In this document: positions 1 through 64,000 of the stretch, in pieces | Position numbering within the stretch: the stretch's first letter is position 1 | How the letters are laid out: each line of letters opens with the position of its first letter | Source: Acetobacter oeni | GTDB taxonomy: Bacteria > Pseudomonadota > Alphaproteobacteria > Acetobacterales > Acetobacteraceae | Length of the DNA stretch: 64,000 bases | Assembly: GCF_011516825.1 (NCBI RefSeq) | Contig: NZ_WOTA01000003.1 | Location: forward strand, 124,001-188,000 | Direction of reading: 5' to 3' | Program-made: the position numbers and the translations under genes | The notes under the pieces: model-generated | What the model was told of the DNA's origin: nothing | What the model saw: only the letters and a program-made list of their open reading frames with translations | The model's database searches: none

Positions 1-660
1 AAGCTGGGTATGACCCGGCTCTTTAAAGAAGACGGCACACATGTGCCCGTCACCGTCCTGCACCTCGACGACGTGCAGGTAGTGGAGTCGAAGACCGAGG
101 AACGTGACGGTTATACCGCCGTTCAGCTCGGTCTCGGCAAAGCCAAGGTAAAGAACGTCACAAAGCCGAACCGCGGCCATTTCGCCCGGGTTCAGGTCGA
201 GCCGAAAAAGGTTCTGCGCGAATTCCGCGTGGCCCCTGACGCTGTGCTCGCAGCCGGAACCCGCATTCTCGCCTCGCACTTCATTGTGGGGCAGAAAGTG
301 GACGTGTGCGGCACCAGCAAGGGTAAAGGTTTTGCCGGCGCGATGAAGCGCTGGAACTTTGCCGGCCTCGAAGCATCGCATGGTGTTTCGGTCTCTCACC
401 GTTCCCATGGTTCAACCGGCAACCGTCAGGATCCCGGCAAGACCTTCAAGAACAAGAAGATGGCAGGCCATCTTGGTGATGAGCGGGTGACAACGCTGAA
501 CCTTGAAGTGGCGGCGATCGATCCGGACAAGAACCTGATCATGATTCGCGGTTCCATCCCTGGCGCCAAGAACGGACTCGTTATGGTCCGTGACGCTATC
601 AAAAAGGCCCGTCATGCTGAGGCGCCGTATCCGGCTGCACTCGCGACGGCGGAAGGCTGA
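1..660 (+). CDS. rplC: 50S ribosomal protein L3 (5' end outside window)
   Basis: Large-subunit protein that binds near the peptidyl-transferase centre. The reading frame is open from base 1 (K-L-G-M-T-R...), and in the family this stretch follows roughly ten N-terminal residues, so the true start lies just upstream and the gene is partial. The extended loop is visible around residues 125-160 ([13 protein letters not shown], then [20 protein letters not shown]), the segment that reaches the catalytic centre in known L3 proteins. It is followed after 5 bases by rplD, as in S10 operons. Confidence 0.97.
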
Positions 661-665
661 GGATA

Positions 666-1280
666 ATGGAACTCGATATCAAAACTCTCGATAACGGCAG
701 CGCGGGAACGCAGACGCTTCCGGACGAGATTTTCGCGATCGCACCACGCCCTGACATTATGGCTCGCGTCGTTCATTGGCAGCTCGCAAAGCGCCGTGCC
801 GGCAACCATAAGGTAAAGGGCATGGGCGAAGTCTCCGGAACGACCAAAAAGCCCTACAAGCAGAAGGGCACAGGTTCGGCACGTCAGGGCTCGCTGCGCG
901 CGCCGCAGTTCCGCACCGGTGGCGCCGTTCACGGTCCGGTCGTTCGTGATCACGGTTACGACCTGCCTAAGAAGGTTCGTCGTCTCGGTCTGATCTCGGC
1001 GCTTTCGCAAAAAGCGAAAGACGGCAAGCTGATCGTTCTTGATGCTGCTTCAGGTGTGACGAAAACGGCTGAGCTGGCTGTTAAGCTGAGAGCTCTCGGC
1101 TGGAAGTCAGCCCTGATTGTTGACGGTGCGGTTGATGAAGGTTTCGTTCGCGCAGCGCGTAATCTGCCGAAGATCGATGTTCTGCCGACAATCGGCGCGA
1201 ATGTTTATGACATTCTGAACCATGATGTCCTCGCTATTACGCGTGATGGCGTCGAGAAGCTGAAGGAGCGGCTGGCATGA
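666..1280 (+). CDS. rplD: 50S ribosomal protein L4
   Basis: 204-residue L4, a 23S rRNA-binding protein whose long loop lines the exit tunnel. The loop signature is seen around residues 55-85 ([15 protein letters not shown], then [13 protein letters not shown]). In enterobacteria L4 represses its own operon; whether that holds here cannot be read from this sequence. The 3' end overlaps rplW by 4 bases (ATGA), so the two are probably translationally coupled. Confidence 0.97.
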
Positions 1281-1612
1281 CAAACGTGCTTGCGATCCGT
1301 AAGAAAGCGGAGCGGCTGTCTCGTGAGGCGATGTTCGACATCGTTCGTGCGCCGCTGATCACGGAAAAGGCGACTGCACTGTCTGAGAAGAACCAGATGG
1401 TCTTCAAGGTTGCGCTGTCGGCGACAAAGCCGGAGATCAAAGTCGCTGTCGAGATTTTGTTTGGCGTCAAGGTTCTTGGCGTCAACACGCTCGTGCAAAA
1501 AGGTAAAGCGAAGCGCTTTAAAGGTCGTCCCGGCCAGCGCTCCGATATCAAGAAGGCGTTCGTCCAACTCGCGGAAGGTCAGTCCATCGACCTGACCGCG
1601 AAACTGGCGTGA
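1277..1612 (+). CDS. rplW: 50S ribosomal protein L23
   Basis: L23 sits at the tunnel exit and docks trigger factor and SRP. The core begins at about residue 19 ([15 protein letters not shown]), preceded by an 18-residue basic extension. I keep the upstream ATG at 1277 because it overlaps the rplD stop (ATGA) and has GGAG upstream. An internal ATG at 1331 would give the E. coli-like short form. The C-terminal part ([21 protein letters not shown]) is typical. Confidence 0.95.
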
Positions 1613-1628
1613 CGCGGGGTATCCACAC

Positions 1629-2459
1629 ATGGCACTGAAGCACTTTAATCCCGTCACGCCGAGCCTTCGCGGCACGGTGCTGGTGGACCGGTCCGAGCTC
1701 TGGAAGGGCAAGCCGGTCAAACGGCTGACCGAGGGTAAGAACAAATCCGGCGGTCGTAATAATCATGGTCGTACGACATCGCGCTTTCGTGGTGGCGGAC
1801 ACAAGCAGTCGTATCGCTATGTCGATTTCAAGCGTCGGAAGCTTGACGTTATCGGCATGATCGAGCGTCTGGAATATGATCCCAACCGCACGGCCTTCAT
1901 CGCTCTGGTGAAGTACGAAGATGGTGAGCTGGCCTATATTCTGGCGCCGCAGCGCGTAAAGGCCGGAGATCAGGTCGTTGCTGGCGCACGCGTCGATATT
2001 AAGCCTGGTAATGCGATGCCACTTTCCGCCATTCCGGTTGGAACGATCATCCACAACATTGAGCTGAAACAGGGTGCTGGCGGCAAGTTGTCACGTTCGG
2101 CCGGAACCTATGCTCAGCTTGTTGGTAAAGATTCCGGCTACGCACAGATCAAGCTGCAGTCCGGTGAACTGCGTGTTGTTCGCGGCGAATGTTTTGCCAC
2201 GGTTGGTGCGGTGTCGAACCCGGACAACATGAACCAGCACATGGGTAAGGCGGGTCGTTCCCGCTGGCTGGGTCGCCGCCCGCATAACCGCGGCGTGGTT
2301 ATGAACCCGGTCGATCATCCGCATGGTGGTGGTGAAGGTCGTACCTCCGGTGGCCGTCATCCGGTTACACCGTGGGGTAAGCCGACTAAAGGTTATAAGA
2401 CGAGGGTCAACAAGCGTACGGACAGTCTGATTATCCGTCGCCGGAAGACCGGCAAGTAA
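1629..2459 (+). CDS. rplB: 50S ribosomal protein L2
   Basis: 276-residue L2, one of the most conserved 23S rRNA-binding proteins, needed for subunit joining and peptidyl transfer. The diagnostic C-terminal motif with the essential histidine is present ([20 protein letters not shown], about residues 228-247). Length is normal for the family. The gene lies 16 bases after rplW and 12 before rpsS, in standard S10 order. Confidence 0.98.
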
Positions 2460-2471
2460 GGGGCAAAAGAG

Positions 2472-2750
2472 ATGGCACGTTCCGTCTGGAAAGGCCCGTT
2501 CGTGGACGGGTATCTGCTGAACAAAGCCGACGCATCGCGCGCTTCGGGTCGTAACGAGGTGATCAAAATCTGGTCGCGTCGTTCCACGATTCTGCCGCAG
2601 TTCGTCGGACTGACCTTCGGTGTTTATAATGGTCATAAGTTCCTGCCCGTGCAGGTGAGCGAGAATATGGTCGGACATAAGTTCGGTGAGTTCTCGCCCA
2701 CCCGTACATTCCATGGGCATGGCGCTGACAAGAAGTCGAAGCGGGGCTGA
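2472..2750 (+). CDS. rpsS: 30S ribosomal protein S19
   Basis: 92-residue S19, a head protein of the small subunit that works with S13 at the subunit interface. The start [16 protein letters not shown] and the internal segment [29 protein letters not shown] match the family over the full length. The stop lies 1 base before the rplV start. Confidence 0.97.
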
Positions 2751-2751
2751 G

Positions 2752-3159
2752 ATGAGTAAAGCGAAGCATCCCCGTACACTGGCTGAGAACGAGGCGCAGG
2801 CGGTTACACGGAATATCCGTGTGAGTCCGCGTAAGCTCGGTCTGGTAGCCGGTCTGATCCGCAACAAGCCGGCTTCTCTTGCTGTGGCAACGCTGACCTT
2901 CTCGAAGCGTCGTATTGCTCAGGAAGTAAAGAAGACGCTGGAAAGCGCTATCGCGAATGCGGAAAACAACCATCAGCTTGATGTCGATCAGCTGGTGGTT
3001 AAAACCGCAGACGTTGGTAAGTCGATCGTTATGCGGCGTTTCCATGCGCGTGGTCGTGGTCGTTCTGCTCGGATCGAGAAGTTCTTCAGCCACCTGAAGA
3101 TCGTCGTCGCTGAGCGTGCACCCGAGCCAGAGGCAAAGACGGAAGAGAAGGCGGCCTGA
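2752..3159 (+). CDS. rplV: 50S ribosomal protein L22
   Basis: 135-residue L22, whose beta-hairpin lines the exit tunnel. I chose ATG 2752 ([16 protein letters not shown]), one base after the rpsS stop. The same frame stays open further upstream but would overlap rpsS by 22 codons. The conserved tip of the hairpin is seen at [14 protein letters not shown]. The C-terminus carries an added Glu/Ala-rich tail ([12 protein letters not shown]), common in alphaproteobacteria. Confidence 0.95.
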
Positions 3160-3161
3160 CG

Positions 3162-3839
3162 ATGGGACATAAAGTCAATCCGATCGGGCTTCGGCTCGGT
3201 ATTAATCGCACATGGGACAGCCGCTGGTATGCTGGCGCAGATTACTCCCGGCTGCTGCATGACGACCTGAAACTGCGCGCATTCCTGCGTCGTCGTTTAT
3301 CCGGCGCGGGTGTGTCCCGCGTGGTGATTGAGCGTCCGGCCAAAAAGCCGCGTATCACCATCTATGCGGCTCGTCCGGGCGTGGTGATCGGCAAGAAGGG
3401 ACAGGATATTGATGCGCTGCGTAAGCAGCTGACCGCGATGGCGGGCGTTGAGGTGTCGCTGAATATTGTCGAGATCCGTAAGCCGGAAATCGATGCGACC
3501 CTCGTTGCCGAGAATATCGCTCAGCAGCTTGAGCGTCGTGTGGCTTTCCGTCGTGCGATGAAGCGTGCGGTCCAGTCCGCCATGCGTCTTGGCGCACAGG
3601 GTATCCGGATCAACTGTTCCGGTCGTCTGGGCGGCGCTGAAATCGCCCGTGTCGAGTGGTATCGTGAAGGCCGTGTGCCGCTGCACACGCTCCGCGCCGA
3701 TATTGATTATGGAACTGCAACGGCAAAGACGACCTATGGGACGTGCGGCGTGAAAGTCTGGATCTTCAAAGGTGAGATCCTGGCACACGATCCGCTGGCT
3801 CAGGATCGCCGCGCCGCCGAGCAGGCGCCGCAGCGCTGA
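3162..3839 (+). CDS. rpsC: 30S ribosomal protein S3
   Basis: 225-residue S3, at the mRNA entry channel of the small subunit. A type II KH domain is visible with its GxxG-like loop ([17 protein letters not shown], about residues 70-86). The C-terminal domain begins around [21 protein letters not shown]. The start [13 protein letters not shown] is canonical and lies 2 bases after the rplV stop. Confidence 0.98.
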
Positions 3840-3852
3840 GGGATAGAGAACA

Positions 3853-4269
3853 ATGCTTTCTCCGAAGCGGACTAAATTCCGCAAGGCTCATAAGGGCCGC
3901 ATTCACGGTCTGGCAAAAAGTGCCACTCAGCTGAACTTCGGTACGTTCGGTCTGAAGGCGCTCCAGCCGGAGCGCATCACGGCGCGCCAGATCGAAGCCT
4001 CCCGTCGTGCGATCACACGTGCGATGAAACGTGCCGGTCGCGTGTGGATTCGTATTTTTCCGGATCTTCCAGTCTCGACAAAGCCTGCCGAAGTGCGTAT
4101 GGGCTCCGGCAAGGGGTCCCCTGAATACTGGGTAGCCCGCGTGCGACCGGGTCGTATTCTGTTCGAGATTGAAGGCGTTCCGCCGGAAGTCGCGCGTGAA
4201 GCGCTGGCTCTCGGTGCCGCAAAGCTGCCGATCAAGACGAAATTCGTGACCCGAATCGGAGAGGCGTAA
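3853..4269 (+). CDS. rplP: 50S ribosomal protein L16
   Basis: 138-residue L16, which helps form the A-site region of the large subunit. The start [16 protein letters not shown] and the conserved loop ([19 protein letters not shown], about residues 76-94) are standard. The stop is followed directly by the rpmC start with one intervening base. Confidence 0.97.
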
Positions 4270-4270
4270 G

Positions 4271-4510
4271 ATGAGCAAGGCAACGAAGCCGGCTGATCTG
4301 CGTGCGAAATCCGTTGATGAGCTGCAGACGCTTCTTCTTGATCTGAAGCGCGAGCAGTTCAATCTTCGGTTCCAGCAGGCGACCGGTCAGAATGAAGGTG
4401 TATCGCGGGTTCGCGTTGTGCGTCGCGATATTGCCCGCATCAAGACGATCGTGGCTGAAGCCGCGAAGAAAAATGCAGCAGGGGCAGTCGCCTCTGCTGC
4501 GAAAGCCTGA
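4271..4510 (+). CDS. rpmC: 50S ribosomal protein L29
   Basis: 79-residue L29, a helical-hairpin protein near the tunnel exit. The family core is [31 protein letters not shown], with the second helix [18 protein letters not shown] short Ala/Lys-rich tail ([16 protein letters not shown]) extends it beyond the usual 63-70 residues. Confidence 0.95.
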
Positions 4511-4521
4511 GGGAGCCGTTA

Positions 4522-4794
4522 ATGCCGAAGCGCATTCTGAGCGGACGCGTAACGAGCGATAAGATGGACAAGACGGTTACCGTTCTTGTTGATCGTCGTG
4601 TTATGCACCCGCTCTATAAGAAGTTCATTCGTCGCTCGAAGAAGTATGCGGCGCATGATGAACAGAATCAGTGCAGGATTGGGGACGCGGTACGCATTGA
4701 AGAGTGCACGCCGATCTCCAAACGCAAGACCTGGACGGTCATTGCGCGCAACGGTGAGACCGTTGTCGCAGCGACGTCCGGCGTCGCTGCGTAA
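4522..4794 (+). CDS. rpsQ: 30S ribosomal protein S17
   Basis: 90-residue S17, a primary 16S rRNA-binding OB-fold protein. Visible family motifs are [19 protein letters not shown] and [19 protein letters not shown], followed by [19 protein letters not shown]. It stands between rpmC and rplN as expected. Confidence 0.96.
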
Positions 4795-4810
4795 CAGGGG
4801 TATAAGGTAA

Positions 4811-5179
4811 ATGATCCATCCCGAGACCAACCTTGAGGTCGCCGATAATTCCGGTGCCCGTCAGGTGCAGTGCATTAAGGTGCTGGGCGGCTCCAAGCGG
4901 AAGTCCGCCTCGGTCGGCGACGTGATCGTCGTTTCCGTTAAGGAAGCGATTCCCCGTGGAAAGGTGAAGAAAGGTGACGTCCATCAGGCCGTCATCGTTC
5001 GTACGTCCTACCCGGTACGTCGTGCCGACGGCAGCGCAATCCGTTTCGACCGGAATGCTGCGGTTCTGATTAACAAGCAGCAGGAGCCGATCGGCACCCG
5101 CATCTTTGGCCCGGTGGTCCGTGAACTGCGTGCGCGCAAATTCATGAAGATCATCTCGCTGGCGCCGGAGGTGCTGTAA
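4811..5179 (+). CDS. rplN: 50S ribosomal protein L14
   Basis: 122-residue L14, which forms intersubunit bridges. Diagnostic segments are [20 protein letters not shown] and the C-terminal [19 protein letters not shown]. The length is exactly that of the family. The last base of the stop is the first base of the rplX ATG (TAATG junction). Confidence 0.98.
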
Positions 5180-5499
5180 TGGCTGCTCGCATTAAAAAAG
5201 GTGATACCGTCGTTGTAACGACGGGTTCATCCAAAGGTACGCGCGGCGAAGTGCTTTCCGTGAACCCGACTGCAAACAAGGCAGTCGTGCGCGGAGTGGC
5301 GATTGCAAAGCGGCGTAAAAAGCCGTCGCGCATGGGCGAAGAAGGTGGAATCATCTCGCGTGAAGCGCCGGTTCACCTGTCCAATCTCGCGCTCATTGAT
5401 CCGAAGAGCGAGAAGCCAACGAAGGTTGGTTTCCGTGTGCTCGATGATGGTCGCAAAGTCCGCGTGGCGAAAGTCACGGGCGAAGTGATTGAAGGCTGA
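5179..5499 (+). CDS. rplX: 50S ribosomal protein L24
   Basis: 106-residue L24, an assembly initiator of the large subunit. The N-terminal KOW motif is visible ([20 protein letters not shown]). The middle [20 protein letters not shown] is typical. It shares one base with the preceding rplN stop and is followed after 10 bases by rplE. Confidence 0.96.
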
Positions 5500-5509
5500 G
5501 GGGCTGATA

Positions 5510-6079
5510 ATGTCGGATAATTCAAACGCAGGCGCTTCGCCCCGCCTTCTGCAGCGCTACCGGACAGAACTCACCGGTCAGCTTCGCGAGCAGTTTGGCT
5601 ATAAAAACGTCATGCAAATTCCTCGTCTTGAGAAGATTGTTCTCAATATGGGTGTGGGTGAGGCCGCCGGAGACCAGAAGAAGCTGGATGCAGCGCTGGG
5701 TGACATGATGCTGATCGCAGGTCAGCGTCCGGTCAAAACCATCGCGAAAAAGGCGATCGCTGGTTTCAAAATCCGTGAAGGTCTCCCGATCGGCTGTAAA
5801 GTCACGCTGCGCAAAACCCGTATGTTCGAGTTTCTCGACCGTCTGGTGACCATTGCCATGCCGCGTATCCGCGATTTCCGCGGCCTGCCGGCTAACAAAG
5901 GCTTCGACGGACGCGGCAACTTTGCGATGGGTCTCAAGGAACAGATTATTTTTCCTGAGATCGAGTATGACAAAGTCGACACCGTCCGTGGTATGGACAT
6001 CATCTTTGTGACGACAGCGAAGACCGATGCCGAAGCGAAGGCGCTGCTGAAGGCGTTCGATCTGCCCTTCGTCGGGTAA
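5510..6079 (+). CDS. rplE: 50S ribosomal protein L5
   Basis: 189-residue L5, the 5S rRNA-binding protein of the central protuberance. I start at ATG 5510 ([14 protein letters not shown]), because an in-frame ATG at 5489 would lie inside rplX. Conserved segments are [17 protein letters not shown] and [21 protein letters not shown]. It is followed by an unusually long gap for this operon (149 bases) before rpsN. Confidence 0.96.
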
Positions 6080-6228
6080 TCGTTCCGCTGATATTCGTTC
6101 CCTGTGGCGGCAAAGTCATCGCAGGGTATTATTGTGCTTCACGACCCGGGTCCCGGATCGGGGTCCGAAGCTAAAGGTTTTGGAAAACCGCTGGAATGGT
6201 CCGGCAGGTTCCGGAGGGTAAATCAGGC

Positions 6229-6534
6229 ATGGCCAAGATTTCCGCCGTCACTCGCAACGCAAAGCGCGCCCACATGGCGCAGCGTGACAAAGCGAAGCGT
6301 ATGGCGCTCAAAAATATCGTGATGGATCGTTCTCTGCCGATGGAAGATCGGTTTGATGCTTCCATGAAGCTGGCTGAGTTGCCACGTAACGGCTCGCGCG
6401 TCCGCGTCCGTCTGCGTTGTGAACTCACCGGTCGTTCGCGCGGTAACTACCGCAAGTTCAGACTCTGTCGTATTGCGCTCCGCGATCTGGCCTCCAATGG
6501 CCATATCCCCGGTGTCGTGAAGGCAAGCTGGTAA
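6229..6534 (+). CDS. rpsN: 30S ribosomal protein S14 (zinc-free long form)
   Basis: 101-residue S14. The start at 6229 ([16 protein letters not shown]) is preceded by CCGGAGGG; an in-frame ATG 33 bases upstream adds a non-homologous leader. The CxxC zinc ribbon of short S14 proteins is absent: only single cysteines occur (in LRCELTG and RLCRIAL), so this is the C-minus form. The conserved core [19 protein letters not shown] is seen. Confidence 0.96.
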
Positions 6535-6543
6535 GGGCGGACG

Positions 6544-6942
6544 ATGTCACTTTCTGATCCATTGGGTGATATGCTCACCCGTATCCGGAATGCTCAGCGG
6601 GCGCGTCACGCTGCCTGTGTCGCTCCGGCCTCCAAGCTGCGTGCCAGCGTTCTCGAAGCTCTGAAGCGGGAAGGTTATATCCGCGGTTTCTCTGTTGAAG
6701 AGATCCGCAAGGGTATTTCCCAGATCCGCATCGAGCTGAAATACACGGATGGCGATCCGGTTATTAAGGAAATCCATCGTGTTTCCCGCCCGGGCCGTCG
6801 TGTCTATTCGAAGATCAAAGAACTGCCGCGGGTTTATGCCGGACTGGGTGTCTCCATCCTGTCCACCCCACGCGGGGTTCTTTCCGACGCAGAAGCGCGC
6901 GCTGCCAATGTTGGTGGCGAAGTGCTCTGCCGCGTCTTCTGA
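6544..6942 (+). CDS. rpsH: 30S ribosomal protein S8
   Basis: 132-residue S8, a primary 16S rRNA binder; in E. coli it represses the spc operon. The start MSLSDPLGDMLTRIRNAQRA and the C-terminal VSILSTPRGVLSDAEARAANVGGE match the family. It sits 9 bases after rpsN and 10 before rplF. Confidence 0.97.
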   Translation: MSLSDPLGDMLTRIRNAQRARHAACVAPASKLRASVLEALKREGYIRGFSVEEIRKGISQIRIELKYTDGDPVIKEIHRVSRPGRRVYSKIKELPRVYAGLGVSILSTPRGVLSDAEARAANVGGEVLCRVF

Positions 6943-6952
6943 GGAGGGATAA

Positions 6953-7486
6953 ATGTCGCGCGTAGGCAAATATCCCGTTGAAGTTCCGTCCGGCGTTTCG
7001 GTTTCGATAGCTGATGGAATTTTTACGGCGAAAGGAAAGCTCGGCGAGCTGACGCTGCCGCTCTCCTCCCATGTTGAGACGACGATCGATGACGGCAAGG
7101 TCTCGGTCCGGCCTCTCGGCACCGTGGCTCAGGCCCGTATGATGTGGGGCACGACCCGTGCTCTCGTCGCTTCGATGGTTAAAGGGGTCTCCGAGGGGTA
7201 CTCGAAGACGCTGGAAATCACCGGAACGGGTTATCGTGCAGCGGTTCAGGGCTCGAACCTGGTTATGAACCTCGGTTATTCGCATGACGTGGTCTATCCG
7301 ATTCCTCAGGGAATCAAGATCACGACACCACGTCCGACCGCAGTTGTTGTCGAAGGAATCGATAAACAGCGTGTCGGTCAGGTTGCGCTGGATATCCGGA
7401 GCTTCCGCAAGCCTGAGCCTTACAAAGGCAAGGGTGTGCGCTACTCGACCGAGACCATTCGTCGTAAGGAAGGCAAGAAGAAGTAA
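6953..7486 (+). CDS. rplF: 50S ribosomal protein L6
   Basis: 177-residue L6, near the sarcin-ricin loop. The start [15 protein letters not shown] and the C-terminal signature around [20 protein letters not shown] are diagnostic. The stop overlaps the ATG of rplR by one base (TAATG). Confidence 0.97.
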
Positions 7487-7848
7487 TGAGCACGCAACAG
7501 GAATTGCGGGACCGGCGGAGCAAACGCCTCCGGTTCCAGCTCCGCCGCAAGGCCGGCGGGCGTCCGCGCCTGTCGGTGTTCCGCTCGGGCAAGAATATCT
7601 ACGCTCAGATCATCGACGATGCAGGTGGCCGCACGTTGGCTTCCGCTTCGTCGCTCGAGCAGGATTTCCGGTCCCAGGGCACGAAAGGCACGAACCGCGA
7701 CGCAGCAACTTCTGTCGGAAAGCTGATCGCGGAACGCGCGACCGCTGCCGGCGTGAAGCAGGTCGTCTTCGACCGCGGCGCTTATCTGTATCATGGGCGC
7801 GTCCGTGCGCTGGCGGAGGCTGCCCGCGAGGGCGGTCTCTCGTTCTGA
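7486..7848 (+). CDS. rplR: 50S ribosomal protein L18
   Basis: 120-residue L18, which binds 5S rRNA together with L5. Family segments are [18 protein letters not shown] and the C-terminus [20 protein letters not shown]. Normal length, in tight series between rplF and rpsE. Confidence 0.97.
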
Positions 7849-7861
7849 GGGAGGTCACGTA

Positions 7862-8434
7862 ATGGCACGTGAACCGAGAGAAGGCGGCAGGGGCCGTGAG
7901 CGCGATCGTGACCGCGAAGGCGACGATCTGATCGACAAACTCGTCACGATCAATCGTGTGGCGAAAGTGGTGAAGGGCGGACGTCGTTTCGCGTTCGCTG
8001 CTCTTGTCGTCGTCGGTGACCAGAAAGGTCGTGTGGGATATGGAGCGGGTAAAGCCCGTGAAGTGCCGGAAGCGATCCGTAAGGCAACCGAGCGCGCGAA
8101 GCGCGGCATGATCCGCGTTCCGATGAAGGAGGGCCGCACCCTTCATCATGATGTTGCTGGACATTTCGGCGCTGGCAAAGTGGTTCTGCGTTCGGCTGAC
8201 GCCGGAACAGGTATCATCGCTGGTGGTCCTATGCGTGCGGTGTTCGAGAGCCTTGGTATTAACGACGTTGTTGCCAAGTCACTTGGAACCCGTAACCCGC
8301 ATAACATGGTGAAAGCCACGTTTGCTGCTCTTGAGCGTTGCGCCAGCCCTCGTTCCGTGGCGAGCCGCCGTGGTAAGAAGGTTGTCGATATCTTGGGTAA
8401 GCGCGAGCAGGCAGCGGAGGGCGCTGATGTCTGA
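7862..8434 (+). CDS. rpsE: 30S ribosomal protein S5
   Basis: 190-residue S5, important for decoding fidelity. I start at ATG 7862 ([20 protein letters not shown]), preceded by GAGGGAGG; the frame is open upstream inside rplR. The N-terminal tail is strongly Arg/Asp/Glu-rich before the S5 core ([20 protein letters not shown], then [17 protein letters not shown]). The 3' end overlaps rpmD by 8 bases. Confidence 0.95.
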
Positions 8435-8615
8435 GGCAAAGACAACGGTCCGTGTTACCCAGATTGCGTCCGGTAACGGACGTAAGCCGGGCCAGCAGGC
8501 AACGCTGATCGGTCTTGGTTTGAATAAGATCGGTCGTACGCGAGAACTGCAGGACACGCCTTCTGTGCGTGGCATGCTACGCAAGGTAGCCCACCTGATT
8601 AAGGTGGAGGGTTGA
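8427..8615 (+). CDS. rpmD: 50S ribosomal protein L30
   Basis: 62-residue L30. ATG 8427 lies inside the rpsE stop region (8-base overlap). The sequence has the family pattern ([20 protein letters not shown], then [19 protein letters not shown]). The frame is open further upstream inside rpsE, but only this start gives the normal length. Confidence 0.94.
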
Positions 8616-8616
8616 A

Positions 8617-9111
8617 ATGAATCTGAATGAACTCCGCGATAACGAAGGTTCCCGTTATCGCAAGAAACGTCTCGGTCGCGGTATTGGCTCCGGCAAGGGT
8701 AAGACATCCGGTAAGGGTGTCAAAGGTCAGAAGGCACGCGAAGGTGTGTCTCTGAATGGGTTTGAAGGTGGTCAGTTGCCACTCTATCGGCGTATGCCGA
8801 AGCGTGGCTTTAAGAACATCTTTCGTAAGGTCTACGCCCCGGTTAACCTTGGCGCCGTCGATAAGGCAATCACCGACGGTAAGCTGGACGGGTCTGCTGT
8901 CGTGAACGAGGAGGCTCTTCGCAAGGCGGGTCTCGTTGGTACAGGTAAAGTCGCTGGTATCCGCCTTCTGGCTCGGGGTGAGATCTCTCGCGCCATTAAT
9001 GTCGAGGTCGCTGGCGCCTCTGCTTCCGCGATCGCGGCTGTTGAGAAAGCCGGTGGCTCAGTGAAGACTACGGTCGCACCGAAACAGGCAGGCGAAGCTG
9101 CGTCGTCGTGA
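8617..9111 (+). CDS. rplO: 50S ribosomal protein L15
   Basis: 164-residue L15, a late-assembly protein of the large subunit. The Gly/Lys-rich N-terminal signature is seen ([20 protein letters not shown]), with [19 protein letters not shown] following. Downstream, 125 bases containing three hairpins separate it from secY. Confidence 0.97.
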
Positions 9112-9123
9112 CATTCGGGAACG

Positions 9124-9154
9124 GACTGGTATGGTAAAGACCAGTCTGATTTTT
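9124..9154 (+). terminator. Terminator-like hairpin between rplO and secY
   Basis: The stem GACTGGT (9124-9130) pairs perfectly with ACCAGTC (9140-9146) around a 9-base loop and is followed by TGATTTTTC. The shape is that of a weak intrinsic terminator or attenuator on the transcript leading to secY. Function is inferred. Confidence 0.5.
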
Positions 9155-9187
9155 CCTGTGGCTTTGCAGACCCCGGCGTCTGCCATA

Positions 9188-9219
9188 ACAGCGTCCCGCT
9201 TTGCGGCGGCGCTGTTTTT
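9188..9219 (+). terminator. Second terminator-like hairpin before secY
   Basis: The outer stem ACAGCG/CGCTGT (9188-9193 with 9210-9215) and inner stem CCGC/GCGG enclose a TTT loop, followed by five T residues (9215-9219). A third short stem, GCAGA/TCTGC, lies just upstream at 9166-9183. This is a better terminator candidate than the first hairpin. It ends only 17 bases before the secY start, so it may act as an attenuator of secY-adk. Confidence 0.55.
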
Positions 9220-9236
9220 CGTGAAAGGACAGGCGT

Positions 9237-10598
9237 ATGGCCTCGGCGGCTGAACAGCTTGCAGCCAGTTTCAATCTCAGCTCGTTCAATAAGGCGACCG
9301 AGCTCAAAAAGCGGATCTGGTTTACGCTTGGTGCCCTGATTGTCTACCGACTGGGAACATATATTCCTGTGCCCGGCATTGATGCGACGGTAATGGGGCA
9401 GTTGCTGGCAAAGCACCAGGGTGGCATTCTCGGAATGTTCGATATGTTCTCGGGGGGTGCCCTCGGACGTATGACCGTTTTTGCTTTGAACATCATGCCT
9501 TACATTTCGGCATCGATCATTGTTCAGCTTATGTCGACGGCATTGCCTTCCTTGGAGTCGCTGAAAAAGGAAGGTGAACAGGGCCGGAAGCGTCTCAATC
9601 AGTACACGCGATATCTGACAGTCGCGATCGCTTTTTTTCAGGCTTACGGCATTGCCGTAGGGCTTGAGCGGATGAGTTCGGACGCAGGGTCAGCCGTTGT
9701 GAATCCAGGGATGTTCTTTATTGTTTCCTGCGTGTTTACCCTTGTGGGTGGCACAATGTTCCTGATGTGGCTCGGTGAGCAGATCACCTCCCGCGGGGTC
9801 GGAAACGGTATCTCCCTGATTATTTTCGCCGGTATTGTCGCCAACCTTCCGCATGCGCTCGAAACGCTTTTTCAACTCGGTTATACGGGCGCGCTGTCTC
9901 CGGTTTTTGTGCTTATTTTTCTTGTTCTGGCCGCAATAACGATCACATTCATCGTGTTCATGGAACAGGCACAGCGCCGGGTCATTATCCAGTATCCGAA
10001 GCGGCAGATGGGCAACCGTATGTTCGGTGGTGAGTCGACACATATGCCGCTGAAAGTGAATACGGCGGGCGTGATTCCACCGATCTTCGCGTCATCGGTA
10101 CTGCTAATTCCTGTCACGATTTCCGGCTTCATGGCAGGCAAAGGGATGCCCGGCTGGTTGTCTTTCCTGGGGCAGCAACTCGGTCAGGGACAGCCGCTTT
10201 ACATGCTGATGTATGCGGCAATGATCATATTCTTCTCCTATTTTTACGCCGCCGTAACATTTAACCCGGACGAGACCGCAGACAATCTGCGAAAGCAGAG
10301 CGGCTTTATTCCTGGCATCAAGCCAGGCGCCGCGACATCGGCTTATTTTGACAGGATCCTTACCCGGCTGACGACGATCGGTGCGCTGTACCTGGTCGTG
10401 GTATGTCTGCTGCCACAAATTCTGATCAGCCGGTATAATGTGCCGTTCTATTTCGGTGGTACGAGTCTGATCATCATCGTGTCTGTCACGATCGATACGG
10501 TAACGCAGATCCAGTCACATCTTGTTGCTCATCAGTATCAGGGGCTTATTCAGCGTAGTCGGCGCGGTGGAATGAACCGAAGGATCATTCGGAAATGA
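9237..10598 (+). CDS. secY: Protein translocase subunit SecY
   Basis: 453-residue inner-membrane channel of the Sec translocon, with ten predicted membrane segments. Typical stretches are LGTYIPVPGIDA near the first periplasmic loop, MPYISASIIVQLMSTALPSL (TM2), and the cytoplasmic loop KRQMGNRMFGG before HMPLKVNTAGVIPPIFASS. An SD (AAAGGA) lies 9 bases before ATG 9237. The stop overlaps adk by 4 bases. Confidence 0.97.
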   Translation: MASAAEQLAASFNLSSFNKATELKKRIWFTLGALIVYRLGTYIPVPGIDATVMGQLLAKHQGGILGMFDMFSGGALGRMTVFALNIMPYISASIIVQLMSTALPSLESLKKEGEQGRKRLNQYTRYLTVAIAFFQAYGIAVGLERMSSDAGSAVVNPGMFFIVSCVFTLVGGTMFLMWLGEQITSRGVGNGISLIIFAGIVANLPHALETLFQLGYTGALSPVFVLIFLVLAAITITFIVFMEQAQRRVIIQYPKRQMGNRMFGGESTHMPLKVNTAGVIPPIFASSVLLIPVTISGFMAGKGMPGWLSFLGQQLGQGQPLYMLMYAAMIIFFSYFYAAVTFNPDETADNLRKQSGFIPGIKPGAATSAYFDRILTRLTTIGALYLVVVCLLPQILISRYNVPFYFGGTSLIIIVSVTIDTVTQIQSHLVAHQYQGLIQRSRRGGMNRRIIRK

Positions 10599-11263
10599 AT
10601 ATCATCTTTCTGGGCCCGCCGGGCGCGGGAAAAGGCACTCAGTCCAAACGTCTGGAAGCGCGCTACGGTATTGCGCAGATTTCGACTGGCGACATGCTGC
10701 GAGCCGAGGTTAAGGCCGGCTCGGAAACCGGTCGCGCGGCAAAGACGCTTATGGACAGCGGCAAGCTTGTGCCGGACTCCATGATTGTCAGCATGCTGGA
10801 AAACCGGATTCAGCAGCCGGACTGTGCGAAAGGCTTTATTCTCGACGGCTTTCCTCGTACTGTCGGGCAAGCTGAGGCGCTTGATGAAGTTCTTGCACGG
10901 CTGAAAAGCAGGATCGACGTGGTGCTCGTTCTGCAGGTTGACGAAGGTGCGCTGGCGGATCGAATCGCCGGACGCTTTTCCTGCGCAAAATGCGGCGCAA
11001 GCTATAATGATGTGTCAAAACCCACGAAGGTGCCGGATACGTGCGACGTGTGCGGGTCGCATGACTTCATACGCAGGGCTGATGATAACCGGGAGACCGT
11101 GGCTTCGCGCCTCGCGTCTTATCGCAAGGAAACGATGCCTCTGCTGCCTTACTATGAGAAAAAGGTAAAAGTAGCATTCATTGACGGGATGGCTCCGATC
11201 GAAACGGTCAGCGCCCGGATCGATTCTATCATGCAGGACGTCGAGAAAATCACGCAAAAGTGA
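10595..11263 (+). CDS. adk: Adenylate kinase
   Basis: 222-residue adenylate kinase (ATP + AMP to 2 ADP). The P-loop GPPGAGKGTQ is at residues 7-16, and the AMP-binding DGFPRT is around residue 85. The long LID (about residues 128-160) carries two Cys pairs, CAKC and CDVC, the pattern of the zinc-binding LID found in many alphaproteobacteria and Gram-positives. The ATGA overlap with secY is the usual arrangement in this lineage. Confidence 0.97.
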   Translation: MNIIFLGPPGAGKGTQSKRLEARYGIAQISTGDMLRAEVKAGSETGRAAKTLMDSGKLVPDSMIVSMLENRIQQPDCAKGFILDGFPRTVGQAEALDEVLARLKSRIDVVLVLQVDEGALADRIAGRFSCAKCGASYNDVSKPTKVPDTCDVCGSHDFIRRADDNRETVASRLASYRKETMPLLPYYEKKVKVAFIDGMAPIETVSARIDSIMQDVEKITQK

Positions 11264-11273
11264 TAAGTTTTTA

Positions 11274-11302
11274 TTGACTCTCAGAGCCCGCTCGGTCTAT
11301 TG
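11274..11302 (+). promoter_or_regulatory. Possible promoter upstream of rpsM
   Basis: TTGACT (11274-11279) is followed after 16-17 bases by TCTATT/CTATTG. The site lies in the 143-base gap between adk and rpsM, which would give the alpha part (rpsM-rpsK-rpoA-rplQ) its own promoter. The -35 is good and the -10 is poor, so this is tentative. Confidence 0.35.
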
Positions 11303-11406
11303 CGCGCGCTCTGGACCGTGCGGTCGCTTCTGCGGCTCTGCAGAGGCAAAGATTCTTTATATAAACGCTCAGGCGCGCAGCCGGGCGGATACCAGGAGTG
11401 TGCAGC

Positions 11407-11784
11407 GTGGCGCGTATTGCCGGCGTTAATATCCCGACCAACAAACGGGTTGTAATCGGGCTTCAGTATATCTACGGAATTGGCGAGACGAAGGCTAAGC
11501 AGATTTGCAAAGCCCTTGATCTTCCCGATGCCAAGAGGGTGAACGAACTTAGCGACGACGAGATCGCGAAGCTCCGCGAGACCATTGATAATGGTTATCG
11601 CGTCGAGGGTGACCTTCGTCGTGAGACCGCAATGAACATCAAGCGTCTGATGGACTTGGGTTGCTATCGCGGCCTGCGTCATCGCCGGGGGCTTCCCGTG
11701 CACGGTCAGCGTACGCACACAAATGCACGCACCCGTAAGGGTAAGGCTGTGGCGATCGCAGGCAAGAAGAAAGTCACACGTTAA
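11407..11784 (+). CDS. rpsM: 30S ribosomal protein S13
   Basis: 125-residue S13, a head protein contacting P-site tRNA. I choose GTG 11407, giving [15 protein letters not shown], which is the invariant family start; AGGAG at 11394-11398 is spaced 8 bases. A GTG three codons upstream (11398) overlaps the SD and adds non-homologous residues. The C-terminus ([20 protein letters not shown]) is typical. Confidence 0.95.
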
Positions 11785-11821
11785 GTTGTTGCCCGTCTGG
11801 CGGGTAATATTGGAATTCTTC

Positions 11822-11849
11822 ACGTCCCGGCGGTTCTCCGTCGGGACGT
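11822..11849 (+). promoter_or_regulatory. Near-perfect hairpin between rpsM and rpsK
   Basis: ACGTCCCG-g-CGG pairs with CCG-t-CGGGACGT around a TTCT tetraloop, a 12-pair stem with one mismatch. No T run follows, so it is not an intrinsic terminator. It lies 50 bases before rpsK. A role as an mRNA processing site or ribosomal-protein binding site is only a guess. Confidence 0.45.
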
Positions 11850-11899
11850 TCTGGCAGATATCATTTTGTCAGATCAGTTAAAGAACAGGGCTATCAGAT

Positions 11900-12292
11900 A
11901 TGGGTAAGGCCGCCACTCCGCGTGTCCGGAAGAAAGAGCGCAAGAACATTATTTCGGGCGTGGCGCATGTGCTTTCCACGTTCAACAACACCATGATCAC
12001 CATCTCTGACGCGCAGGGTAATGCGATTGCTTGGTCGTCAGCCGGTGCGCAGGGTTTCAAAGGCTCACGTAAATCGACCCCTTACGCGGCTCAGGTTGCG
12101 GCAGAGGATGCCGGTCGCAAGGCACGTGAGCATGGTATGGAAACGCTGGATATCGAAGTTTCCGGTCCGGGGTCGGGGCGCGAGAGTGCTCTGCGTGCCC
12201 TGCAGGCTGTCGGCTTCCAGATTGCTTCAATCCGCGACCTGACCCCGGTGCCGCACAATGGCTGCCGCCCCCGGAAGCGTCGCCGCGTCTGA
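11900..12292 (+). CDS. rpsK: 30S ribosomal protein S11
   Basis: 130-residue S11, on the platform of the small subunit. Family motifs are [22 protein letters not shown] and the C-terminal [18 protein letters not shown]. No rpsD follows, which is the normal state of the alpha operon in alphaproteobacteria. Confidence 0.97.
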
Positions 12293-12384
12293 TCCCGGTT
12301 CGGGTGGCGGCGAATGAATGGTTTGCCACCCGCATCGCTGATGAGGCGTGAAATGAACCTGCTCCGGTCATGGCCGGGGCTGTC

Positions 12385-12409
12385 CGCCGTTTTTACGGCG
12401 TCCTTTTTT
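12385..12409 (+). terminator. Attenuator-like hairpin just before rpoA
   Basis: The perfect stem CGCCGT/ACGGCG (12385-12390 with 12395-12400) has a TTTT loop and is followed by TCCTTTTTT. It ends 15 bases before the rpoA start, so it would reduce read-through into rpoA-rplQ unless anti-terminated. Confidence 0.5.
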
Positions 12410-12423
12410 GAAAGGCCGAGACC

Positions 12424-13443
12424 TTGGTGCTCCAGAAAAACTGGCAATCCCTGATCAAGCCGGAAAAGCTGGAAGTCGAGCCCGGATCCGTTCCGTCGCA
12501 TGTTGCGACGGTGGTTGCTGAGCCGCTTGAGCGCGGCTTTGGCTTGACACTCGGTAACGCGCTGCGCCGTATTCTGCTTTCTTCTCTGCAGGGCGCAGCC
12601 ATCACCGCTATCCAGATCGACGGTGTGCTGCATGAATTCTCTTCCGTGCCTGGTGTGCGTGAGGATGTCACGGACATCGTGCTGAACATCAAGCAGCTTG
12701 CGCTGAGCATGCATGGCGAAGGCCCGAAGCGGATGATGCTGACGGCAACTGGTCCGGGGGAAGTCCGTGCCGGCCAGATACAGGCCGGGCACGGTATCGA
12801 GATCATGAACCCGGATCTCGTTATCTGTACGCTTGATGATGGCGTTAAGCTCGGCATGGAATTTACGGTTAATATCGGCAAGGGCTATGTTCCGGCTGCT
12901 GCGAACCGTCCTGAAGATGCCCCGATTGGCCTCATTCCCATTGATGCGATCTATTCGCCGGTCAAGCGCGTATCCTATAAAGTCGAGCCAACCCGTGTTG
13001 GTCAGGTGACCGATTATGATCGCCTGCTGCTGACGGTTGAAACTAACGGTTCGGTTACGCCGGAAGATGCTGTCGCTCTGGCAGCCCGTATTCTGCAGGA
13101 TCAGTTGCAGCTGTTCATTAATTTCGATGAGCCGCGTCCGGTCGTTCCGGCTGAACCGGAAGACGATCTGCCGTTCAATCGTAATCTTCTGCGGAAAGTC
13201 GATGAACTTGAACTTTCTGTGCGTTCGGCTAACTGCCTGAAGAACGATAACATCATATATATTGGTGACCTCGTTCAGAAGACTGAGCAGGAAATGCTTC
13301 GTACGCCGAACTTTGGCCGGAAGTCACTGAACGAGATCAAGGAAGTCCTGACCACTATGGGGCTTTCTCTTGGCATGAATGTTCCGGCGTGGCCGCCGGA
13401 GAATATCGAGGATCTGGCGAAGCGGCTCGACGAGCCCTTCTGA
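12424..13443 (+). CDS. rpoA: DNA-directed RNA polymerase subunit alpha
   Basis: 339-residue alpha subunit, which dimerises to nucleate RNA polymerase. The N-terminal domain motif [20 protein letters not shown] is at about residues 38-57. The C-terminal domain with its DNA and activator-binding surface begins around [20 protein letters not shown], and the helix-hairpin-helix is near [16 protein letters not shown]. The start is TTG 12424 or GTG 12427 (one residue apart); no ATG is available. Confidence 0.96.
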
Positions 13444-13465
13444 TCCGCAACAAGGAGACTTAACA

Positions 13466-13891
13466 ATGCGTCACGGTGTTGCCGGTCGGAAGCTCGGCGT
13501 TACCTCCACCCATCGTGCGGCGATGTTCCGTAACATGGCTGTCGCCCTGATCAAACATGAGCAGATCACGACTACTCTGCCTAAGGCGAAAGAACTTCGT
13601 CCGGTCATAGAGAAGCTGATTACCCTCGGTAAGCGTGGTGATCTCCATGCACGTCGTCAGGCCTATGCCCAGCTTCGCGACGATACTATTGTCAGCAAGT
13701 TGTTCTCGGTTGTTGCGGAGCGTTATAAATCCCGCACCGGTGGCTATGCCCGGGTTATGAAAGCGGGAATGCGTTATGGCGATGCCGCTGACATGGCTGT
13801 CATTGAACTGATTGACCGCGATGTGACGGCAAAAGGTCAGGATAGCGGTCCTCGTCCTGTTCATGAAACTCAGGATGATCTGGCGGCTTAA
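13466..13891 (+). CDS. rplQ: 50S ribosomal protein L17
   Basis: 141-residue L17. The start at 13466 ([17 protein letters not shown]) is preceded by CAAGGAGA; the frame is open upstream into rpoA but without homology. The basic core ([20 protein letters not shown], then [20 protein letters not shown]) is typical. It is the last gene of the supercluster and a terminator follows. Confidence 0.96.
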
Positions 13892-13914
13892 TGGTTTTTT
13901 TGCCGTTGATGTAG

Positions 13915-13942
13915 AAAGCCGGCCTTATGGCCGGCTTTTTTG
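13915..13942 (+). terminator. Intrinsic terminator of the ribosomal supercluster
   Basis: AAAGCCGGCC (13915-13924) pairs perfectly with GGCCGGCTTT (13929-13938) around a TTAT loop, followed by a T run. It lies 23 bases after the rplQ stop. Confidence 0.9.
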
Positions 13943-13979
13943 CATTCGAACCGTGGAATAAATAATTTCACGGGGTGTG

Positions 13980-14009
13980 TTGTTTATTGATGCGGGGTTG
14001 TTTTATTAT
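13980..14009 (+). promoter_or_regulatory. Candidate promoter of the ABC transporter operon
   Basis: TTGTTT (13980-13985) and TATTAT (14004-14009) are separated by 18 bases in an AT-rich stretch after the rplQ terminator and about 40 bases before the first ABC gene. No regulator site is recognised. Confidence 0.4.
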
Positions 14010-14047
14010 AACAGACCTAATTCGTTTAAATAAAGCGGGGCTCTTCC

Positions 14048-15100
14048 GTGGCGACTAAAAAAAATATTCGGATATCAGTCCTGCGCATGATACTGACGGC
14101 TTTTGTCACATTCTTGGTGAGTGTGAGCATGGCCTCTGCCGCGCCTGTGATCAGGGTTGGCTATATTCCCGTTCTTGGTTCCTCTGCCCTGTTCGTTATT
14201 GATGGCAAAGGCTGGGCGAAGGAGGCAGGGCTGGATTTGCAGCTTGTTCGTTTCACGTCCGGGCCACAAGCTATTCAGGCGCTCGTTTCAGGCCGAATTG
14301 ATGCTTATGTGGCCGGCGTGCTGCCGTTACTGCAAGCTCGCGGTCACGGGGTGGACGTGAAAGTGCTCGCAACCGGCGCCATTGAGGAGCTTGCTGTTGT
14401 TGCCCGGGGCCCTCTTGCGGCAGGTCTGGATATATCGCAACCGGGCGGGTTAACGCATGAAGCGCTTCAGGAACGTTTTTCGCATTTCAAAGCAGTTGTC
14501 GGACGTAATCCGAAAATCGCAGCGCAGCCACAGGGTTCTGTTCCCGACACCGTATTGCGTTACTGGCTCAAAGAAGAATCTGGAATTGCTCCTGATACAG
14601 TCGATATTGTTGGAATAGATATCGACGCTGCCCAACAGGCATTTCTGGCTGATGCCGTTGATGCCGCCGTGCTCCGTGAACCGGCTCTGACCATCATCCG
14701 TAATCGTGTGCCGGAGGCAAGGATTCTTGCGACAGGCCATGACCTGATGCCGGACCAGCCAGGCTCCGTCTTTGCGGTGCTCCATCCGGATGCTCCGGAT
14801 CGCGCTGCATGGAAAAGTAAGCTGACGACATTATTCGTCAAAGCGACAGAACTGCTTGCCTCACACCCCGAAGAAGCGGCGCCATACGTCACATCTGCGC
14901 TCGGTGATGGCCTCATGAAACCGGCTCTGATTGAAAGCGCATTAAAGGCATCTGCCCGGGATTTTGTTTCCGATCCCACCCGGATTGAAGCAGGGGTCAA
15001 AATCCTGCAGGATTTTGAAGTCTCTCAGGGTCTCCTGCATAATGCCATTCCAGTTGACAGCCTGTTCGATACGGTGACGTGGCGGCAGGGTGTCCAGTAA
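14048..15100 (+). CDS. ABC transporter substrate-binding protein (SsuA/TauA/NMT1-like)
   Basis: 350-residue periplasmic binding protein. A signal peptide is visible (basic MATKKNIRI, hydrophobic core to about residue 30, cleavage likely after MASAA). The mature part begins PVIRVGYIPVLGSSALFV and includes the family segment LVRFTSGPQAIQALVSGRIDAYVAG. Such proteins feed sulfonates, taurine, nitrate or thiamine precursors to a cognate permease; the ligand cannot be told here. The start is GTG 14048. It overlaps the permease gene by 11 bases. Confidence 0.85.
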   Translation: MATKKNIRISVLRMILTAFVTFLVSVSMASAAPVIRVGYIPVLGSSALFVIDGKGWAKEAGLDLQLVRFTSGPQAIQALVSGRIDAYVAGVLPLLQARGHGVDVKVLATGAIEELAVVARGPLAAGLDISQPGGLTHEALQERFSHFKAVVGRNPKIAAQPQGSVPDTVLRYWLKEESGIAPDTVDIVGIDIDAAQQAFLADAVDAAVLREPALTIIRNRVPEARILATGHDLMPDQPGSVFAVLHPDAPDRAAWKSKLTTLFVKATELLASHPEEAAPYVTSALGDGLMKPALIESALKASARDFVSDPTRIEAGVKILQDFEVSQGLLHNAIPVDSLFDTVTWRQGVQ

Positions 15101-15887
15101 AATCTTCATGACCAGGTTCAGGATTTTCAGACGAAAAGGCTCCGGCACGCGAACGGTTCTGGGCGTTGTCGGGCTTATCGTACTGCTGTGTATCTGGCAG
15201 GCATGTGTTCAGTTTCATGTGGTGCCTCCAGGTCTGTTACCTGCGCCGACAGAACTCTGGCCTGCCTGGCGCAGTGAAGTCGCCGGTGGCTACTGGCAGC
15301 ATGCCGTTTGTGACAGTCTTGAGCACTACTCGACCGGTCTCGTTATCGGATCTGTTCTTGGCGCTCTGGCGGGGCTTGGCTGCGGCGCCGTGCCACTTGC
15401 TGATGCGCTGACTGCCGGCATCGTGCGTTTTCTTCGTCCCATTCCGGGGCTCGCCTGGGTGCCTTTTGCCATTCTGTGGTTTGGACTGAATACGGCAGGT
15501 GCAACTTTTGTAATTGCTATTTCAGTTTTCTGGATCAATTTTTACGCTGCCTATGGCGCGGTGAAATCCGTTGACCCGGAACTCTATGAAGTCGCTGCCG
15601 CTTTCGGACATAGCGGGTTTATTGCACGGATGCGGTATGTCATCATTCCCGCCTCATCTCCCGGACTGCTCGCCGGGCTGCGAACCGGGCTGGGACAAGG
15701 CTGGATGTCTGTTGTCGCCGCTGAACTGTTTGGGGTGCCTGGTATCGGTGCCCGTATGATGCAGGCATCCAGCCTGCTCGCGACTGATATCGTCGTTGTT
15801 TATATGATCACCATGGCCGGACTTTATGCTCTGACAGATTTTCTTTTTAGCTTTGTGCGGGCACGGTTGTTGCGATGGCAGGGCTGA
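15090..15887 (+). CDS. ABC transporter permease (SsuC/TauC-like)
   Basis: 265-residue inner-membrane permease of the BPD_transp_1 type with about six membrane segments. A hydrophobic N-terminal helix (VLGVVGLIVLLCIWQACVQF) comes first. The EAA loop that contacts the ATPase is recognisable near EVAAAFGHSGFIARMRYVII. The start is GTG 15090 (overlapping the upstream gene) or ATG 15108; neither has a clear SD. It forms one operon with the binding protein and ATPase. Confidence 0.85.
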   Translation: MSSKIFMTRFRIFRRKGSGTRTVLGVVGLIVLLCIWQACVQFHVVPPGLLPAPTELWPAWRSEVAGGYWQHAVCDSLEHYSTGLVIGSVLGALAGLGCGAVPLADALTAGIVRFLRPIPGLAWVPFAILWFGLNTAGATFVIAISVFWINFYAAYGAVKSVDPELYEVAAAFGHSGFIARMRYVIIPASSPGLLAGLRTGLGQGWMSVVAAELFGVPGIGARMMQASSLLATDIVVVYMITMAGLYALTDFLFSFVRARLLRWQG

Positions 15888-15891
15888 ACGT

Positions 15892-16674
15892 ATGACCGCT
15901 CTGATCCGTCTGGAGGACGCTGGCCTGTCGCATAACAATGGCGCCAGCTTCGTGTTCCGCCACGTCAATCTGACATTGGAAGCCGGAGAATTTGTGGCTG
16001 TTCTTGGCCCGTCCGGGGTCGGAAAGTCTACTCTTCTTCGCGTTGTCATGAGATTGATCGCTCCGACCGAAGGACGTGTGATACTGGCCCCTGCACCTGA
16101 TCTGGCCGGATCACGGAGAACTGCCCTCGTTTTTCAGGATGCGCGTCTTATGCCGTGGCGCAATGTGCGCCATAACGTCGAACTTGGTCTGGAAGGTCTG
16201 GGGTTAAGCCGCCAGGAACGCTATGTCCGGGCGGATGAAGCGCTCCGTCTCGTTGGGTTATCGGCCGTAACTGATCGGTGGCCGCGTCAGCTTTCCGGTG
16301 GTCAGAGGCAGCGGGTTGGTGTGGCGAGGGCGCTGACAGTCAATCCCGATCTGCTTCTCATGGATGAGCCATTCGGTGCACTGGACGCCATTACACGTGC
16401 AGGGCTGCAATCCGAACTTCTCGGAATATGGGAAGCGACAAAAAAGACAGTTCTATTCGTGACTCATGATATCGACGAAGCACTTCTCCTGGCTGATCGG
16501 ATCGTCGTTCTGGCTGGGTGCCCGGCTTCTGTTCGTGGTGATCTTATCGTTGGTCCACGACCTCGTGATCCGTCCTCAGCGGCTATGCGTGCTCTGGCCG
16601 GACGGATGCGTGCGCTCATCTCCGGTGAACCTGATCCTGGCGGAGCGGTTTACTGGCAATCAGCAGAGATCTGA
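15892..16674 (+). CDS. ABC transporter ATP-binding protein (SsuB/TauB-like)
   Basis: 260-residue ATPase. Walker A GPSGVGKST is around residue 38, the Q-loop is LVFQDARLMPWRNV, the signature is LSGGQRQRVGVARAL, Walker B is LLLMDEP, and the H-loop is VTHDIDEA. ATG 15892 is chosen, 4 bases after the permease stop with GGCAGGG upstream. It powers import by the two preceding gene products. The ligand is unassigned, though sulfonate-type importers are the closest class. Confidence 0.87.
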   Translation: MTALIRLEDAGLSHNNGASFVFRHVNLTLEAGEFVAVLGPSGVGKSTLLRVVMRLIAPTEGRVILAPAPDLAGSRRTALVFQDARLMPWRNVRHNVELGLEGLGLSRQERYVRADEALRLVGLSAVTDRWPRQLSGGQRQRVGVARALTVNPDLLLMDEPFGALDAITRAGLQSELLGIWEATKKTVLFVTHDIDEALLLADRIVVLAGCPASVRGDLIVGPRPRDPSSAAMRALAGRMRALISGEPDPGGAVYWQSAEI

Positions 16675-16781
16675 CGGGATATAACGTAGGTGCCGGTTCG
16701 TGGTTTTGTGGGAGGGCGTTGACCCGGTGTGTAAGTTTGACCCACATACGTTTCGGGGATCATTCAGTGAAGGGCAGCGTC

Positions 16782-17018
16782 ATGGCTGAGATCGGCGAAG
16801 ACAAAACAAGCTACACACTCGAAGAAGGTGTAGGGCGGCTACAGGACGATCCGATTGCCGGTTCTTCCGAAGGCGGAACGGGGTGGGCCTGGTGCAGCGA
16901 TTGTGTCGCTGACAGCCTTGATACAGTTCGGGACATTACCGCAGATATTCCGTTGGTATCATTGGGAGTAGCTGCCGTGTTCGGGGTTGTCACAGGAGCG
17001 CTGATCGCGCGCCGCTAA
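16782..17018 (+). CDS. Small DUF883/ElaB-like membrane-anchored protein
   Basis: 78-residue protein, starting at ATG 16782 (MAEIGEDKTSYTLEEGVGRL) with AGGGCAG upstream; the frame can be extended 21 codons but without support. The C-terminus is one membrane segment ending in a double arginine (GVAAVFGVVTGALIARR), the layout of the ElaB/YqjD/DUF883 family of ribosome- or membrane-associated stationary-phase proteins. The central part with two cysteines (WAWCSDC) is not typical of that family. The assignment is by layout only. Confidence 0.5.
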   Translation: MAEIGEDKTSYTLEEGVGRLQDDPIAGSSEGGTGWAWCSDCVADSLDTVRDITADIPLVSLGVAAVFGVVTGALIARR

Positions 17019-17149
17019 GCTGGCCCGGAAGTAATATGGAGACGAAGCAGGACAGATAGTCGTTCCGCTATGCGTTGTTTTGTGCAACCCGCACGCCGGA
17101 AACCTGTTTATAAGACGACGGCATTTTGCCATGTTAGCAGGAGGATGCG

Positions 17150-17329
17150 ATGCTCAGGCTCGCTCTGTTTTTCTTGGTTATTTCGATCATCGCAGGTTTA
17201 TTTGGCTTCGGTGGTATTTCCAGCGCTGCGGCAGGAATGGCGAAGATTCTGTTCTTCATCGCCATAGCGATCTGTGTCATTCTGTTTGTATTTGTGCTGA
17301 TTGGTGTCGGTGCTGCATCGGGAAAGTGA
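17150..17329 (+). CDS. DUF1328 family small membrane protein (YtjA-like)
   Basis: 59-residue very hydrophobic protein read from ATG 17150, with AGGAGG 5 bases upstream. The sequence [20 protein letters not shown] then [20 protein letters not shown] has the DUF1328 pattern: a first helix, a GFGGI turn, AAG.AKILFF, and a second helix. Members are widespread, membrane-bound and often stress-induced, with no established function. It is short enough to be missed by length filters. A terminator follows. Confidence 0.85.
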
Positions 17330-17386
17330 CGCAACTGACACAATATGCCGGCCCGGCACAGAGACTATAGACTATAGAATAAAGAA

Positions 17387-17423
17387 ACAGCGGCTGTCCC
17401 GGGTGGCAGCCGCTGTATTTTTT
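17387..17423 (+). terminator. Intrinsic terminator after the DUF1328 gene
   Basis: ACAGCGGCTG (17387-17396) pairs perfectly with CAGCCGCTGT (17407-17416) around a 10-base loop, followed by ATTTTTT. It separates this gene from the convergent regulator gene. Confidence 0.88.
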
Positions 17424-17484
17424 CAGCTGATAACTTTTTCTGAAGAGGTTGGTTGCACACCCGACTGAATTATTCCTTGCAGCT

Positions 17485-18054
17485 TCATTCCACCGTTGTG
17501 CGCACGAAACGTACTGTGCTGTCGCCCGGATTAGCATAGCTGTAGTTTTGTGCGCTGCTGTAGATTGCGAAGTCCCCTGCTGTAACCGTCAGGCTCTCTG
17601 TTTCCAGGTCAATTCTTAGCGTTCCCTGAGTGACAAATGTCATTTCCTTCCAGCCTGGCGGGTCAGGTTCGGGGTGATAAGAATCTCCCTTGCCGAGCGA
17701 CCAGGACCAGAGTTGAGCTTCCCGATGCGCAGAAACGCTGCCGAGCAGGATCCCTTCGCTATCCTTGTCCCGACCACGCCAGGCCAGCGCCTCAATACGC
17801 CGCGGTTCTGCCAGCGGATCAGCCACAAGCTGCACAAAACTTGTCTCCAGCGCCTCTGCGAGTCGGTCCAGGCTGGCGAGACTGATGTTCGTGTCACCGC
17901 CCTCCAGATTGACAATAGTACGACGGCTCAGGCCTGAGGCCTTTGCAAGACTGTCCTGACTCAGGCCTGCATCTTTGCGCAGGCGACGCAAATTTTGCCC
18001 GACATGAGAGAGAACACCATCTTTCGGGGGTTGATTGTGCATTATAGTGCTCAT
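17485..18054 (-). CDS. XRE-family regulator with C-terminal cupin
   Basis: 189-residue cytoplasmic transcription factor. The N-terminal helix-turn-helix is seen at about residues 18-72 (VGQNLRRLRKDAGLSQDSLA, then KASGLSRRTIVNLEGGDTNI). The C-terminal half is a small cupin-type sensor domain (about residues 115-186, ending near GDFAIYSSAQNYSYANPGDS). The start may be M1 (18054) or the ATG at 18042. It is divergent from the EamA transporter with only 2 bases between the outermost starts, so it probably controls that gene and itself. Confidence 0.88.
   Translation of the reverse strand: MSTIMHNQPPKDGVLSHVGQNLRRLRKDAGLSQDSLAKASGLSRRTIVNLEGGDTNISLASLDRLAEALETSFVQLVADPLAEPRRIEALAWRGRDKDSEGILLGSVSAHREAQLWSWSLGKGDSYHPEPDPPGWKEMTFVTQGTLRIDLETESLTVTAGDFAIYSSAQNYSYANPGDSTVRFVRTTVE
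18037..18052. promoter_or_regulatory. Operator-like site 1 of the XRE/EamA region
   Basis: GTGCA-TTATAG-TGCTC is an imperfect inverted repeat. The 9-mer GTGCATTAT recurs exactly 25 bases downstream in site 2. It overlaps the start region of the XRE gene, where an autorepressor would bind. The role is inferred. Confidence 0.45.
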
Positions 18055-18056
18055 AT

Positions 18057-19010
18057 ATGCAGTGCATTATGTTGCACATTTCTTCTGATCGCAAGCGTTA
18101 CGGTTTCAGACCGAGCCACCAGGAACTGGCTCTGGTCGGGATTACCGTATTGTGGGGTGCGTCTTTTCTCATCTCTCAGACCGGTGTGCATCATAGCGGA
18201 CCACTGCTTTTCGTTGGCACACGTTTTCTTATTGCAGGCATAATAACCTCGCTCCTGTTTCTGAAAACGATGCGGGGCGTGACGCTGCGCGAATTGGGGG
18301 CAGGGGCCACAATCGGACTGTCAATCTGTCTGGGGTGCGGTCTTCAGACCTATGGCTTGCAGAGTATCAGCAGCAGCCAGTCCGCGTTCCTGACAGCGCT
18401 TTATGTGCCAGTCGTGCCTCTGATGCAGTGGTTCGTGCTCCGCAAGCCGCCGCATGTCATGAGCTGGGCCGGGATCGGTCTTGCTTTCACAGGCCTCATA
18501 CTGCTTGCTGGCCCTGGCGCTTATCATGTCGGGTCCGGAAGCGGTGTCATAGCGACTCTTCTTGGAACTGTTGCGATGGCGGCCGAGATCATTCTGATCA
18601 GTCGTTTCGCGCCTCTGGTTGACAGCCGTCGTATTACAGTCGTGCAGCTTCTCTGCGCCGGGCTATTTTCGCTGGCATTCATGCCCTTTGCGGGCGAGAC
18701 CGTTCCGTCTCTCCCACCCATATGGATCGCCTGCGCCGCAGGTCTCGGTATTGCGAGTGTGGTGATTCAGCTTACCATGAACTGGGCACAGAAAGTCGTG
18801 TCCCCCACCCGGGCTACCGTCATTTATGCCGGAGAGCCGGTCTGGGGCGGTATCGTTGGACGACTTGCGGGAGATAGTCTGCCGTCTCTCGCCTTGCTTG
18901 GCGGTGCCTTCATTATAGCCGGAGTTATTGCAAGCGAGTGGCGCCCGAAATTCAGACGAGTACCCGATCACGTGAATGGCGCCAGTCAGCATTCAGATAT
19001 GACAGTCTGA
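18057..19010 (+). CDS. EamA/DMT-family transporter
   Basis: 317-residue inner-membrane protein of the drug/metabolite transporter superfamily, with about ten membrane segments in two EamA repeats. The first begins ELALVGITVLWGASFLISQT; the second has the typical ending LALLGGAFIIAGVIASEW near residue 287. Such proteins export amino acids or other metabolites; the substrate is unknown. The start is ATG 18057 or ATG 18069. It is divergently paired with the XRE-cupin regulator. Confidence 0.87.
   Translation: MQCIMLHISSDRKRYGFRPSHQELALVGITVLWGASFLISQTGVHHSGPLLFVGTRFLIAGIITSLLFLKTMRGVTLRELGAGATIGLSICLGCGLQTYGLQSISSSQSAFLTALYVPVVPLMQWFVLRKPPHVMSWAGIGLAFTGLILLAGPGAYHVGSGSGVIATLLGTVAMAAEIILISRFAPLVDSRRITVVQLLCAGLFSLAFMPFAGETVPSLPPIWIACAAGLGIASVVIQLTMNWAQKVVSPTRATVIYAGEPVWGGIVGRLAGDSLPSLALLGGAFIIAGVIASEWRPKFRRVPDHVNGASQHSDMTV
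18062..18077. promoter_or_regulatory. Operator-like site 2 of the XRE/EamA region
   Basis: GTGCA-TTATGT-TGCAC is a perfect 5-base inverted repeat with a 6-base spacer, sharing GTGCATTAT with site 1. It lies over the first codons of the EamA gene if ATG 18057 is the start. Confidence 0.5.
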
Positions 19011-19041
19011 TCGATTAGAAAGTTCGGAAGGTGCATGTCGT

Positions 19042-19101
19042 GAAAAAAATGATCCGGCAGATTACGCCTTCTGTTGTCTCAGACCATCAGGCGTAATCTG
19101 C
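19042..19101 (-). terminator. Terminator-like perfect inverted repeat after trpA
   Basis: A 13-base perfect inverted repeat (GCAGATTACGCCT at 19057-19069, complement at 19089-19101) with a 19-base loop. Read on the minus strand it is followed by CGGATCATTTTTTTC, so it suits termination of trpBA. It could also stop the EamA transcript arriving from the other side. Confidence 0.65.
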
Positions 19102-19138
19102 ATCGGGGATACATCGCAGCCTGCCGGCCCGGAAAGAC

Positions 19139-19954
19139 TTAGGCCCGGACTGCTGCAGCAAGTTCGCGTAACTGCTTCAGAACCTTTGGCAATGTGTCGG
19201 CTGTGGCACGATCCTTAGCATCCAGCGTCCCGGCCAGTGTACTGAGCAGGGCCGAAGCGACGACGGCGCCATCAGCAATGCGTGATGCCGCAGCCGCCTG
19301 TTCCGGTGTACGGATACCGAACCCGATTGCAACCGGAAGATCCGTAGCTTTTCGCAACCTGGGGAGTGCAGCTTCAAGATCGGCATCGCTTGCAGACCGC
19401 GTTCCGGTAATGCCTGTGATGCTTACATAATAAACAAAACCGGACGCATGACTCAAAACCAGTTTCAGCCGCTTATCATCCGTCGTCGGCGCTACCAGGC
19501 GGATAATATCCAGTCCATTTTCCGCTGCACAGGCCAGCATCGTGCCGGCTTCCTCCGGGGGCATATCGACAATGATCAGTCCATCGATGCCGGCATGTGA
19601 GGCATCCTCGCAAAACCGCAGCATCCCGTAAGCCTCAACGGGATTGAGATACCCCATGAGGATCACGGGTGTTTCGTTATCGTGCTTGCGAAATGCCCGC
19701 ACCATTTCAAACAGACGTGGCAATGTCGCGCCGGCTTTCAGTCCTCGCCGCGCCGCAAGCTGAATAATCGGCCCGTCTGCCGACGGGTCTGAAAACGGCA
19801 TCCCGATTTCAATCAGATCAGCACCCGCTTCCGGCATTGCACGCAGCAGCGCCAGCGATGTTTCAAAATCGGGATCGCAGGCTTCGAGATACGGAATCAG
19901 CGCTCCGCGCCCCGCCTTTTTCAATGCCGCAAAACGGCGTGCAATGCGGCTCAC
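19139..19954 (-). CDS. trpA: Tryptophan synthase alpha chain
   Basis: 271-residue TIM-barrel subunit that cleaves indole-3-glycerol phosphate to indole and glyceraldehyde 3-phosphate. The catalytic Glu lies in [17 protein letters not shown] and the catalytic Asp in [12 protein letters not shown]. The phosphate-binding end is near [15 protein letters not shown]. It overlaps trpB by 4 bases and forms the alpha2beta2 complex with it. No accD follows, unlike the trpFBA-accD order common in alphaproteobacteria. Confidence 0.96.
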
Positions 19955-21174
19955 AGTGTCACCCCCAGATGGTCCGCGACCGTATTGATGTCTTTATCCC
20001 CACGGCCTGAAATGTTGATCACAAGCAATGTGTCGGAGCTCAGTGTCGGTGCGATCTTTGTTGCGTAAGCAATGGCATGTGCGGATTCCAGGGCGGGAAT
20101 GATCCCCTCGGTACGTGTGCTGAGCTGAAACGCATCAAGCGCCTCATCATCCGTCGCACCGACATATTCCGCCCGCCCGATTTCATGCAGCCAGGAATGT
20201 TCCGGACCAACACCAGGATAATCCAGACCGGCGCTAATCGAATGGGCCTCGGTAATCTGTCCGTTTTCATCCTGCAGCAGATAGGTCCGGTTGCCGTGCA
20301 TTACCCCGCGTTTCCCACGTTCAATGGAAGCCGCCGTCTTACCGCTGTCCAGTCCATGCCCCGCAGCTTCAACGCCAATCAGCCGAACCGAAGGGTCATC
20401 AAGAAACGGATGAAAAATCCCCATCGCATTCGAGCCGCCGCCAATAGCCGCTACGATCACATCCGGCAGACGTCCTTCTTTTTCCTGCATCTGCGTTTTT
20501 GTCTCGTCACCGATCACACTCTGGAAGTCACGCACCATCGCCGGATACGGATGCGGCCCGGCAACCGTTCCGACGAGGAAATAGGTGTCGTGAACATTGG
20601 CCACCCAGTCCCGCATCGCTTCGTTCATCGCATCTTTCAGCGTCCCGGCTCCGGCCGTCACCGGGATGACTTCCGCTCCGAGCAGTTTCATGCGGAACAC
20701 GTTGGGCTGTTGCCGCTCCACATCGGTTGCACCCATGTAGATCACGCACTGCATGTCAAACAGCGCGCAGACTGTCGCAGTCGCCACGCCATGCTGACCC
20801 GCGCCGGTTTCCGCTACGATCCGGCTCCGTCCCATGCGACGGGCCAGCAGAATCTGGCCCATCACATTGTTCAGCTTGTGCGAGCCGGTGTGGTTCAGTT
20901 CCTCACGCTTCATATAGAGCTTCGCGCCACCGCAATGTTCGGTGAGACGTCGCGCGAACCAGAGCGGGGAAGGGCGCCCGACATAGTCTTTCAGATAAAA
21001 TACCAGCTCTTTATGAAAGGCGGGGTCCGCTTTCGCCGCTTTATAAGCGTCATCAAGTTCCAGAATCAGCGGCATCAGGGTTTCGGCCACAAACCTGCCA
21101 CCAAGCCCGTCCCCGAAATGCCCGGACGCATTCGGTCCGTTGCGGAGGCTGTTCGTTCTCATATCGTCCGTCAT
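19951..21174 (-). CDS. trpB: Tryptophan synthase beta chain
   Basis: 407-residue PLP enzyme that condenses indole with serine. The PLP lysine lies in the HTGSHKLNN motif around residue 96, and the glycine-rich phosphate cup is [10 protein letters not shown]. Segments [16 protein letters not shown] and YTRTEGI-like [16 protein letters not shown] match the family. The start may be M1 (21174) or the internal ATG five codons on. trpF is not found upstream. Confidence 0.96.
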
Positions 21175-21518
21175 GCAAAATCCGCCCCTGCTTCCTTCGC
21201 CCGCACCGGAAGCGGGTCCGTCTTATCTGCGGTATAACAGAGCCGGCAGGAGAGCGTCCATGCGAGGCCGTCCCGAAAGAAAAAAGCCGGCTTCTGTCTC
21301 GGGTGCTGATAGTCAGTAGCCGCACCGCCACTGGAATCAATTACGAAAAACGATCAGAAACACTTTGCGGACTGTGTCTCATTGCATTCAGACATTTCAC
21401 GTTGAAAACATATTGCGACTACATGCAGTGAATAAGCCGGATATCCTGATTATTGAGAACATAAGTATGAGGGAACGATTTCTCGTCAGATGCGCTTTGA
21501 CCATTGGGAGGATACATC
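21175..21518. other. Divergent intergenic region between trpB and the aldo/keto reductase
   Basis: 344 bases without a supported gene. I searched the trpB side for a Trp-rich leader peptide and found none. On the other side a good SD (GGGAGG, 21505-21510) precedes the reductase. No convincing -35/-10 pair was found for either gene. Confidence 0.5.
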
Positions 21519-22373
21519 ATGTCCATGACAGTGAAACTCAGAAACGGCACAGAAGTGCCTGCGCTCGGAATGGGTACCTGGAATATGGGTGATAATGCCG
21601 CTCGCCGCAGTGAAGAGCTTGAAAGTCTGCGAACAGGAATTGAACTCGGACTGCGTGTGATCGATACGGCAGAAATGTATGGTAACGGCCGCTCCGAAAA
21701 TGTTGTTGGCGAAGCCATCTCCGGTATCCGGGATAAAGTCTTTCTCGTCACCAAAGTGCTGCCTTCAAACGGATCTCGCAAGGGGGTTGCGCAGGCGTGT
21801 CGCAATTCGCTTAACCGTCTGAAGACTGATCATATCGACCTTTATCTGCTTCACTGGCGAGGGGCGGTTCCTCTGGCTGAGACCATAGAGGCTTTCGAAA
21901 AACTGCGTGACGAAGGTCTCATCGGAAGCTGGGGCGTTTCGAATTTCGATGTCAAAGACATGCAGGAACTTGATAATACAGTCGGCGGTGACCAGTGCGT
22001 CACCAATCAGATTTTGTACAGTCTCGATCATCGTGGCGTTGAATTTGACCTGCTGGCCGATGACCAGCGACGCAATATCGCGACCATGGCATATTCACCT
22101 ATAGGGCAGGGGGGTGTGCTGTTGCGAAACGAAGTTCTCGCTTCCATTGCACAGAAGCATAAAACTTCGCTTGGAGGAGCAACGCCGGCTCAGATCGCGC
22201 TGACTTGGGTTTTGCGTCAGCCTGATCTGATAGCGATACCTAAAGCTTCTTCGGTGAAACATCTGCGTGAAAATATAGCTGCACGGGAAATAAAACTTTC
22301 AGATGAGGATCTGGCTGCCCTTGATCAGGCCTTTCCGCCACCCAAACATCATGTTTCACTCGAAATGATCTGA
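21519..22373 (+). CDS. Aldo/keto reductase
   Basis: 284-residue NADPH-dependent oxidoreductase of the AKR superfamily. The start MSMTVKLRNGTEVPALGMGT follows GGGAGGATACATC; a TTG 15 bases upstream is less likely because it overlaps the SD. Catalytic residues are visible: Asp in RVIDTAEMYGNG with its Tyr, Lys in VFLVTKVLP, and His in LYLLHWRG. The NADP site is near IPKASSVKHLRENIAA. The substrate is unknown. Confidence 0.92.
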   Translation: MSMTVKLRNGTEVPALGMGTWNMGDNAARRSEELESLRTGIELGLRVIDTAEMYGNGRSENVVGEAISGIRDKVFLVTKVLPSNGSRKGVAQACRNSLNRLKTDHIDLYLLHWRGAVPLAETIEAFEKLRDEGLIGSWGVSNFDVKDMQELDNTVGGDQCVTNQILYSLDHRGVEFDLLADDQRRNIATMAYSPIGQGGVLLRNEVLASIAQKHKTSLGGATPAQIALTWVLRQPDLIAIPKASSVKHLRENIAAREIKLSDEDLAALDQAFPPPKHHVSLEMI

Positions 22374-22503
22374 GTTGTTTTCTCAGGCCAGAATTTGGGG
22401 GCGGCGAAACCGTTTCGGGGAATCACCAGATTTTGAATGATTGTCACGCTTTTGAAGTAGAAGCAGATGGCTGGCGATTGTTCATTTTCTCCCCGATACG
22501 GGA

Positions 22504-23022
22504 TTATAATGCCAGCCGCATTGCGCAACGCCGGTTTCTTGGCAATCCAAGCGATTTCTCATATTCTAGGGCCGCCTGTAGTCGTGCGGGCATTGCCTCA
22601 TTCGGAATGCGAACAAATCCCGACTTTTGATAAAATTGCTCATTAAAAGAAAGGTCCAGAAACGTCGTTAATGTCACGGACATTTTTCCCCGCTCCCGTG
22701 CATCAGCGATCACAGTTTTTACAAGCTGTGTTCCTGCTCCGCGTCCCTGTGCCTCGCGAGCCACTGACAATTCCAGCACATGAACCGCGTCATCATACTC
22801 TTCCGCAATTACAAACCCGACGACCGCCGCTTCGTTACATACAGCAACCCAGCTTAGACCTGCCCGCAGCGCTTCCGCATGCACCGTGTCTGGTGTCACG
22901 TCATGGGAGGTAACCCATTCCAGCCCCGGAACCTCCAGAAACGCGAGCGCCGCCGAACGCTCGACAGCGGGAAGCAATCCTGTTTCTGCCGGACAGGTCC
23001 GCCGGATCGCTATTGATTTCAT
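22504..23022 (-). CDS. GNAT-family N-acetyltransferase
   Basis: 172-residue acetyltransferase. The acetyl-CoA pyrophosphate-binding motif Q/R-x-x-G-x-G/A is seen in REAQGRGAGTQLVKTVIADA, preceded by the beta-strand VLELSVA. The end of the fold is FYQKSGFVRI. It overlaps the MFS exporter gene by 4 bases, so the two are co-expressed; a shared role in resistance to or modification of a small molecule is inferred. Confidence 0.87.
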   Translation of the reverse strand: MKSIAIRRTCPAETGLLPAVERSAALAFLEVPGLEWVTSHDVTPDTVHAEALRAGLSWVAVCNEAAVVGFVIAEEYDDAVHVLELSVAREAQGRGAGTQLVKTVIADARERGKMSVTLTTFLDLSFNEQFYQKSGFVRIPNEAMPARLQAALEYEKSLGLPRNRRCAMRLAL

Positions 23023-24443
23023 GATACCGGCCGTGGCCGGGCGGTGCCCAGTAGTCGCGATGCGCTCAGCATGGCTGCGGCAACGGCGAACAGAATCCCG
23101 CCTTCAACGCAGTGCATCGTGCCGTTCGTCATCACAAGACGCAATGTCATCGCCACGGCCATCGCTCCCAGCGTCTGTCCGCCCTGCCGCGCCATCTGGA
23201 CCATGCCACTCGCACCCCCTTCACGCCCGGAAGGGACTGAAAGCATCATTGCCCGATTGTTCGGAACCTGAAACACGCCAAAGCCAAAACCGGCAACTGC
23301 GATCCGCCACGCAATATCAAAAGCCCCCGGCGTTTCGGGAAGCATCCGGAACATAACGAAACCAGCTGCCGTGATCATCAGTCCCACGGAGGACATCTGT
23401 CCGGCCGGAATCCGGTCCGCCAGCCGCTTCGTAACATTCGTGGAGAGAATTAGTCCTGCCGCCCACGATGTCATCAGCAGTCCCGTCGCTGTCGCACTCC
23501 AGCCAAAATGTTGATTCAGTGCGAACGGAAGAGAAACAAGAAAGAAATTCGATGCAATATATCCCAGAAGCCCTGTAAAAAACGCAATTCGAAATGCGTT
23601 TCCACGTAAAAGGTCGACAGGCAAAATCGGCTGCGTCAGCGCGGATTCATGCCGCACCAGCATAGCCGTCGCACCTGTTCCGGCTGCAAGCAACGCCAGG
23701 TTGCTCAGAATATTATTGCCATGTGCGAACCCGTCGCCGCTCAGCCCCAGCGCACCAAGTCCGATAACGCAGAGCAGCGCCCCCACCGGATCTGGCATAG
23801 CCGATCGCATCCGGGGGCGCGGCAGGGAAGTCTGCGCCAGAAAAAGTGTCAGGGCGCCAAAGGGAATATTGATCCAGAACAGCCATGGCCAGGTGGTAAA
23901 AGCCAGAACAATGCCCGCAAGGGACGGGCCAAGCGCCAGTCCAAGTCCGACCATAAGCATATTCAGGGTAATCCCGCGTCCCAGTTCCGCTTTTGGATAG
24001 ATGAAACGGATCAACGCCGTATTGACGCCCAGCATGCAGGCCGCGCCGATCCCCTGAACGGCGCGAGCCAGCGTCAGAACCAGAAGGGACGGGGCCATGG
24101 CACACCCCACCGATGAAAGCATAAACAGAATCACGCCGATAACGCAGAGCCGGGCATAGCCGATCCAGGCGCCGACCGCAGCAAGCGGCAGCAATGAGAC
24201 GATGCTCGACAGCTGGTAGGCATTCACCACCCAGATCGTCTCTGATGCTGTCGTATGCAGATCCAGCGCAATATCCGGCAGCGCGACATTGGCAATGGCG
24301 TAATCAAGCAGTGCCAGCAGAATCGACAGACACATCGCCGTCATCGCCCGGACGCGTGCCGCGCCATACAGACCGTCCGATACGCCGGTTGTCAGGGATA
24401 TTCCGGGAGCAGGGACGGAAGAGGCGGAATTACGTAATGGCAT
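23019..24443 (-). CDS. MFS exporter, DHA2 (EmrB/QacA-like) family
   Basis: 474-residue inner-membrane transporter with about 14 membrane segments. I start at ATG 24443 (MPLRNSASSVPAPG); the frame runs 41 codons further upstream without likeness. The family motif C region is seen around ARAVQGIGAACMLGVNTALI, and the TM1 region LLALLDYAIANVALPDIALDL is characteristic (D and N in VALPDI). A proton-coupled drug or metabolite exporter is the likely role. A palindrome at 24459-24475 lies just upstream. Confidence 0.87.
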   Translation of the reverse strand: MPLRNSASSVPAPGISLTTGVSDGLYGAARVRAMTAMCLSILLALLDYAIANVALPDIALDLHTTASETIWVVNAYQLSSIVSLLPLAAVGAWIGYARLCVIGVILFMLSSVGCAMAPSLLVLTLARAVQGIGAACMLGVNTALIRFIYPKAELGRGITLNMLMVGLGLALGPSLAGIVLAFTTWPWLFWINIPFGALTLFLAQTSLPRPRMRSAMPDPVGALLCVIGLGALGLSGDGFAHGNNILSNLALLAAGTGATAMLVRHESALTQPILPVDLLRGNAFRIAFFTGLLGYIASNFFLVSLPFALNQHFGWSATATGLLMTSWAAGLILSTNVTKRLADRIPAGQMSSVGLMITAAGFVMFRMLPETPGAFDIAWRIAVAGFGFGVFQVPNNRAMMLSVPSGREGGASGMVQMARQGGQTLGAMAVAMTLRLVMTNGTMHCVEGGILFAVAAAMLSASRLLGTARPRPVS

Positions 24444-24458
24444 AATTCGCCACCCTAT

Positions 24459-24475
24459 AGTGCGCCTTATGCACT
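24459..24475. promoter_or_regulatory. Short palindrome upstream of the MFS exporter
   Basis: AGTGC-GCCTTAT-GCACT is a 5-base inverted repeat with a 7-base spacer, 16 bases before the MFS start, overlapping a CTATAG that could be a -10 on the minus strand. An operator role is inferred. Confidence 0.3.
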
Positions 24476-24625
24476 TTGCAGAGTCATATAATAAAATTCC
24501 AACCCCGCTCTGAATGCTCCGGGCAACGGGGGGCAGAGATCTCACGCCGGTGTCGGGACAGTTCAAGGAACCTATGGGTACAAATCAGGAATGAGGCTGA
24601 TCTGACAGATGTCTTTTCTGGCAGT

Positions 24626-25606
24626 TCAGGCCTTCCCGAGCCAGCTTACCCGACGGACACGGCGTTTCACCGCAAGGAATACACACTCAACGACATGCGG
24701 CACAAACACTGGTCGTGACATAGCCCGCTGCAGCAACCCCTTAATATCTTTCCGTCTGATTGCCACTGAGAAGAAATGCGCATCGTCAAGCTTCATCAGA
24801 TTATTGGCCCGTTCTGTAAGAAGCCGCATCATATTTTTATTACTGCTGATCTGATCATATTTCGTAAGGTTAAGTGCGGATTTCGCAAGTGCACCATAAG
24901 CAACCGTCGTGCGTGTTACTTCAGATAATTTCTGGCTGACAGAGCCTACTCGTTGCGTATAAATATAAAGGGGTTGATCCACGAGACCCCACCGGGCTCC
25001 CTTGAGAAGAAGATTGGTGAAAAACAGAAAATCTTCGCCATGGCGAATCGTTGTCGGGTAAAGTTGCCCCGTTTCCGTCAAAAACGCCCGTCGAAAACAT
25101 GGCTTAAGCAGACCCCAGTCTGTCCTTTGTCCATTCACGAGATTATATTGAAAGAATATTGGCAGACTAATTATTTTTCCGCCAAAATCTCGTATCGCGC
25201 CCGATGCTCCCGTCTCCGTACGAATGTCCGAATCGTAAAACAGAAGATCATCCGCAACCATATCCAATGGCCCCGTCTGTTCGATGGCCGCGCTTAGCTT
25301 TTCCAGACGTTCTGGTGCATACGCATCATCTGCGTCCAGAGTCGCAATCCATTCTCCTCCGGCTAATCCGATACCTGCGTTCCTCGCTGCGGATGGTCCC
25401 CCGTTGACCGGGAGAGCAATAATCCGGAACCGCTCGTCGCCTGTGATAAGCTGTTTTATAACATCGATTGTATTATCGCTGGAGCAATCATCAACAATCA
25501 GAACCTCCATAGGAGGAAGTGTCTGATTTTTTAATGATTCAATCGCCCGGTTAACAAAAGCGGACGAATTATAGGTGGTGACGATAACGGAAAAGGAGAC
25601 AGGCAT
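24626..25606 (-). CDS. Glycosyltransferase family 2
   Basis: 326-residue cytoplasmic or membrane-associated glycosyltransferase with a GT-A fold at the N-terminus. Motifs: SVIVTTYNSSAFVNRAIESL, VLIVDDCSSDNT (UDP-sugar aspartate), TLDADDAYAPERL (DxD), and RHGEDFLFF (catalytic acid region). It resembles succinoglycan/acetan-type side-chain transferases, but the sugar is unknown. It is the first of a polysaccharide island and is 3 bases from the small frame upstream. Confidence 0.88.
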   Translation of the reverse strand: MPVSFSVIVTTYNSSAFVNRAIESLKNQTLPPMEVLIVDDCSSDNTIDVIKQLITGDERFRIIALPVNGGPSAARNAGIGLAGGEWIATLDADDAYAPERLEKLSAAIEQTGPLDMVADDLLFYDSDIRTETGASGAIRDFGGKIISLPIFFQYNLVNGQRTDWGLLKPCFRRAFLTETGQLYPTTIRHGEDFLFFTNLLLKGARWGLVDQPLYIYTQRVGSVSQKLSEVTRTTVAYGALAKSALNLTKYDQISSNKNMMRLLTERANNLMKLDDAHFFSVAIRRKDIKGLLQRAMSRPVFVPHVVECVFLAVKRRVRRVSWLGKA

Positions 25607-25609
25607 TAC

Positions 25610-25981
25610 TCACCGGCACAGAAGGGGCAATCGGATTAAAGATTGTGACAGTAACGCAGAAATCTTCCGGGAAGCAAAGTTTCGCTCCTTTGCTCGTCGG
25701 TATTTTTCAGCGAATTTATAAATCTGCAGGAACACCTCCGGCTTCCCGGTATATTTTATCATATGTTCAGGCATGAGGAGGAGTAGCCCGAACATATGAT
25801 ATAAGGCAGGCCGAAAAGCTTGGTCTGGCGCCGCTTCTGTTCCCGCTCTAATACGGGAAGGGTTAATACGCCCCTTTCGTGGTGCGATAAAAAAGGAGCG
25901 ATAAACGAATGCGAAGCAGAACAGGCATTCAGATGACAGGCATGTATCCGTGAGTGCCCAGAAACCTTCAGGCGTTGGCAA
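25610..25981 (-). CDS. Unrecognised small ORF, possibly a gene remnant
   Basis: 123-codon frame ending 3 bases before the GT2 start, which is the spacing of a co-translated pair. The C-terminal half is protein-like (MFGLLLLMPEHMIKYTGKPE, then a Lys/Arg-rich helix YKFAEKYRRAKERNFASRKI), while the N-terminal half looks random and overlaps the divergent flippase by 32 bases. It may be the 3' end of a lost gene, with a start as late as the ATG before FGLLLL. I recognise no family. Confidence 0.3.
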   Translation of the reverse strand: MPTPEGFWALTDTCLSSECLFCFAFVYRSFFIAPRKGRINPSRIRAGTEAAPDQAFRPALYHMFGLLLLMPEHMIKYTGKPEVFLQIYKFAEKYRRAKERNFASRKISALLSQSLIRLPLLCR

Positions 25982-27443
25982 CGCCGCAACAAGCGGTTTT
26001 CTCTGGCTGGTCTTTCAGAGTCTCGCTGCCCGCGGCATCGGATTCGTCACCCAGCTTGTCCTCGCCCGTCTGCTTATGCCGGAAGATTTCGGTGTCATCG
26101 GCCTGGCGCTGACCGTCACCACTATCGCTAACTCCCTGATAGGCTTCGGGATCGACGAAGTTCTGCTCCAGCGCCAGAAAACAATCGCTCAGTGGGAAAC
26201 TCCTGCTTTCTGGCTTAGTTTCGGCATCAGTTTTGCCGGCATGATCGGAATGTTTGTCTTCGCCCCCCTGGCTGCAAAATGGTATCATTCGCCGGGCCTT
26301 ACCGGACTGATCGTCGCTATTGCTATCGCAACGCCTCTGCGCGCCGTAGCAACCGTGCCGACCGCCAGGATCAGGGCGGAAATGGATTTCCGCTTTCTCG
26401 CTACCTACAACACTTTCGATATTTTTGCCCTTCAGATACTCACTGTCGTTTTTGCAGCCTTCGGGATGGGGGCCTATGCTTTCGCGCTCCCTTATCCGAT
26501 CGTCGGCGCGCTCCGGGCTTTCTGGTTCTGGAGACGCTCAGCGCCGCGTCTGAACCGCCGTTTCCGTTCTGTTCAGCTCCAGTATCTGTTCGGCAACAGT
26601 ACGCTTGTACTTCTCAGTCGGACTCTGATCGAATTTGTTAACCAGGGCGACTACATAGTGCTCGGTCTGATTGCATCAAAAATCGAGGTCGGTTACTATT
26701 TTTTCGCGTTCCGCTTTTCAGCCCAGCCGGTGCGTATGCTGGCGGGCAACGTCACTAACGTCGTCTTTCCGGCTCTCGCTCAGTTCAGAAACGATCCGCA
26801 AAAACAGATAGCTTCGGTCATCCGCGCGAGCAGGTTGCTTGGCTACCTGGTTATGCCGTTCTGCTTCCTTCAGGCGGCTCTGGCGCAGCCCGGGCTGCAT
26901 CTCCTGTTCGGCCAGCGCTGGATGAATGCAGTCCCTTATGTCATCATTCTCAGCATTGGCCTGCCGTTTGATGCCATGAGCTGGCTGACAGGTTCTCTGC
27001 TCAGCGCCCGCCGGGAGTTTGCCAGAGGATTTCGCTATCAGCTCGTTGGAATGCCCCTGTTTTACGCTATAGTTATTATCGGCGGCTGGCTGCATGGTAC
27101 TATGGGCGTCGCCATTGCCGTGGCGGTTTATTATTTTATATGGCCTCCGGCAACGTCTTATCTGGTCCTTATCGGAGGCGGTGTTTCATGGAAAACCGTC
27201 GCCGAATTCTATTTCATGCCGGCTATTTTTTCGGCTGTGGCGGCCAGCCTCGGGATCGGCTGCGCCGGATTGCCTGGTATCAGGAATAGCGATTTTATTC
27301 AGTGTCTGGTGATCGGCACCGTGATGTGTGGAACATACATTGCGTTTCTGGCAGTTTTCCGACGCGACATGATGCATGAAATTCTTAACAGATTTTCCGG
27401 CCTTACAGGGAAACTCCGGCGGCGCAAGCAGGCAACACCGTAA
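25950..27443 (+). CDS. Polysaccharide flippase (Wzx-like, MOP superfamily)
   Basis: 497-residue inner-membrane protein with about 12-14 membrane segments. The N-terminal pattern TSGFLWLVFQSLAARGIGFV then TQLVLARLLMPEDFGVIGLA is the standard start of lipopolysaccharide/exopolysaccharide flippases (RfbX/WzxC type). It would move lipid-linked repeat units across the membrane. The start is GTG 25950. The basic C-terminus (LTGKLRRRKQATP) is cytoplasmic. It is embedded between glycosyltransferase genes. Confidence 0.9.
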   Translation: MSAQKPSGVGNAATSGFLWLVFQSLAARGIGFVTQLVLARLLMPEDFGVIGLALTVTTIANSLIGFGIDEVLLQRQKTIAQWETPAFWLSFGISFAGMIGMFVFAPLAAKWYHSPGLTGLIVAIAIATPLRAVATVPTARIRAEMDFRFLATYNTFDIFALQILTVVFAAFGMGAYAFALPYPIVGALRAFWFWRRSAPRLNRRFRSVQLQYLFGNSTLVLLSRTLIEFVNQGDYIVLGLIASKIEVGYYFFAFRFSAQPVRMLAGNVTNVVFPALAQFRNDPQKQIASVIRASRLLGYLVMPFCFLQAALAQPGLHLLFGQRWMNAVPYVIILSIGLPFDAMSWLTGSLLSARREFARGFRYQLVGMPLFYAIVIIGGWLHGTMGVAIAVAVYYFIWPPATSYLVLIGGGVSWKTVAEFYFMPAIFSAVAASLGIGCAGLPGIRNSDFIQCLVIGTVMCGTYIAFLAVFRRDMMHEILNRFSGLTGKLRRRKQATP

Positions 27444-27509
27444 TTTCGCCCGTTGCGGCAGCCTTGTTCATTTTCGTAATATGATCGTCAAAATCGGCTT
27501 TTTATCCGC

Positions 27510-28445
27510 TTAACTTCGCATCAATGGTGAAAGGAAGCGCCCGGCGATGCTGTCTTTCCGAACAAGATGAAAACGGATTAGAAACGGAAGCAGATAGCGG
27601 TTGCTGTGAGTCAGTTTAATGACCGGCGGCACTTTTGCCGGCATTTTTATCCGACAAAGAATTGTTGCGATACGTTCCCTGTCCCAGTTTACAAACTGCT
27701 GATAGAGAAAAGGACCGTCTTCAGCTTTGCGCAGATAAAATGAAGGTCTCTGGGCGCGAAGCGCAACTTGTTCGGCAAGATAAGTTACGAGATATTCCGG
27801 ACGGGTGATGCCCTGTCGCAGATCATTGTAGGCTGGAGTATTGGATATATCTTTAAAGTAAGCGGCCGCACCCTGAGAAATAATTTTTCTGACCTCATCA
27901 CGCCAGACTCTGATAAACGGAACTGCCGGTGGACACGCGAGAAACCAGTTTTCTATGACCGGATAATCAGTATTTCGTGTATCCTGCTCCCGATAAAAAG
28001 CAATAAGATCAGAAGAATTTTCAATGTTGGCTTTATGCAGCCAGTCTAGGCTTTCGTGGAAAATACAGGTTGCGTCGCACCATATGCCGCCATAGAGATG
28101 TAACAATTCAAGCCGGATCATATCACTTTTGTGCTGCGGCATAATGGATGCGTCATGTAAAAATGAAACTTCAATATACTGGGAAATATTTTTGTTATTT
28201 AGAAAACGGATTTCATGGTCGGGATTTAATTCCTGTACTCTTTTGATGGTCGCACTTACAAGAGAAGGTTTTTCTTCTTTATCCCAGAAAAACCAGACGA
28301 TTTTTGGAATCGATGCTGTCGTTTTTCTTTTTATACCGGCGACGAGATTATCGTGCCATCCTGTAAACTCTGGCAATGATTGTCTGGAAAATCCATAGAC
28401 AATACTTTTTACCGTATCTTTAATGATTCTGATTTTATCATTCAT
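27510..28445 (-). CDS. Capsular polysaccharide synthesis protein / GT32-like glycosyltransferase
   Basis: 311-residue protein of the Caps_synth/GT32 type. The family pattern is visible: SIPKIVWFFWDKEEKP near residue 44, then MPQHKSDMIRLELLHLYGGI and the DxD-like WCDATCIF around residue 135. Such enzymes transfer a sugar, often onto surface polysaccharide. The gene is AT-rich compared with its surroundings and lies 11 bases after the next GT2 gene, so the two form an operon. Confidence 0.82.
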   Translation of the reverse strand: MNDKIRIIKDTVKSIVYGFSRQSLPEFTGWHDNLVAGIKRKTTASIPKIVWFFWDKEEKPSLVSATIKRVQELNPDHEIRFLNNKNISQYIEVSFLHDASIMPQHKSDMIRLELLHLYGGIWCDATCIFHESLDWLHKANIENSSDLIAFYREQDTRNTDYPVIENWFLACPPAVPFIRVWRDEVRKIISQGAAAYFKDISNTPAYNDLRQGITRPEYLVTYLAEQVALRAQRPSFYLRKAEDGPFLYQQFVNWDRERIATILCRIKMPAKVPPVIKLTHSNRYLLPFLIRFHLVRKDSIAGRFLSPLMRS

Positions 28446-28456
28446 TGCTTCTGGCT

Positions 28457-29599
28457 TTATAATATTTTTTTTACAAATCTTTTTATCAATTTTCTGTAGT
28501 TTTCAGGAATCAAATATCTGAAACTCGCGCGGGCAACCGCAACTGGCATATTCAGCCAGCCAATCAGAGAGAGAGCATCTAAGACACGTCCATCACCGAT
28601 GAGCCGTATGGCGCAGGACATTTTTCCGGATACAAATATATCGTATCCTTTGTATTCACTAATAGATGGGTATAGCTTTTCATATGTATTGATAATATCA
28701 ATATCTGCTTTTTCAGGCTCATATGGACGATAGTAACAAATCTCCAGAATCTTTGCCGCTACAGCACAGTCAAACCATTTGTATTCATTTTTATCAATAA
28801 GTTCGTGAGCAGCAGATATAGTTTCATCCAGATCACTACAACTTCTTATCGCCTCAAAAGAATCTCTGGAAAACGAAATGTCGGGCTCGTCTTTTCTGCG
28901 CCTCTGTTCCGACAGAGCCGCAAGCTGCGACCAGACAGCCTGCTGGCGACCGGAGACGATATCTCCCGATGATATTGATCCTGAATGAATGCGATAATCC
29001 CCCATTATATCAGGGATAATATGGAGTTGTCCTGCATCTGAAAGACGCCAGTAAAGATCGGTATCTTCTGCAACACTAAGATACCGGTAACCCCCGGCCT
29101 TCCCCAGTGTTTCCCTGCGTACCATCAGAAGCGGCTGCATGATATAAGGCTCATTTGCCGGGATCGAAAACGGATCTGCTTTTGACAGATCTTTCGCTTT
29201 AGTGACGTGATTCAAGGTGTGGCTATTGCTGTCGATGTGCCTTGCCAGTCCGCTGACCGCTACACAATCCGGATGAGTTTTCAGGTAAGCCAGTTCTTTC
29301 TCAAATCGATCAGGATAGGAAATATCATCGCCATCATGCCTGGCGATAAGTTCAGCGTCGCAGAATGGCAGGCCGGCGTTGAGAGCCGCTACAATTCCGG
29401 CATTTTCCTGCCGATGATATTCGATGCGTGCATCCTTGTTCGCAACTTCGCGAACGATATCGCCGGTCCGATCGGTCGATCCGTCATCGATAACAATAAT
29501 TCGAATATCGCGAAAAGTCTGAGCCTGAATACTGGCCAGTGTCTCTGCGATATATTTTTCGCAGTTATACACAGACATCAGAACATCGATCTGTGCCAC
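28457..29599 (-). CDS. Glycosyltransferase family 2
   Basis: 380-residue GT-A glycosyltransferase. Motifs: VLMSVYNCEKYIAETLASIQ, IIVIDDGSTDRTGDIV, LIARHDGDDISYPDRFE (DxD) and VAEDTDLYWRL (ED acid). A C-terminal region of about 170 residues with a basic end (YRKLIKRFVKKIL) may bind the membrane. It is the promoter-proximal gene of the pair with the GT32-like gene. The acceptor is unknown. Confidence 0.88.
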   Translation of the reverse strand: MAQIDVLMSVYNCEKYIAETLASIQAQTFRDIRIIVIDDGSTDRTGDIVREVANKDARIEYHRQENAGIVAALNAGLPFCDAELIARHDGDDISYPDRFEKELAYLKTHPDCVAVSGLARHIDSNSHTLNHVTKAKDLSKADPFSIPANEPYIMQPLLMVRRETLGKAGGYRYLSVAEDTDLYWRLSDAGQLHIIPDIMGDYRIHSGSISSGDIVSGRQQAVWSQLAALSEQRRRKDEPDISFSRDSFEAIRSCSDLDETISAAHELIDKNEYKWFDCAVAAKILEICYYRPYEPEKADIDIINTYEKLYPSISEYKGYDIFVSGKMSCAIRLIGDGRVLDALSLIGWLNMPVAVARASFRYLIPENYRKLIKRFVKKIL

Positions 29600-29729
29600 G
29601 CATCACCCTTCCTGTTACAAAGCCGAGGTTGCCCGCGACGACGCCAGCTACCAGCTGTACCGTCACCTGGTTTCCTGAAAGCAACCACCAGCGTAAGTAT
29701 CCCTTCGCTCCGGATGATTGCGCAGGTAT

Positions 29730-29960
29730 TCACCAGATTTCCATTGTATCTCTGATACACGCCTTGTAGCCGGAAAGCCATGCTTCTCGAATCTCAGGCG
29801 GATAACATGGTCCGGAATTCTCGCTTTCCAGATGATTGCATGCTTTATAACCAGCATCAAAAATAGTTGCCAGCCGATCATCTTCCGGAACTCCATTAAG
29901 TTTAATGGCATCTCGAAAAGAAGATTGAAGAAAAAATAAAAATTGAGATAGGTATTTCAT
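29730..29960 (-). CDS. Possible small protein with ribosome-modulation-factor-like core
   Basis: 76-residue frame starting at ATG 29960 (MKYLSQFLFFLQSSFRDAIK); an in-frame ATG at 29993 is possible. The C-terminal half reads DAGYKACNHLESENSGPCYP then PEIREAWLSGYKACIRD. This has the spacing of RMF-type proteins (GYxA, about ten residues, C-P/Y, then R-x-x-W-x-x-G-W/Y), which bind ribosomes in stationary phase. The gene is AT-rich. The likeness is by eye and short, so both reality and function are uncertain. Confidence 0.45.
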   Translation of the reverse strand: MKYLSQFLFFLQSSFRDAIKLNGVPEDDRLATIFDAGYKACNHLESENSGPCYPPEIREAWLSGYKACIRDTMEIW

Positions 29961-30787
29961 AATAAATATTACACAAATATAGATTTCCTGCAATGCTCCG
30001 ATATTGTTTTCAGGGGATGGCCGTTTGATTTCACTTTGATTGTCAGGATACCAGTGACGAATGTTGAGTTTTATGAAAGCCAGACTTCAGAACAGTGGAA
30101 TGACACCGTTATTGATCTCGTCATCATGCTCTCTGGCGGCAAATTTTCTTTCACGGCTGATTAAGATCCTGTTTGATGCGCCAATGAAAACTCCGGATGC
30201 TGAGACCTGTAACGGATTGACCATGTGAAGACATGACATGCCGGCGCGGCAGTTCAGGCAGATACCTGTTTTCATTCAGGAACCGGTGAAATTTTCATGA
30301 AAAACCTGCCCGCTCGCGTGTAACCAAAAACGGACAATCATCATGCATAGACACGGGAGCAGCGTATGGCGACACAGTAACAGATCTGTTGACTACAGCA
30401 CGCCTTGTGGCCGTATTCAGAGGTTGTCGGAAACGAATTGAATGCCGTCTTCGCATAAACAGAACTCTGAACATACAGCTCAACCAGCAATAGCGGTATC
30501 TCTGCTCGTTATTTGTTCTTTCGCGCATATATGTCCGTACACTATTCTGAGCCACATAAGTGCCGGTCATTATCTGTTCTATTGTCGTGTCTGCGGACAA
30601 AACGCTTAATAAAAGGGCAGATCGGATAATAATGGGTTAAAACCTGTTCTCCAGCGATTTTACGATTATCGTTTCATACTCTGACTGGTCGCCTGCGAGC
30701 CCGTTAGCATCATATGTCCGATCGATTTGCAAACGCGCATGATCAAGACTGCGGTGTTCAGTGTGCTGTCTTTAGTCAGGATGGTCC
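29961..30787. other. Gene-poor stretch after the polysaccharide island
   Basis: About 830 bases with no gene I can support. Minus-strand frames of 62 codons (30087-30275) and 101 codons (30295-30600) exist but lack SD sequences and recognisable domains, and their composition is erratic. The stretch may be eroded coding DNA at the edge of a transferred island. Confidence 0.5.
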
Positions 30788-32233
30788 TCACCCAACCTCC
30801 GGCAACATCTTGCCCGGGTTCATGATACCCTCGGGGTCAATCGCTGTCTTGATGTGCCGCATCACGTCCAGTTCGGCACCACCACGCCAGGCAGGCATCA
30901 TGTAAGTTTTCAGCTGTCCGACCCCGTGTTCAGCTGAAAATGATCCACCCAGGTCTCGTACTATCGCCGTTACCGCATCCATGATTTCATGATCGCATGC
31001 TAGGAAAGCGGCTCCGTCAGCCCCTTCAGGCTGCACCAGATTGAAGTGAATATTGCCGTCACCGATATGACCAAACGGCGCCACACGAATGCCCGCAATC
31101 AACTTCTTGCAGGCTGTGGTCGCCCGATCAATAAATTCAGGGATTGCAGAAAGCGGCACAGACACATCGTTTTTCACGGATGTTCCGGCGCGTTTCTGGG
31201 CTTCCGAGTGTTCCTCGCGCAGTTTCCAGAAAGCTTGGCGCTGGGCTTCGCTTTCCGCAAGCACTGCATCGCTGACCAGTCCGTCCTCAAGTGCTTTACC
31301 GAGCACCTCTTCCATCAGCCCTCGCAGAGTGTCGCCTCCGCGCGGGCTGGCGAGTTCCACCAGTACGTAAGCCGGAGATGGTTCCGCCAGCGGAAGCGGT
31401 GCGTCAGGAATAAGTGTATTGACCAGTTGCATGCTGAGGCCGGACATGAATTCAAAAGCCTGAATCGCACTTGGTTCCGCATTGCGAAATGCTGCGAACA
31501 ACTCCAGCGCCGCTCTTGCGTCCGCCACTGCGCATAAGGCTGTCTCAATGGATTTCGGCTTTGGCTGCAACTGAAGGATGGCTCCGGTAATAATCGCCAG
31601 TGTTCCTTCCGAGCCTATGAACAGCTGCCGCAGAGCATAGCCCGTATTGTCCTTGCGCAGCCGCCGCATCAGATTCAGAATCCGTCCGTCTGGCAGCACC
31701 GCTTCCAGGCCCAGTGCCAGTTCTCGCGCATTGCCGTAACGTACCGTGTTGTTGCCACCGGCATTGGTCGCCAGTATGCCACCGATATCCGCAGAGCCTT
31801 CCGATGAAATCGACAGTGGCAGCATCAGGCCCGCATCCAGTGCCGCATCCTGCGCCGCTTTCAGGGTCACGCCGGCATCGATGCTCATCGTATTATCGAT
31901 CCGGTCGATATCACGTACCCGGTTCATGCGGCTCATCACGATCACCAGCGCCCGCCCGCTGTCATCCGGCGTGGCGCCACCCACCATGCTCGTGTTGCCG
32001 CCCTGTGGGACCACTGGAATTTTGTGCCAGGCACAGAGTTTTACGGTCTTTGCGCAGGCTTCCGTGCTGGCCGGACGGGCCACCGCGAATGCTTTGCCAT
32101 GGAACATACCGCGCCAGTCGGTCAGATATGGGGCTGTATCCGTGTCCTGTGTCAGTAATCCGCCTGGCCCGAGAATGCTCTTAAGAGCATTGATCAGAGT
32201 GTCCGAAAAAGCAGCAGAGGAAGATCCGGTCAT
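30788..32233 (-). CDS. FAD-linked oxidase (D-2-hydroxyacid / D-2-hydroxyglutarate dehydrogenase type)
   Basis: 481-residue flavoprotein. I use ATG 32233 (MTGSSSAAFSDTL); the frame extends 29 codons upstream without likeness. The FAD_binding_4 domain is at residues 40-220 (VVPQGGNTSMVGGATPDDSG, then SADIGGILATNAGGNNTVRY), and FAD-oxidase_C follows with the metal/substrate motifs GHIGDGNIHFN and SAEHGVGQLK. Members oxidise D-lactate, glycolate or D-2-hydroxyglutarate; the exact substrate cannot be told. Start choice is moderate, family is secure. Confidence 0.88.
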   Translation of the reverse strand: MTGSSSAAFSDTLINALKSILGPGGLLTQDTDTAPYLTDWRGMFHGKAFAVARPASTEACAKTVKLCAWHKIPVVPQGGNTSMVGGATPDDSGRALVIVMSRMNRVRDIDRIDNTMSIDAGVTLKAAQDAALDAGLMLPLSISSEGSADIGGILATNAGGNNTVRYGNARELALGLEAVLPDGRILNLMRRLRKDNTGYALRQLFIGSEGTLAIITGAILQLQPKPKSIETALCAVADARAALELFAAFRNAEPSAIQAFEFMSGLSMQLVNTLIPDAPLPLAEPSPAYVLVELASPRGGDTLRGLMEEVLGKALEDGLVSDAVLAESEAQRQAFWKLREEHSEAQKRAGTSVKNDVSVPLSAIPEFIDRATTACKKLIAGIRVAPFGHIGDGNIHFNLVQPEGADGAAFLACDHEIMDAVTAIVRDLGGSFSAEHGVGQLKTYMMPAWRGGAELDVMRHIKTAIDPEGIMNPGKMLPEVG

Positions 32234-32489
32234 GCCATCTGTCTCCAGGCAAATAAAACCCCGGGGTACACGACCCCTCTGTATCAGCCGGGCGCCCCCC
32301 GGTTGATGTCGGTTTGTCATGCCGCCGGCCAGAATGCTAGCCCGCTTCCCATCGGCAGACGATCAATTACGGCTGAGTCAATTACTCATGCCGCAAAAAT
32401 CCGGTATCCCATCTTTTATTCATGCAGATCAGCGGGCATCTGATATTTTACTGGCAGCCAATACGCGAAAAAAGAGCAGTTCTCACTGG

Positions 32490-33029
32490 TTAATGCAGAT
32501 AAACGGAATTTGGCGTATGATGTGGCGCCGGCCGCAGCGAATGAAACAGCTCCGTCCCGGCCACACCGGCGACGCACCCGACCAGCACTGCCAGCCCTAC
32601 AAGTCCGAACCGCGTATGGCTGGTCGCCTGCACAGCGGAAAGCTGACTTTGCGTTTCTGCCCGAGCCTGCTGTGTCAGAAACAGTTCTGTCTTTAGCTGA
32701 GCATTATTGGCCCGGGCCGAACGCAATTCCAGATCAAGCTTTGTCACACTTTCCGTCAGTTCACGAACGCGCATCCGTTCCTGCTGCACATCAGCTGAAG
32801 CTGAGGATTTGGTGGATCGTGATCGCGTAGACGATGCGGCACGCTTCGGCGGATCAGGGGCAATCGCAATGAAAAGATTTTTCAGTGCGCCGCCGGTCAT
32901 GCCGTTCCGTCGCGCCCGCGACCTGATCGTCTCAAGAGCCGTGGCCGATTGTCCGGGCTGATCCTCAAGCACCAGAGCAAGGATGTCAGAAAGAACTTTC
33001 AGCTCTTTCGGATCGAAGGTCTCGCTCAT
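32490..33029 (-). CDS. Hypothetical coiled-coil protein with C-terminal membrane anchor
   Basis: 179 residues, no family recognised. The N-terminus is helical and acidic (DPKELKVLSDILALVLED), followed by a Ser/Arg/Lys linker (SSTRSRSTKSSASAD), a coiled coil at about residues 80-130 (heptads in VRELTESVTKLDLELRSARA), and one membrane segment (GLVGLAVLVGCVAGVAG). A short tail follows. It overlaps the Sua5 gene by 4 bases and is co-translated with it. This is probably a tail-anchored membrane protein. Confidence 0.7.
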   Translation of the reverse strand: MSETFDPKELKVLSDILALVLEDQPGQSATALETIRSRARRNGMTGGALKNLFIAIAPDPPKRAASSTRSRSTKSSASADVQQERMRVRELTESVTKLDLELRSARANNAQLKTELFLTQQARAETQSQLSAVQATSHTRFGLVGLAVLVGCVAGVAGTELFHSLRPAPHHTPNSVYLH

Positions 33030-34078
33030 GCAATGTTCCGCTGAAGACGGGGCGGGGATTGTCCTTCGCCCGGAATATCTGACTCGTTACCTGAGGCGAA
33101 GCCGGACCCTGGACGTGGTGCGGCCGCCCGCGACAGCCGGTCCCGGATTGCGACAGCCAGGCCATTTCCGGGCACGGGTTGTACCGCTATTCCGCGCAGG
33201 CCAAGTAAGGCACCTTCATAATCCAGCGCCCGAAGGCCGGCGAACAGCCGGGAAGCTGCTTCATCCAGCCTTCCGGCCTCGCTCAGATTCCACACCAGCC
33301 GTCCTCCCTGCAGCGGAAGGCCAAATGCCAGAAGCGCCTCATCGTCTGCTACAGTCGACGCATCCAGACGCACCGGAAGCCTGGGAGCGTAATGCGATTT
33401 CAGCATTCCCGGTCCGGGTAGCGCACCCGATACGCTGTCGTGAGCAGGCCATGTCAAAGGGCCGATTACAGCCTCTATGTCTTCTGCGGTCACCGCGCCT
33501 GGACGCAGCAAAATGGCAGCAGAACCGGACAGGTCCAGCACAGTGCTTTCGACTCCGACCCGGCAGGGGCCAGTGTCCAGGACAGCGGCGATGCGCCCGC
33601 CCAGGCCATCCATTACATGTCCGCCATCGGAGGGACTCACCGCGCCTGATCGATTGGCGGACGGAGCTGCAACAGGACGGCCAACAGCGCGAAGCAAAGT
33701 CAGCGTGGCCTCCTGTGCCGGAACTCTTACCGCCGCCGTAGGTAAGCCCGCCGTTGCCAGGTCACAAATCCGTCCGTCCACCCGTCGTGGCAAAACCAGC
33801 GTCAGCGGACCGGGCCAGAATCGCACGGCCAGCGCCCGCGCGCGTTCATCGGCCACTACATTCTCAAAAGCGCTTTCCGCGTCAGCAAAATGGCTGATGA
33901 GAGGATTGAAATGTGGTCTGTTTTTTGCTTCGAAAATTTGTGCGACGGCCAGCGGATCGGTCGCATCGCCTCCCAGTCCGTAAACTGTCTCTGTCCCGAA
34001 CGCGACAAGACCGCCTGAGCGAAGAAGCTCGGCGGCCCGGGATAGTCCGGCGGTATCTGCGGCAAGGCGTTCGGTCAT
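33026..34078 (-). CDS. L-threonylcarbamoyladenylate synthase (Sua5/YrdC-type)
   Basis: 350-residue cytoplasmic enzyme that makes threonylcarbamoyl-AMP from Thr, bicarbonate and ATP for the t6A37 modification of tRNA. The YrdC domain is at residues 10-205 (GGLVAFGTETVYGLGGDATD, NPLISHFADAESAF, VAAPSANRSGAVSPS). The C-terminal Sua5 domain follows (MLKSHYAPRLPVRL onward), so this is the long Sua5 form rather than short TsaC. The 3' end overlaps the coiled-coil gene. Confidence 0.93.
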   Translation of the reverse strand: MTERLAADTAGLSRAAELLRSGGLVAFGTETVYGLGGDATDPLAVAQIFEAKNRPHFNPLISHFADAESAFENVVADERARALAVRFWPGPLTLVLPRRVDGRICDLATAGLPTAAVRVPAQEATLTLLRAVGRPVAAPSANRSGAVSPSDGGHVMDGLGGRIAAVLDTGPCRVGVESTVLDLSGSAAILLRPGAVTAEDIEAVIGPLTWPAHDSVSGALPGPGMLKSHYAPRLPVRLDASTVADDEALLAFGLPLQGGRLVWNLSEAGRLDEAASRLFAGLRALDYEGALLGLRGIAVQPVPGNGLAVAIRDRLSRAAAPRPGSGFASGNESDIPGEGQSPPRLQRNIA

Positions 34079-34221
34079 TCTGATCCTGCAGGAAAGACCG
34101 TCCGCATAACATAAATAAGCGGCGGATCACCAGTACCAGGATGCGTCCGGCCCGGTTGCTTCATGCAGTTCATACAATGACAGTGGAAACAGCCCGAAAA
34201 AAACCAGCAAATTCCGGTCAG

Positions 34222-35016
34222 TTACGCCTTGTCCGACAGAATGCCTGCGCAGACAAACGAAGGATTTTTCCAGCCGGGCTTGCTGTAATGAAGCGGCGTG
34301 CCATCCAGCAACGTAACGGTCCCGCCCGCTGCTTCGACAATCGCCTGCGGTGCCGCTGTGTCCCACTCCATTGTCGGACCGAGACGGGGATAAAAATCGG
34401 CTACCCCCTCAGCCACCCGCATAAATTTCACAGCTGAACCGATATTTCCGATCGACGCGATAACATGGCCATCAAGAAACCGCTTCAGCTCAGGTGCATC
34501 TCCATGGTGTCTGGATGCCAGAACGGCAATTCCCTCGGCCGGCGCCGTGCGAACGTGAATATCGTGCTCGCCATCGCTGTCGAAACGTTTGGCTCCGAGC
34601 CCGGCCCCGCCGGCATAAAATTGTCCATAGGCAGGCAATGCCATTGCACCCAGCACTGCCCGACCATTCCGCACCAGACCGATATTTACTGTAAAATCGT
34701 CACGCCCGGCAGCAAATTCCCTCGTGCCGTCCAGTGGATCAATCAGCCAGTAAATATCACCGGCTGCAACATGGATGCCTGCGGCAACCTCTTCTTCTGC
34801 AATGACAGGAATCTGCGGAGTGGCGTTTCGCAGCGCCTTAAGAATGTGTGTTTCTGCCGCCTGATCCGCTTCCGTCACCGGAGACAGGTCAGACTTCACC
34901 GTCGTCACAAAACCTTTCCTGCGAATGGCATTGATAATGTCGCCGGCTTCACGCGCCAGACGAAGGGCAAGAGCAAGAAGGTCCGTATCTGATTGTGGAT
35001 GAGCATCGGTTGTCAT
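34222..35016 (-). CDS. cysQ: 3'(2'),5'-bisphosphate nucleotidase CysQ
   Basis: 264-residue Mg-dependent phosphatase of the inositol-monophosphatase fold that removes phosphate from PAP (and PAPS) arising in sulfate assimilation. Metal ligands are visible in PVIAEEEVAAG, in LIDPLDGTREF and in the C-terminal WDTAAPQAIVEAAGG. The substrate loop YAGGAGLGAKRF fits CysQ. The start is ATG 35016 (MTTDAHPQSDTDL). Confidence 0.9.
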   Translation of the reverse strand: MTTDAHPQSDTDLLALALRLAREAGDIINAIRRKGFVTTVKSDLSPVTEADQAAETHILKALRNATPQIPVIAEEEVAAGIHVAAGDIYWLIDPLDGTREFAAGRDDFTVNIGLVRNGRAVLGAMALPAYGQFYAGGAGLGAKRFDSDGEHDIHVRTAPAEGIAVLASRHHGDAPELKRFLDGHVIASIGNIGSAVKFMRVAEGVADFYPRLGPTMEWDTAAPQAIVEAAGGTVTLLDGTPLHYSKPGWKNPSFVCAGILSDKA

Positions 35017-35225
35017 GAGTCTATTTTACTCCACATGCATGGACGTGCAATTGATATTGCCGTCAACCTGCTATTGCTTTGGACATAGCTCATTGCCCGG
35101 CAGGCCGCTTGCCAGGCAGGCAGCGCCTCCGCTACGCCTGTGCTCACAATTCGGACATGAGGTCAGAGGTCGGGCATCCGCGTTGCGACCATTCACAACT
35201 CCAGGCATGCAAAAAGGGCGCTACC

Positions 35226-36689
35226 GTGGCAGAGATCAGCTTTCAGGACCTCTCACTCCCCTCTGGCGGCGCTCTGGCGCTTCCTGAATTTGCCGAATCG
35301 GAGCGCTCGAATCTTTTCAGGGCAGCCGATGATGCGACCGGGGGCGCCATCAGTCGCGCCGTCGAAGCGGCATCATTTACCTTCAGATCGGGTGCCAGTT
35401 GCACTGTGCTGGCGCCGGGCGCCGGTCTGGAACGCGTCGTTCTTGTCGGTCTTGGCAAAAAAGAAGATTTCACTGAAGTCTCCGCTGAGCGTGCGGGCGG
35501 GGTCGCGGCGATCGCCATGGCGATGCACACTCAGGCCGCCATTTCCACGGACGGCATCGCCAGTGCCCAGGTTCCTCTCGTTGCTTTGGGGGCCAGTCTC
35601 GGTCTCTATCGGTTTGACCGCTACCATACGATCCACAATGACGATCCGCAGAAGCTTATCGGCCTTACAATCCTGACAAGTGCCGCCGATACGGCTCAGC
35701 CTGCCTGGGCCGGTTGGGATGCCGTGGCGCGGGGCGTCACTCTCACCCGCGACCTGGTAACCGAACCTGCCAATATTCTCACGCCCGTCACATTCGCTGA
35801 CCGCACGGAGAAACTCCGCAGCCTGGGACTGACCATCGAAGTGTTCGATCGTCCGGCTATGGAAAAGCTTGGTTTCGGTGCCCTGCTCGGTGTGGCCCAG
35901 GGCAGCAGCAATGAACCCCGTATGGTCGTCATGCGCTGGAACGGGGCTGGGGATGAGTCCGCGCCGCTTGCCTTCATCGGCAAGGGGGTCACCTTCGATT
36001 CCGGAGGTATCTCCATCAAGCCTGCGGCTGGCATGGAAGATATGAAATGGGATATGGGTGGTGCCGGTGTCGTTACCGGTCTGATGTCAACGCTCGCGCG
36101 TCGTCAGGCTAAAGTGAATGTTGTCGGTCTTATCGGTCTTGTCGAAAATATGGTTTCCGGTAATGCCCAGCGCCCCGGCGATGTCGTCCGCAGCGCTTCC
36201 GGTCAGACCATCGAAGTTCTCAATACCGATGCCGAAGGCCGTCTCGTGCTGGCTGATGTTCTTTGGTACGCCCGGGAAATTTTTAAGCCTCGTTTCATGG
36301 TCGATCTTGCCACACTGACAGGTGCTGTCATCGTTGCTCTTGGCCATGAATATGCAGGACTGTTCTCCAATGATGACACACTGGCCGCCAATCTCGATGC
36401 AGCAGGCAGGATCAGTGGTGAAAAACTGTGGCGCATGCCGCTGTCTGACGACTATGATCAGTTTCTGAAATCTGACATCGCCGATATGAAGAATATCGGC
36501 GGACGTCCGGGCGGGTCCATCACTGCAGCACAGTTTCTTCAGCGTTTCGTCGGCGATACGCCGTGGGCGCATCTCGATATCGCCGGTGTCACCTGGGCCT
36601 CGAAGGCAAAGCCTGGTGCGCTGAAGGGCGCCACCGCCTTCGGTGTACGTCTGCTTGATCGCCTTGTTCGTCAGTATGAGGCGAAGTGA
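35226..36689 (+). CDS. pepA: Leucyl aminopeptidase (M17)
   Basis: 487-residue hexameric metallo-aminopeptidase. The start is GTG 35226 (MAEISFQDLSLPSGG); the frame is open 49 codons upstream but codes for Arg/Cys-rich sequence unlike the family. The family signature NTDAEGRLVLADVL is at about residue 334. Metal ligands are seen in IGKGVTFDSGGISIKP. The PepA of E. coli also binds DNA at cer sites; nothing here indicates that. It is followed closely by holC, a common pairing. Confidence 0.93.
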   Translation: MAEISFQDLSLPSGGALALPEFAESERSNLFRAADDATGGAISRAVEAASFTFRSGASCTVLAPGAGLERVVLVGLGKKEDFTEVSAERAGGVAAIAMAMHTQAAISTDGIASAQVPLVALGASLGLYRFDRYHTIHNDDPQKLIGLTILTSAADTAQPAWAGWDAVARGVTLTRDLVTEPANILTPVTFADRTEKLRSLGLTIEVFDRPAMEKLGFGALLGVAQGSSNEPRMVVMRWNGAGDESAPLAFIGKGVTFDSGGISIKPAAGMEDMKWDMGGAGVVTGLMSTLARRQAKVNVVGLIGLVENMVSGNAQRPGDVVRSASGQTIEVLNTDAEGRLVLADVLWYAREIFKPRFMVDLATLTGAVIVALGHEYAGLFSNDDTLAANLDAAGRISGEKLWRMPLSDDYDQFLKSDIADMKNIGGRPGGSITAAQFLQRFVGDTPWAHLDIAGVTWASKAKPGALKGATAFGVRLLDRLVRQYEAK

Positions 36690-36711
36690 GGCAGAACGAG
36701 ACGTTTGGAAG

Positions 36712-37158
36712 ATGGCGGAAATCGGCTTCTATCATCTGACCCGCACCGATGCCCATGAGGCGCTTCCGGTGCTTCTCGGGCGGACGCTCGACAGCGGCAG
36801 GCGCGCCGTTATCCGCTGCGGCAAGAGCGAGGAAGCCGGTGCGCTGGATATTGCGCTCTGGAAAGTCTCTGATCCTGTCTGGCTTCCTCATGCGGCGACC
36901 GGCGGGAAATATCCGGATCGCCAGCCGATCTGGATCACTGCCGGAGAAGATGTGCCTAATGGTGCAACTTTTCTCTTTCTGCTCGGTGCTACAGATACTC
37001 TGACAATCGACCCTTTCGAACGAGTCTTCGATCTTTTCGATGGCCGCGACGAAGTTGCGGTGGCGGCGGCCCGTCGGCGCTGGATGGCGCTCAAAGCGCA
37101 GGGCCATACTCTGGCCTACTGGCGTCAGGAGGCAAAGGGCTGGACCCGTGCCGGTTAA
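36712..37158 (+). CDS. holC: DNA polymerase III chi subunit
   Basis: 148-residue chi subunit of the clamp-loader complex, which links the holoenzyme to SSB. ATG 36712 (MAEIGFYHLTRTDAHEALPV) is used; an ATG at 36676 overlapping the pepA stop adds 12 residues. Family segments are WKVSDPVWLPHAATGG and QPIWITAGEDVPNGATFLFL. The pepA-holC order is widely conserved, which supports the call. Confidence 0.9.
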   Translation: MAEIGFYHLTRTDAHEALPVLLGRTLDSGRRAVIRCGKSEEAGALDIALWKVSDPVWLPHAATGGKYPDRQPIWITAGEDVPNGATFLFLLGATDTLTIDPFERVFDLFDGRDEVAVAAARRRWMALKAQGHTLAYWRQEAKGWTRAG

Positions 37159-37270
37159 CTCCGGATGGGAAATTTACGTGGATGCAGCGGTTCCGTGCCG
37201 GAGGGAATGACCGGGGCGACATCTGTTTTTCGATGCGAGGAGCAATTCAGTCTGCAAGACAGAAGTCCGG

Positions 37271-37399
37271 TCACAGCCGCCCGCTTCCGTTATACGGCCA
37301 TCGCTGCGCCTTTTTCCAGCGATAGAGAAATGCGCCCGGGACGATTAATACGGAGACAGAGACGACAACGCCCTCAAACCATTCGAATATTTTCTTCAT
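37271..37399 (-). CDS. 42-residue single-pass membrane microprotein
   Basis: Read from ATG 37399: MKKIFEWFEGVVVSVSVLIV, then PGAFLYRWKKAQRWPYNGSG, ending RL. One membrane segment (about residues 10-25) is followed by a strongly basic, Trp-containing tail. It lies 28 bases after the 30-residue microprotein gene and is last in the minus-strand cassette. No family is recognised; the layout is like phage holin or lysis accessory peptides. It is too short for ordinary gene callers. Confidence 0.5.
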   Translation of the reverse strand: MKKIFEWFEGVVVSVSVLIVPGAFLYRWKKAQRWPYNGSGRL

Positions 37400-37427
37400 T
37401 TTCTGCCGTTTTCATCACCCGTCCGTA

Positions 37428-37520
37428 TCAGCGGTTCTTCATCCTCAGCATGAGGACGACAAACAGAACTGAGACGGAGAGCGCGATCAGGCAGAATGCA
37501 GGGGCACAGACAGCACTCAT
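37428..37520 (-). CDS. 30-residue single-pass membrane microprotein
   Basis: ATG 37520 overlaps the stop of the glycosyltransferase gene (ATGA). The product is nearly all one hydrophobic helix (about residues 6-24, containing LIALSVSVLFVVLML) closed by RMKNR. The basic end suggests an N-out, C-in orientation. No family is recognised. The translational overlap and clean membrane topology argue that it is real. Confidence 0.5.
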   Translation of the reverse strand: MSAVCAPAFCLIALSVSVLFVVLMLRMKNR

Positions 37521-38515
37521 ACAACATTGGCATCTTCGTCCCTGACAGTGGACAGCCGCCGCAGACCATCTCGCAACTTACGGTTATCTGACACGATGAA
37601 TGGCAACCCGTGGCGGTCGACTCCCAGATCGATGTCCGGGTCGAACTGACTTTCCCGCAGAATGTCCTCGCGCGTGAGATAGTAGCGTTTGCGTTTGGAG
37701 CCGTGGAAGCCGTGCATCAGCATTCCACCCACGACGCCGATATCCTGTTTCACGAACTCATCGCACAGTTCCGCGTAACGCTTCAGCCTGCGTGCCCCGC
37801 CACCGGTTTCCTGAAGCTGAGTGATGGGGATTTTCCCTGCGAACGCCATGGCAGATACGTAATCAGCCTTCCCGCTTACCATCCATGTCGGCAGTCCGCC
37901 GATGTCATTCCAGACATCCAGCCGGTAAGCCCAGGCGTAACCGCAATGCGCTCTCGTGTCTTTCTTCCGGTTCGGATCAAGACCCCAGCCATAAGTCATC
38001 TGGCCGCTGTAGTCCGGTGTCGGAACATTGACATCTCCGGCAAGCCACGCCGCGCAGAAAGAGCGGTCAACCGTCGAGCCCCATTCGTTCGGGACGGGAT
38101 TCTGGTCCGGCCCGAGATCAATGGAATAGGACCATGGCTGGCCGACGCGGTGAACCTGAAGCATATCGAGCGTCGCCAGAGGCCAGTCAGGACGCTGGAA
38201 GAACACATCCGCATCGATCACCGCTATGTATTTCGCATCCTCCGGCAGCATGCGAACGCCGTAAGCGACCAGCCCTTCCTTCATCCAGTTCTCGTGCCGG
38301 GCATCACCGCGCAACTGGAACAGACGCACATGGCGCAGGATCGGATCATCGGGATTGAGAGCGAAGTCACGTTCGCCAATAGTATGCTCAACCAGAGTCA
38401 GGGTGACGCCCGCCTGAAGCATCTGCGGAATATACTCCCGCAGCAGCCGGATACGGGACTGCCATTGGCGATTATTTGAGAACACTGAGACAACGTGAAG
38501 CTGAGAGGCAAGCAT
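37517..38515 (-). CDS. Phage-type glycosyltransferase-like protein
   Basis: 332 residues from ATG 38515 (MLASQLHVVSVFSNNRQWQS), whose A is shared with the stop of the preceding microprotein (TGATG); the frame is open four codons upstream. The nucleotide-sugar pattern includes IAVIDADVFFQRPDW (DxD, about residue 100) and a central GWGLDPNRKKDTRAHCGYAW. A late HGFHGSKRKRYYLTREDIL is typical of glycosyltransferase-like proteins found in phages and rhizobia. Donor and acceptor are unknown. It lies inside a cassette of microproteins. Confidence 0.65.
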   Translation of the reverse strand: MLASQLHVVSVFSNNRQWQSRIRLLREYIPQMLQAGVTLTLVEHTIGERDFALNPDDPILRHVRLFQLRGDARHENWMKEGLVAYGVRMLPEDAKYIAVIDADVFFQRPDWPLATLDMLQVHRVGQPWSYSIDLGPDQNPVPNEWGSTVDRSFCAAWLAGDVNVPTPDYSGQMTYGWGLDPNRKKDTRAHCGYAWAYRLDVWNDIGGLPTWMVSGKADYVSAMAFAGKIPITQLQETGGGARRLKRYAELCDEFVKQDIGVVGGMLMHGFHGSKRKRYYLTREDILRESQFDPDIDLGVDRHGLPFIVSDNRKLRDGLRRLSTVRDEDANVV

Positions 38516-38595
38516 CAGAGATACCAAATCCGGACAGGGACTGAGATGAGCCAGAAAGCGCAGAGCGCCAGGGCGACAATGATCAGCGTAGTCAT
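38515..38595 (-). CDS. 26-residue membrane microprotein
   Basis: ATG 38595 overlaps the stop of the upstream microprotein (ATGA), and AGGTGG lies 8 bases before it. The product MTTLIIVALALCAFWLISVP then VRIWYL is a single hydrophobic helix. Its stop shares one base with the next start (TGATG). The precise stitching on both sides supports translation. Function is unknown. Confidence 0.5.
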   Translation of the reverse strand: MTTLIIVALALCAFWLISVPVRIWYL

Positions 38596-38690
38596 CGTTC
38601 AGCCACCTGTCCCAGAACTGCGGTCAGTGCGCCGAGCGCGCCGCCGATCCAGAGACCGGCCAGGAATGTGGCGAGGTAAGAGAAGGTCAT
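38592..38690 (-). CDS. 32-residue membrane microprotein
   Basis: ATG 38690 shares its A with the lipoprotein stop (TGATG). The product MTFSYLATFLAGLWIGGALG then ALTAVLGQVAER has one membrane segment with a Gly/Ala-rich face (GLWIGGALGAL), suited to helix packing or oligomerisation. It is second in the cassette. No family is recognised. Confidence 0.5.
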   Translation of the reverse strand: MTFSYLATFLAGLWIGGALGALTAVLGQVAER

Positions 38691-39271
38691 CAGACGCCGT
38701 GCCGACTGCGAATTGCGGCGATCTCGGCTGCACGCCACTGAGGCGAACCCGGGGCAGCACCAGCAGAACGAGGCGCCAGAAAGGCCGCTGTGACGGTTGA
38801 GACCGCGCTGGAGATGACAGCGGCAACCGATGCGACATCGGACGCAACAGCCGAAATTTCTGACGTAAGCGTGCCGCCGAGTGTGGATGCTTCAGACTGA
38901 ACGACCGCCGCCAGTTCAGTGGAACCGGTGTTGAGCGCCGTGAGAACGCTGGTGACGACTGCCGGGGCGCTGCCCTTCGTGAAGGTGATGGTCGAGCTTC
39001 CGGACGAATAAGCGTTCCATGCAGTCAGTGCGGTCTCGACAGCGGAAATCACTTCGTCTGCCACAGTAACGACGGCAGCCGGAACTCCGGTAAACGCCAG
39101 CACAGTTTTGACGATATTCAGTGCTGCCGTGGTGTCCGACGTGATTTCTGACACATTGATAGTAATCGTCGTCGTGTCGCCGGAGGTGGCGGTCGTGCAG
39201 GCTGTAAGTCCGAGAGCTGCGCCACCCAGAGCAGTGTTGAGCAGGAAATTGCGGCGGGAGAGGTTGGTCAT
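38690..39271 (-). CDS. Putative Tat-exported lipoprotein
   Basis: 193 residues. The N-terminus has a twin-arginine motif (SRRNFLLNTALGG) and a lipobox (LTAC, Cys25), so Tat export followed by lipidation is predicted. The mature part is Ala/Val/Ser/Thr-rich with amphipathic helical repeats (residues 40-165) and no recognised domain. The end is Arg-rich (WRAAEIAAIRSRHGV). It is the first gene of the microprotein/glycosyltransferase cassette and is joined to the next by TGATG. Confidence 0.65.
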   Translation of the reverse strand: MTNLSRRNFLLNTALGGAALGLTACTTATSGDTTTITINVSEITSDTTAALNIVKTVLAFTGVPAAVVTVADEVISAVETALTAWNAYSSGSSTITFTKGSAPAVVTSVLTALNTGSTELAAVVQSEASTLGGTLTSEISAVASDVASVAAVISSAVSTVTAAFLAPRSAGAAPGSPQWRAAEIAAIRSRHGV

Positions 39272-39719
39272 GGTATTTTCCCATAAATAAAGTCACCCGG
39301 CGTGGGCGGTTGCGTGAGGGTAACTGTCTCGGCCCGCGGCTATCGGATCTATGGAGATAATGAGGGTTTGATCCGGTCAGGAAGCCGGCTCCTGTATCAG
39401 CACAACAGCGTCGACAGACCTCTTTATATGCTCGCCGGCTTGTTACAGTTTTGCGAAAATGCCGGCGGGCCACGAAGTGGCGGCTCAGCATCCGATATCA
39501 ACGGTCATCGAAGTGTTTGGCCGGGGAATATGGGTATATCTCTGACAGGGTAGTATATCAGGGTGCATGGAGATGGATTTTTGTGTCCGTTCAAAAAAGC
39601 TGCCCGGGTGGCCAGCGTTGTGACCGGGGATGGTAAAGGGGATGGTAAAATCGAATCAAAAGATTAAAACGGCTATCATTGGGGTAATATTTTCTTTTGA
39701 ATGAAAAGGATTTCGTTCC
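39272..39719. other. Gene-free region between the cassette and the IS nest
   Basis: About 450 bases with no supported gene. It should contain the promoter of the minus-strand cassette, but I see no clear -35/-10 there. It holds an exact 12-base tandem duplication at 39626-39649. Confidence 0.5.
39626..39649. repeat. Exact 12-base tandem duplication
   Basis: GGGGATGGTAAA occurs twice head to tail, about 70 bases from the left IS end. Its meaning is unknown. Confidence 0.85.
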
Positions 39720-39731
39720 TAGGGCGTGTCG

Positions 39732-40150
39732 TTATTTAATACCGCTGATTGCGGAGACGAGTTGCACGGCAGCGAGGCATGTTGACTTTAGTTTTTCGTG
39801 GCGTGTTGCAATACCTCTGAACTGCTTCAGTCCGGCAAAGAAGCGTTCGGTGATGTTTCTGTTTTTATAAAGCAGGAAGCTGGTCTTCCGGGGATTTCTA
39901 CGGTTTCTTTTTGATGGAATGACCGGTGTGATCTCCCGCTCTTCGAGCTTATCGATCAGGGGATCGGCATCATAAGCCTTGTCAGCGATGAAGGCTTTGG
40001 GATCGACTTCATGCAGTAAAGGTCCTGCTTCAGTGATGTCCGCTCTTTGTCCGGGTGTCAGGGAAAGGACCACAGCCTTCCCGGCAGCATCGACAACGGC
40101 GTGCATTTTCTTGGTCAGTCCCCCACGGGATCGTCCGATGGCCTGGTAAT
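39732..40150 (-). pseudogene. IS5-family transposase, C-terminal remnant (left copy)
   Basis: The open C-terminal part of a DDE transposase, about 140 residues: AIGRSRGGLTKKMHAVVDAA, LTPGQRADITEAGPLL, FIADKAYDADPLIDKLEE, and a C-terminal ITERFFAGLKQFRGIATRHE. The N-terminal half is missing: the frame meets the IS3 end (C-rich run at 40151-40158). The remnant cannot transpose by itself. Confidence 0.85.
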
Positions 40151-40185
40151 CCCCCCCCATTAAAAATGGGGTGCATCCGTAGAAT

Positions 40186-40990
40186 TCACACGGCGAGTTT
40201 CAGTTTTTGAGCGGGTGTGATCCCGCCGGTCCCCACGTTCGGTCGTTCGTTGTTGTATGTCCATAGCCATTGCGTGGCGTAATCCTGTGCTTCCCCTATG
40301 CTGCCAATGATATTCTGGTCCGGCCATTCGTGCCGGGCGGTCCTGTTATAGCGTTCGACATAGGCGTTTTGCTGCGGCTTACCGGGCTGGATGTGGCAGA
40401 TACTGATCTGGAGTTTTTCAGCCTAGGTCGACAGCTTTCCGCTGCTATACTCAGGTCCGTTGTCAATGCGGATGCAGACTGGCTTGGCGCGCCATTCAAT
40501 GATCCTGTTCAGGCTACGGATCACCCTCTCGGCCGGCCGCGAGAAGTCACCTCGATAGCTAGGCCTTCACGGTTAAAATCATCCAGCACATTCAGCAGAC
40601 GGAACACCGGGCCATCCTCCAGACGATCCGCCATAAAGTCCATCGACCACACGATATTCGGTGCCTCAGGCACAGCCAGGGCGTCTCAGGCTTATCTCGC
40701 GTTTACGCGGCTTGATCCGCAGGTTCAGCTCCAACTCCCGGTAAATCCGGTAGACCCACCCGCTTATGGTTCCACCGGTAACCCTTAACATTGCGCAAAT
40801 ACAAAAAACACAGGCTAAAACCCCAATTCCGCCGCGCCTGCGTCACCCCCAGGAGCAACTCAGCAATCTGCTCGTTCTCACTCTTCAGCAGGGGAGCATA
40901 GCGATAACATGTCTCGCTCACCCCAAACGTCCGGTAGGCCAGCGCAATGCTGACACTTCGCCTCGCTACGGCCAACGCGGCCATTTCCCG
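40186..40990 (-). pseudogene. IS3-family transposase OrfB, frameshifted
   Basis: Fragments in several frames join into an rve-type integrase core: ARRSVSIALAYRTFGVSETC and YRIYRELELNLRIKPRKR, then [20 protein letters not shown] (first Asp), VCIRIDNGPEYSSGKL (second Asp), QQNAYVERYNRTARHEWPDQ (Glu), and a terminal TPAQKLKLAV. At least three frameshifts and an in-frame TAG (after the GKLST stretch) inactivate it. The catalytic triad itself is still readable. Confidence 0.85.
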
Positions 40991-41273
40991 GCGCTGAGAT
41001 GGCCGCGTTATTTTCCCCCCAAAGCCTCTCCCTGAGCAACTCGTTCTGCAGGCTCAACTCGGCAAACATCTTCTTCAAACGGCAGTTCTCGTCTTCCAGG
41101 GCCTTCATCGACGAGATCATCAACGTATCCATGCCACCGTATTTGGCCCGCCATTTGTAAAATGAGGCGTTGCTCATGCCATGCTCACGGCAAAGCTCCG
41201 CTATAGGCATACCGCCCTCTGCCTGGCGAAGGATCGCCAAAATCCGGGTCTCGCTATAGCGAGACTGTTTCAT
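40878..41273 (-). CDS. IS3-family transposase OrfA
   Basis: From ATG 41273 the product begins MKQSRYSETRILAILRQAEG, with the helix-turn-helix CREHGMSNASFYKWRAKYGG and the leucine-zipper-like ALEDENCRLKKMFAELSLQN. The family OrfA normally ends near residue 90. Here the frame runs on to 131 residues through sequence that belongs to orfB in another frame, after a GGGGGGAAAAT stretch that could be a slip site or a mutation. orfB is dead, so the element is presumably inactive. Confidence 0.8.
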   Translation of the reverse strand: MKQSRYSETRILAILRQAEGGMPIAELCREHGMSNASFYKWRAKYGGMDTLMISSMKALEDENCRLKKMFAELSLQNELLRERLWGENNAAISAPGNGRVGRSEAKCQHCAGLPDVWGERDMLSLCSPAEE

Positions 41274-41349
41274 CAAAATGTCCTCATGCAAAATGCCGAG
41301 AAAATTCTACTTATCAATCCCCTTAATCGCAGGGGGGATTACCGCCCGA

Positions 41350-41626
41350 TGAAGTCGATCCCGGAGTCTTCATCGCTGCTAAGGCCTGTGATACCAATCC
41401 ACTCATCGAACAGCTCGAAGAACAACAGACCATATCGGTCATTCTATCAAGGAAAAACCGTCGCACTACACGGAAAATTAGCTTCCCGCTTTATAGAGAG
41501 AAACGAGATCAGATGCTTCTTTGCCAGACTGAAGCAGTTAGGAGTATTACAACACGTTATAACAAGCTGAAATCAATCTTCCTCGCAGCAGTTCAGCTTG
41601 TGTCCGCAATTATCGGACTTAACTGA
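41350..41626 (+). pseudogene. IS5-family transposase, C-terminal remnant (right copy)
   Basis: Similar to the left copy but on the opposite strand and diverged: EVDPGVFIAAKACDTNPLIE, then after a frameshift TRYNKLKSIFLAAVQLVSAI, ending GLN. It begins at the IS3 end without its N-terminal part. Its tail overlaps the flhG stop on the other strand. Confidence 0.8.
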
Positions 41627-42536
41627 CGACATACCCAGAACGATCTTCAGACATACGTCGTGCAATCCGTGTCACGTCAATCCCAGCCATTGACCCTGAA
41701 TTATGGCCAAGAAAAGGACGTTGCAGACGAATCGTTTCTGAAACACGTCGATCACGCCTCACGACACCAGCAAACTTAGGCACCTGTTTGAGAAAGCGAC
41801 TACATGCTTCGGCAAGAACAGCATAAACTGCTTCTCCCGACCGGAGGCCGGTCGCCTGATTCACGACAATTTCTGCATTTGTCATGGAGAAACCGTCTGT
41901 TTGTCTGTCTTTGATCGATAATTTCAGGACCGCATACGCATCGGTCAATGCTGTTGGCTCTTCTGTCGTCACCAGAAGAAGCCTGTCTGCCGCAGCTGCA
42001 ATTGCCCTGGAACTCCAGTCTATCCCGGCACAGAGATCAATGAGAATAATATCGTAAGCAGACAGCATCCGAAGCTGTTCGAGAAGATCATGTACATTAT
42101 CCGGTTTCAGGAAACTCAACGTCGAAGCCCCGGAGTGGCCCGGAAGAATATCAAGCTGAAGCCGGGTGGCCGGCCTGTTTGGATCTGTCAGAAAATATGG
42201 TGTAACGGCCCTGGGAATCGAAATCTGTTGCTTTAGTATGTGTGTTATATCGAACTTGTGGTGCAGACCCAACTGGATATCCACATTTCCCAAACCAAAA
42301 TCTCCATCGACAACGAGTATCCTTCTGTCAGGGTTTTCGCGGAGAAGAGCATGCGCGAGCGTGAGAGAAAACCATGTTTTGCCAACTCCACCTTTCCCGG
42401 AGGCTACTGCAATAATGCGCGGCGTGGACTTCAGATCGGCAATTTTTGTTTTCTGGGAAAATAACGGCCTGACAGCTTTGCTGTAAGGACGAGGCTGAGA
42501 GGTAAACACAGTCTCTGACATTTCGTCGTTCCTCAC
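41619..42536 (-). CDS. flhG: Flagellar number regulator FlhG (MinD/ParA-type ATPase)
   Basis: 305-residue P-loop ATPase that with FlhF sets flagellar number and placement. The deviant Walker A is VASGKGGVGKTWFSLTLAHA, with ILVVDGDFGLGNVDIQLGLH and IILIDLCAGIDWSSRAI as the other nucleotide motifs. It overlaps flhF by 4 bases. The last five residues (GYVVS) and the stop are encoded by the end of the IS5 remnant, so the natural C-terminus has been replaced; the loss is probably small. Confidence 0.87.
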   Translation of the reverse strand: MRNDEMSETVFTSQPRPYSKAVRPLFSQKTKIADLKSTPRIIAVASGKGGVGKTWFSLTLAHALLRENPDRRILVVDGDFGLGNVDIQLGLHHKFDITHILKQQISIPRAVTPYFLTDPNRPATRLQLDILPGHSGASTLSFLKPDNVHDLLEQLRMLSAYDIILIDLCAGIDWSSRAIAAAADRLLLVTTEEPTALTDAYAVLKLSIKDRQTDGFSMTNAEIVVNQATGLRSGEAVYAVLAEACSRFLKQVPKFAGVVRRDRRVSETIRLQRPFLGHNSGSMAGIDVTRIARRMSEDRSGYVVS

Positions 42537-43699
42537 ATTGCAGACAGCGCGGCAGGGTGGGTTGCCCGTTGCACCAGAGATGCCACCGGATGACGATGTG
42601 TCAGATTCGCCCGGTTTTTAATCTGTTGCGTAGGTAAATCCGACTCGAAGGATTGTCCCTGATCTGTTGCGGAGAGTGCCTGCTCAGACGGAGCGTCATC
42701 TGCGACAGGTGGGTCTCCCCTTTTTGCCAGGCGGGAGGCAAGTATGCGGGGTGTAAGGCGGACAAGCCCTCCAACCGTTGCATCACTGATCCCTGCTTCT
42801 GTCAAAACCAGTCCGCAGGCTGCTGCCGTAACCACATTTCCAATGCGACGGGCCTGATCCATCCTGGTGGCAATCATCATTCGGGTCCGCGCTTTGCCAA
42901 AAATTTCGGCGATGTCAGCAGACTCTTCAGTATCATGTCCTGCCGGAACAGTAAGACAGAGCTGTGCCCGCGTCGAAGATGTCAGTTCGGTAAGAACCGC
43001 GTGCGTATCAGCAGAATAGGGATTGACCGAAGCGGTATCAATAAGAACAGGCTGCCCGTTCCGTCGTTGATTCAGAGCTCGCTTCAGCGTTTTGATATCA
43101 TGCGCTGCCAGCAATGGAATGCCAAGGCGACGCGTGTGAATGGCAAGCTGGTCAATGCCACCCCCACATTCGCGATCTGTCGTAATGACAAGTGGTGTGT
43201 TGCCTGCGAGTACAAGCCTGGTCGCAAGCTTTGCCACGGAGAGGGTTTTGCCCGAACCTGGAGGGCCGACCAGAGCCAGTGGTGACTTCCCGGGCGAAAA
43301 AGAAAAAGAACCAAAACGAACAAGCTTTGATATTGAAACAGAAAGCGTTGCAGTCGTGAGGTCTTCGACCAGTATTTCCGGAATTCTGTGCCAGAGCAGG
43401 CTCTCTTTGAGAGTGGTAGGGGCAGTATAGTCGCTGACATCTGTCGGAGTGTTAAAATCAGATGTTTTCAGATCCATATCAGCAGATGGCGGCTCTGTGC
43501 CGGCATGACCGCAGAGCCGTTCGTTGCGGATTGCATCAGAAACCACAGCCTCCGGGTCAGGAACGTCTGTGGCGGCAACAACCTCGACACCATTCACGGT
43601 GACGCGCTCAGAGAGGATAAGTGCTGTCTCCCCGAGCGCCGCTCGTACCTGCCTGACGGCATCTTTCATGTTGACATCAGAGAATGTTCTTAATTTCAT
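42533..43699 (-). CDS. flhF: Flagellar biosynthesis GTPase FlhF
   Basis: 388-residue SRP-type GTPase. The N-terminal basic domain has MKLRTFSDVNMKDAVRQVRA and LGETALILSERVTVNGVEVV; a central N domain and a G domain follow. The P-loop is VGPPGSGKTLSVAKLATRLV, and the G-domain continues with PVLIDTASVNPYS. FlhF recruits early flagellar parts to the membrane site. It lies 40 bases after flhA and is coupled to flhG. Confidence 0.87.
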   Translation of the reverse strand: MKLRTFSDVNMKDAVRQVRAALGETALILSERVTVNGVEVVAATDVPDPEAVVSDAIRNERLCGHAGTEPPSADMDLKTSDFNTPTDVSDYTAPTTLKESLLWHRIPEILVEDLTTATLSVSISKLVRFGSFSFSPGKSPLALVGPPGSGKTLSVAKLATRLVLAGNTPLVITTDRECGGGIDQLAIHTRRLGIPLLAAHDIKTLKRALNQRRNGQPVLIDTASVNPYSADTHAVLTELTSSTRAQLCLTVPAGHDTEESADIAEIFGKARTRMMIATRMDQARRIGNVVTAAACGLVLTEAGISDATVGGLVRLTPRILASRLAKRGDPPVADDAPSEQALSATDQGQSFESDLPTQQIKNRANLTHRHPVASLVQRATHPAALSAM

Positions 43700-43739
43700 G
43701 CTATATTCCGTAATGAAACTTTATTCTGAGCTGAATTAC

Positions 43740-45893
43740 TTACTTAATGGTTGCAAGCGTCCGAATACGCGCACGAGGCGCGATTTCAGTCTGTGCCAGC
43801 ACCGGTGTTGCTGGCCTGAGACGTTCCATGATCGCGCGCACGGCACCGCGGATGCTACCGCTCACCACAAGAACAGGGGCTTCTCCGTGTGCCGAAGTCT
43901 GATCCAGAGTCGATTTCAGGCGGGAAATGAATTCGTTCAGCTTTGACGGTGCCATGGCAAGCTGACGATCTTCCGGCGGTCCAACCATACTTTCAAGAAA
44001 GACGCTTTCCCACGCCGGTCCGAGAGTGACGATCGGAATGTAGCCTCCCGGTCCGGTAAAAGCGGCACTGATCTGTCGGCAGAGCCGGGTTCGGACATGT
44101 GCGACAATTTGCGGTATAGCTCGAAGACCCAGTCCGCAGGCTTCCTGAACAGCCTCAAGGATTGTCGAAAGATCCCGCACGGAAACACGTTCAGCAAGAA
44201 GAGCCTGCAGCACGCGCTGCACGGCGCCAAGTGAAATCTGCGATGGTATCAGATCCGCGACCAGCTTCTGCTGATCACGTGGCAGGTCGTCAAGAAGCTT
44301 CTGAGTTTCGGTATATGTCAGCAAATCCGAAAGATTTTCTCTCACCAGTTCGCTAAGATGGGTAACAATAACACTTGCGGGATCAACGACGGTATAATTC
44401 TGAAAGGTCGCTTTTTCCCGCAGGTTCATTTCCACCCACATGGCCTGTAGTCCGAAAGCCGGTTCCTTAGTAGTCTCGCCAGGAAGATCGGGCAGACCGC
44501 CGGCGGGATTCATCACCAGAAGACGATTAGGCCGAACCTCGCCGGAACCGACTTCGATCTCCTTAATCCTGACCGAATAATGATCAGTGCCAAGCTGCAG
44601 ATTATCCTGAATGCGTACGGGTGGGAGAATGAAACCCATTTCAGATGCGACAGTTTTGCGCAGAATTTTGATCTGTTCCGTAAGTTGCGGCGTCTCTCCG
44701 CTTGCGAGAGAAAGCAGACCGAAACCAAGTTCCAGACGGATCATGTCAATCCGGAGAGAATCCGTAATCGGAGGCTCTGAGCTGGCAGGAACGACTGCCG
44801 TCGTAACCGGATTTTCGTCTTCATCAGTAAGAGGATGCTTATAACGCATCCATGCACCAGCGCTGGCAAGACCGCCCAGGGCAAGAAATGGAAAAGCTGG
44901 CAGCCCCGGCATAAATGCCATGACACATGCAATCCCGCCTGCAAGGGCAAGCGGTTTTACTCCCCCGCCCAGCTGTCGCACCAAAGTGGCATCTGCAGCT
45001 CCTTCGGTTCCTCCCTTAGTGACAACAATACCAGCGGCAGTCGAGACAAGAAGGGCCGGAATTTGCGATACGAGCCCGTCACCGACTGTTAATGTCGTGA
45101 ACGCTGAAGCCGCTTCAGAAAGCGGCATGCCATGCCGAACCAGACCGATCGTGAGGCCGCCCATGATGTTAATGGCCGTAATAAGCAAACTGGCGATGGC
45201 ATCGCCCCTTACGAACTTTGCCGCACCATCCATGGCGCCGTAAAAACCACTTTCCTCTTCAAGCTCTCGCCGCCTGACGCGTGCGATTTTGTCGGAAATT
45301 ACTCCGGATGCAAGTTCCGCGTCGATCGCCATCTGCTTGCCAGGCATCGCATCCAGTGAGAAACGGGCAGCAACTTCCGCAATTCGTCCAGATCCCTTCG
45401 TGATCACCATAAAATTGACGACAAGCAGGATCGAAAACAGAATTCCTCCGATGACAACATCTCCGCCCATGAGGAAGCCGCCAAAAGCCGCAACGACATG
45501 CCCGGCGGCATAAACACCTTCATTGCCATGGCCAAGAATGAGCCGCGTCGTCGCCACTTCCAGTGAAAGGCGCAGGAGTGTCGTGAGCAGAAGAAGTGTT
45601 GGAAACGATGTGAAGTCGAGAGGGCGTTTGAGAAACAGCGCAACCATGAGGATCAGAACGGAAGACGTGACCGATAAAGCCAGTCCAATGTCTAGGATCA
45701 TGGTTGGGAGTGGTAAAATCAGGATCGAAAGAAGTGCCGCTACGCCGAGCGCAAGGCCCACATCCGTTCCAGGTAACAGCCTTCGCCATCCGCCATTTTT
45801 CAGATTTTTAATGTCGAAGGCACGCAGATTTCTGGTTAAATCATTTGCGATTTTCCGTGAGCCCGAGACGGCTGGTGTCTGTGTGTTGCTCAT
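43740..45893 (-). CDS. flhA: Flagellar export gate protein FlhA
   Basis: 717-residue membrane protein of the flagellar type III secretion system. About eight membrane segments occupy residues 40-340, with the conserved FHIPEP-type region in the cytoplasmic loop (LDAMPGKQMAIDAELASGVI). The large cytoplasmic domain that receives chaperone-substrate complexes follows (PVRIQDNLQLGTDHYSVRIK, then LSEVRRENL-like LSELVRENLSDLLTYTETQK). It overlaps the flbD stop by 4 bases. Confidence 0.95.
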   Translation of the reverse strand: MSNTQTPAVSGSRKIANDLTRNLRAFDIKNLKNGGWRRLLPGTDVGLALGVAALLSILILPLPTMILDIGLALSVTSSVLILMVALFLKRPLDFTSFPTLLLLTTLLRLSLEVATTRLILGHGNEGVYAAGHVVAAFGGFLMGGDVVIGGILFSILLVVNFMVITKGSGRIAEVAARFSLDAMPGKQMAIDAELASGVISDKIARVRRRELEEESGFYGAMDGAAKFVRGDAIASLLITAINIMGGLTIGLVRHGMPLSEAASAFTTLTVGDGLVSQIPALLVSTAAGIVVTKGGTEGAADATLVRQLGGGVKPLALAGGIACVMAFMPGLPAFPFLALGGLASAGAWMRYKHPLTDEDENPVTTAVVPASSEPPITDSLRIDMIRLELGFGLLSLASGETPQLTEQIKILRKTVASEMGFILPPVRIQDNLQLGTDHYSVRIKEIEVGSGEVRPNRLLVMNPAGGLPDLPGETTKEPAFGLQAMWVEMNLREKATFQNYTVVDPASVIVTHLSELVRENLSDLLTYTETQKLLDDLPRDQQKLVADLIPSQISLGAVQRVLQALLAERVSVRDLSTILEAVQEACGLGLRAIPQIVAHVRTRLCRQISAAFTGPGGYIPIVTLGPAWESVFLESMVGPPEDRQLAMAPSKLNEFISRLKSTLDQTSAHGEAPVLVVSGSIRGAVRAIMERLRPATPVLAQTEIAPRARIRTLATIK

Positions 45894-47224
45894 TGAGACG
45901 CTGTCATGCCGTGTGTGGGAGGAGGAATAGCTGCCCCCTGCTGAGCATAATCGCGCAGTTTGTTCCGTAAAGCGCGAATGGAAATGCCAAGCAGAGATGC
46001 CGCGTGTGTACGATTTCCGTCGGTGTGTGAGAGTGTATCAAGAATAAGAGCCTGTTCCACTTCATCCATTCTGTGCCCGACCCAGGGTGCCAGAATCTCC
46101 TGGGCAGAAATCACTTTCTGAAGGTCCGGAACTTCAGAAAATTCGAAGGCATCCGCATCGATAATTTTTCCTGGTGCCATTAATACTGCACGATGCATGG
46201 CGTTCTCCAGTTCACGCACATTTCCTCGCCAGCTATGCTTTTCAAGTTTTTGTAGCGCTTCCGGACTGAGAGGACGGTCAGGAAGCCCGTTTATCTCGCT
46301 GTAATTACGTGAAAAATGATGGGCAAGAAAAGCAATATCAAGTGCACGGCTCCGCAACGGGGGAAGAGTTATTGAAACGACATTAAGTCTGAAATACAGA
46401 TCTTCCCGAAATCTTCCGGCAGAGACTTCCGACGGAAGATCACGATTTGATGTTGCAATAAGCCGCACGTTGACCGGAACCGGAGAGCTTCCTCCCAGCC
46501 GGTCAATTTCGCGTTCCTGGATCGCTCTGAGCAGTTTAGCCTGCAGGCGAACGTCCATTTCACTGATTTCATCAAGTAACAAAGTGCCGCCATCCGCTGC
46601 TTCAAAACGGCCAATTCGTCGAGCGGCCGCTCCGCTGAAAGCACCACGTTCATGACCGAACAATTCGGATTCAACCAGTGTTTCAGGTAATGCCGCGCAA
46701 TTCAATGCGACAAACGGGCCTTTTGCGCGTTTAGATGTCTGATGAATATAGCGTGCCATGACTTCTTTTCCAGTTCCGGATTCTCCGGTAATCAGAACGG
46801 ATGCATCAGAAGCGGCTATTCGGTCAGCTTTTGCGACAACGCTAAGCATGACAGGATCAGATGAAAGAACTGTCAGGCTTTCATCTGTGGCATTCTGGAT
46901 AAAGGCAGCGATAAGATCCGGGTCCGGGGGCAGAGGAATGTAGTCTTCAGCCCCGTTTGCAATCGCAAGAGCTGCCAGTTCCGGATCTTCGGGACCGCAG
47001 GCAAGAACAGGTATTGAAATGCGCTCGCGCTGAAGTCCTGCTACTAAGCATGAAATGGAGGAATCTATACCACAAATGACAAGTTTATGATCTCCCTGAT
47101 CGCATATTCTGGTCAGAGCCTGATCCACGGACTCAACATGATCGACCAGAGCGCCGCGTGCGAGCACAATACTCGCAGCTTTACCCAATTCGCCAGATAA
47201 AGGGCCGACAATAAGAACGCGCAT
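45890..47224 (-). CDS. flbD: Sigma-54-dependent flagellar activator FlbD-like
   Basis: 444 residues: receiver-like domain (1-115), AAA+ domain (about 120-345) and Fis-type helix-turn-helix (near HTDGNRTHAASLLGISIRAL). Walker A is ITGESGTGKEV, Walker B is GTLLLDEISEM, and the arginine finger lies in FREDLYFRLNVV. The sigma-54 contact loop reads GAFSGA, not GAFTGA. The receiver lacks a normal phospho-acceptor Asp site, as in Caulobacter FlbD. Its place between fliN and flhA is that of flbD. It likely controls the -24/-12 promoters in this cluster. Confidence 0.9.
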   Translation of the reverse strand: MRVLIVGPLSGELGKAASIVLARGALVDHVESVDQALTRICDQGDHKLVICGIDSSISCLVAGLQRERISIPVLACGPEDPELAALAIANGAEDYIPLPPDPDLIAAFIQNATDESLTVLSSDPVMLSVVAKADRIAASDASVLITGESGTGKEVMARYIHQTSKRAKGPFVALNCAALPETLVESELFGHERGAFSGAAARRIGRFEAADGGTLLLDEISEMDVRLQAKLLRAIQEREIDRLGGSSPVPVNVRLIATSNRDLPSEVSAGRFREDLYFRLNVVSITLPPLRSRALDIAFLAHHFSRNYSEINGLPDRPLSPEALQKLEKHSWRGNVRELENAMHRAVLMAPGKIIDADAFEFSEVPDLQKVISAQEILAPWVGHRMDEVEQALILDTLSHTDGNRTHAASLLGISIRALRNKLRDYAQQGAAIPPPTHGMTASQ

Positions 47225-47236
47225 CGGGTCACAACC

Positions 47237-47560
47237 TCAGTTATTTTTATCCGACTTGATGATTTCTGTCATTGTTACGCCGAGCCGGTTATCATCGACC
47301 ATAACGACCTCGCCGCGTGCAATTAGTCTGTTGTTGACGTAAATATCGATGGCTTCTCCTACCTTCCGGTCGAGTTCGACCACCGCTCCGCGTCCCAGTT
47401 TTAGTAGCTGGCTGACCTGCATAGTCGAGCGCCCGAGAACGGCACTGACTGTAACCGGGATGTCATATACGGCCTCAAGGCTATGCGATGACGCCGCATC
47501 CTGATCCTGATTGACCGTTTCGAACTGGTTCAGGTCGTCAAGCGCTGACTGAGGAGCCAT
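47237..47560 (-). CDS. fliN: Flagellar motor switch protein FliN
   Basis: 107-residue C-ring protein. I start at ATG 47560 (MAPQSALDDLNQFETVNQDQ), which overlaps the FliH gene by 23 bases; a start 33 codons upstream would overlap much more. The SpoA/FliMN domain is clear: YDIPVTVSAVLGRSTMQVSQ, LLKLGRGAVVELDRKVGEAI, VNNRLIARGEVVMVDDNRLG. Confidence 0.93.
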   Translation of the reverse strand: MAPQSALDDLNQFETVNQDQDAASSHSLEAVYDIPVTVSAVLGRSTMQVSQLLKLGRGAVVELDRKVGEAIDIYVNNRLIARGEVVMVDDNRLGVTMTEIIKSDKNN

Positions 47561-48284
47561 TGTGCATATCCTTTTGCTGGGACGAAGAATTGAAAGAAGA
47601 CTGAAGTGTGGATAAAAGAGCGTTAACTGTATCATCCAGGTTTCGACTGAGTTTTCCATCAGGCCATGTCATGATAAAATCATCTGGTCCCAGAGAATTA
47701 TTAGTTTCGAGACTGAGCCACTTACTCTGAAAAAAACGAGTCAGAACTTCGTCCTCTTTTGACAGAACAACCGTTTCCGGATTCAGATGAAGACCGACCT
47801 GAAAATCGCCGCTAAAAAGTGGTAATATGTCACCAAGCAGCGCTCCAGGCCGTAATGCTTCGATATTCCCTGCCCATTGCGGGAATGCAGTCACAATGGC
47901 TTCCAGAAATGACCTCGTGACAGCTGTTGTATAGACCTCCATGTGAGACGATAAGTTCGCCTGCACAGATAACAGAATGTTTTCAATATTCTGGATGCGT
48001 ATATTGTGTTCGCTTTCAAGTTTCGCTTGATATTCTTTTTCAGCGGCTTCGCGGGTTTTCTTCTCGGTCGTTTCGACAGCCTCTCTGACAGCGGAGTCAA
48101 TTGCATCGCGCAGTTCGTCCTCGGTGTAAGTCGTTACCGGAGGGGGGAGGGGCGCCCCCGGATTTTCGTCTGCCGCAACAGCTTCATCATTTCCGGAGAT
48201 GGTTTCGTCAGGCAGCGCATCGAAATCCTCGGCAAACAGAATACCTGCTGTATTTGAATAAGGAATCACAATATCACGTGTCAC
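47538..48284 (-). CDS. fliH: FliH/FlbE-like flagellar assembly protein
   Basis: 248 residues between fliG and fliN, the position of flbE/fliH in alphaproteobacteria. The centre is a charged coiled coil (about residues 60-105, with AVREAVETTEKKTREAAEKE). The C-terminal part matches the FliH type by layout (NPETVVLSKEDEVLTRFFQS, then DDFIMTWPDGKLSRNLDDTV). FliH regulates the export ATPase FliI. Sequence likeness is loose, and position is the stronger argument. Confidence 0.75.
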   Translation of the reverse strand: MTRDIVIPYSNTAGILFAEDFDALPDETISGNDEAVAADENPGAPLPPPVTTYTEDELRDAIDSAVREAVETTEKKTREAAEKEYQAKLESEHNIRIQNIENILLSVQANLSSHMEVYTTAVTRSFLEAIVTAFPQWAGNIEALRPGALLGDILPLFSGDFQVGLHLNPETVVLSKEDEVLTRFFQSKWLSLETNNSLGPDDFIMTWPDGKLSRNLDDTVNALLSTLQSSFNSSSQQKDMHNGSSVSA

Positions 48285-49288
48285 GGAATCAACTCGTTGT
48301 TGCCCGCCGTGGGATTGATATCGATCTCGCCCTGGTTAGCGAGCTCTTTAATGGCAGCTACAATTTCTGACTGGGCCGCATCAACATCCTTAAGGCGTAC
48401 CGGACCAAGGGATGTGATTTCATCCTGCAGAATTTTCCCCGCGCGTGCGGTCATGGAGGAAAGGAAAAGAGCACGAACCTCTTCAGATGCCCCTTTCAGC
48501 GCGAGCGGAAGTTTCTCCCGGTTGATGTCGCGCATAAGCCTCATGATTATTTCTTTTGAAAGACGTTTGATATCGTCAAAGGTAAACATGAGCGCCTTGA
48601 CGCGCTCCGCGTCCTCAAGATTACGGCGCTCCAGCGCGTTCATGAATTGCCCTTCAATCCGGCGATCAAAATTATTAAATACTTCAGCCAGAAGTTCGTG
48701 GCTGTCTCTTTTGGATGAGCGGGCAAGGCTGGCTATGAATTCTGATCGAAGTGTGGTTTCCAGACTGTCGATAACGTCGCGCTGAACATTCTCCATGTGG
48801 AGCATGCGCATCATAACATCGACTGCAAAATCTTCTGGCAAGAGTCCAAGAACGCGTGCCGTATGAGCTGGCTGAAGACGGCTGAGAACGACAGCAACTG
48901 TCTGCGGATATTCATTTCTCAGGTAATTCGCTAAAACGTTTTCAGGAACGTTTCCAAGCTTGTCCCACATGGTGCGGCCGGCAGGTCCGCGAATTTCTTC
49001 CATGATCTGGTTGACCCGATCTGGAGGAAGAGCCTTTTTGAGCATTTTCTCGGTCGTCTCAAAAGTCCCGACCAGCATGTCACCGGAGGAAAAAGATTTG
49101 GAAAATTCATTGCAGACCGTTTCGACAGTTTCCGCCGGAATGGTGCCAATAGTGGCCATTGCAGCTGAAATCTCGCGGATTTCAGATTCATGCATCGTTG
49201 AAAATAACTGAGTGCTGCTGTCTTCGCCCAGAGCAAGAAGCAGGATAGCCGCTTTTTGTGCGCCTGTTACGCCAGCTTTTCCCATCAT
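48281..49288 (-). CDS. fliG: Flagellar motor switch protein FliG
   Basis: 335-residue rotor protein that connects the MS ring to the C ring and interacts with the stator. The N-terminal segment GAQKAAILLLALGEDSSTQL, the middle HPQT-like NEYPQTVAVVLSRLQPAHTA, and the C-terminal charged torque helix region (GASEEVRALFLSSMTARAGK) are all present. It lies 6 bases after fliF and overlaps fliH by 4. Confidence 0.95.
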   Translation of the reverse strand: MMGKAGVTGAQKAAILLLALGEDSSTQLFSTMHESEIREISAAMATIGTIPAETVETVCNEFSKSFSSGDMLVGTFETTEKMLKKALPPDRVNQIMEEIRGPAGRTMWDKLGNVPENVLANYLRNEYPQTVAVVLSRLQPAHTARVLGLLPEDFAVDVMMRMLHMENVQRDVIDSLETTLRSEFIASLARSSKRDSHELLAEVFNNFDRRIEGQFMNALERRNLEDAERVKALMFTFDDIKRLSKEIIMRLMRDINREKLPLALKGASEEVRALFLSSMTARAGKILQDEITSLGPVRLKDVDAAQSEIVAAIKELANQGEIDINPTAGNNELIP

Positions 49289-49294
49289 GATGTT

Positions 49295-51115
49295 TTAACC
49301 CTCGTACTGCGGCGAAAGCCACGATCTGATAATGGTAAGGCTCTCATCAGGATTGCTCGTTGCAAGATCACGAACACGACGGATTGCGGAAGCTTTCAGC
49401 CGCCCGTCGATGCCGGACAGATTCATGAATTCTGACTGGCTGGTCCCCGGACCTTCCAGGGCAAGAGGGGCATTGCTCCCGAAGCCGGGAGAGTCTTCAT
49501 CGAGTTCTTTCAGGGCTGTGACAGGACGCTCTGTTTCGTCAGAAAGCGTGGCAACAGAATTTTCGCCAACTTCATTTTTATCCCCGGCATCTTTCTTCAG
49601 AAGTGGCTTTGCAAAGAATGCCAGTGCCAGGAAGATCAGGAGGCCGGGAGCGAGGCCGCGTCCAATATGAAAGATGTCGTCTTTATCGATCGAAAGACCC
49701 ATCCATCCTGTATGAGCAGGAACAGTATTCTCCGCTTCAGATGCAAAACGCATCGACACGACATTGACAGTATCGCCACGTTTTTCATCGTAACCGATCG
49801 CCGTTTTTGCCAGAGTCGTAATCCGCTCAATCTCCGCCGCGTCAAGAGGCGCCCATACCGGCTTGCCATCGGTGCCGGGGTGGGTGGTTCCGTCAACCAT
49901 AACGGCAAGGCTCACACGCGCTATACGCGGCTGGTCCTGAACAACAGTCCTTACGCGCTTCCCGATTTCGTAGTTGTTCGTTTCTTCCCGTCGGTCATCC
50001 TGGCTTCCTCCGCGCTGCTGGCCGGCATTCGCATTGGGAAGATTGTTGGCAACCGAGACGTTTTGCTGTCCTTCGGTGTTTACGTTTTTATCCGACGTTG
50101 TCTGCTGCGAACGCAGGACCTGCTGATCAGGGTCATAGCTTTCCTGAGTTTCATGAACCTGATCAAGATTCATCGTTACGGCAGCTTCAGCCCGGACATG
50201 ACCTGCTCCCAGCGTCGGCGTGAGCATGGTCTCGACGGCTTGGGAGAGCCGCGTTTCATTTGTCTGCCGCTGTTCATCAATACTGTGCGCGAGGCCCAGC
50301 GGGCCAGCCTCATCACCCGGACGGGCAAGTACATTTCCGTGGTTGTCAATAATTGAGATATTCTGTGGCTTCAGTCCCGGGACCGCAGCAGAAACAAGAT
50401 TGAGAATGGCCTGAACATTTTCGGAGTCAATTCTGCCTCCCGCCGTAGTGAGCAGAACACTGGCCTGCGCTGCCTGACTTTCCGTGGAAAACATCTCCCG
50501 ATGCGGAAGAACAAGATGCACCCGCGCTCCCCGGACGCCGCGTATCAGCCGGACAGACCGTTCCAGCTCTCCTTCAAGCGCGCGCGTCTCATCAATGCTT
50601 TGCTCGAACTGCGTGGTCGTCAGGGTGTTGGCGTGATCAAAAATCTCATAGCCCACCGAACCTCCGGAGGGCAGGCCATCCCGCGCTAGCATCAGCCGGG
50701 CCGATGCAATCTGATCACGGGGAACCGAAATGGAATCGCCCTGAGGTGAAACAGTGTGTGCGATATGGGCTTTTTCGAGATCTTCGGACATCTGCGATGC
50801 TTCATGGAGATCAAGATCTCTGTAGAGCAGTGACATCGGCTGCTGAGAGCCGTGCAGCGTGAGTGCCGTGAGCATTCCGAGGAGTCCGACGCCGACTGCG
50901 CCAAGCGCGATCAGACGAGGCAGGCCAAGTGATTTAAGGCCGGATAATGTTGCTTTCAATGGAGACCATCCGACAAAGGAATCGACTGGAAGTGCATTCT
51001 GAAATGTCTCGTGAGAAAGAGAGTTCTGGCGGGCACGTAGTTCCGTTTCAGTCTGGCTGCATCTTGTCTCGTAAATGTGAGAGGTGGCGATTACTGTCGG
51101 GTTAATGCTCGGCAT
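49295..51115 (-). CDS. fliF: Flagellar MS-ring protein FliF
   Basis: 606 residues. The N-terminal extension of about 65 residues is longer than usual. TM1 is LIALGAVGVGLLGMLTALTL, and the YscJ/FliF domain follows (PMSLLYRDLDLHEASQMSED; LERSVRLIRGVRGARVHLVL). TM2 is near residue 495 (GLAPGLLIFLALAFFAKPLL), and the C-terminal FliG-binding part ends SNPDESLTIIRSWLSPQYEG. A sigma-54 promoter candidate lies 174-188 bases upstream. Confidence 0.94.
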   Translation of the reverse strand: MPSINPTVIATSHIYETRCSQTETELRARQNSLSHETFQNALPVDSFVGWSPLKATLSGLKSLGLPRLIALGAVGVGLLGMLTALTLHGSQQPMSLLYRDLDLHEASQMSEDLEKAHIAHTVSPQGDSISVPRDQIASARLMLARDGLPSGGSVGYEIFDHANTLTTTQFEQSIDETRALEGELERSVRLIRGVRGARVHLVLPHREMFSTESQAAQASVLLTTAGGRIDSENVQAILNLVSAAVPGLKPQNISIIDNHGNVLARPGDEAGPLGLAHSIDEQRQTNETRLSQAVETMLTPTLGAGHVRAEAAVTMNLDQVHETQESYDPDQQVLRSQQTTSDKNVNTEGQQNVSVANNLPNANAGQQRGGSQDDRREETNNYEIGKRVRTVVQDQPRIARVSLAVMVDGTTHPGTDGKPVWAPLDAAEIERITTLAKTAIGYDEKRGDTVNVVSMRFASEAENTVPAHTGWMGLSIDKDDIFHIGRGLAPGLLIFLALAFFAKPLLKKDAGDKNEVGENSVATLSDETERPVTALKELDEDSPGFGSNAPLALEGPGTSQSEFMNLSGIDGRLKASAIRRVRDLATSNPDESLTIIRSWLSPQYEG

Positions 51116-51288
51116 TTTTTGCCGGGTAAGGCGTCAGAATCTGATTTAATGAGAGGCTGCGCCGCTGCTGCGCGTAACAGAATCGAACGCGTAATTATAT
51201 TCAGTCAGTGTAAAGCGGCAGGGACCACTGATAAGTTACAGGTCGTAGCCGGCATAATCAGGCTCAGATGAGCCCGGCATTGATTCCC

Positions 51289-51303
51289 GCAACCTTCCGG
51301 CCA
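51289..51303 (-). promoter_or_regulatory. Candidate sigma-54 promoter of the fliF operon
   Basis: On the minus strand the site reads TGGCCGGAAGGTTGC, with GG and GC ten bases apart as required for a -24/-12 element. It lies just after the flgD stop and about 175 bases before fliF. It is weaker than the fliK and flgE sites (two mismatches in the -24 half). Confidence 0.45.
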
Positions 51304-51339
51304 GCCGGTGCCGGCAGGTGCTTTGCAGTCCGGGGATAG

Positions 51340-52134
51340 TTATGATGAACTGCTCGAAGACGTACTGGTTGATGCCGAGGTATCGGAAGAGCTGTCAGAG
51401 AAAGACGTAACGTCCGTCATATTGACCTTCGAACTGCCCATCTCAACGTAAATCGCGCTGGCGCTCCGGTCGATTCCAGTCACCGTTCCCGTCACGCTGG
51501 TTGCGACAGCAGACGTATTGCCGGAACTGTCCATCGTCTCGACGGCGATATTGTAGGCCCCGTCTGCAAGCTGATCCCCGTCACTATCCGTGCCATCCCA
51601 CGTCCAGGTATTGGTGCCGGCGGTGGAGGTCAGTTCTTCAGTTTTGACAACCGTTCCGGAACTGTTGGTGACGGCAATGGCAATAGGTTCAGCAGAGGTT
51701 GTCGTATAAGATACGTTCGCGGAGCCATCCTGTAGCGGGAAGACACTCGCTGTTGTTGTCGCTGTTTTTCCAACCAGAGACATATTGCTGGATTCCTGAC
51801 CATCCTCAGTCAGTGAAATAAGCGTTTCGAGATTCGTATTTGTATCCACCTGCTGCTGAACTCCGGCGAACTGTGCCAGTTCGGTGGTAAAGGTATCGCT
51901 GCTCATCGGACTGCTCGGGTCCTGATTCTCAAGCTGCGTTGTCAGCAGGGTCAGGAAGGTGTTAAAATTACTGCTTAGCGATGACAGCGCACTCGTTCCG
52001 GACGATGTCGAAGTAGAGGTCGATGACGCTGCTGTTGCTTTGTTCGTCGAAGCTGCTCCCTGGGCAGCAGTCACAGCTGCCGAAAGCAGGCTGGCGGTCG
52101 ATGCTGTGGAAGTCGTGCTTGATACGGAGGTCAC
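51340..52134 (-). CDS. flgD: Flagellar hook assembly protein FlgD
   Basis: 264-residue hook-cap protein. The family core is FNTFLTLLTTQLENQDPSSP then MSSDTFTTELAQFAGVQQQV, followed by an FlgD Ig-like/Tudor-type region (GTNTWTWDGTDSDGDQLADG). The ends are Ser/Thr-rich; by my count the protein has only four Lys and one Arg. It follows fliK by 15 bases. Confidence 0.92.
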   Translation of the reverse strand: MTSVSSTTSTASTASLLSAAVTAAQGAASTNKATAASSTSTSTSSGTSALSSLSSNFNTFLTLLTTQLENQDPSSPMSSDTFTTELAQFAGVQQQVDTNTNLETLISLTEDGQESSNMSLVGKTATTTASVFPLQDGSANVSYTTTSAEPIAIAVTNSSGTVVKTEELTSTAGTNTWTWDGTDSDGDQLADGAYNIAVETMDSSGNTSAVATSVTGTVTGIDRSASAIYVEMGSSKVNMTDVTSFSDSSSDTSASTSTSSSSSS

Positions 52135-52149
52135 GGTTTTTCCTGTCCT

Positions 52150-54354
52150 TCAGGCTGTTATGTTGATGCCGGAGCGTGAAAAATCTGATGAGGAAATATA
52201 GGGTGTTTCATCTGTCTTGAGGCTGAGCCCCGAGGATGCTGCTGCCCGGACCGACTGCTGCCCGGAACCACCCGGGTTCTCGCCGCTCTCTCCGGAGAAG
52301 GTCCCCGAATCTCCGGACCAGGGTTGATACGCCGAACTGTTGTCAGAATTAGAAAAATCCTGCTGAGAAGAAGAAAAATTACCTGACGTATCTGAAATCC
52401 CAAATGAAATCTGAGCATTGCCGGCAGAAACGCCCGCGCTTTCCAGCGCATCGACAAGCTCGCTCCTGTGTGACTGAAGTTCATTCAGCGTGGTCAGCGC
52501 TTCCGTTCCGATGTGGATATGAAGGCCGGATGCATCTTCATTCTGACCAATGGTGACATGAACCGGCATCTGATCACCATTGACCGGCACAGTGAGACTG
52601 ACAGATGACGTTCCATCCGCAGACTGCCCGACCGTCATCCGGGCAGCGGTTACATCAGTTGTGTCACTTGTTGTCGAGCTCGTTATGTTTTCATTTTCAT
52701 TGTCACTAACGCTGAAGCCCGATGTCGTATCCGGAGACAGGGGGCTTTCCGTTACGCCCTGAAGCGGACCAGTCATTTCGCCTGCCGGCTGTGTCTCGCG
52801 GCTGGCTTCCTGATGATTTCTTCCATCTTCCTGCTGCTCGGACGAAGACTCATGCGCTGAAGCCGACTGCGTTGTCACGCCGTCAGCCGTGTCGTTGCCT
52901 GCAGTCTGCGTCGTCCCGTCGGTCGTCGCCACAGCGTCTGTCCCGGACGATGACCTGGCCTCACGACTCTTGTTTCCGGAAGCTGCTACCGATACCGTGT
53001 CAGCCGTCGTCGATGCTCCGGCAATAGAGGCGCCCTGCTGACCGGATCCACCCGGAGCAGTCTGCGCAGAATTTCCTTCATAATTCACCGCCGATAGCTG
53101 ATCAGGTGTTGCCTGAGACGAGGAGGAGGGCTGCATCGTCATGTCGGGCGTTCCGGATGAGACGGGCGCCCCACCATCCCCGGCGGTCGTCCCGAGCTGT
53201 CGACCAGATGCAACGGCGTTTGCCGCCCGCCCGCCGGTTCCCGATCGCGACGTTTTCCCGCTTATCGGTTGCGCAGCTAAAGAGGATGTCGACATCTGTA
53301 ATTCAGCGCTCGCTTGCCCGGACACAGCCGTCGACAATGAGCTTTGTGACGTCGAAACCGAACTTCCGTTTTCAGTGTTCCTGCCCGGACTGTCACCAGC
53401 CAACACCGATAATGTGCCGGACGCATCCGCCTGTGCAGATGTTGCGGAAACGGTTTCCGTCAGACTGGTTTCTGAAGTAGCGCCCTCGCTCGATATCTGC
53501 GACGTCAGCGCGTCAGACAAAAGAGAGGCAGACGTCAGCGTGTCTGTGGCCGCCACCGCACCTGCGGCGGGAGAGGTCGATATCCCGCCCGCTCCGGAGG
53601 AAGAAGCTGCAAGCTCTTCAAAACTGTTTTGCGAAACAGCCGCCCCGCTGCCGGTTGCCGATGCTGTTGCAACGCTGCCCCAGACCGCCGCGACAGATAT
53701 GCTGTCATCGTCCGTCCCCGCAGTCGGAAGTGTAACCGATCGTTCCTCACCCCCACGATCCATCATAACGGCAAGGCTGAGCGCATCTGTCGACAGGTCA
53801 GTCGGAAGGGCAGAGGACTCGCCGCCATCATTCACATCCCCGTCTTTATCCGAATTCTTTTTCGCAGCCTTCGTCGTGTCCTTGTCCCCGGCCGACGGCG
53901 CGTCGCTGTGACCGTCTGAGCCGGTTTCTGAAAGCGCCAGTGCGGCATCAGCCTGCTCCTGCTCCTGCTCCACTTCGCCTGCGGCCGCCTTCCTGGAACC
54001 GCCAGCGCCAGTTCCCGCGATATAATCGCCTGACAGAATGGTCGACGAACCGAACACGCTGTTACTCACTCCCTGGCTTGCATTGCCGCTTACTGTCCCG
54101 GCTGAAGCCGCAGACACCGTCGATGAGGCTGAGTCTACAGTCGAGGAATTAACCGGGGGTATATCGCCGGTCGCGCTCACCTGAGTGCCCGCCGTCATCG
54201 AATCGAGGGTATCGGAAAATGTCGCCACGCCCGTCCCTGTGGTTGAAACGCCGGCTTCAGATGCTGATCTGCCCCCGGCAGACGGCGCGCCGCTGCCTCC
54301 CCTGAAGCTGGTCAGGCTGTTTCCCGAAAGCGTCGATGTCAGCAAGCCAGCCAT
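52150..54354 (-). CDS. fliK: Flagellar hook-length control protein FliK
   Basis: 734 residues. The first 550 are low-complexity Ser/Thr/Gly/Ala/Asp sequence, as expected of a secreted molecular ruler. The conserved C-terminal hook-length domain is at about residues 585-655 (VSLTVPVNGDQMPVHVTIGQ, LHIHIGTEALTTLNELQSHR, SELVDALESAGVSAGNAQIS). It is long for the family (often 400-600). A near-consensus sigma-54 promoter sits 37-52 bases upstream. Function is assigned from the C-terminal domain and from flgD downstream. Confidence 0.85.
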   Translation of the reverse strand: MAGLLTSTLSGNSLTSFRGGSGAPSAGGRSASEAGVSTTGTGVATFSDTLDSMTAGTQVSATGDIPPVNSSTVDSASSTVSAASAGTVSGNASQGVSNSVFGSSTILSGDYIAGTGAGGSRKAAAGEVEQEQEQADAALALSETGSDGHSDAPSAGDKDTTKAAKKNSDKDGDVNDGGESSALPTDLSTDALSLAVMMDRGGEERSVTLPTAGTDDDSISVAAVWGSVATASATGSGAAVSQNSFEELAASSSGAGGISTSPAAGAVAATDTLTSASLLSDALTSQISSEGATSETSLTETVSATSAQADASGTLSVLAGDSPGRNTENGSSVSTSQSSLSTAVSGQASAELQMSTSSLAAQPISGKTSRSGTGGRAANAVASGRQLGTTAGDGGAPVSSGTPDMTMQPSSSSQATPDQLSAVNYEGNSAQTAPGGSGQQGASIAGASTTADTVSVAASGNKSREARSSSGTDAVATTDGTTQTAGNDTADGVTTQSASAHESSSEQQEDGRNHQEASRETQPAGEMTGPLQGVTESPLSPDTTSGFSVSDNENENITSSTTSDTTDVTAARMTVGQSADGTSSVSLTVPVNGDQMPVHVTIGQNEDASGLHIHIGTEALTTLNELQSHRSELVDALESAGVSAGNAQISFGISDTSGNFSSSQQDFSNSDNSSAYQPWSGDSGTFSGESGENPGGSGQQSVRAAASSGLSLKTDETPYISSSDFSRSGINITA

Positions 54355-54390
54355 AACAATCCCTGATCCTGTGATCCTTGTCAGAGATGA

Positions 54391-54406
54391 TGCAAATTTC
54401 GGGCCA
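54391..54406 (-). promoter_or_regulatory. Sigma-54 promoter candidate of fliK-flgD
   Basis: The minus strand reads TGGCCCGAAATTTGCA, differing from the TGGCACG-N4-TTGCA consensus at one position. It lies 37 bases before the fliK start, which suits a transcription start near 54379. Confidence 0.7.
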
Positions 54407-54626
54407 CGCGGCCGAACATCATATTTTCGCAGTTTTTTGACCGTGGCCGGATCACGGGAGGACGCTGTTCCCGGCTATTCGTGCCGTGTAGGCAAAATAT
54501 GCCGGGCGCTTTCGGTCTTTTGTGATCGCATCAGCCCTTCGTCGCCCAGGCATAATCATTGTCATGATGCCGCCCGGTGGCAGGAAATGCCTGAGAAATA
54601 CGGCAATTTACCGGTTCGCATCCGTC
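54407..54626. other. Divergent control region between fliK and flgE
   Basis: The fliK and flgE starts are 351 bases apart, with outward-facing sigma-54 sites on both sides. The central part should hold the enhancer sites of a FlbD-type activator; I could not define a repeated motif by eye. No gene is seen. Confidence 0.4.
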
Positions 54627-54642
54627 TGGCACGTTTCCTGCA
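54627..54642 (+). promoter_or_regulatory. Sigma-54 promoter candidate of flgE
   Basis: TGGCACGTTTCCTGCA matches TGGCACG-N4-TTGCA except for one base (C for T in the -12 half). GG and GC are exactly ten bases apart. It lies about 64 bases before the flgE start. Confidence 0.75.
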
Positions 54643-54705
54643 TACTCTCTTTTATCGAGGTCTGTCGGCGTCCTGGCTTCCGGCAGCCGACTCAGGGAGT
54701 GATCC

Positions 54706-56049
54706 ATGTCGATTTTTAACGCACTGAATACCGCAGTCCAGGGCATCAATGCTCAGTCAACAGCCTTTACAAATCTTAGTAATAACATCGCAAACAGTCA
54801 GACGGTCGGATACAAAGCCTCCGAAACCTCTTTTCAGGATTTCGTATCGGATTCACTGTCCACGTCGCAGGCTGTGTCTGACGGCGTGGGAGCTGTAACA
54901 ACTACGCAGACGCAGGAGCAGGGGACAATAGCAACCAGCACCAACTCGCTGTCAGTTGCTATCTCGGGCAACGGTTTTTTTGACGTTTCAGCGGCGGACG
55001 GAGAGGCGACGGCAGGAAAAGAGAGTTTCTCGGATGAGCAATATTATACAAGAAACGGCGATTTTTCTGAAGATAAAAACGGATACCTTGAAAACACCTC
55101 CGGTTATTACCTCGACGGATATGTGGTCGATCCAACTACGGGCGTGCTGGATACATCCAATCTGACGCAGATTAACGTAGCAGATATCGCGTTTCGTCCG
55201 ACGGAAACGACGACCCTTACCTCGACCGGCAGTATCACTCCCGGAACATCCGGATCGACGTCCCTGTCTTCGACAATCTACGATTCTCAGTCGGACGCGC
55301 ACACACTCACGACAACATGGACGGAAGATACAACGGCTTCGGCAAGCGCCGCTTCCGGAGATACTGTCTATGATGTCGCCATATCGAGTTCGGACTCTTC
55401 AATGTCCGTCTCTTCCGCTACATCTAATTATCAGGTCACATTCGATTCATCCGGCGACCTCGTGTCCGCCGTGCAGGGGGTTGCGGGCTCCGATGGAGCG
55501 GTATCCTACGCCGGGTCCAGCATCTCGACATCCGGCGCCAGTGCTGACCTTGGCGTCACGCTGACCTATACAAATGGCGCCGCCGCCCAGTCGATCGACA
55601 TCAACCTCGGCGACATCGGCAGCGACGCAGGCACCACGACAGCTGCCGCGAACTCAACGGACCCCACACTCACCAGCGACAGCGTCACCACCGGAACCTA
55701 TGAAGGTATCGAGATGGAATCGGACGGTTCCATCATGGCTGAATTCAGCAACGGCGATACACAGCTGGTCGGCAAGATCTCACTGTCGTCCTTTGAAAAC
55801 GCGGACGGGCTGGAAGCCGTTGACGGACAGGCGTATGTGTCCACATCTACCTCCGGCTCGGCCACAACCGGCGAAGTCGGCGCGAACGGGACCGGAACGC
55901 TTGAGACATCCTCCACGGAATCCTCAACAACCGATCTGACATCCGATCTTTCCGATCTGATCGTGACGCAGGAAGCCTACAGCGCGAATACAAAGGTCGT
56001 CACGACAGCAGATACCCTGCTTGAAGATACGATCTCCATGATCCGCTAA
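54706..56049 (+). CDS. flgE: Flagellar hook protein FlgE
   Basis: 447-residue hook subunit, exported and assembled outside the cell. The D0 rod motif is at the N-terminus (NTAVQGINAQSTAFTNLSNN, IANSQTVGYKASETSFQDFV), and the C-terminal D0 helix is LSDLIVTQEAYSANTKVVTT. The middle is Ser/Thr/Asp-rich. I count five Lys and three Arg and no Cys, giving a very acidic product. The start ATG 54706 has CAGGGAG upstream. Confidence 0.93.
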   Translation: MSIFNALNTAVQGINAQSTAFTNLSNNIANSQTVGYKASETSFQDFVSDSLSTSQAVSDGVGAVTTTQTQEQGTIATSTNSLSVAISGNGFFDVSAADGEATAGKESFSDEQYYTRNGDFSEDKNGYLENTSGYYLDGYVVDPTTGVLDTSNLTQINVADIAFRPTETTTLTSTGSITPGTSGSTSLSSTIYDSQSDAHTLTTTWTEDTTASASAASGDTVYDVAISSSDSSMSVSSATSNYQVTFDSSGDLVSAVQGVAGSDGAVSYAGSSISTSGASADLGVTLTYTNGAAAQSIDINLGDIGSDAGTTTAAANSTDPTLTSDSVTTGTYEGIEMESDGSIMAEFSNGDTQLVGKISLSSFENADGLEAVDGQAYVSTSTSGSATTGEVGANGTGTLETSSTESSTTDLTSDLSDLIVTQEAYSANTKVVTTADTLLEDTISMIR

Positions 56050-56073
56050 GGGATTATTTACGTCTTTTTTACT

Positions 56074-56109
56074 CCGGTGAGGCAGCCTGCCTCATACGCA
56101 GGTGTCTCA
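56074..56109 (+). repeat. Inverted repeats after flgE
   Basis: TGAGGCA-GCC-TGCCTCA (56078-56094) is a perfect palindromic stem. The same left arm can instead pair as GGTGAG with a later CTCACC (about 56106), giving two competing foldings. No T run follows, so read-through towards flgK with mRNA processing is as likely as termination. Confidence 0.5.
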
Positions 56110-56209
56110 CCCGGGTTGTTCCAACTGTCAGGACAGGCCGGATGCTGGTCCTGATTCTTTTCGTCTCATCTGAGTATGATGGCAGCATTTTTCGGTGGAG
56201 CTGGTGCCC

Positions 56210-57766
56210 ATGGACCTGAACACATCACTGTCGATCGCAACCAGCGGCCTCGAAGCCACTCAGTACGCTATCGGTGTGCTTTCCCAAAACGTATCGAATG
56301 CCAGTACGACCGGATACGTCGAGGAAGTTGCTAACGTTAACACAAAAGACACGACGGGAACCGGCTCGGGCGTATCGATTGGCCTTACGACACGCAATGT
56401 TAATAATGCTCTTGAAGCTGGCTTATATACGCAGAATGCGGATGTCGAAGCTCTGACCGTTAAAGATAACTCCCTCTCCACAATCACCGCGCTTCAGGGC
56501 TCGACAAGTTCGGACTCCGGATCGACTGATACCCTTTCCGATGAACTCGGTAATGTGTCCGATGCACTGACAACCCTTGTTTCAGATCCGACAGATTCAA
56601 CAGCGCAGTCTACCGTCATTTCCGATGCGCAGTCGCTGGTCAGTACAATCAGCACGCTTTCTGATGCCTATCAGAGTGCCCGGCAGTCTGCCCAGGATTC
56701 AATCGTCAGTGGCGTATCCAGCGTCAATACTGATCTGACAACAATCGGCTCATTGTCCCAGCAGATTGTCGCGCTGCAGGTGCAGGGGGCAAGTACCGCG
56801 GATCTGGAAAATGAGCGCGCAGAGGCGATGTCTGATCTCTCATCGAAAGTTTCGGTCACTTTCACCGAAACCTCGACGGGTGATATGCTTGTCAAAACGG
56901 CTGACGGCACACAGTTGCCAACAGAGCCGGCAAGCGGGTCCGGAATAGAAATCCCGACGTCGACCTGGCCACTGTCAACCTCGGATTCAACACTTACAAC
57001 GACTTCCGCCTACACAGACCCCTCGACCCTGACGAGCGATCCCGCAGCCATCGAACTGAACGGGAAAGATATCACTACCAGTCTGACGGGCGGAAGTCTG
57101 GGTGCGAACATAGCGCTTCGCGACACGACTTATCCGACGATGCAGGCACAACTGGATTCATTTTCCTATACGCTTGCAAATCGTTTCGAAAGTGCAGGCC
57201 TGTCGCTGTTCACCAGCAGCTCCGACAGCATGACTTTTTCGGACGGAACAACGCTTGCATCCGATGGCTCGACAACGACGGCGAACAGCAGCTCGATCTC
57301 AAGTACAAACATAACCGGATTTTCCAGTACGCTGGAAGTTAATCCCTCGTTCGTCAGTGATACATCGCAGCTTGTTCCCGATGGCAGCACCACACTGGCC
57401 GCGGCGGCCCTTTCGACAGCACTGGGGTCTGCGGACGCCGATGTCTCGGGAGACCTGGCGGCGCCATCCACCTCGCTGGGCGCCACCGGAACCATCTCGA
57501 CCGGTTACAGCGGAACGCAGAGTCTGAGCGAACTGGCTACGACGCTGACCTCAGCTCAGGCCGCCGTCGCATCTTCGGCCACCTCAGATCTTTCAACGGC
57601 CACCACCGTGCAGACCAGTCTCGCAACCAAAGTTTCCGATGTGTCGGGCGTGGATGTGGACAACGAGATGTCAAATATCGTGGCGTTGCAAAATGCCTAT
57701 ACGGCCAATGCTAAAGTCGTCACGGTCGTGCAGACGATGTGGACGGCCCTCCTGGATGCGGTGTAA
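56210..57766 (+). CDS. flgK: Flagellar hook-filament junction protein FlgK
   Basis: 518 residues from ATG 56210 (MDLNTSLSIATSGLEATQYA), with GGTGGAG 9 bases upstream; a GTG five codons earlier overlaps that SD. The N-terminal D0 pattern continues IGVLSQNVSNASTTGYVEEV. The C-terminal end is VDVDNEMSNIVALQNAYTAN. The centre is low-complexity Ser/Thr/Asp. I count seven Lys and five Arg in all and no Cys. It is followed after 5 bases by flgL. Confidence 0.9.
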   Translation: MDLNTSLSIATSGLEATQYAIGVLSQNVSNASTTGYVEEVANVNTKDTTGTGSGVSIGLTTRNVNNALEAGLYTQNADVEALTVKDNSLSTITALQGSTSSDSGSTDTLSDELGNVSDALTTLVSDPTDSTAQSTVISDAQSLVSTISTLSDAYQSARQSAQDSIVSGVSSVNTDLTTIGSLSQQIVALQVQGASTADLENERAEAMSDLSSKVSVTFTETSTGDMLVKTADGTQLPTEPASGSGIEIPTSTWPLSTSDSTLTTTSAYTDPSTLTSDPAAIELNGKDITTSLTGGSLGANIALRDTTYPTMQAQLDSFSYTLANRFESAGLSLFTSSSDSMTFSDGTTLASDGSTTTANSSSISSTNITGFSSTLEVNPSFVSDTSQLVPDGSTTLAAAALSTALGSADADVSGDLAAPSTSLGATGTISTGYSGTQSLSELATTLTSAQAAVASSATSDLSTATTVQTSLATKVSDVSGVDVDNEMSNIVALQNAYTANAKVVTVVQTMWTALLDAV

Positions 57767-57771
57767 TAATC

Positions 57772-58878
57772 ATGAGCTCATCAGTTGGATTATATGGCGC
57801 GACAGGCACATCCTATGTGCTTCAGCAGTCCATAAAAACTCTTGCAGAAGAACAGACCGATATCGCGGACGAGACCAGCACTGGGGTCGTCTCGCAGACC
57901 TATGCCGGTCTCGGCGATGACAGGGCGGAGGCGATCAGTCTCTCTCCGCAGATTACCGCCGTGTCGACCTGGCAGAGTTCCGTAACGTCCGCTCAGACAA
58001 ATCTGTCCGTCACCCAGACAGCACTGACGGCGATTTCCTCAATCGCCACCAGTCTGCAAACCAGCCTTACTTCGCTGTCAGGCTCAGAAGGGCAGAGCGA
58101 ACTCGCAACGATCGTGGCGTCAGCAACGTCGGATCTTGAGGAACTCGGTACACTTCTGAACACAACATCCGGGACGGGCTATGTTTTCGCCGGCACGGAC
58201 AGTTCAAATCCTCCCGTTACCGATCCATCCGGCCTCGCAACAAGCGATCTGGCAACGTCCACCGCTGACATCGTGTCAGAGCTCTCGACGGACGGCGCAG
58301 CATCTGTCTTTGAAGAGGCAACGTCACTGGCTTCCGGTAACTCAGGCACAACTGATTCCGGCACAACCCTTTCCAGCGCCTCCGTGTTCTCCAGCTCGCT
58401 CTCCGGTGATCCCTCGACCGTTTCGACACTCGACAGCACAGCCGTGGTCGGACAGGACGACATAGTTAAAGTCGGTGTGGTCGCCACCGAGGGCACGACA
58501 GCGACATCAACATCCACAGGTTCGACGATTAAAGATCTGATGCGGAACCTGATGATCGTGGCATCACTCGGCAGCGCCGATACGTCCAGCACAGAATTCT
58601 CGGATCTTGTTTCCACATTGCAGTCTTCGACAAGCTCGATCTCGACGTCGCTGACCAGTACGGAAGGCAGCCTTGGTCTTACGCAGGACAGCCTTTCGTC
58701 CCGGTCATCCGTTCTCACTTCGATGAGCACAATGCTGAGTACGCAGCTCGGAAATGTGACGGATGCGGATATGGCTTCATTATCCACGCAGAGCACGCAG
58801 ATCACAGATCAGCTGGAGGCATCCTACACCCTGATCTCAGACCTGAAAGGCCTGACGCTGGCCAGCTACATTTCCTGA
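57772..58878 (+). CDS. flgL: Flagellar hook-filament junction protein FlgL
   Basis: 368 residues from ATG 57772 (MSSSVGLYGATGTSYVLQQS), 5 bases after flgK. Flagellin-like N- and C-terminal helices flank a variable centre; the segment LNTTSGTGYVFAGTDSSNPP is the typical FlgL/flagellin D1 pattern. I count four Lys and three Arg. Its place after flgK and the terminator behind it complete the flgEKL group. Confidence 0.88.
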   Translation: MSSSVGLYGATGTSYVLQQSIKTLAEEQTDIADETSTGVVSQTYAGLGDDRAEAISLSPQITAVSTWQSSVTSAQTNLSVTQTALTAISSIATSLQTSLTSLSGSEGQSELATIVASATSDLEELGTLLNTTSGTGYVFAGTDSSNPPVTDPSGLATSDLATSTADIVSELSTDGAASVFEEATSLASGNSGTTDSGTTLSSASVFSSSLSGDPSTVSTLDSTAVVGQDDIVKVGVVATEGTTATSTSTGSTIKDLMRNLMIVASLGSADTSSTEFSDLVSTLQSSTSSISTSLTSTEGSLGLTQDSLSSRSSVLTSMSTMLSTQLGNVTDADMASLSTQSTQITDQLEASYTLISDLKGLTLASYIS

Positions 58879-58881
58879 ATC

Positions 58882-58920
58882 AAAAGGGCCGGTCCGGCAA
58901 GCGCAGGATCGGCCCTTTTT
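58882..58920 (+). terminator. Intrinsic terminator after flgL
   Basis: AAAAGGGCCG (58882-58891) pairs perfectly with CGGCCCTTTT (58910-58919), with further partial pairing inside (GTCC/GGAT), followed by T residues. Because of the A-rich left arm it can work in both directions, stopping flgL and the convergent helicase gene. Confidence 0.85.
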
Positions 58921-58926
58921 ATGTTT

Positions 58927-60690
58927 TCAGCCTCGCTTGCGCGAAGACCCTTTGCCTGGCGGGCCGGAAGAAAACCGTTTCCGCGCAGGTGGCTTGCTTC
59001 CCGGAGAACGCCCCCGCGCAGGAGCCGACTCTTTATCCGAAGGCGGCTGAGACGGCTCGATGCTGATCTCGTCGGCATCAGCCCCCGAGGCGCAGGACGT
59101 AAAGCGCTCGGCCTTATCCTTGGCAATCTCAACCAGCGTATACTGCGGCGCAATCCGAATCGCACCGATATCCTGTTTCGTCACACCGCCAAGACGGCAG
59201 AGAAGCGGCACCAGCCATTTTGGATCCGCTTTATCCGCACGTCCGACCGAAAGGCGGAACCATGCCCCCCCGGCGCTGTCCCGATCCCGCGCTGCAGGCT
59301 TGGCCCGGTCTCCCGTGCGCTCGAAACGCGATGATGACTCTCGCGGTCCGCGAGCAGAGGCCGGAGCCGGGGCGCCGGGCGCTATGCTGCGAACATTGGC
59401 AGGCTTTGGCAGATTGGCCTGCCAGAGCGAAACAAGCGCTTCGGCAAGCTGAGCCGGCGTGCGTTCCGTTGTCAGGCGTTCAACCAGTTGCTGCTGCGCG
59501 GCCGTCGGCTCGTGATCGAACACCGGCGCCGACAAAAGCCGTTCCGCATCCGCAGCGCGAATCTGTTCAGCACTCGGAGAAGATGACCAGGTCGCGTCAA
59601 TACCCGCTGCCTGGAACAGACGATCCGCCTGCCTGCGACGTCCCGGAGGCGTGATCAGAACGCAGATCCCCTTGCGTCCCGCTCGCCCCGTGCGTCCGGA
59701 TCTGTGCAGCAACGTGGCCGGACTCCCGGGAAGGCTGGCGTGAATGACAAGACCAAGCGTTGGAACGTCAATGCCTCGCGCTGCAACATCAGTCGCTACG
59801 CAGACACGTGCCTGACCGTTACGCAGGCTCTCGATCGCCCGGCTGCGCTCGTTCTGGCCGAGTTCGCCTGAAATCGCGACAGAAGCAAAACCATGCTCAA
59901 GAAGCGCATTTTGCATCTGCCGGACGCCCTCGCGGGTATGGCAGAACACAATGGAAGCCGGACTCTCGATCAGACGCAGCGTATTGATCGCGGCCCCTGT
60001 CATGTCGCCCTGGTCAGCCAGAATGGCCCGATACTCGATATCCGTGTGCGGCTCATTGTCGCCAATCGTGTCCACCCGCAGCGCATCGTGCTGATAGCGT
60101 TTGGCCAGCCGTGCGATTTCGCGGGCAATCGTCGCCGAAAACATGAAGCTGCGGCGGGTATCGGGTGTCGCCTGAAGCAGCGTTTCCAGCTCATCGCGAA
60201 AGCCGAGATCCAGCATCTCATCCGCTTCGTCGAGCACGACAACTTTCAGATCGGACAGGTCAAGATTGCCACGCGACAGATGATCACACAGACGTCCAGG
60301 CGTGCCGACGACAATATGAACGCCGCCCGCTAGTGCGCGAGCTTCCTTGCGGGGCTCCATTCCACCCACGCAGGAGACAATTCGCGCACCGGTCTGAGCA
60401 TACAGCCAGGACAGCTCGTTCTTGACCTGCAACGCAAGCTCACGTGTCGGTGCAATCACGAGCGCCATCGGTTTGGCAGCCGGCAGAATTTCACCGGCGG
60501 GATTGAGAAGATCCTCTGCCATCGCCAGCCCGAAAGCCACGGTCTTTCCGGAGCCCGTCCGGGCAGAGACAAGCAGATCCCGCTTGCGGGCAGAATCCGC
60601 CAGAACGGCGGCCTGTACAGGAGTGGGGTCGTCATAACCCCGCTCGGCCAGTGCGCGGGCGAGGGCAGGAACGGTGTCCGGAAAAGGCAT
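58927..60690 (-). CDS. DEAD-box RNA helicase with DbpA-like RNA-binding domain
   Basis: 587 residues from ATG 60690 (MPFPDTVPALARALAERGYD). Helicase motifs in order: Q motif YDDPTPVQAAVL, I SARTGSGKTVAF, Ia APTRELALQ, II VVLDEADEMLD, III FSATIAREI, V ATDVAARGIDVP, VI HRSGRTGRAG. A DbpA-type RNA-binding domain follows near residue 475 (WFRLSVGRADKADPKWLVPL), then a Pro/Ser/Arg/Lys tail. DbpA works on 23S rRNA; CsdA/DeaD-like roles in mRNA folding are equally possible. Confidence 0.9.
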   Translation of the reverse strand: MPFPDTVPALARALAERGYDDPTPVQAAVLADSARKRDLLVSARTGSGKTVAFGLAMAEDLLNPAGEILPAAKPMALVIAPTRELALQVKNELSWLYAQTGARIVSCVGGMEPRKEARALAGGVHIVVGTPGRLCDHLSRGNLDLSDLKVVVLDEADEMLDLGFRDELETLLQATPDTRRSFMFSATIAREIARLAKRYQHDALRVDTIGDNEPHTDIEYRAILADQGDMTGAAINTLRLIESPASIVFCHTREGVRQMQNALLEHGFASVAISGELGQNERSRAIESLRNGQARVCVATDVAARGIDVPTLGLVIHASLPGSPATLLHRSGRTGRAGRKGICVLITPPGRRRQADRLFQAAGIDATWSSSPSAEQIRAADAERLLSAPVFDHEPTAAQQQLVERLTTERTPAQLAEALVSLWQANLPKPANVRSIAPGAPAPASARGPRESSSRFERTGDRAKPAARDRDSAGGAWFRLSVGRADKADPKWLVPLLCRLGGVTKQDIGAIRIAPQYTLVEIAKDKAERFTSCASGADADEISIEPSQPPSDKESAPARGRSPGSKPPARKRFSSGPPGKGSSRKRG

Positions 60691-60834
60691 TGTGATGGGA
60701 TGTCCATGGAACGAAGTCGGAAGCACGCAATAAAGACTATTGCTTAAAAATGCCAGCACTGAACCGAAAACGGGAAAGAGAGTCCGGATCGTCTCCGGAA
60801 TTTCTCTCTCGCCGATGACCGTCCGGGCCCCGGA

Positions 60835-62691
60835 TTACTGAAACGGCAGATACCGGAAATCAAAGAATATCTGGCTCATGGACGTCGAAGGATCGCCTCC
60901 CACACCCTGCCAGATCTGCCTCCGCGAATAGGCCAGCTGCGTGCCGGCTTCCACCGTGCCGAACGGCCCCTTCAGGAAACGCCACCACGCACCGATTGTC
61001 ACTTCGGTCACGCCTTTCGTGTTGGCCGTGCAGGGGAGGGAGGACAGCTCGATCTCACAGCCCGCGTTGGAATAGTTTGGATTGCCATATCCATAATTCG
61101 CGCCATCGACGGAAAAGGAACGGCGTCCCTCACGCTGCGTCCCGAAATACCCATAGACATCGAGCGCGGAAGTCGGATGCGCGATAATGCCGGCCGTGGC
61201 CTGGATCGACGGCAACGGCACCGGCTTGCCCTGTGCGTTCAGTGTGGCATCCGGCAGCAGAGCCGAGCCATATCGCCCGATTCCAACACCGGCCAGACCA
61301 GCCAGTCTGACCTCAAGCTTGTGCGGAATAATCGGGACGATCATCGACCCGCCGCCCCCGCCTGCAATCACAGTGTTATTGTGCCCATAACCAACGCCGG
61401 ACACACGGTCATGCGGAAAATGCAGAATGCCTTCAAGTTCGTAATGTCCCCAGGATGGATCGTAGGCGAGCTTGGCAATCACATCGGGCGCAACTTCGTT
61501 CGAGAACGGAGCCGGGTTGGTCAGGCCTGTGCCGTCGGATGTAATCGTTGCCGTCTGACCGTTCGGCAGAGAAACCGCGCCGTCATTATCGGTAAAGCCG
61601 GTCGTATCGTAAAGCGTCTGCGGATTTTCGATCGAAAGCCCCAGCCACAGCCGATGATGCATCATGTCTTTCACAAAACGCGCCTGCCATTGCCGAGTCC
61701 ATGTCTGACCGGCAAGCATCGCCGCATCAATCGTTTCGGGCAAACTCTCCTGACGCGGAATAATGCCCACACGATCAGGTGTCAGCATGCTCCACGCCTG
61801 ACCGGCGAGAAAATGGAAATTCGCTTCGCTGTTGTCATAGGCCAGATAGGCCTGGCGGAGCCGGAACGAATAGCTGTTGCTCTCATAGGCGTCCGTCGTC
61901 GCCGCACCCGCGCCGAAATCCATTTCAAAAAAACCGGAAATGGTTTCGGTCTTGCTGATATTGCCACGCGCCATCAGCGAAATACGGCTGTAACGGGCGC
62001 TGCCTTCAAAATTGTTGGTATGATAGCGTGGCTCGTTCGGATACGGCATGTCCTGCCAGTAATTGAATGTCCCGCTGGCGATGTGCCGGTTTTCAAGAAC
62101 GGAAGACGTATCAATAAATCCGCCAAGCGCCAGCATGATCGGTCCCATGTGGAAAACGCCGCGATCACCCACGGCACCTGCCGCCTGCGCGCCAACCGTA
62201 TCCCGCGAATGCGGGCCGACATTATTTTCAGCCATACGCGAAATGACGTCCTCGGCACGCCGGGCAACCACCGATTCGACCGTGGGCTGATCAACTCCCC
62301 TGAAGGTCGGCGTCACATCCGGACCCGTGCTGCGCCGACTGACAACGCGATTGCCTTCGGTCTCCTCGCCAGGCAAGGCTGCCAGCCGCTCCGGAGCCGT
62401 GCCATTGGCGACAGAAATATGCTGACGCGTCGTTTTGCTCAGTGCCGCATGGCTCGACGATGAATGCTGTAATGACGATTTGCGTGCGATAAGCTGCTTC
62501 TGTAGCCCTACCAGCGCATGCGTCAGCTGAGACTGCTGCTCCTGAATACGCGCAATCTGCTTTTCCATCAGTTCCAGAGATTCGCTCTGATCATCCGCGC
62601 GGGCCGAAAGCGGGATCAGAGCCGATCCCGTGAAAAGAGCGAGTACAAAAGAGTATCTGGTCCGGCGGAGAGTCGTCGGGCGTTGCGACAT
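60835..62691 (-). CDS. Outer-membrane porin, DcaP-like
   Basis: 618 residues. The signal peptide is at residues 1-32 (RRTRYSFVLALFTGSALIPL, cleavage after SARA). A periplasmic coiled coil follows (ESLELMEKQIARIQEQQSQL) as in trimeric DcaP-type porins, then a long linker and a beta-barrel rich in alternating aromatic and polar residues (ARYSRISLMARGNISKTETI; SFRLRQAYLAYDNSEANFHF). It ends DFRYLPFQ rather than with a terminal Phe. DcaP proteins pass dicarboxylates and sugars; the substrate here is not known. Confidence 0.75.
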   Translation of the reverse strand: MSQRPTTLRRTRYSFVLALFTGSALIPLSARADDQSESLELMEKQIARIQEQQSQLTHALVGLQKQLIARKSSLQHSSSSHAALSKTTRQHISVANGTAPERLAALPGEETEGNRVVSRRSTGPDVTPTFRGVDQPTVESVVARRAEDVISRMAENNVGPHSRDTVGAQAAGAVGDRGVFHMGPIMLALGGFIDTSSVLENRHIASGTFNYWQDMPYPNEPRYHTNNFEGSARYSRISLMARGNISKTETISGFFEMDFGAGAATTDAYESNSYSFRLRQAYLAYDNSEANFHFLAGQAWSMLTPDRVGIIPRQESLPETIDAAMLAGQTWTRQWQARFVKDMMHHRLWLGLSIENPQTLYDTTGFTDNDGAVSLPNGQTATITSDGTGLTNPAPFSNEVAPDVIAKLAYDPSWGHYELEGILHFPHDRVSGVGYGHNNTVIAGGGGGSMIVPIIPHKLEVRLAGLAGVGIGRYGSALLPDATLNAQGKPVPLPSIQATAGIIAHPTSALDVYGYFGTQREGRRSFSVDGANYGYGNPNYSNAGCEIELSSLPCTANTKGVTEVTIGAWWRFLKGPFGTVEAGTQLAYSRRQIWQGVGGDPSTSMSQIFFDFRYLPFQ

Positions 62692-62869
62692 TGGCGAGAA
62701 GCGTCCATTTTCAAGAAGAAGTCAATTGCGACAAAGCATTGCTGACTAAACGCAGTAAATAATAATTATACAAATTACAGATATTCGTAAATTGCATATC
62801 AGGTGTGTTACTTTTTGAAACTCTGTGTTTTTGTCGCCTGAAAACAGTTCCCTCCGTATATAAGGCGGT

Positions 62870-63697
62870 ATGTCGATACATTTTCGCAAGATGCATGGAT
62901 TGGGTAACGATTTCATTGTCGTCGATGAACGAAAAACCCCCCGCGACTTCTCACCGACACGCATTGCGGCACTAGCCGATCGCCGTCGCGGGATTGGCTG
63001 CGACCAGTTTGTCACGCTGACGCCCGCATTGAACGCAAATGCCCAGGCCTTCGTCCGCTTCTTTAACCCGGACGGCAGCGAAGCCGGGGCCTGCGGCAAT
63101 GCCTCCCGTTGCGTTGCCAGCCTGCTGGCCACCGAAACCGGGCAGAGCGACCTGACCCTCCAGACACGCGCAGGCCTCCTGACCGCCCGCGTGCTCCCGG
63201 CAAAGGAAGAGGGCAGGGCAACCGTCACTGTCGATATGGGCCGCCCCCGGACCGGGTGGCAGGACGTTCCTCTCGCCGAAGAGCTTGATACTCTGCGCCT
63301 GCCGCTGGACGGCGAACCTGCTGCGCTCTCCATGGGCAATCCCCATGTCACTTTCTTCGTGGACGACCTCGCGGAGGCCGAGCGAGGCCCCGCGCTGGAA
63401 ATGCATCCCCTGTTCCCTGATCGCGCTAATATCGGCTTTGCCCGCATTGATGCGTCCGACCACATGCGTCTCCGCGTATGGGAACGCGGCGCCGGCTTCA
63501 CCCTGGCGTGCGGTTCCGGAGCCTGCGCGGCGGCCGTCAACGCCGTCAGACGAGGCCTTGCAGGGCGCCGGATGACAGTTGAGGTTGACGGCGGGGAGAT
63601 GCTTATCGCATGGGATGACAACGATCACGTCCAGATGACCGGCCCGGCGCAGCTCGCGTTCGAAGGCACGGTCGATCCCGAGGCCTATCCAAAATGA
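62870..63697 (+). CDS. dapF: Diaminopimelate epimerase
   Basis: 275-residue enzyme that converts LL- to meso-diaminopimelate for lysine and peptidoglycan. The start [17 protein letters not shown] is canonical. The two catalytic Cys lie in [15 protein letters not shown] and [15 protein letters not shown]. An SD (AAGGCGG) precedes ATG 62870. It overlaps the next gene by 4 bases (ATGA). Confidence 0.96.
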
Positions 63698-64000
63698 CCA
63701 GTACAGATGCCGACGCCCCGACAGAAGGCGGCGGTGTGGACATCCTGACCTTCGGCTGTCGCCTCAATACTTATGAGAGCGAAGTCATGCGCGGCCATGC
63801 CGCGGGACTGGATGATGTCATCATCGTCAACACCTGCGCCGTCACCGGAGAGGCCGAACGCCAGGCCCGCCAGGCCATCCGTCGCGCCCATCGTCAGCGC
63901 CCCGGCGCCCGCATCGTCGTCACCGGCTGCGCGGCACAGATCGACCCCGACCGCTGGGCCGCCATCCCCGGCGTCTCACGCGTGCTCGGAAACGAAGATA
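63694..64000 (+). CDS. mtaB: MtaB-type tRNA methylthiotransferase (3' end outside window)
   Basis: The first 102 codons are in the window. The MiaB-type N-terminal UPF0004 domain is clear: [16 protein letters not shown] (first cluster Cys), [20 protein letters not shown] (second), [20 protein letters not shown] (third), three cysteines that bind an iron-sulfur cluster. The radical-SAM part lies outside. MtaB adds the 2-methylthio group to t6A37 of tRNA. The dapF-mtaB overlap is common in alphaproteobacteria. Confidence 0.88.

Follow-up and report, generated by a model that had tools for sequence, protein, structure and literature searches.

A Tat-type lipoprotein, single-helix microproteins and a predicted GT-A-fold glycosyltransferase in a six-frame cassette of probable phage origin in Acetobacter oeni

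The gtrABC serotype-conversion clusters are a familiar case of a phage-carried glycosyltransferase near small membrane genes. Two-component spanins (Rz/Rz1; gp23/gp23.1 of phage Mu) combine a lipoprotein with an inner-membrane partner, encoded by overlapping genes near the endolysin, as PMC9239132 describes for the Mu pair. The same paper presents Mu gp25 as a releasin (DUF2730), a small late membrane protein with predicted N-out, C-in topology and a cytoplasmic domain. The Komagataeibacter phages phiKX1, phiKX2 and phiKM1 (LC644974-LC644976) each carry, among their late-end genes, a lipoprotein of the family described here, and a single-helix microprotein gene overlaps its end by 4 nt. All three were described in work on phages that mitomycin C induces in acetic acid bacteria, where the authors' PHAST analysis rates phiKM1 as active, phiKX2 as questionable and phiKX1 as incomplete (PMC8566455). 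The main text of that study uses none of the terms lipoprotein, holin, endolysin, lysozyme and glycosyltransferase. In the sequence records, the lipoproteins and the annotated microproteins (phiKX1 and phiKX2) appear as “hypothetical protein”, and the microprotein behind the phiKM1 lipoprotein is unannotated. A literature search of titles and abstracts found no description of such a lipoprotein-microprotein pair. Having been induced from acetic acid bacteria and sequenced, these three phages make the function of tiny overlapping late membrane genes directly testable.

The window analysed here is a stretch of 64,000 nucleotides from A. oeni, and its open reading frames include six minus-strand frames in a row at positions 37271-39271 (Table 1). 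As an earlier note on this DNA had stated, four of the frames encode only 26-42 residues, with one hydrophobic helix in each of m1-m4. Four start/stop joins (TGATG at 38690 and 38515, ATGA at 38592-38595 and 37517-37520) connect lip, m1, m2, GT and m3, and m4 is unjoined. The highest Kyte-Doolittle (KD) means over 18 residues are 1.92 for m1, 2.71 for m2, 2.91 for m3 and 2.07 for m4.

Table 1. Positions of the cassette genes and adjoining features in the window
Feature	Position	Strand	Length	Remarks
holC (DNA polymerase III chi)	36643-37158	+		chromosomal neighbour, faces the cassette
m4, single-helix microprotein	37271-37399	-	42 aa	starts 28 nt past the end of m3
m3, single-helix microprotein	37428-37520	-	30 aa	ATGA join to GT
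GT, GT-A-fold glycosyltransferase (predicted)	37517-38515	-	332 aa	DAD motif at residues 101-103
m2, single-helix microprotein	38515-38595	-	26 aa	C-terminus RIWYL; ATGA join to m1, TGATG join to GT
m1, single-helix microprotein	38592-38690	-	32 aa	TGATG join to lip
lip, lipoprotein	38690-39271	-	193 aa	Tat-type signal SRRNFLL, lipobox LTAC; family with a “GVTTITLNV”-like core
Terminator-like hairpin and interrupted T-run	39294-39308	-		20 nt before the lip start
Insertion-sequence remnants (transposase fragments, DDE_Tnp_1 and HTH_Tnp_1)	39732-41273	-		upstream of the cassette

Beyond weak TAT and leader-peptide rows, none of the six proteins has a Pfam match, and almost all of them are unrecognised by current family libraries. 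The cassette resembles gtrABC in its phage-carried glycosyltransferase near small membrane genes, but no GtrA or Gtr match was found in Pfam for any of the six. A canonical gtr cluster is ruled out by this lack of a multi-helix GtrA flippase.

The joins and shared topology had been held to exceed chance. As a control, we counted small hydrophobic ORFs (20-70 aa, KD of at least 1.9) at either end of ORFs of at least 200 aa. Among 40 non-overlapping ORFs of this size in the window, GT has such a neighbour on both sides and the others have none (0/39), which bears the claim out. The same control in 25 other loci gave 11/191 downstream and 3/191 upstream, lipoprotein and glycosyltransferase genes included.

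Our preferred reading, with a probability of roughly 55%, is that the cassette is a stranded late-region fragment of a tailed temperate phage, composed of an envelope pair and glycosylation cargo. The lipoprotein would be exported by the Tat route, with predicted retention at the outer membrane, and would be translationally coupled to single-helix inner-membrane microproteins, a pair that may act on the envelope in the phage late phase. GT would be cargo that was inserted behind lip, at the start/stop seam. It might alter a host surface glycan during lysogeny, by way of lysogenic conversion or superinfection exclusion.

That lip is a lipoprotein of the Tat type agrees with its signal. It scores 17.4 bits against TIGR01409, above the cut-off of 16.7 for a twin-arginine signal, and 13.5 against Pfam TAT_signal, below the cut-off of 22.7. 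In an alignment of 12 sequences, R6 is conserved in at least 90% and R7 is invariant; the lipobox residue C25 is invariant in these 12 and also in 18. The residue at +2 is T, S or A in 35 of 42 lip loci, those where the pattern was found. No family match beyond the Tat signal was found in Pfam or NCBIfam. The structure model has a pLDDT of 61, so that its fold is uncertain, and none of the 395 rows from a PDB search (E up to 10) has E <=0.001.

Relatives of lip were found in 46 of 397 Acetobacteraceae genomes, from 14 of 102 genera (E <=0.001, the weakest matches being partial), and in 21 viral contigs. A protein-database search returned one relative besides lip itself. Among named phages, the window lip as query matched no record; a divergent lip retrieved phiKM1, phiKX1 and phiKX2. 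Two further copies are present in the window's own genome, at the ends of short contigs (L114 and L115; G000:C63 and C72), one complete and one cut. These contig-end copies hint at more prophage material in the unassembled regions.

The overlap between lip and a microprotein was counted in these relatives. Beforehand, a locus was dropped if 200 nt of it matched a kept locus at more than 90% identity, if its match was short or if it was too near a contig end. Any ORF of 20-70 aa that has a helix with KD of at least 1.7 counted as a microprotein, and the strict class requires the lip stop to be overlapped by exactly 4 or 1 nt. The same criteria were applied to 236 other ORFs of at least 150 aa, taken from these loci and from the window. 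The strict overlap is present in 19 of 42 lip loci, against 8 of 236 control ORFs (Fisher p = 4e-12, related loci not being independent). With a distance of -8 to +14 nt allowed, the figures become 21/42 and 11/236, and the other 21 lip loci have no microprotein in that range. An earlier count with KD 1.9 and fewer loci gave 12/38. Because of the excess over controls, we regard lip-joined microproteins as a recurrent phage architecture, and the earlier comparison of tiny overlapping membrane genes with phage modules stands, many of these loci lying near endolysin-type or holin-like genes. What emerges is a widespread, unnamed phage lipoprotein family whose accompanying microproteins, of 26-53 residues, can be missed by annotation, as in phiKM1. 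Chance frames as an account of the microproteins as a class are ruled out by this count and the window control taken together.

The 19 overlapping microproteins are of several sequence types: WYL/WHL-ending, 33-aa ASNSR-ending, 47-53-aa and others. Read by eye, most have a helix followed by a short basic tail. Under the positive-inside rule a basic tail marks the cytoplasmic side, so most of them are expected to have a cytoplasmic C-terminus. In this they are like Mu gp25, also a small membrane protein with C-in orientation; unlike it, they have no comparable cytoplasmic domain, and m1-m4 have no DUF2730 match in Pfam. The 33-aa family (10 sequences) has a mean pN of 0.14 and a mean pS of 0.29.

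The position of lip in phage late regions was scanned on the same strand and within 3 kb, in the 32 lip loci that have 2.5 kb of upstream sequence, with queries drawn from these loci. Upstream of lip, 28 have a holin-like protein, 21 an endolysin-type protein, 20 both and 29 either. “Holin-like” is our own label, based on size, helices and position, and no named family matched the holin-like proteins scanned. The endolysin-type calls are backed by known families in 10 of the 21. Four are of the SleB type (PF07486, PHROG lysis), one is of the GH108 type (PF05838, PHROG lysis) and five are of the L145 type, which corresponds to phrog_873, “endolysin” filed under head and packaging, and to PDB endolysin 7q47 (E 4e-14). 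The remaining 11 are of the phrog_3108 type, without known function and with no sequence match in the PDB. The usual place of lip in relatives is shortly downstream of holin-like and endolysin-type genes. Behind the lip region of several prophages there is also a protein of 250-270 aa (L124:9575-10330; phrog_19005, without assigned function), which to us recalls papain-like proteases.

With such a position, lip and the microprotein might be a spanin-like pair that disrupts the outer membrane in place of Rz/Rz1, from the outer and inner membrane respectively, with GT as a passenger. We consider this unlikely. A lipoprotein and a membrane partner with overlapping genes are common to both, the pair is present in induced phages, and holin-like and/or endolysin-type genes precede it in 29 of 32 loci, although none do so in the window, the holin-like label is positional and 11 of the 21 endolysin-type proteins have no known function. 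The partner here, however, is a helix of 26-53 aa, in most cases with a basic C-terminus, which leaves hardly any room for the periplasmic domain that defines i-spanins. The lipoprotein also differs, being about 190 aa long and Tat-type, and its uncertain model suggests several distinct helices, each of 19-31 residues, instead of a single long rod. Half of the lip loci (21/42) have no nearby microprotein, and other proteins with lipobox-like starts, seen by eye further downstream in several phages, could be the real o-spanins.

Among the microproteins of the window, relatives were found for m2. It is 73% identical to a copy in G015:C20 (the same prophage as in viral contig L124) and 62% to G355, where there are two copies. 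These relatives directly precede a glycosyltransferase of a second type, 37% (G015) and 31% (G355) identical to the window GT, and the joins are kept. In G355, m2 comes straight after lip, with an overlap there too. Scanned with the m2 pattern, 397 Acetobacteraceae genomes (a set without G015 and G355) gave a match in the window's own genome alone; viral contigs gave one match, with a sequence there matching L015. The dN/dS of m2 (Nei-Gojobori) is 0.32 between the window and G015 (7 synonymous and 8 nonsynonymous changes) and 0.26 between G015 and G355; the third pair is saturated. The window and L124 are 85.7% identical in nucleotides over 112 bp spanning m2 and the first GT codons, so part of the m2 conservation may reflect recent mosaic exchange. 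For m1, m3 and m4, no relative was found in the related loci compared. The m1 position is occupied in L015/L124 and L016 by a 27-aa microprotein of other sequence, and L027 has a 30-aa microprotein (TTG start, SSWYL end) between lip and the glycosyltransferase, separated from them by 2 and 1 nt. The m3 and m4 frames may be recent or non-functional.

The view of GT as a phage-type glycosyltransferase is supported. Its model (pLDDT 89.2) has a predicted GT-A fold, and D101 and D103 of the DxD motif are invariant across 31 aligned sequences. Foldseek comparison with the top PDB rows gives TM-scores of 0.31-0.44 by query length, which limits the fold assignment to the core of the protein; two viral protein models reach 0.81 by query length. 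The structural search proposed earlier placed the core of GT and left lip without a PDB match at E <=0.001. K4 chondroitin polymerase, TarP and GalNAc-T (GT-A, GT2-like) share the predicted fold and DxD motif, but their identity to GT is 8-16% among the matches listed. No Pfam or NCBIfam family was matched. We take GT to be a soluble GT-A-fold glycosyltransferase with predicted sugar transfer.

A protein search returned 55 proteins related to GT, the window's own included. The window GT is full length, and the six closest relatives in the database share 59-68% identity with it. Single-sequence scans of viral and genome contigs gave no relatives; alignment-based scans did, with 29 viral contigs. 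One relative belongs to the Xanthomonas phage XaC1 (349 kb), among mostly hypothetical genes. Four plasmid matches have about 26% identity, and in the two that were examined no lip or lysis-type relative is nearby. With the window's own genome counted, GT matches are present in 4 of 61 related genomes and, at 1e-50, in 4 of 299 genomes of the family; with the second type as query, eight of the 49 genomes from the genus match. A small hydrophobic microprotein is next to few GT relatives, with 3/40 downstream and 5/40 upstream.

Comparison of L056 (genome G338) with phiKX2 indicates how GT may have come to its place. The two share lip (79.7% identity over 567 columns) and a 47-aa microprotein gene (93.8% over 144 bases). 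The two blocks touch in phiKX2, where, as in phiKX1 and phiKM1, there is no gene for a window-type GT; in L056 they are separated by 1,068 bp with GT, which itself overlaps the microprotein start. GT is thus present and absent at one seam, as expected of a moron. Judged from the aligned sequences, the lip/microprotein overlap is a seam that has seen the precise gain or loss of a gene, and GT behaves as cargo. Gain or loss at the phiKX2/L056 seam can proceed without breaking translational coupling in such cassettes. Other genes occur behind lip: a GT4-type glycosyltransferase in L135, with a 1-nt overlap, and in phiKM1 a RelA/SpoT-type synthetase gene beside a HicAB pair (L169:6015-7194). With these and the L056 GT, the region behind lip looks like a cargo site. 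A bolder and rather doubtful proposal is that lip and microprotein constitute a new device of Acetobacteraceae phages that spans two membranes and serves in lysis or exclusion. A folded, Tat-exported lipoprotein of the outer membrane would work with a one-helix, basic-tailed partner in the inner membrane, and the start/stop overlaps would be gene-precise seams for cargo such as glycosyltransferases.

The second glycosyltransferase type (37% identical) is found in chromosomes without lip in several species of the genus (L012 in G000:C2, L013, L014, L120, L121 and L122), a solitary copy in the window's own genome included. No lip or lysis-type genes were found beside it in the six loci checked. 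These chromosomal proteins include relatives 79-82% identical to a prophage GT. Within two groups of three, dN/dS is 0.02-0.06, with synonymous sites near saturation in one group. Such low values suggest a use on the host side. Should GT act on a host glycan, solitary chromosomal relatives would for that reason survive under strong purifying selection. Glycosylation of the virion, in which GT would decorate a tail fibre or another phage protein rather than the host surface, seems to us highly unlikely: the L056 GT does lie behind baseplate and tail-fibre genes, and a phage XaC1 protein and two viral models resemble GT, but the close chromosomal relatives stand alone under these constraints, with no virion there. 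A phage fragment carrying GT as cargo for the host surface remains our preferred reading.

Taken as a whole, the cassette is by sequence comparison a modular assembly and not one conserved six-gene system, because the m2-GT and lip-microprotein arrangements recur, but most GT relatives have no microprotein and m3 and m4 have no relatives in the loci compared. The latter two findings rule out the six genes as one conserved unit. The earlier idea of an envelope-modification or lysis system is therefore retained for its phage parts, the GT fold and the joined microproteins, and given up as a single system. Likewise, the conservation expected of the microproteins is seen for m2 before the glycosyltransferase and for the overlap with lip, but not around most GT relatives or for m3 and m4. 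The proposed prophage origin of parts is upheld by the relatives in viral contigs and in the three Komagataeibacter phages, and by the L056 seam.

The hairpin before lip resembles a leader found at other lip loci (e.g. L009, L063, L114 and L168), of which it seems to be a degenerate version. The window copy alone is not significant, with two terminator-like sites found in 37000-39800 and 2.1 expected. A hairpin and T-run 12-32 nt before the lip start are present in 16 of 42 loci, L088 and L089 being weak among them, against 20 of 187 control ORFs, which were tested generously with several starts each. A looser first count gave 20/52. Given this excess, lip may need transcriptional read-through. 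Promoter-like sites in the cassette region number 2, with 1.4 expected.

The cassette is flanked by pepA and holC on one side and, on the other, by the transposase remnants and then by ParA-type, SRP54-type and FHIPEP (FlhA family) proteins. No endolysin, holin, integrase or other recognised phage gene was found by the cassette; the whole window gave no tRNA, and the stretch 36000-42000 no match to Rfam. Directly behind holC, five of the seven relatives examined (G015, G356, G025, G034 and G018) have a protein read by eye as an aldo/keto reductase. In G360 it is followed by proteins read by eye as flagellar, and G020 gave no clear reading. Such a site would also suit inert debris, a recently stranded prophage fragment that is open only for want of time to decay. 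The adjoining transposase remnants, the absent phage partners, the other gene behind holC in these five relatives, the degenerate leader hairpin and the lack of relatives for m3 and m4 are compatible with it, but all six frames and four joins are intact, and GT is full length and models well, which makes debris an improbable account. Under the preferred reading, the stranded fragment, without lysis partners and beside transposase remnants, could still be of use to the host or be in decay. The remnants themselves comprise two kinds of transposase, DDE_Tnp_1 and HTH_Tnp_1, between the cassette and the flagellar-type genes, perhaps an element within an element.
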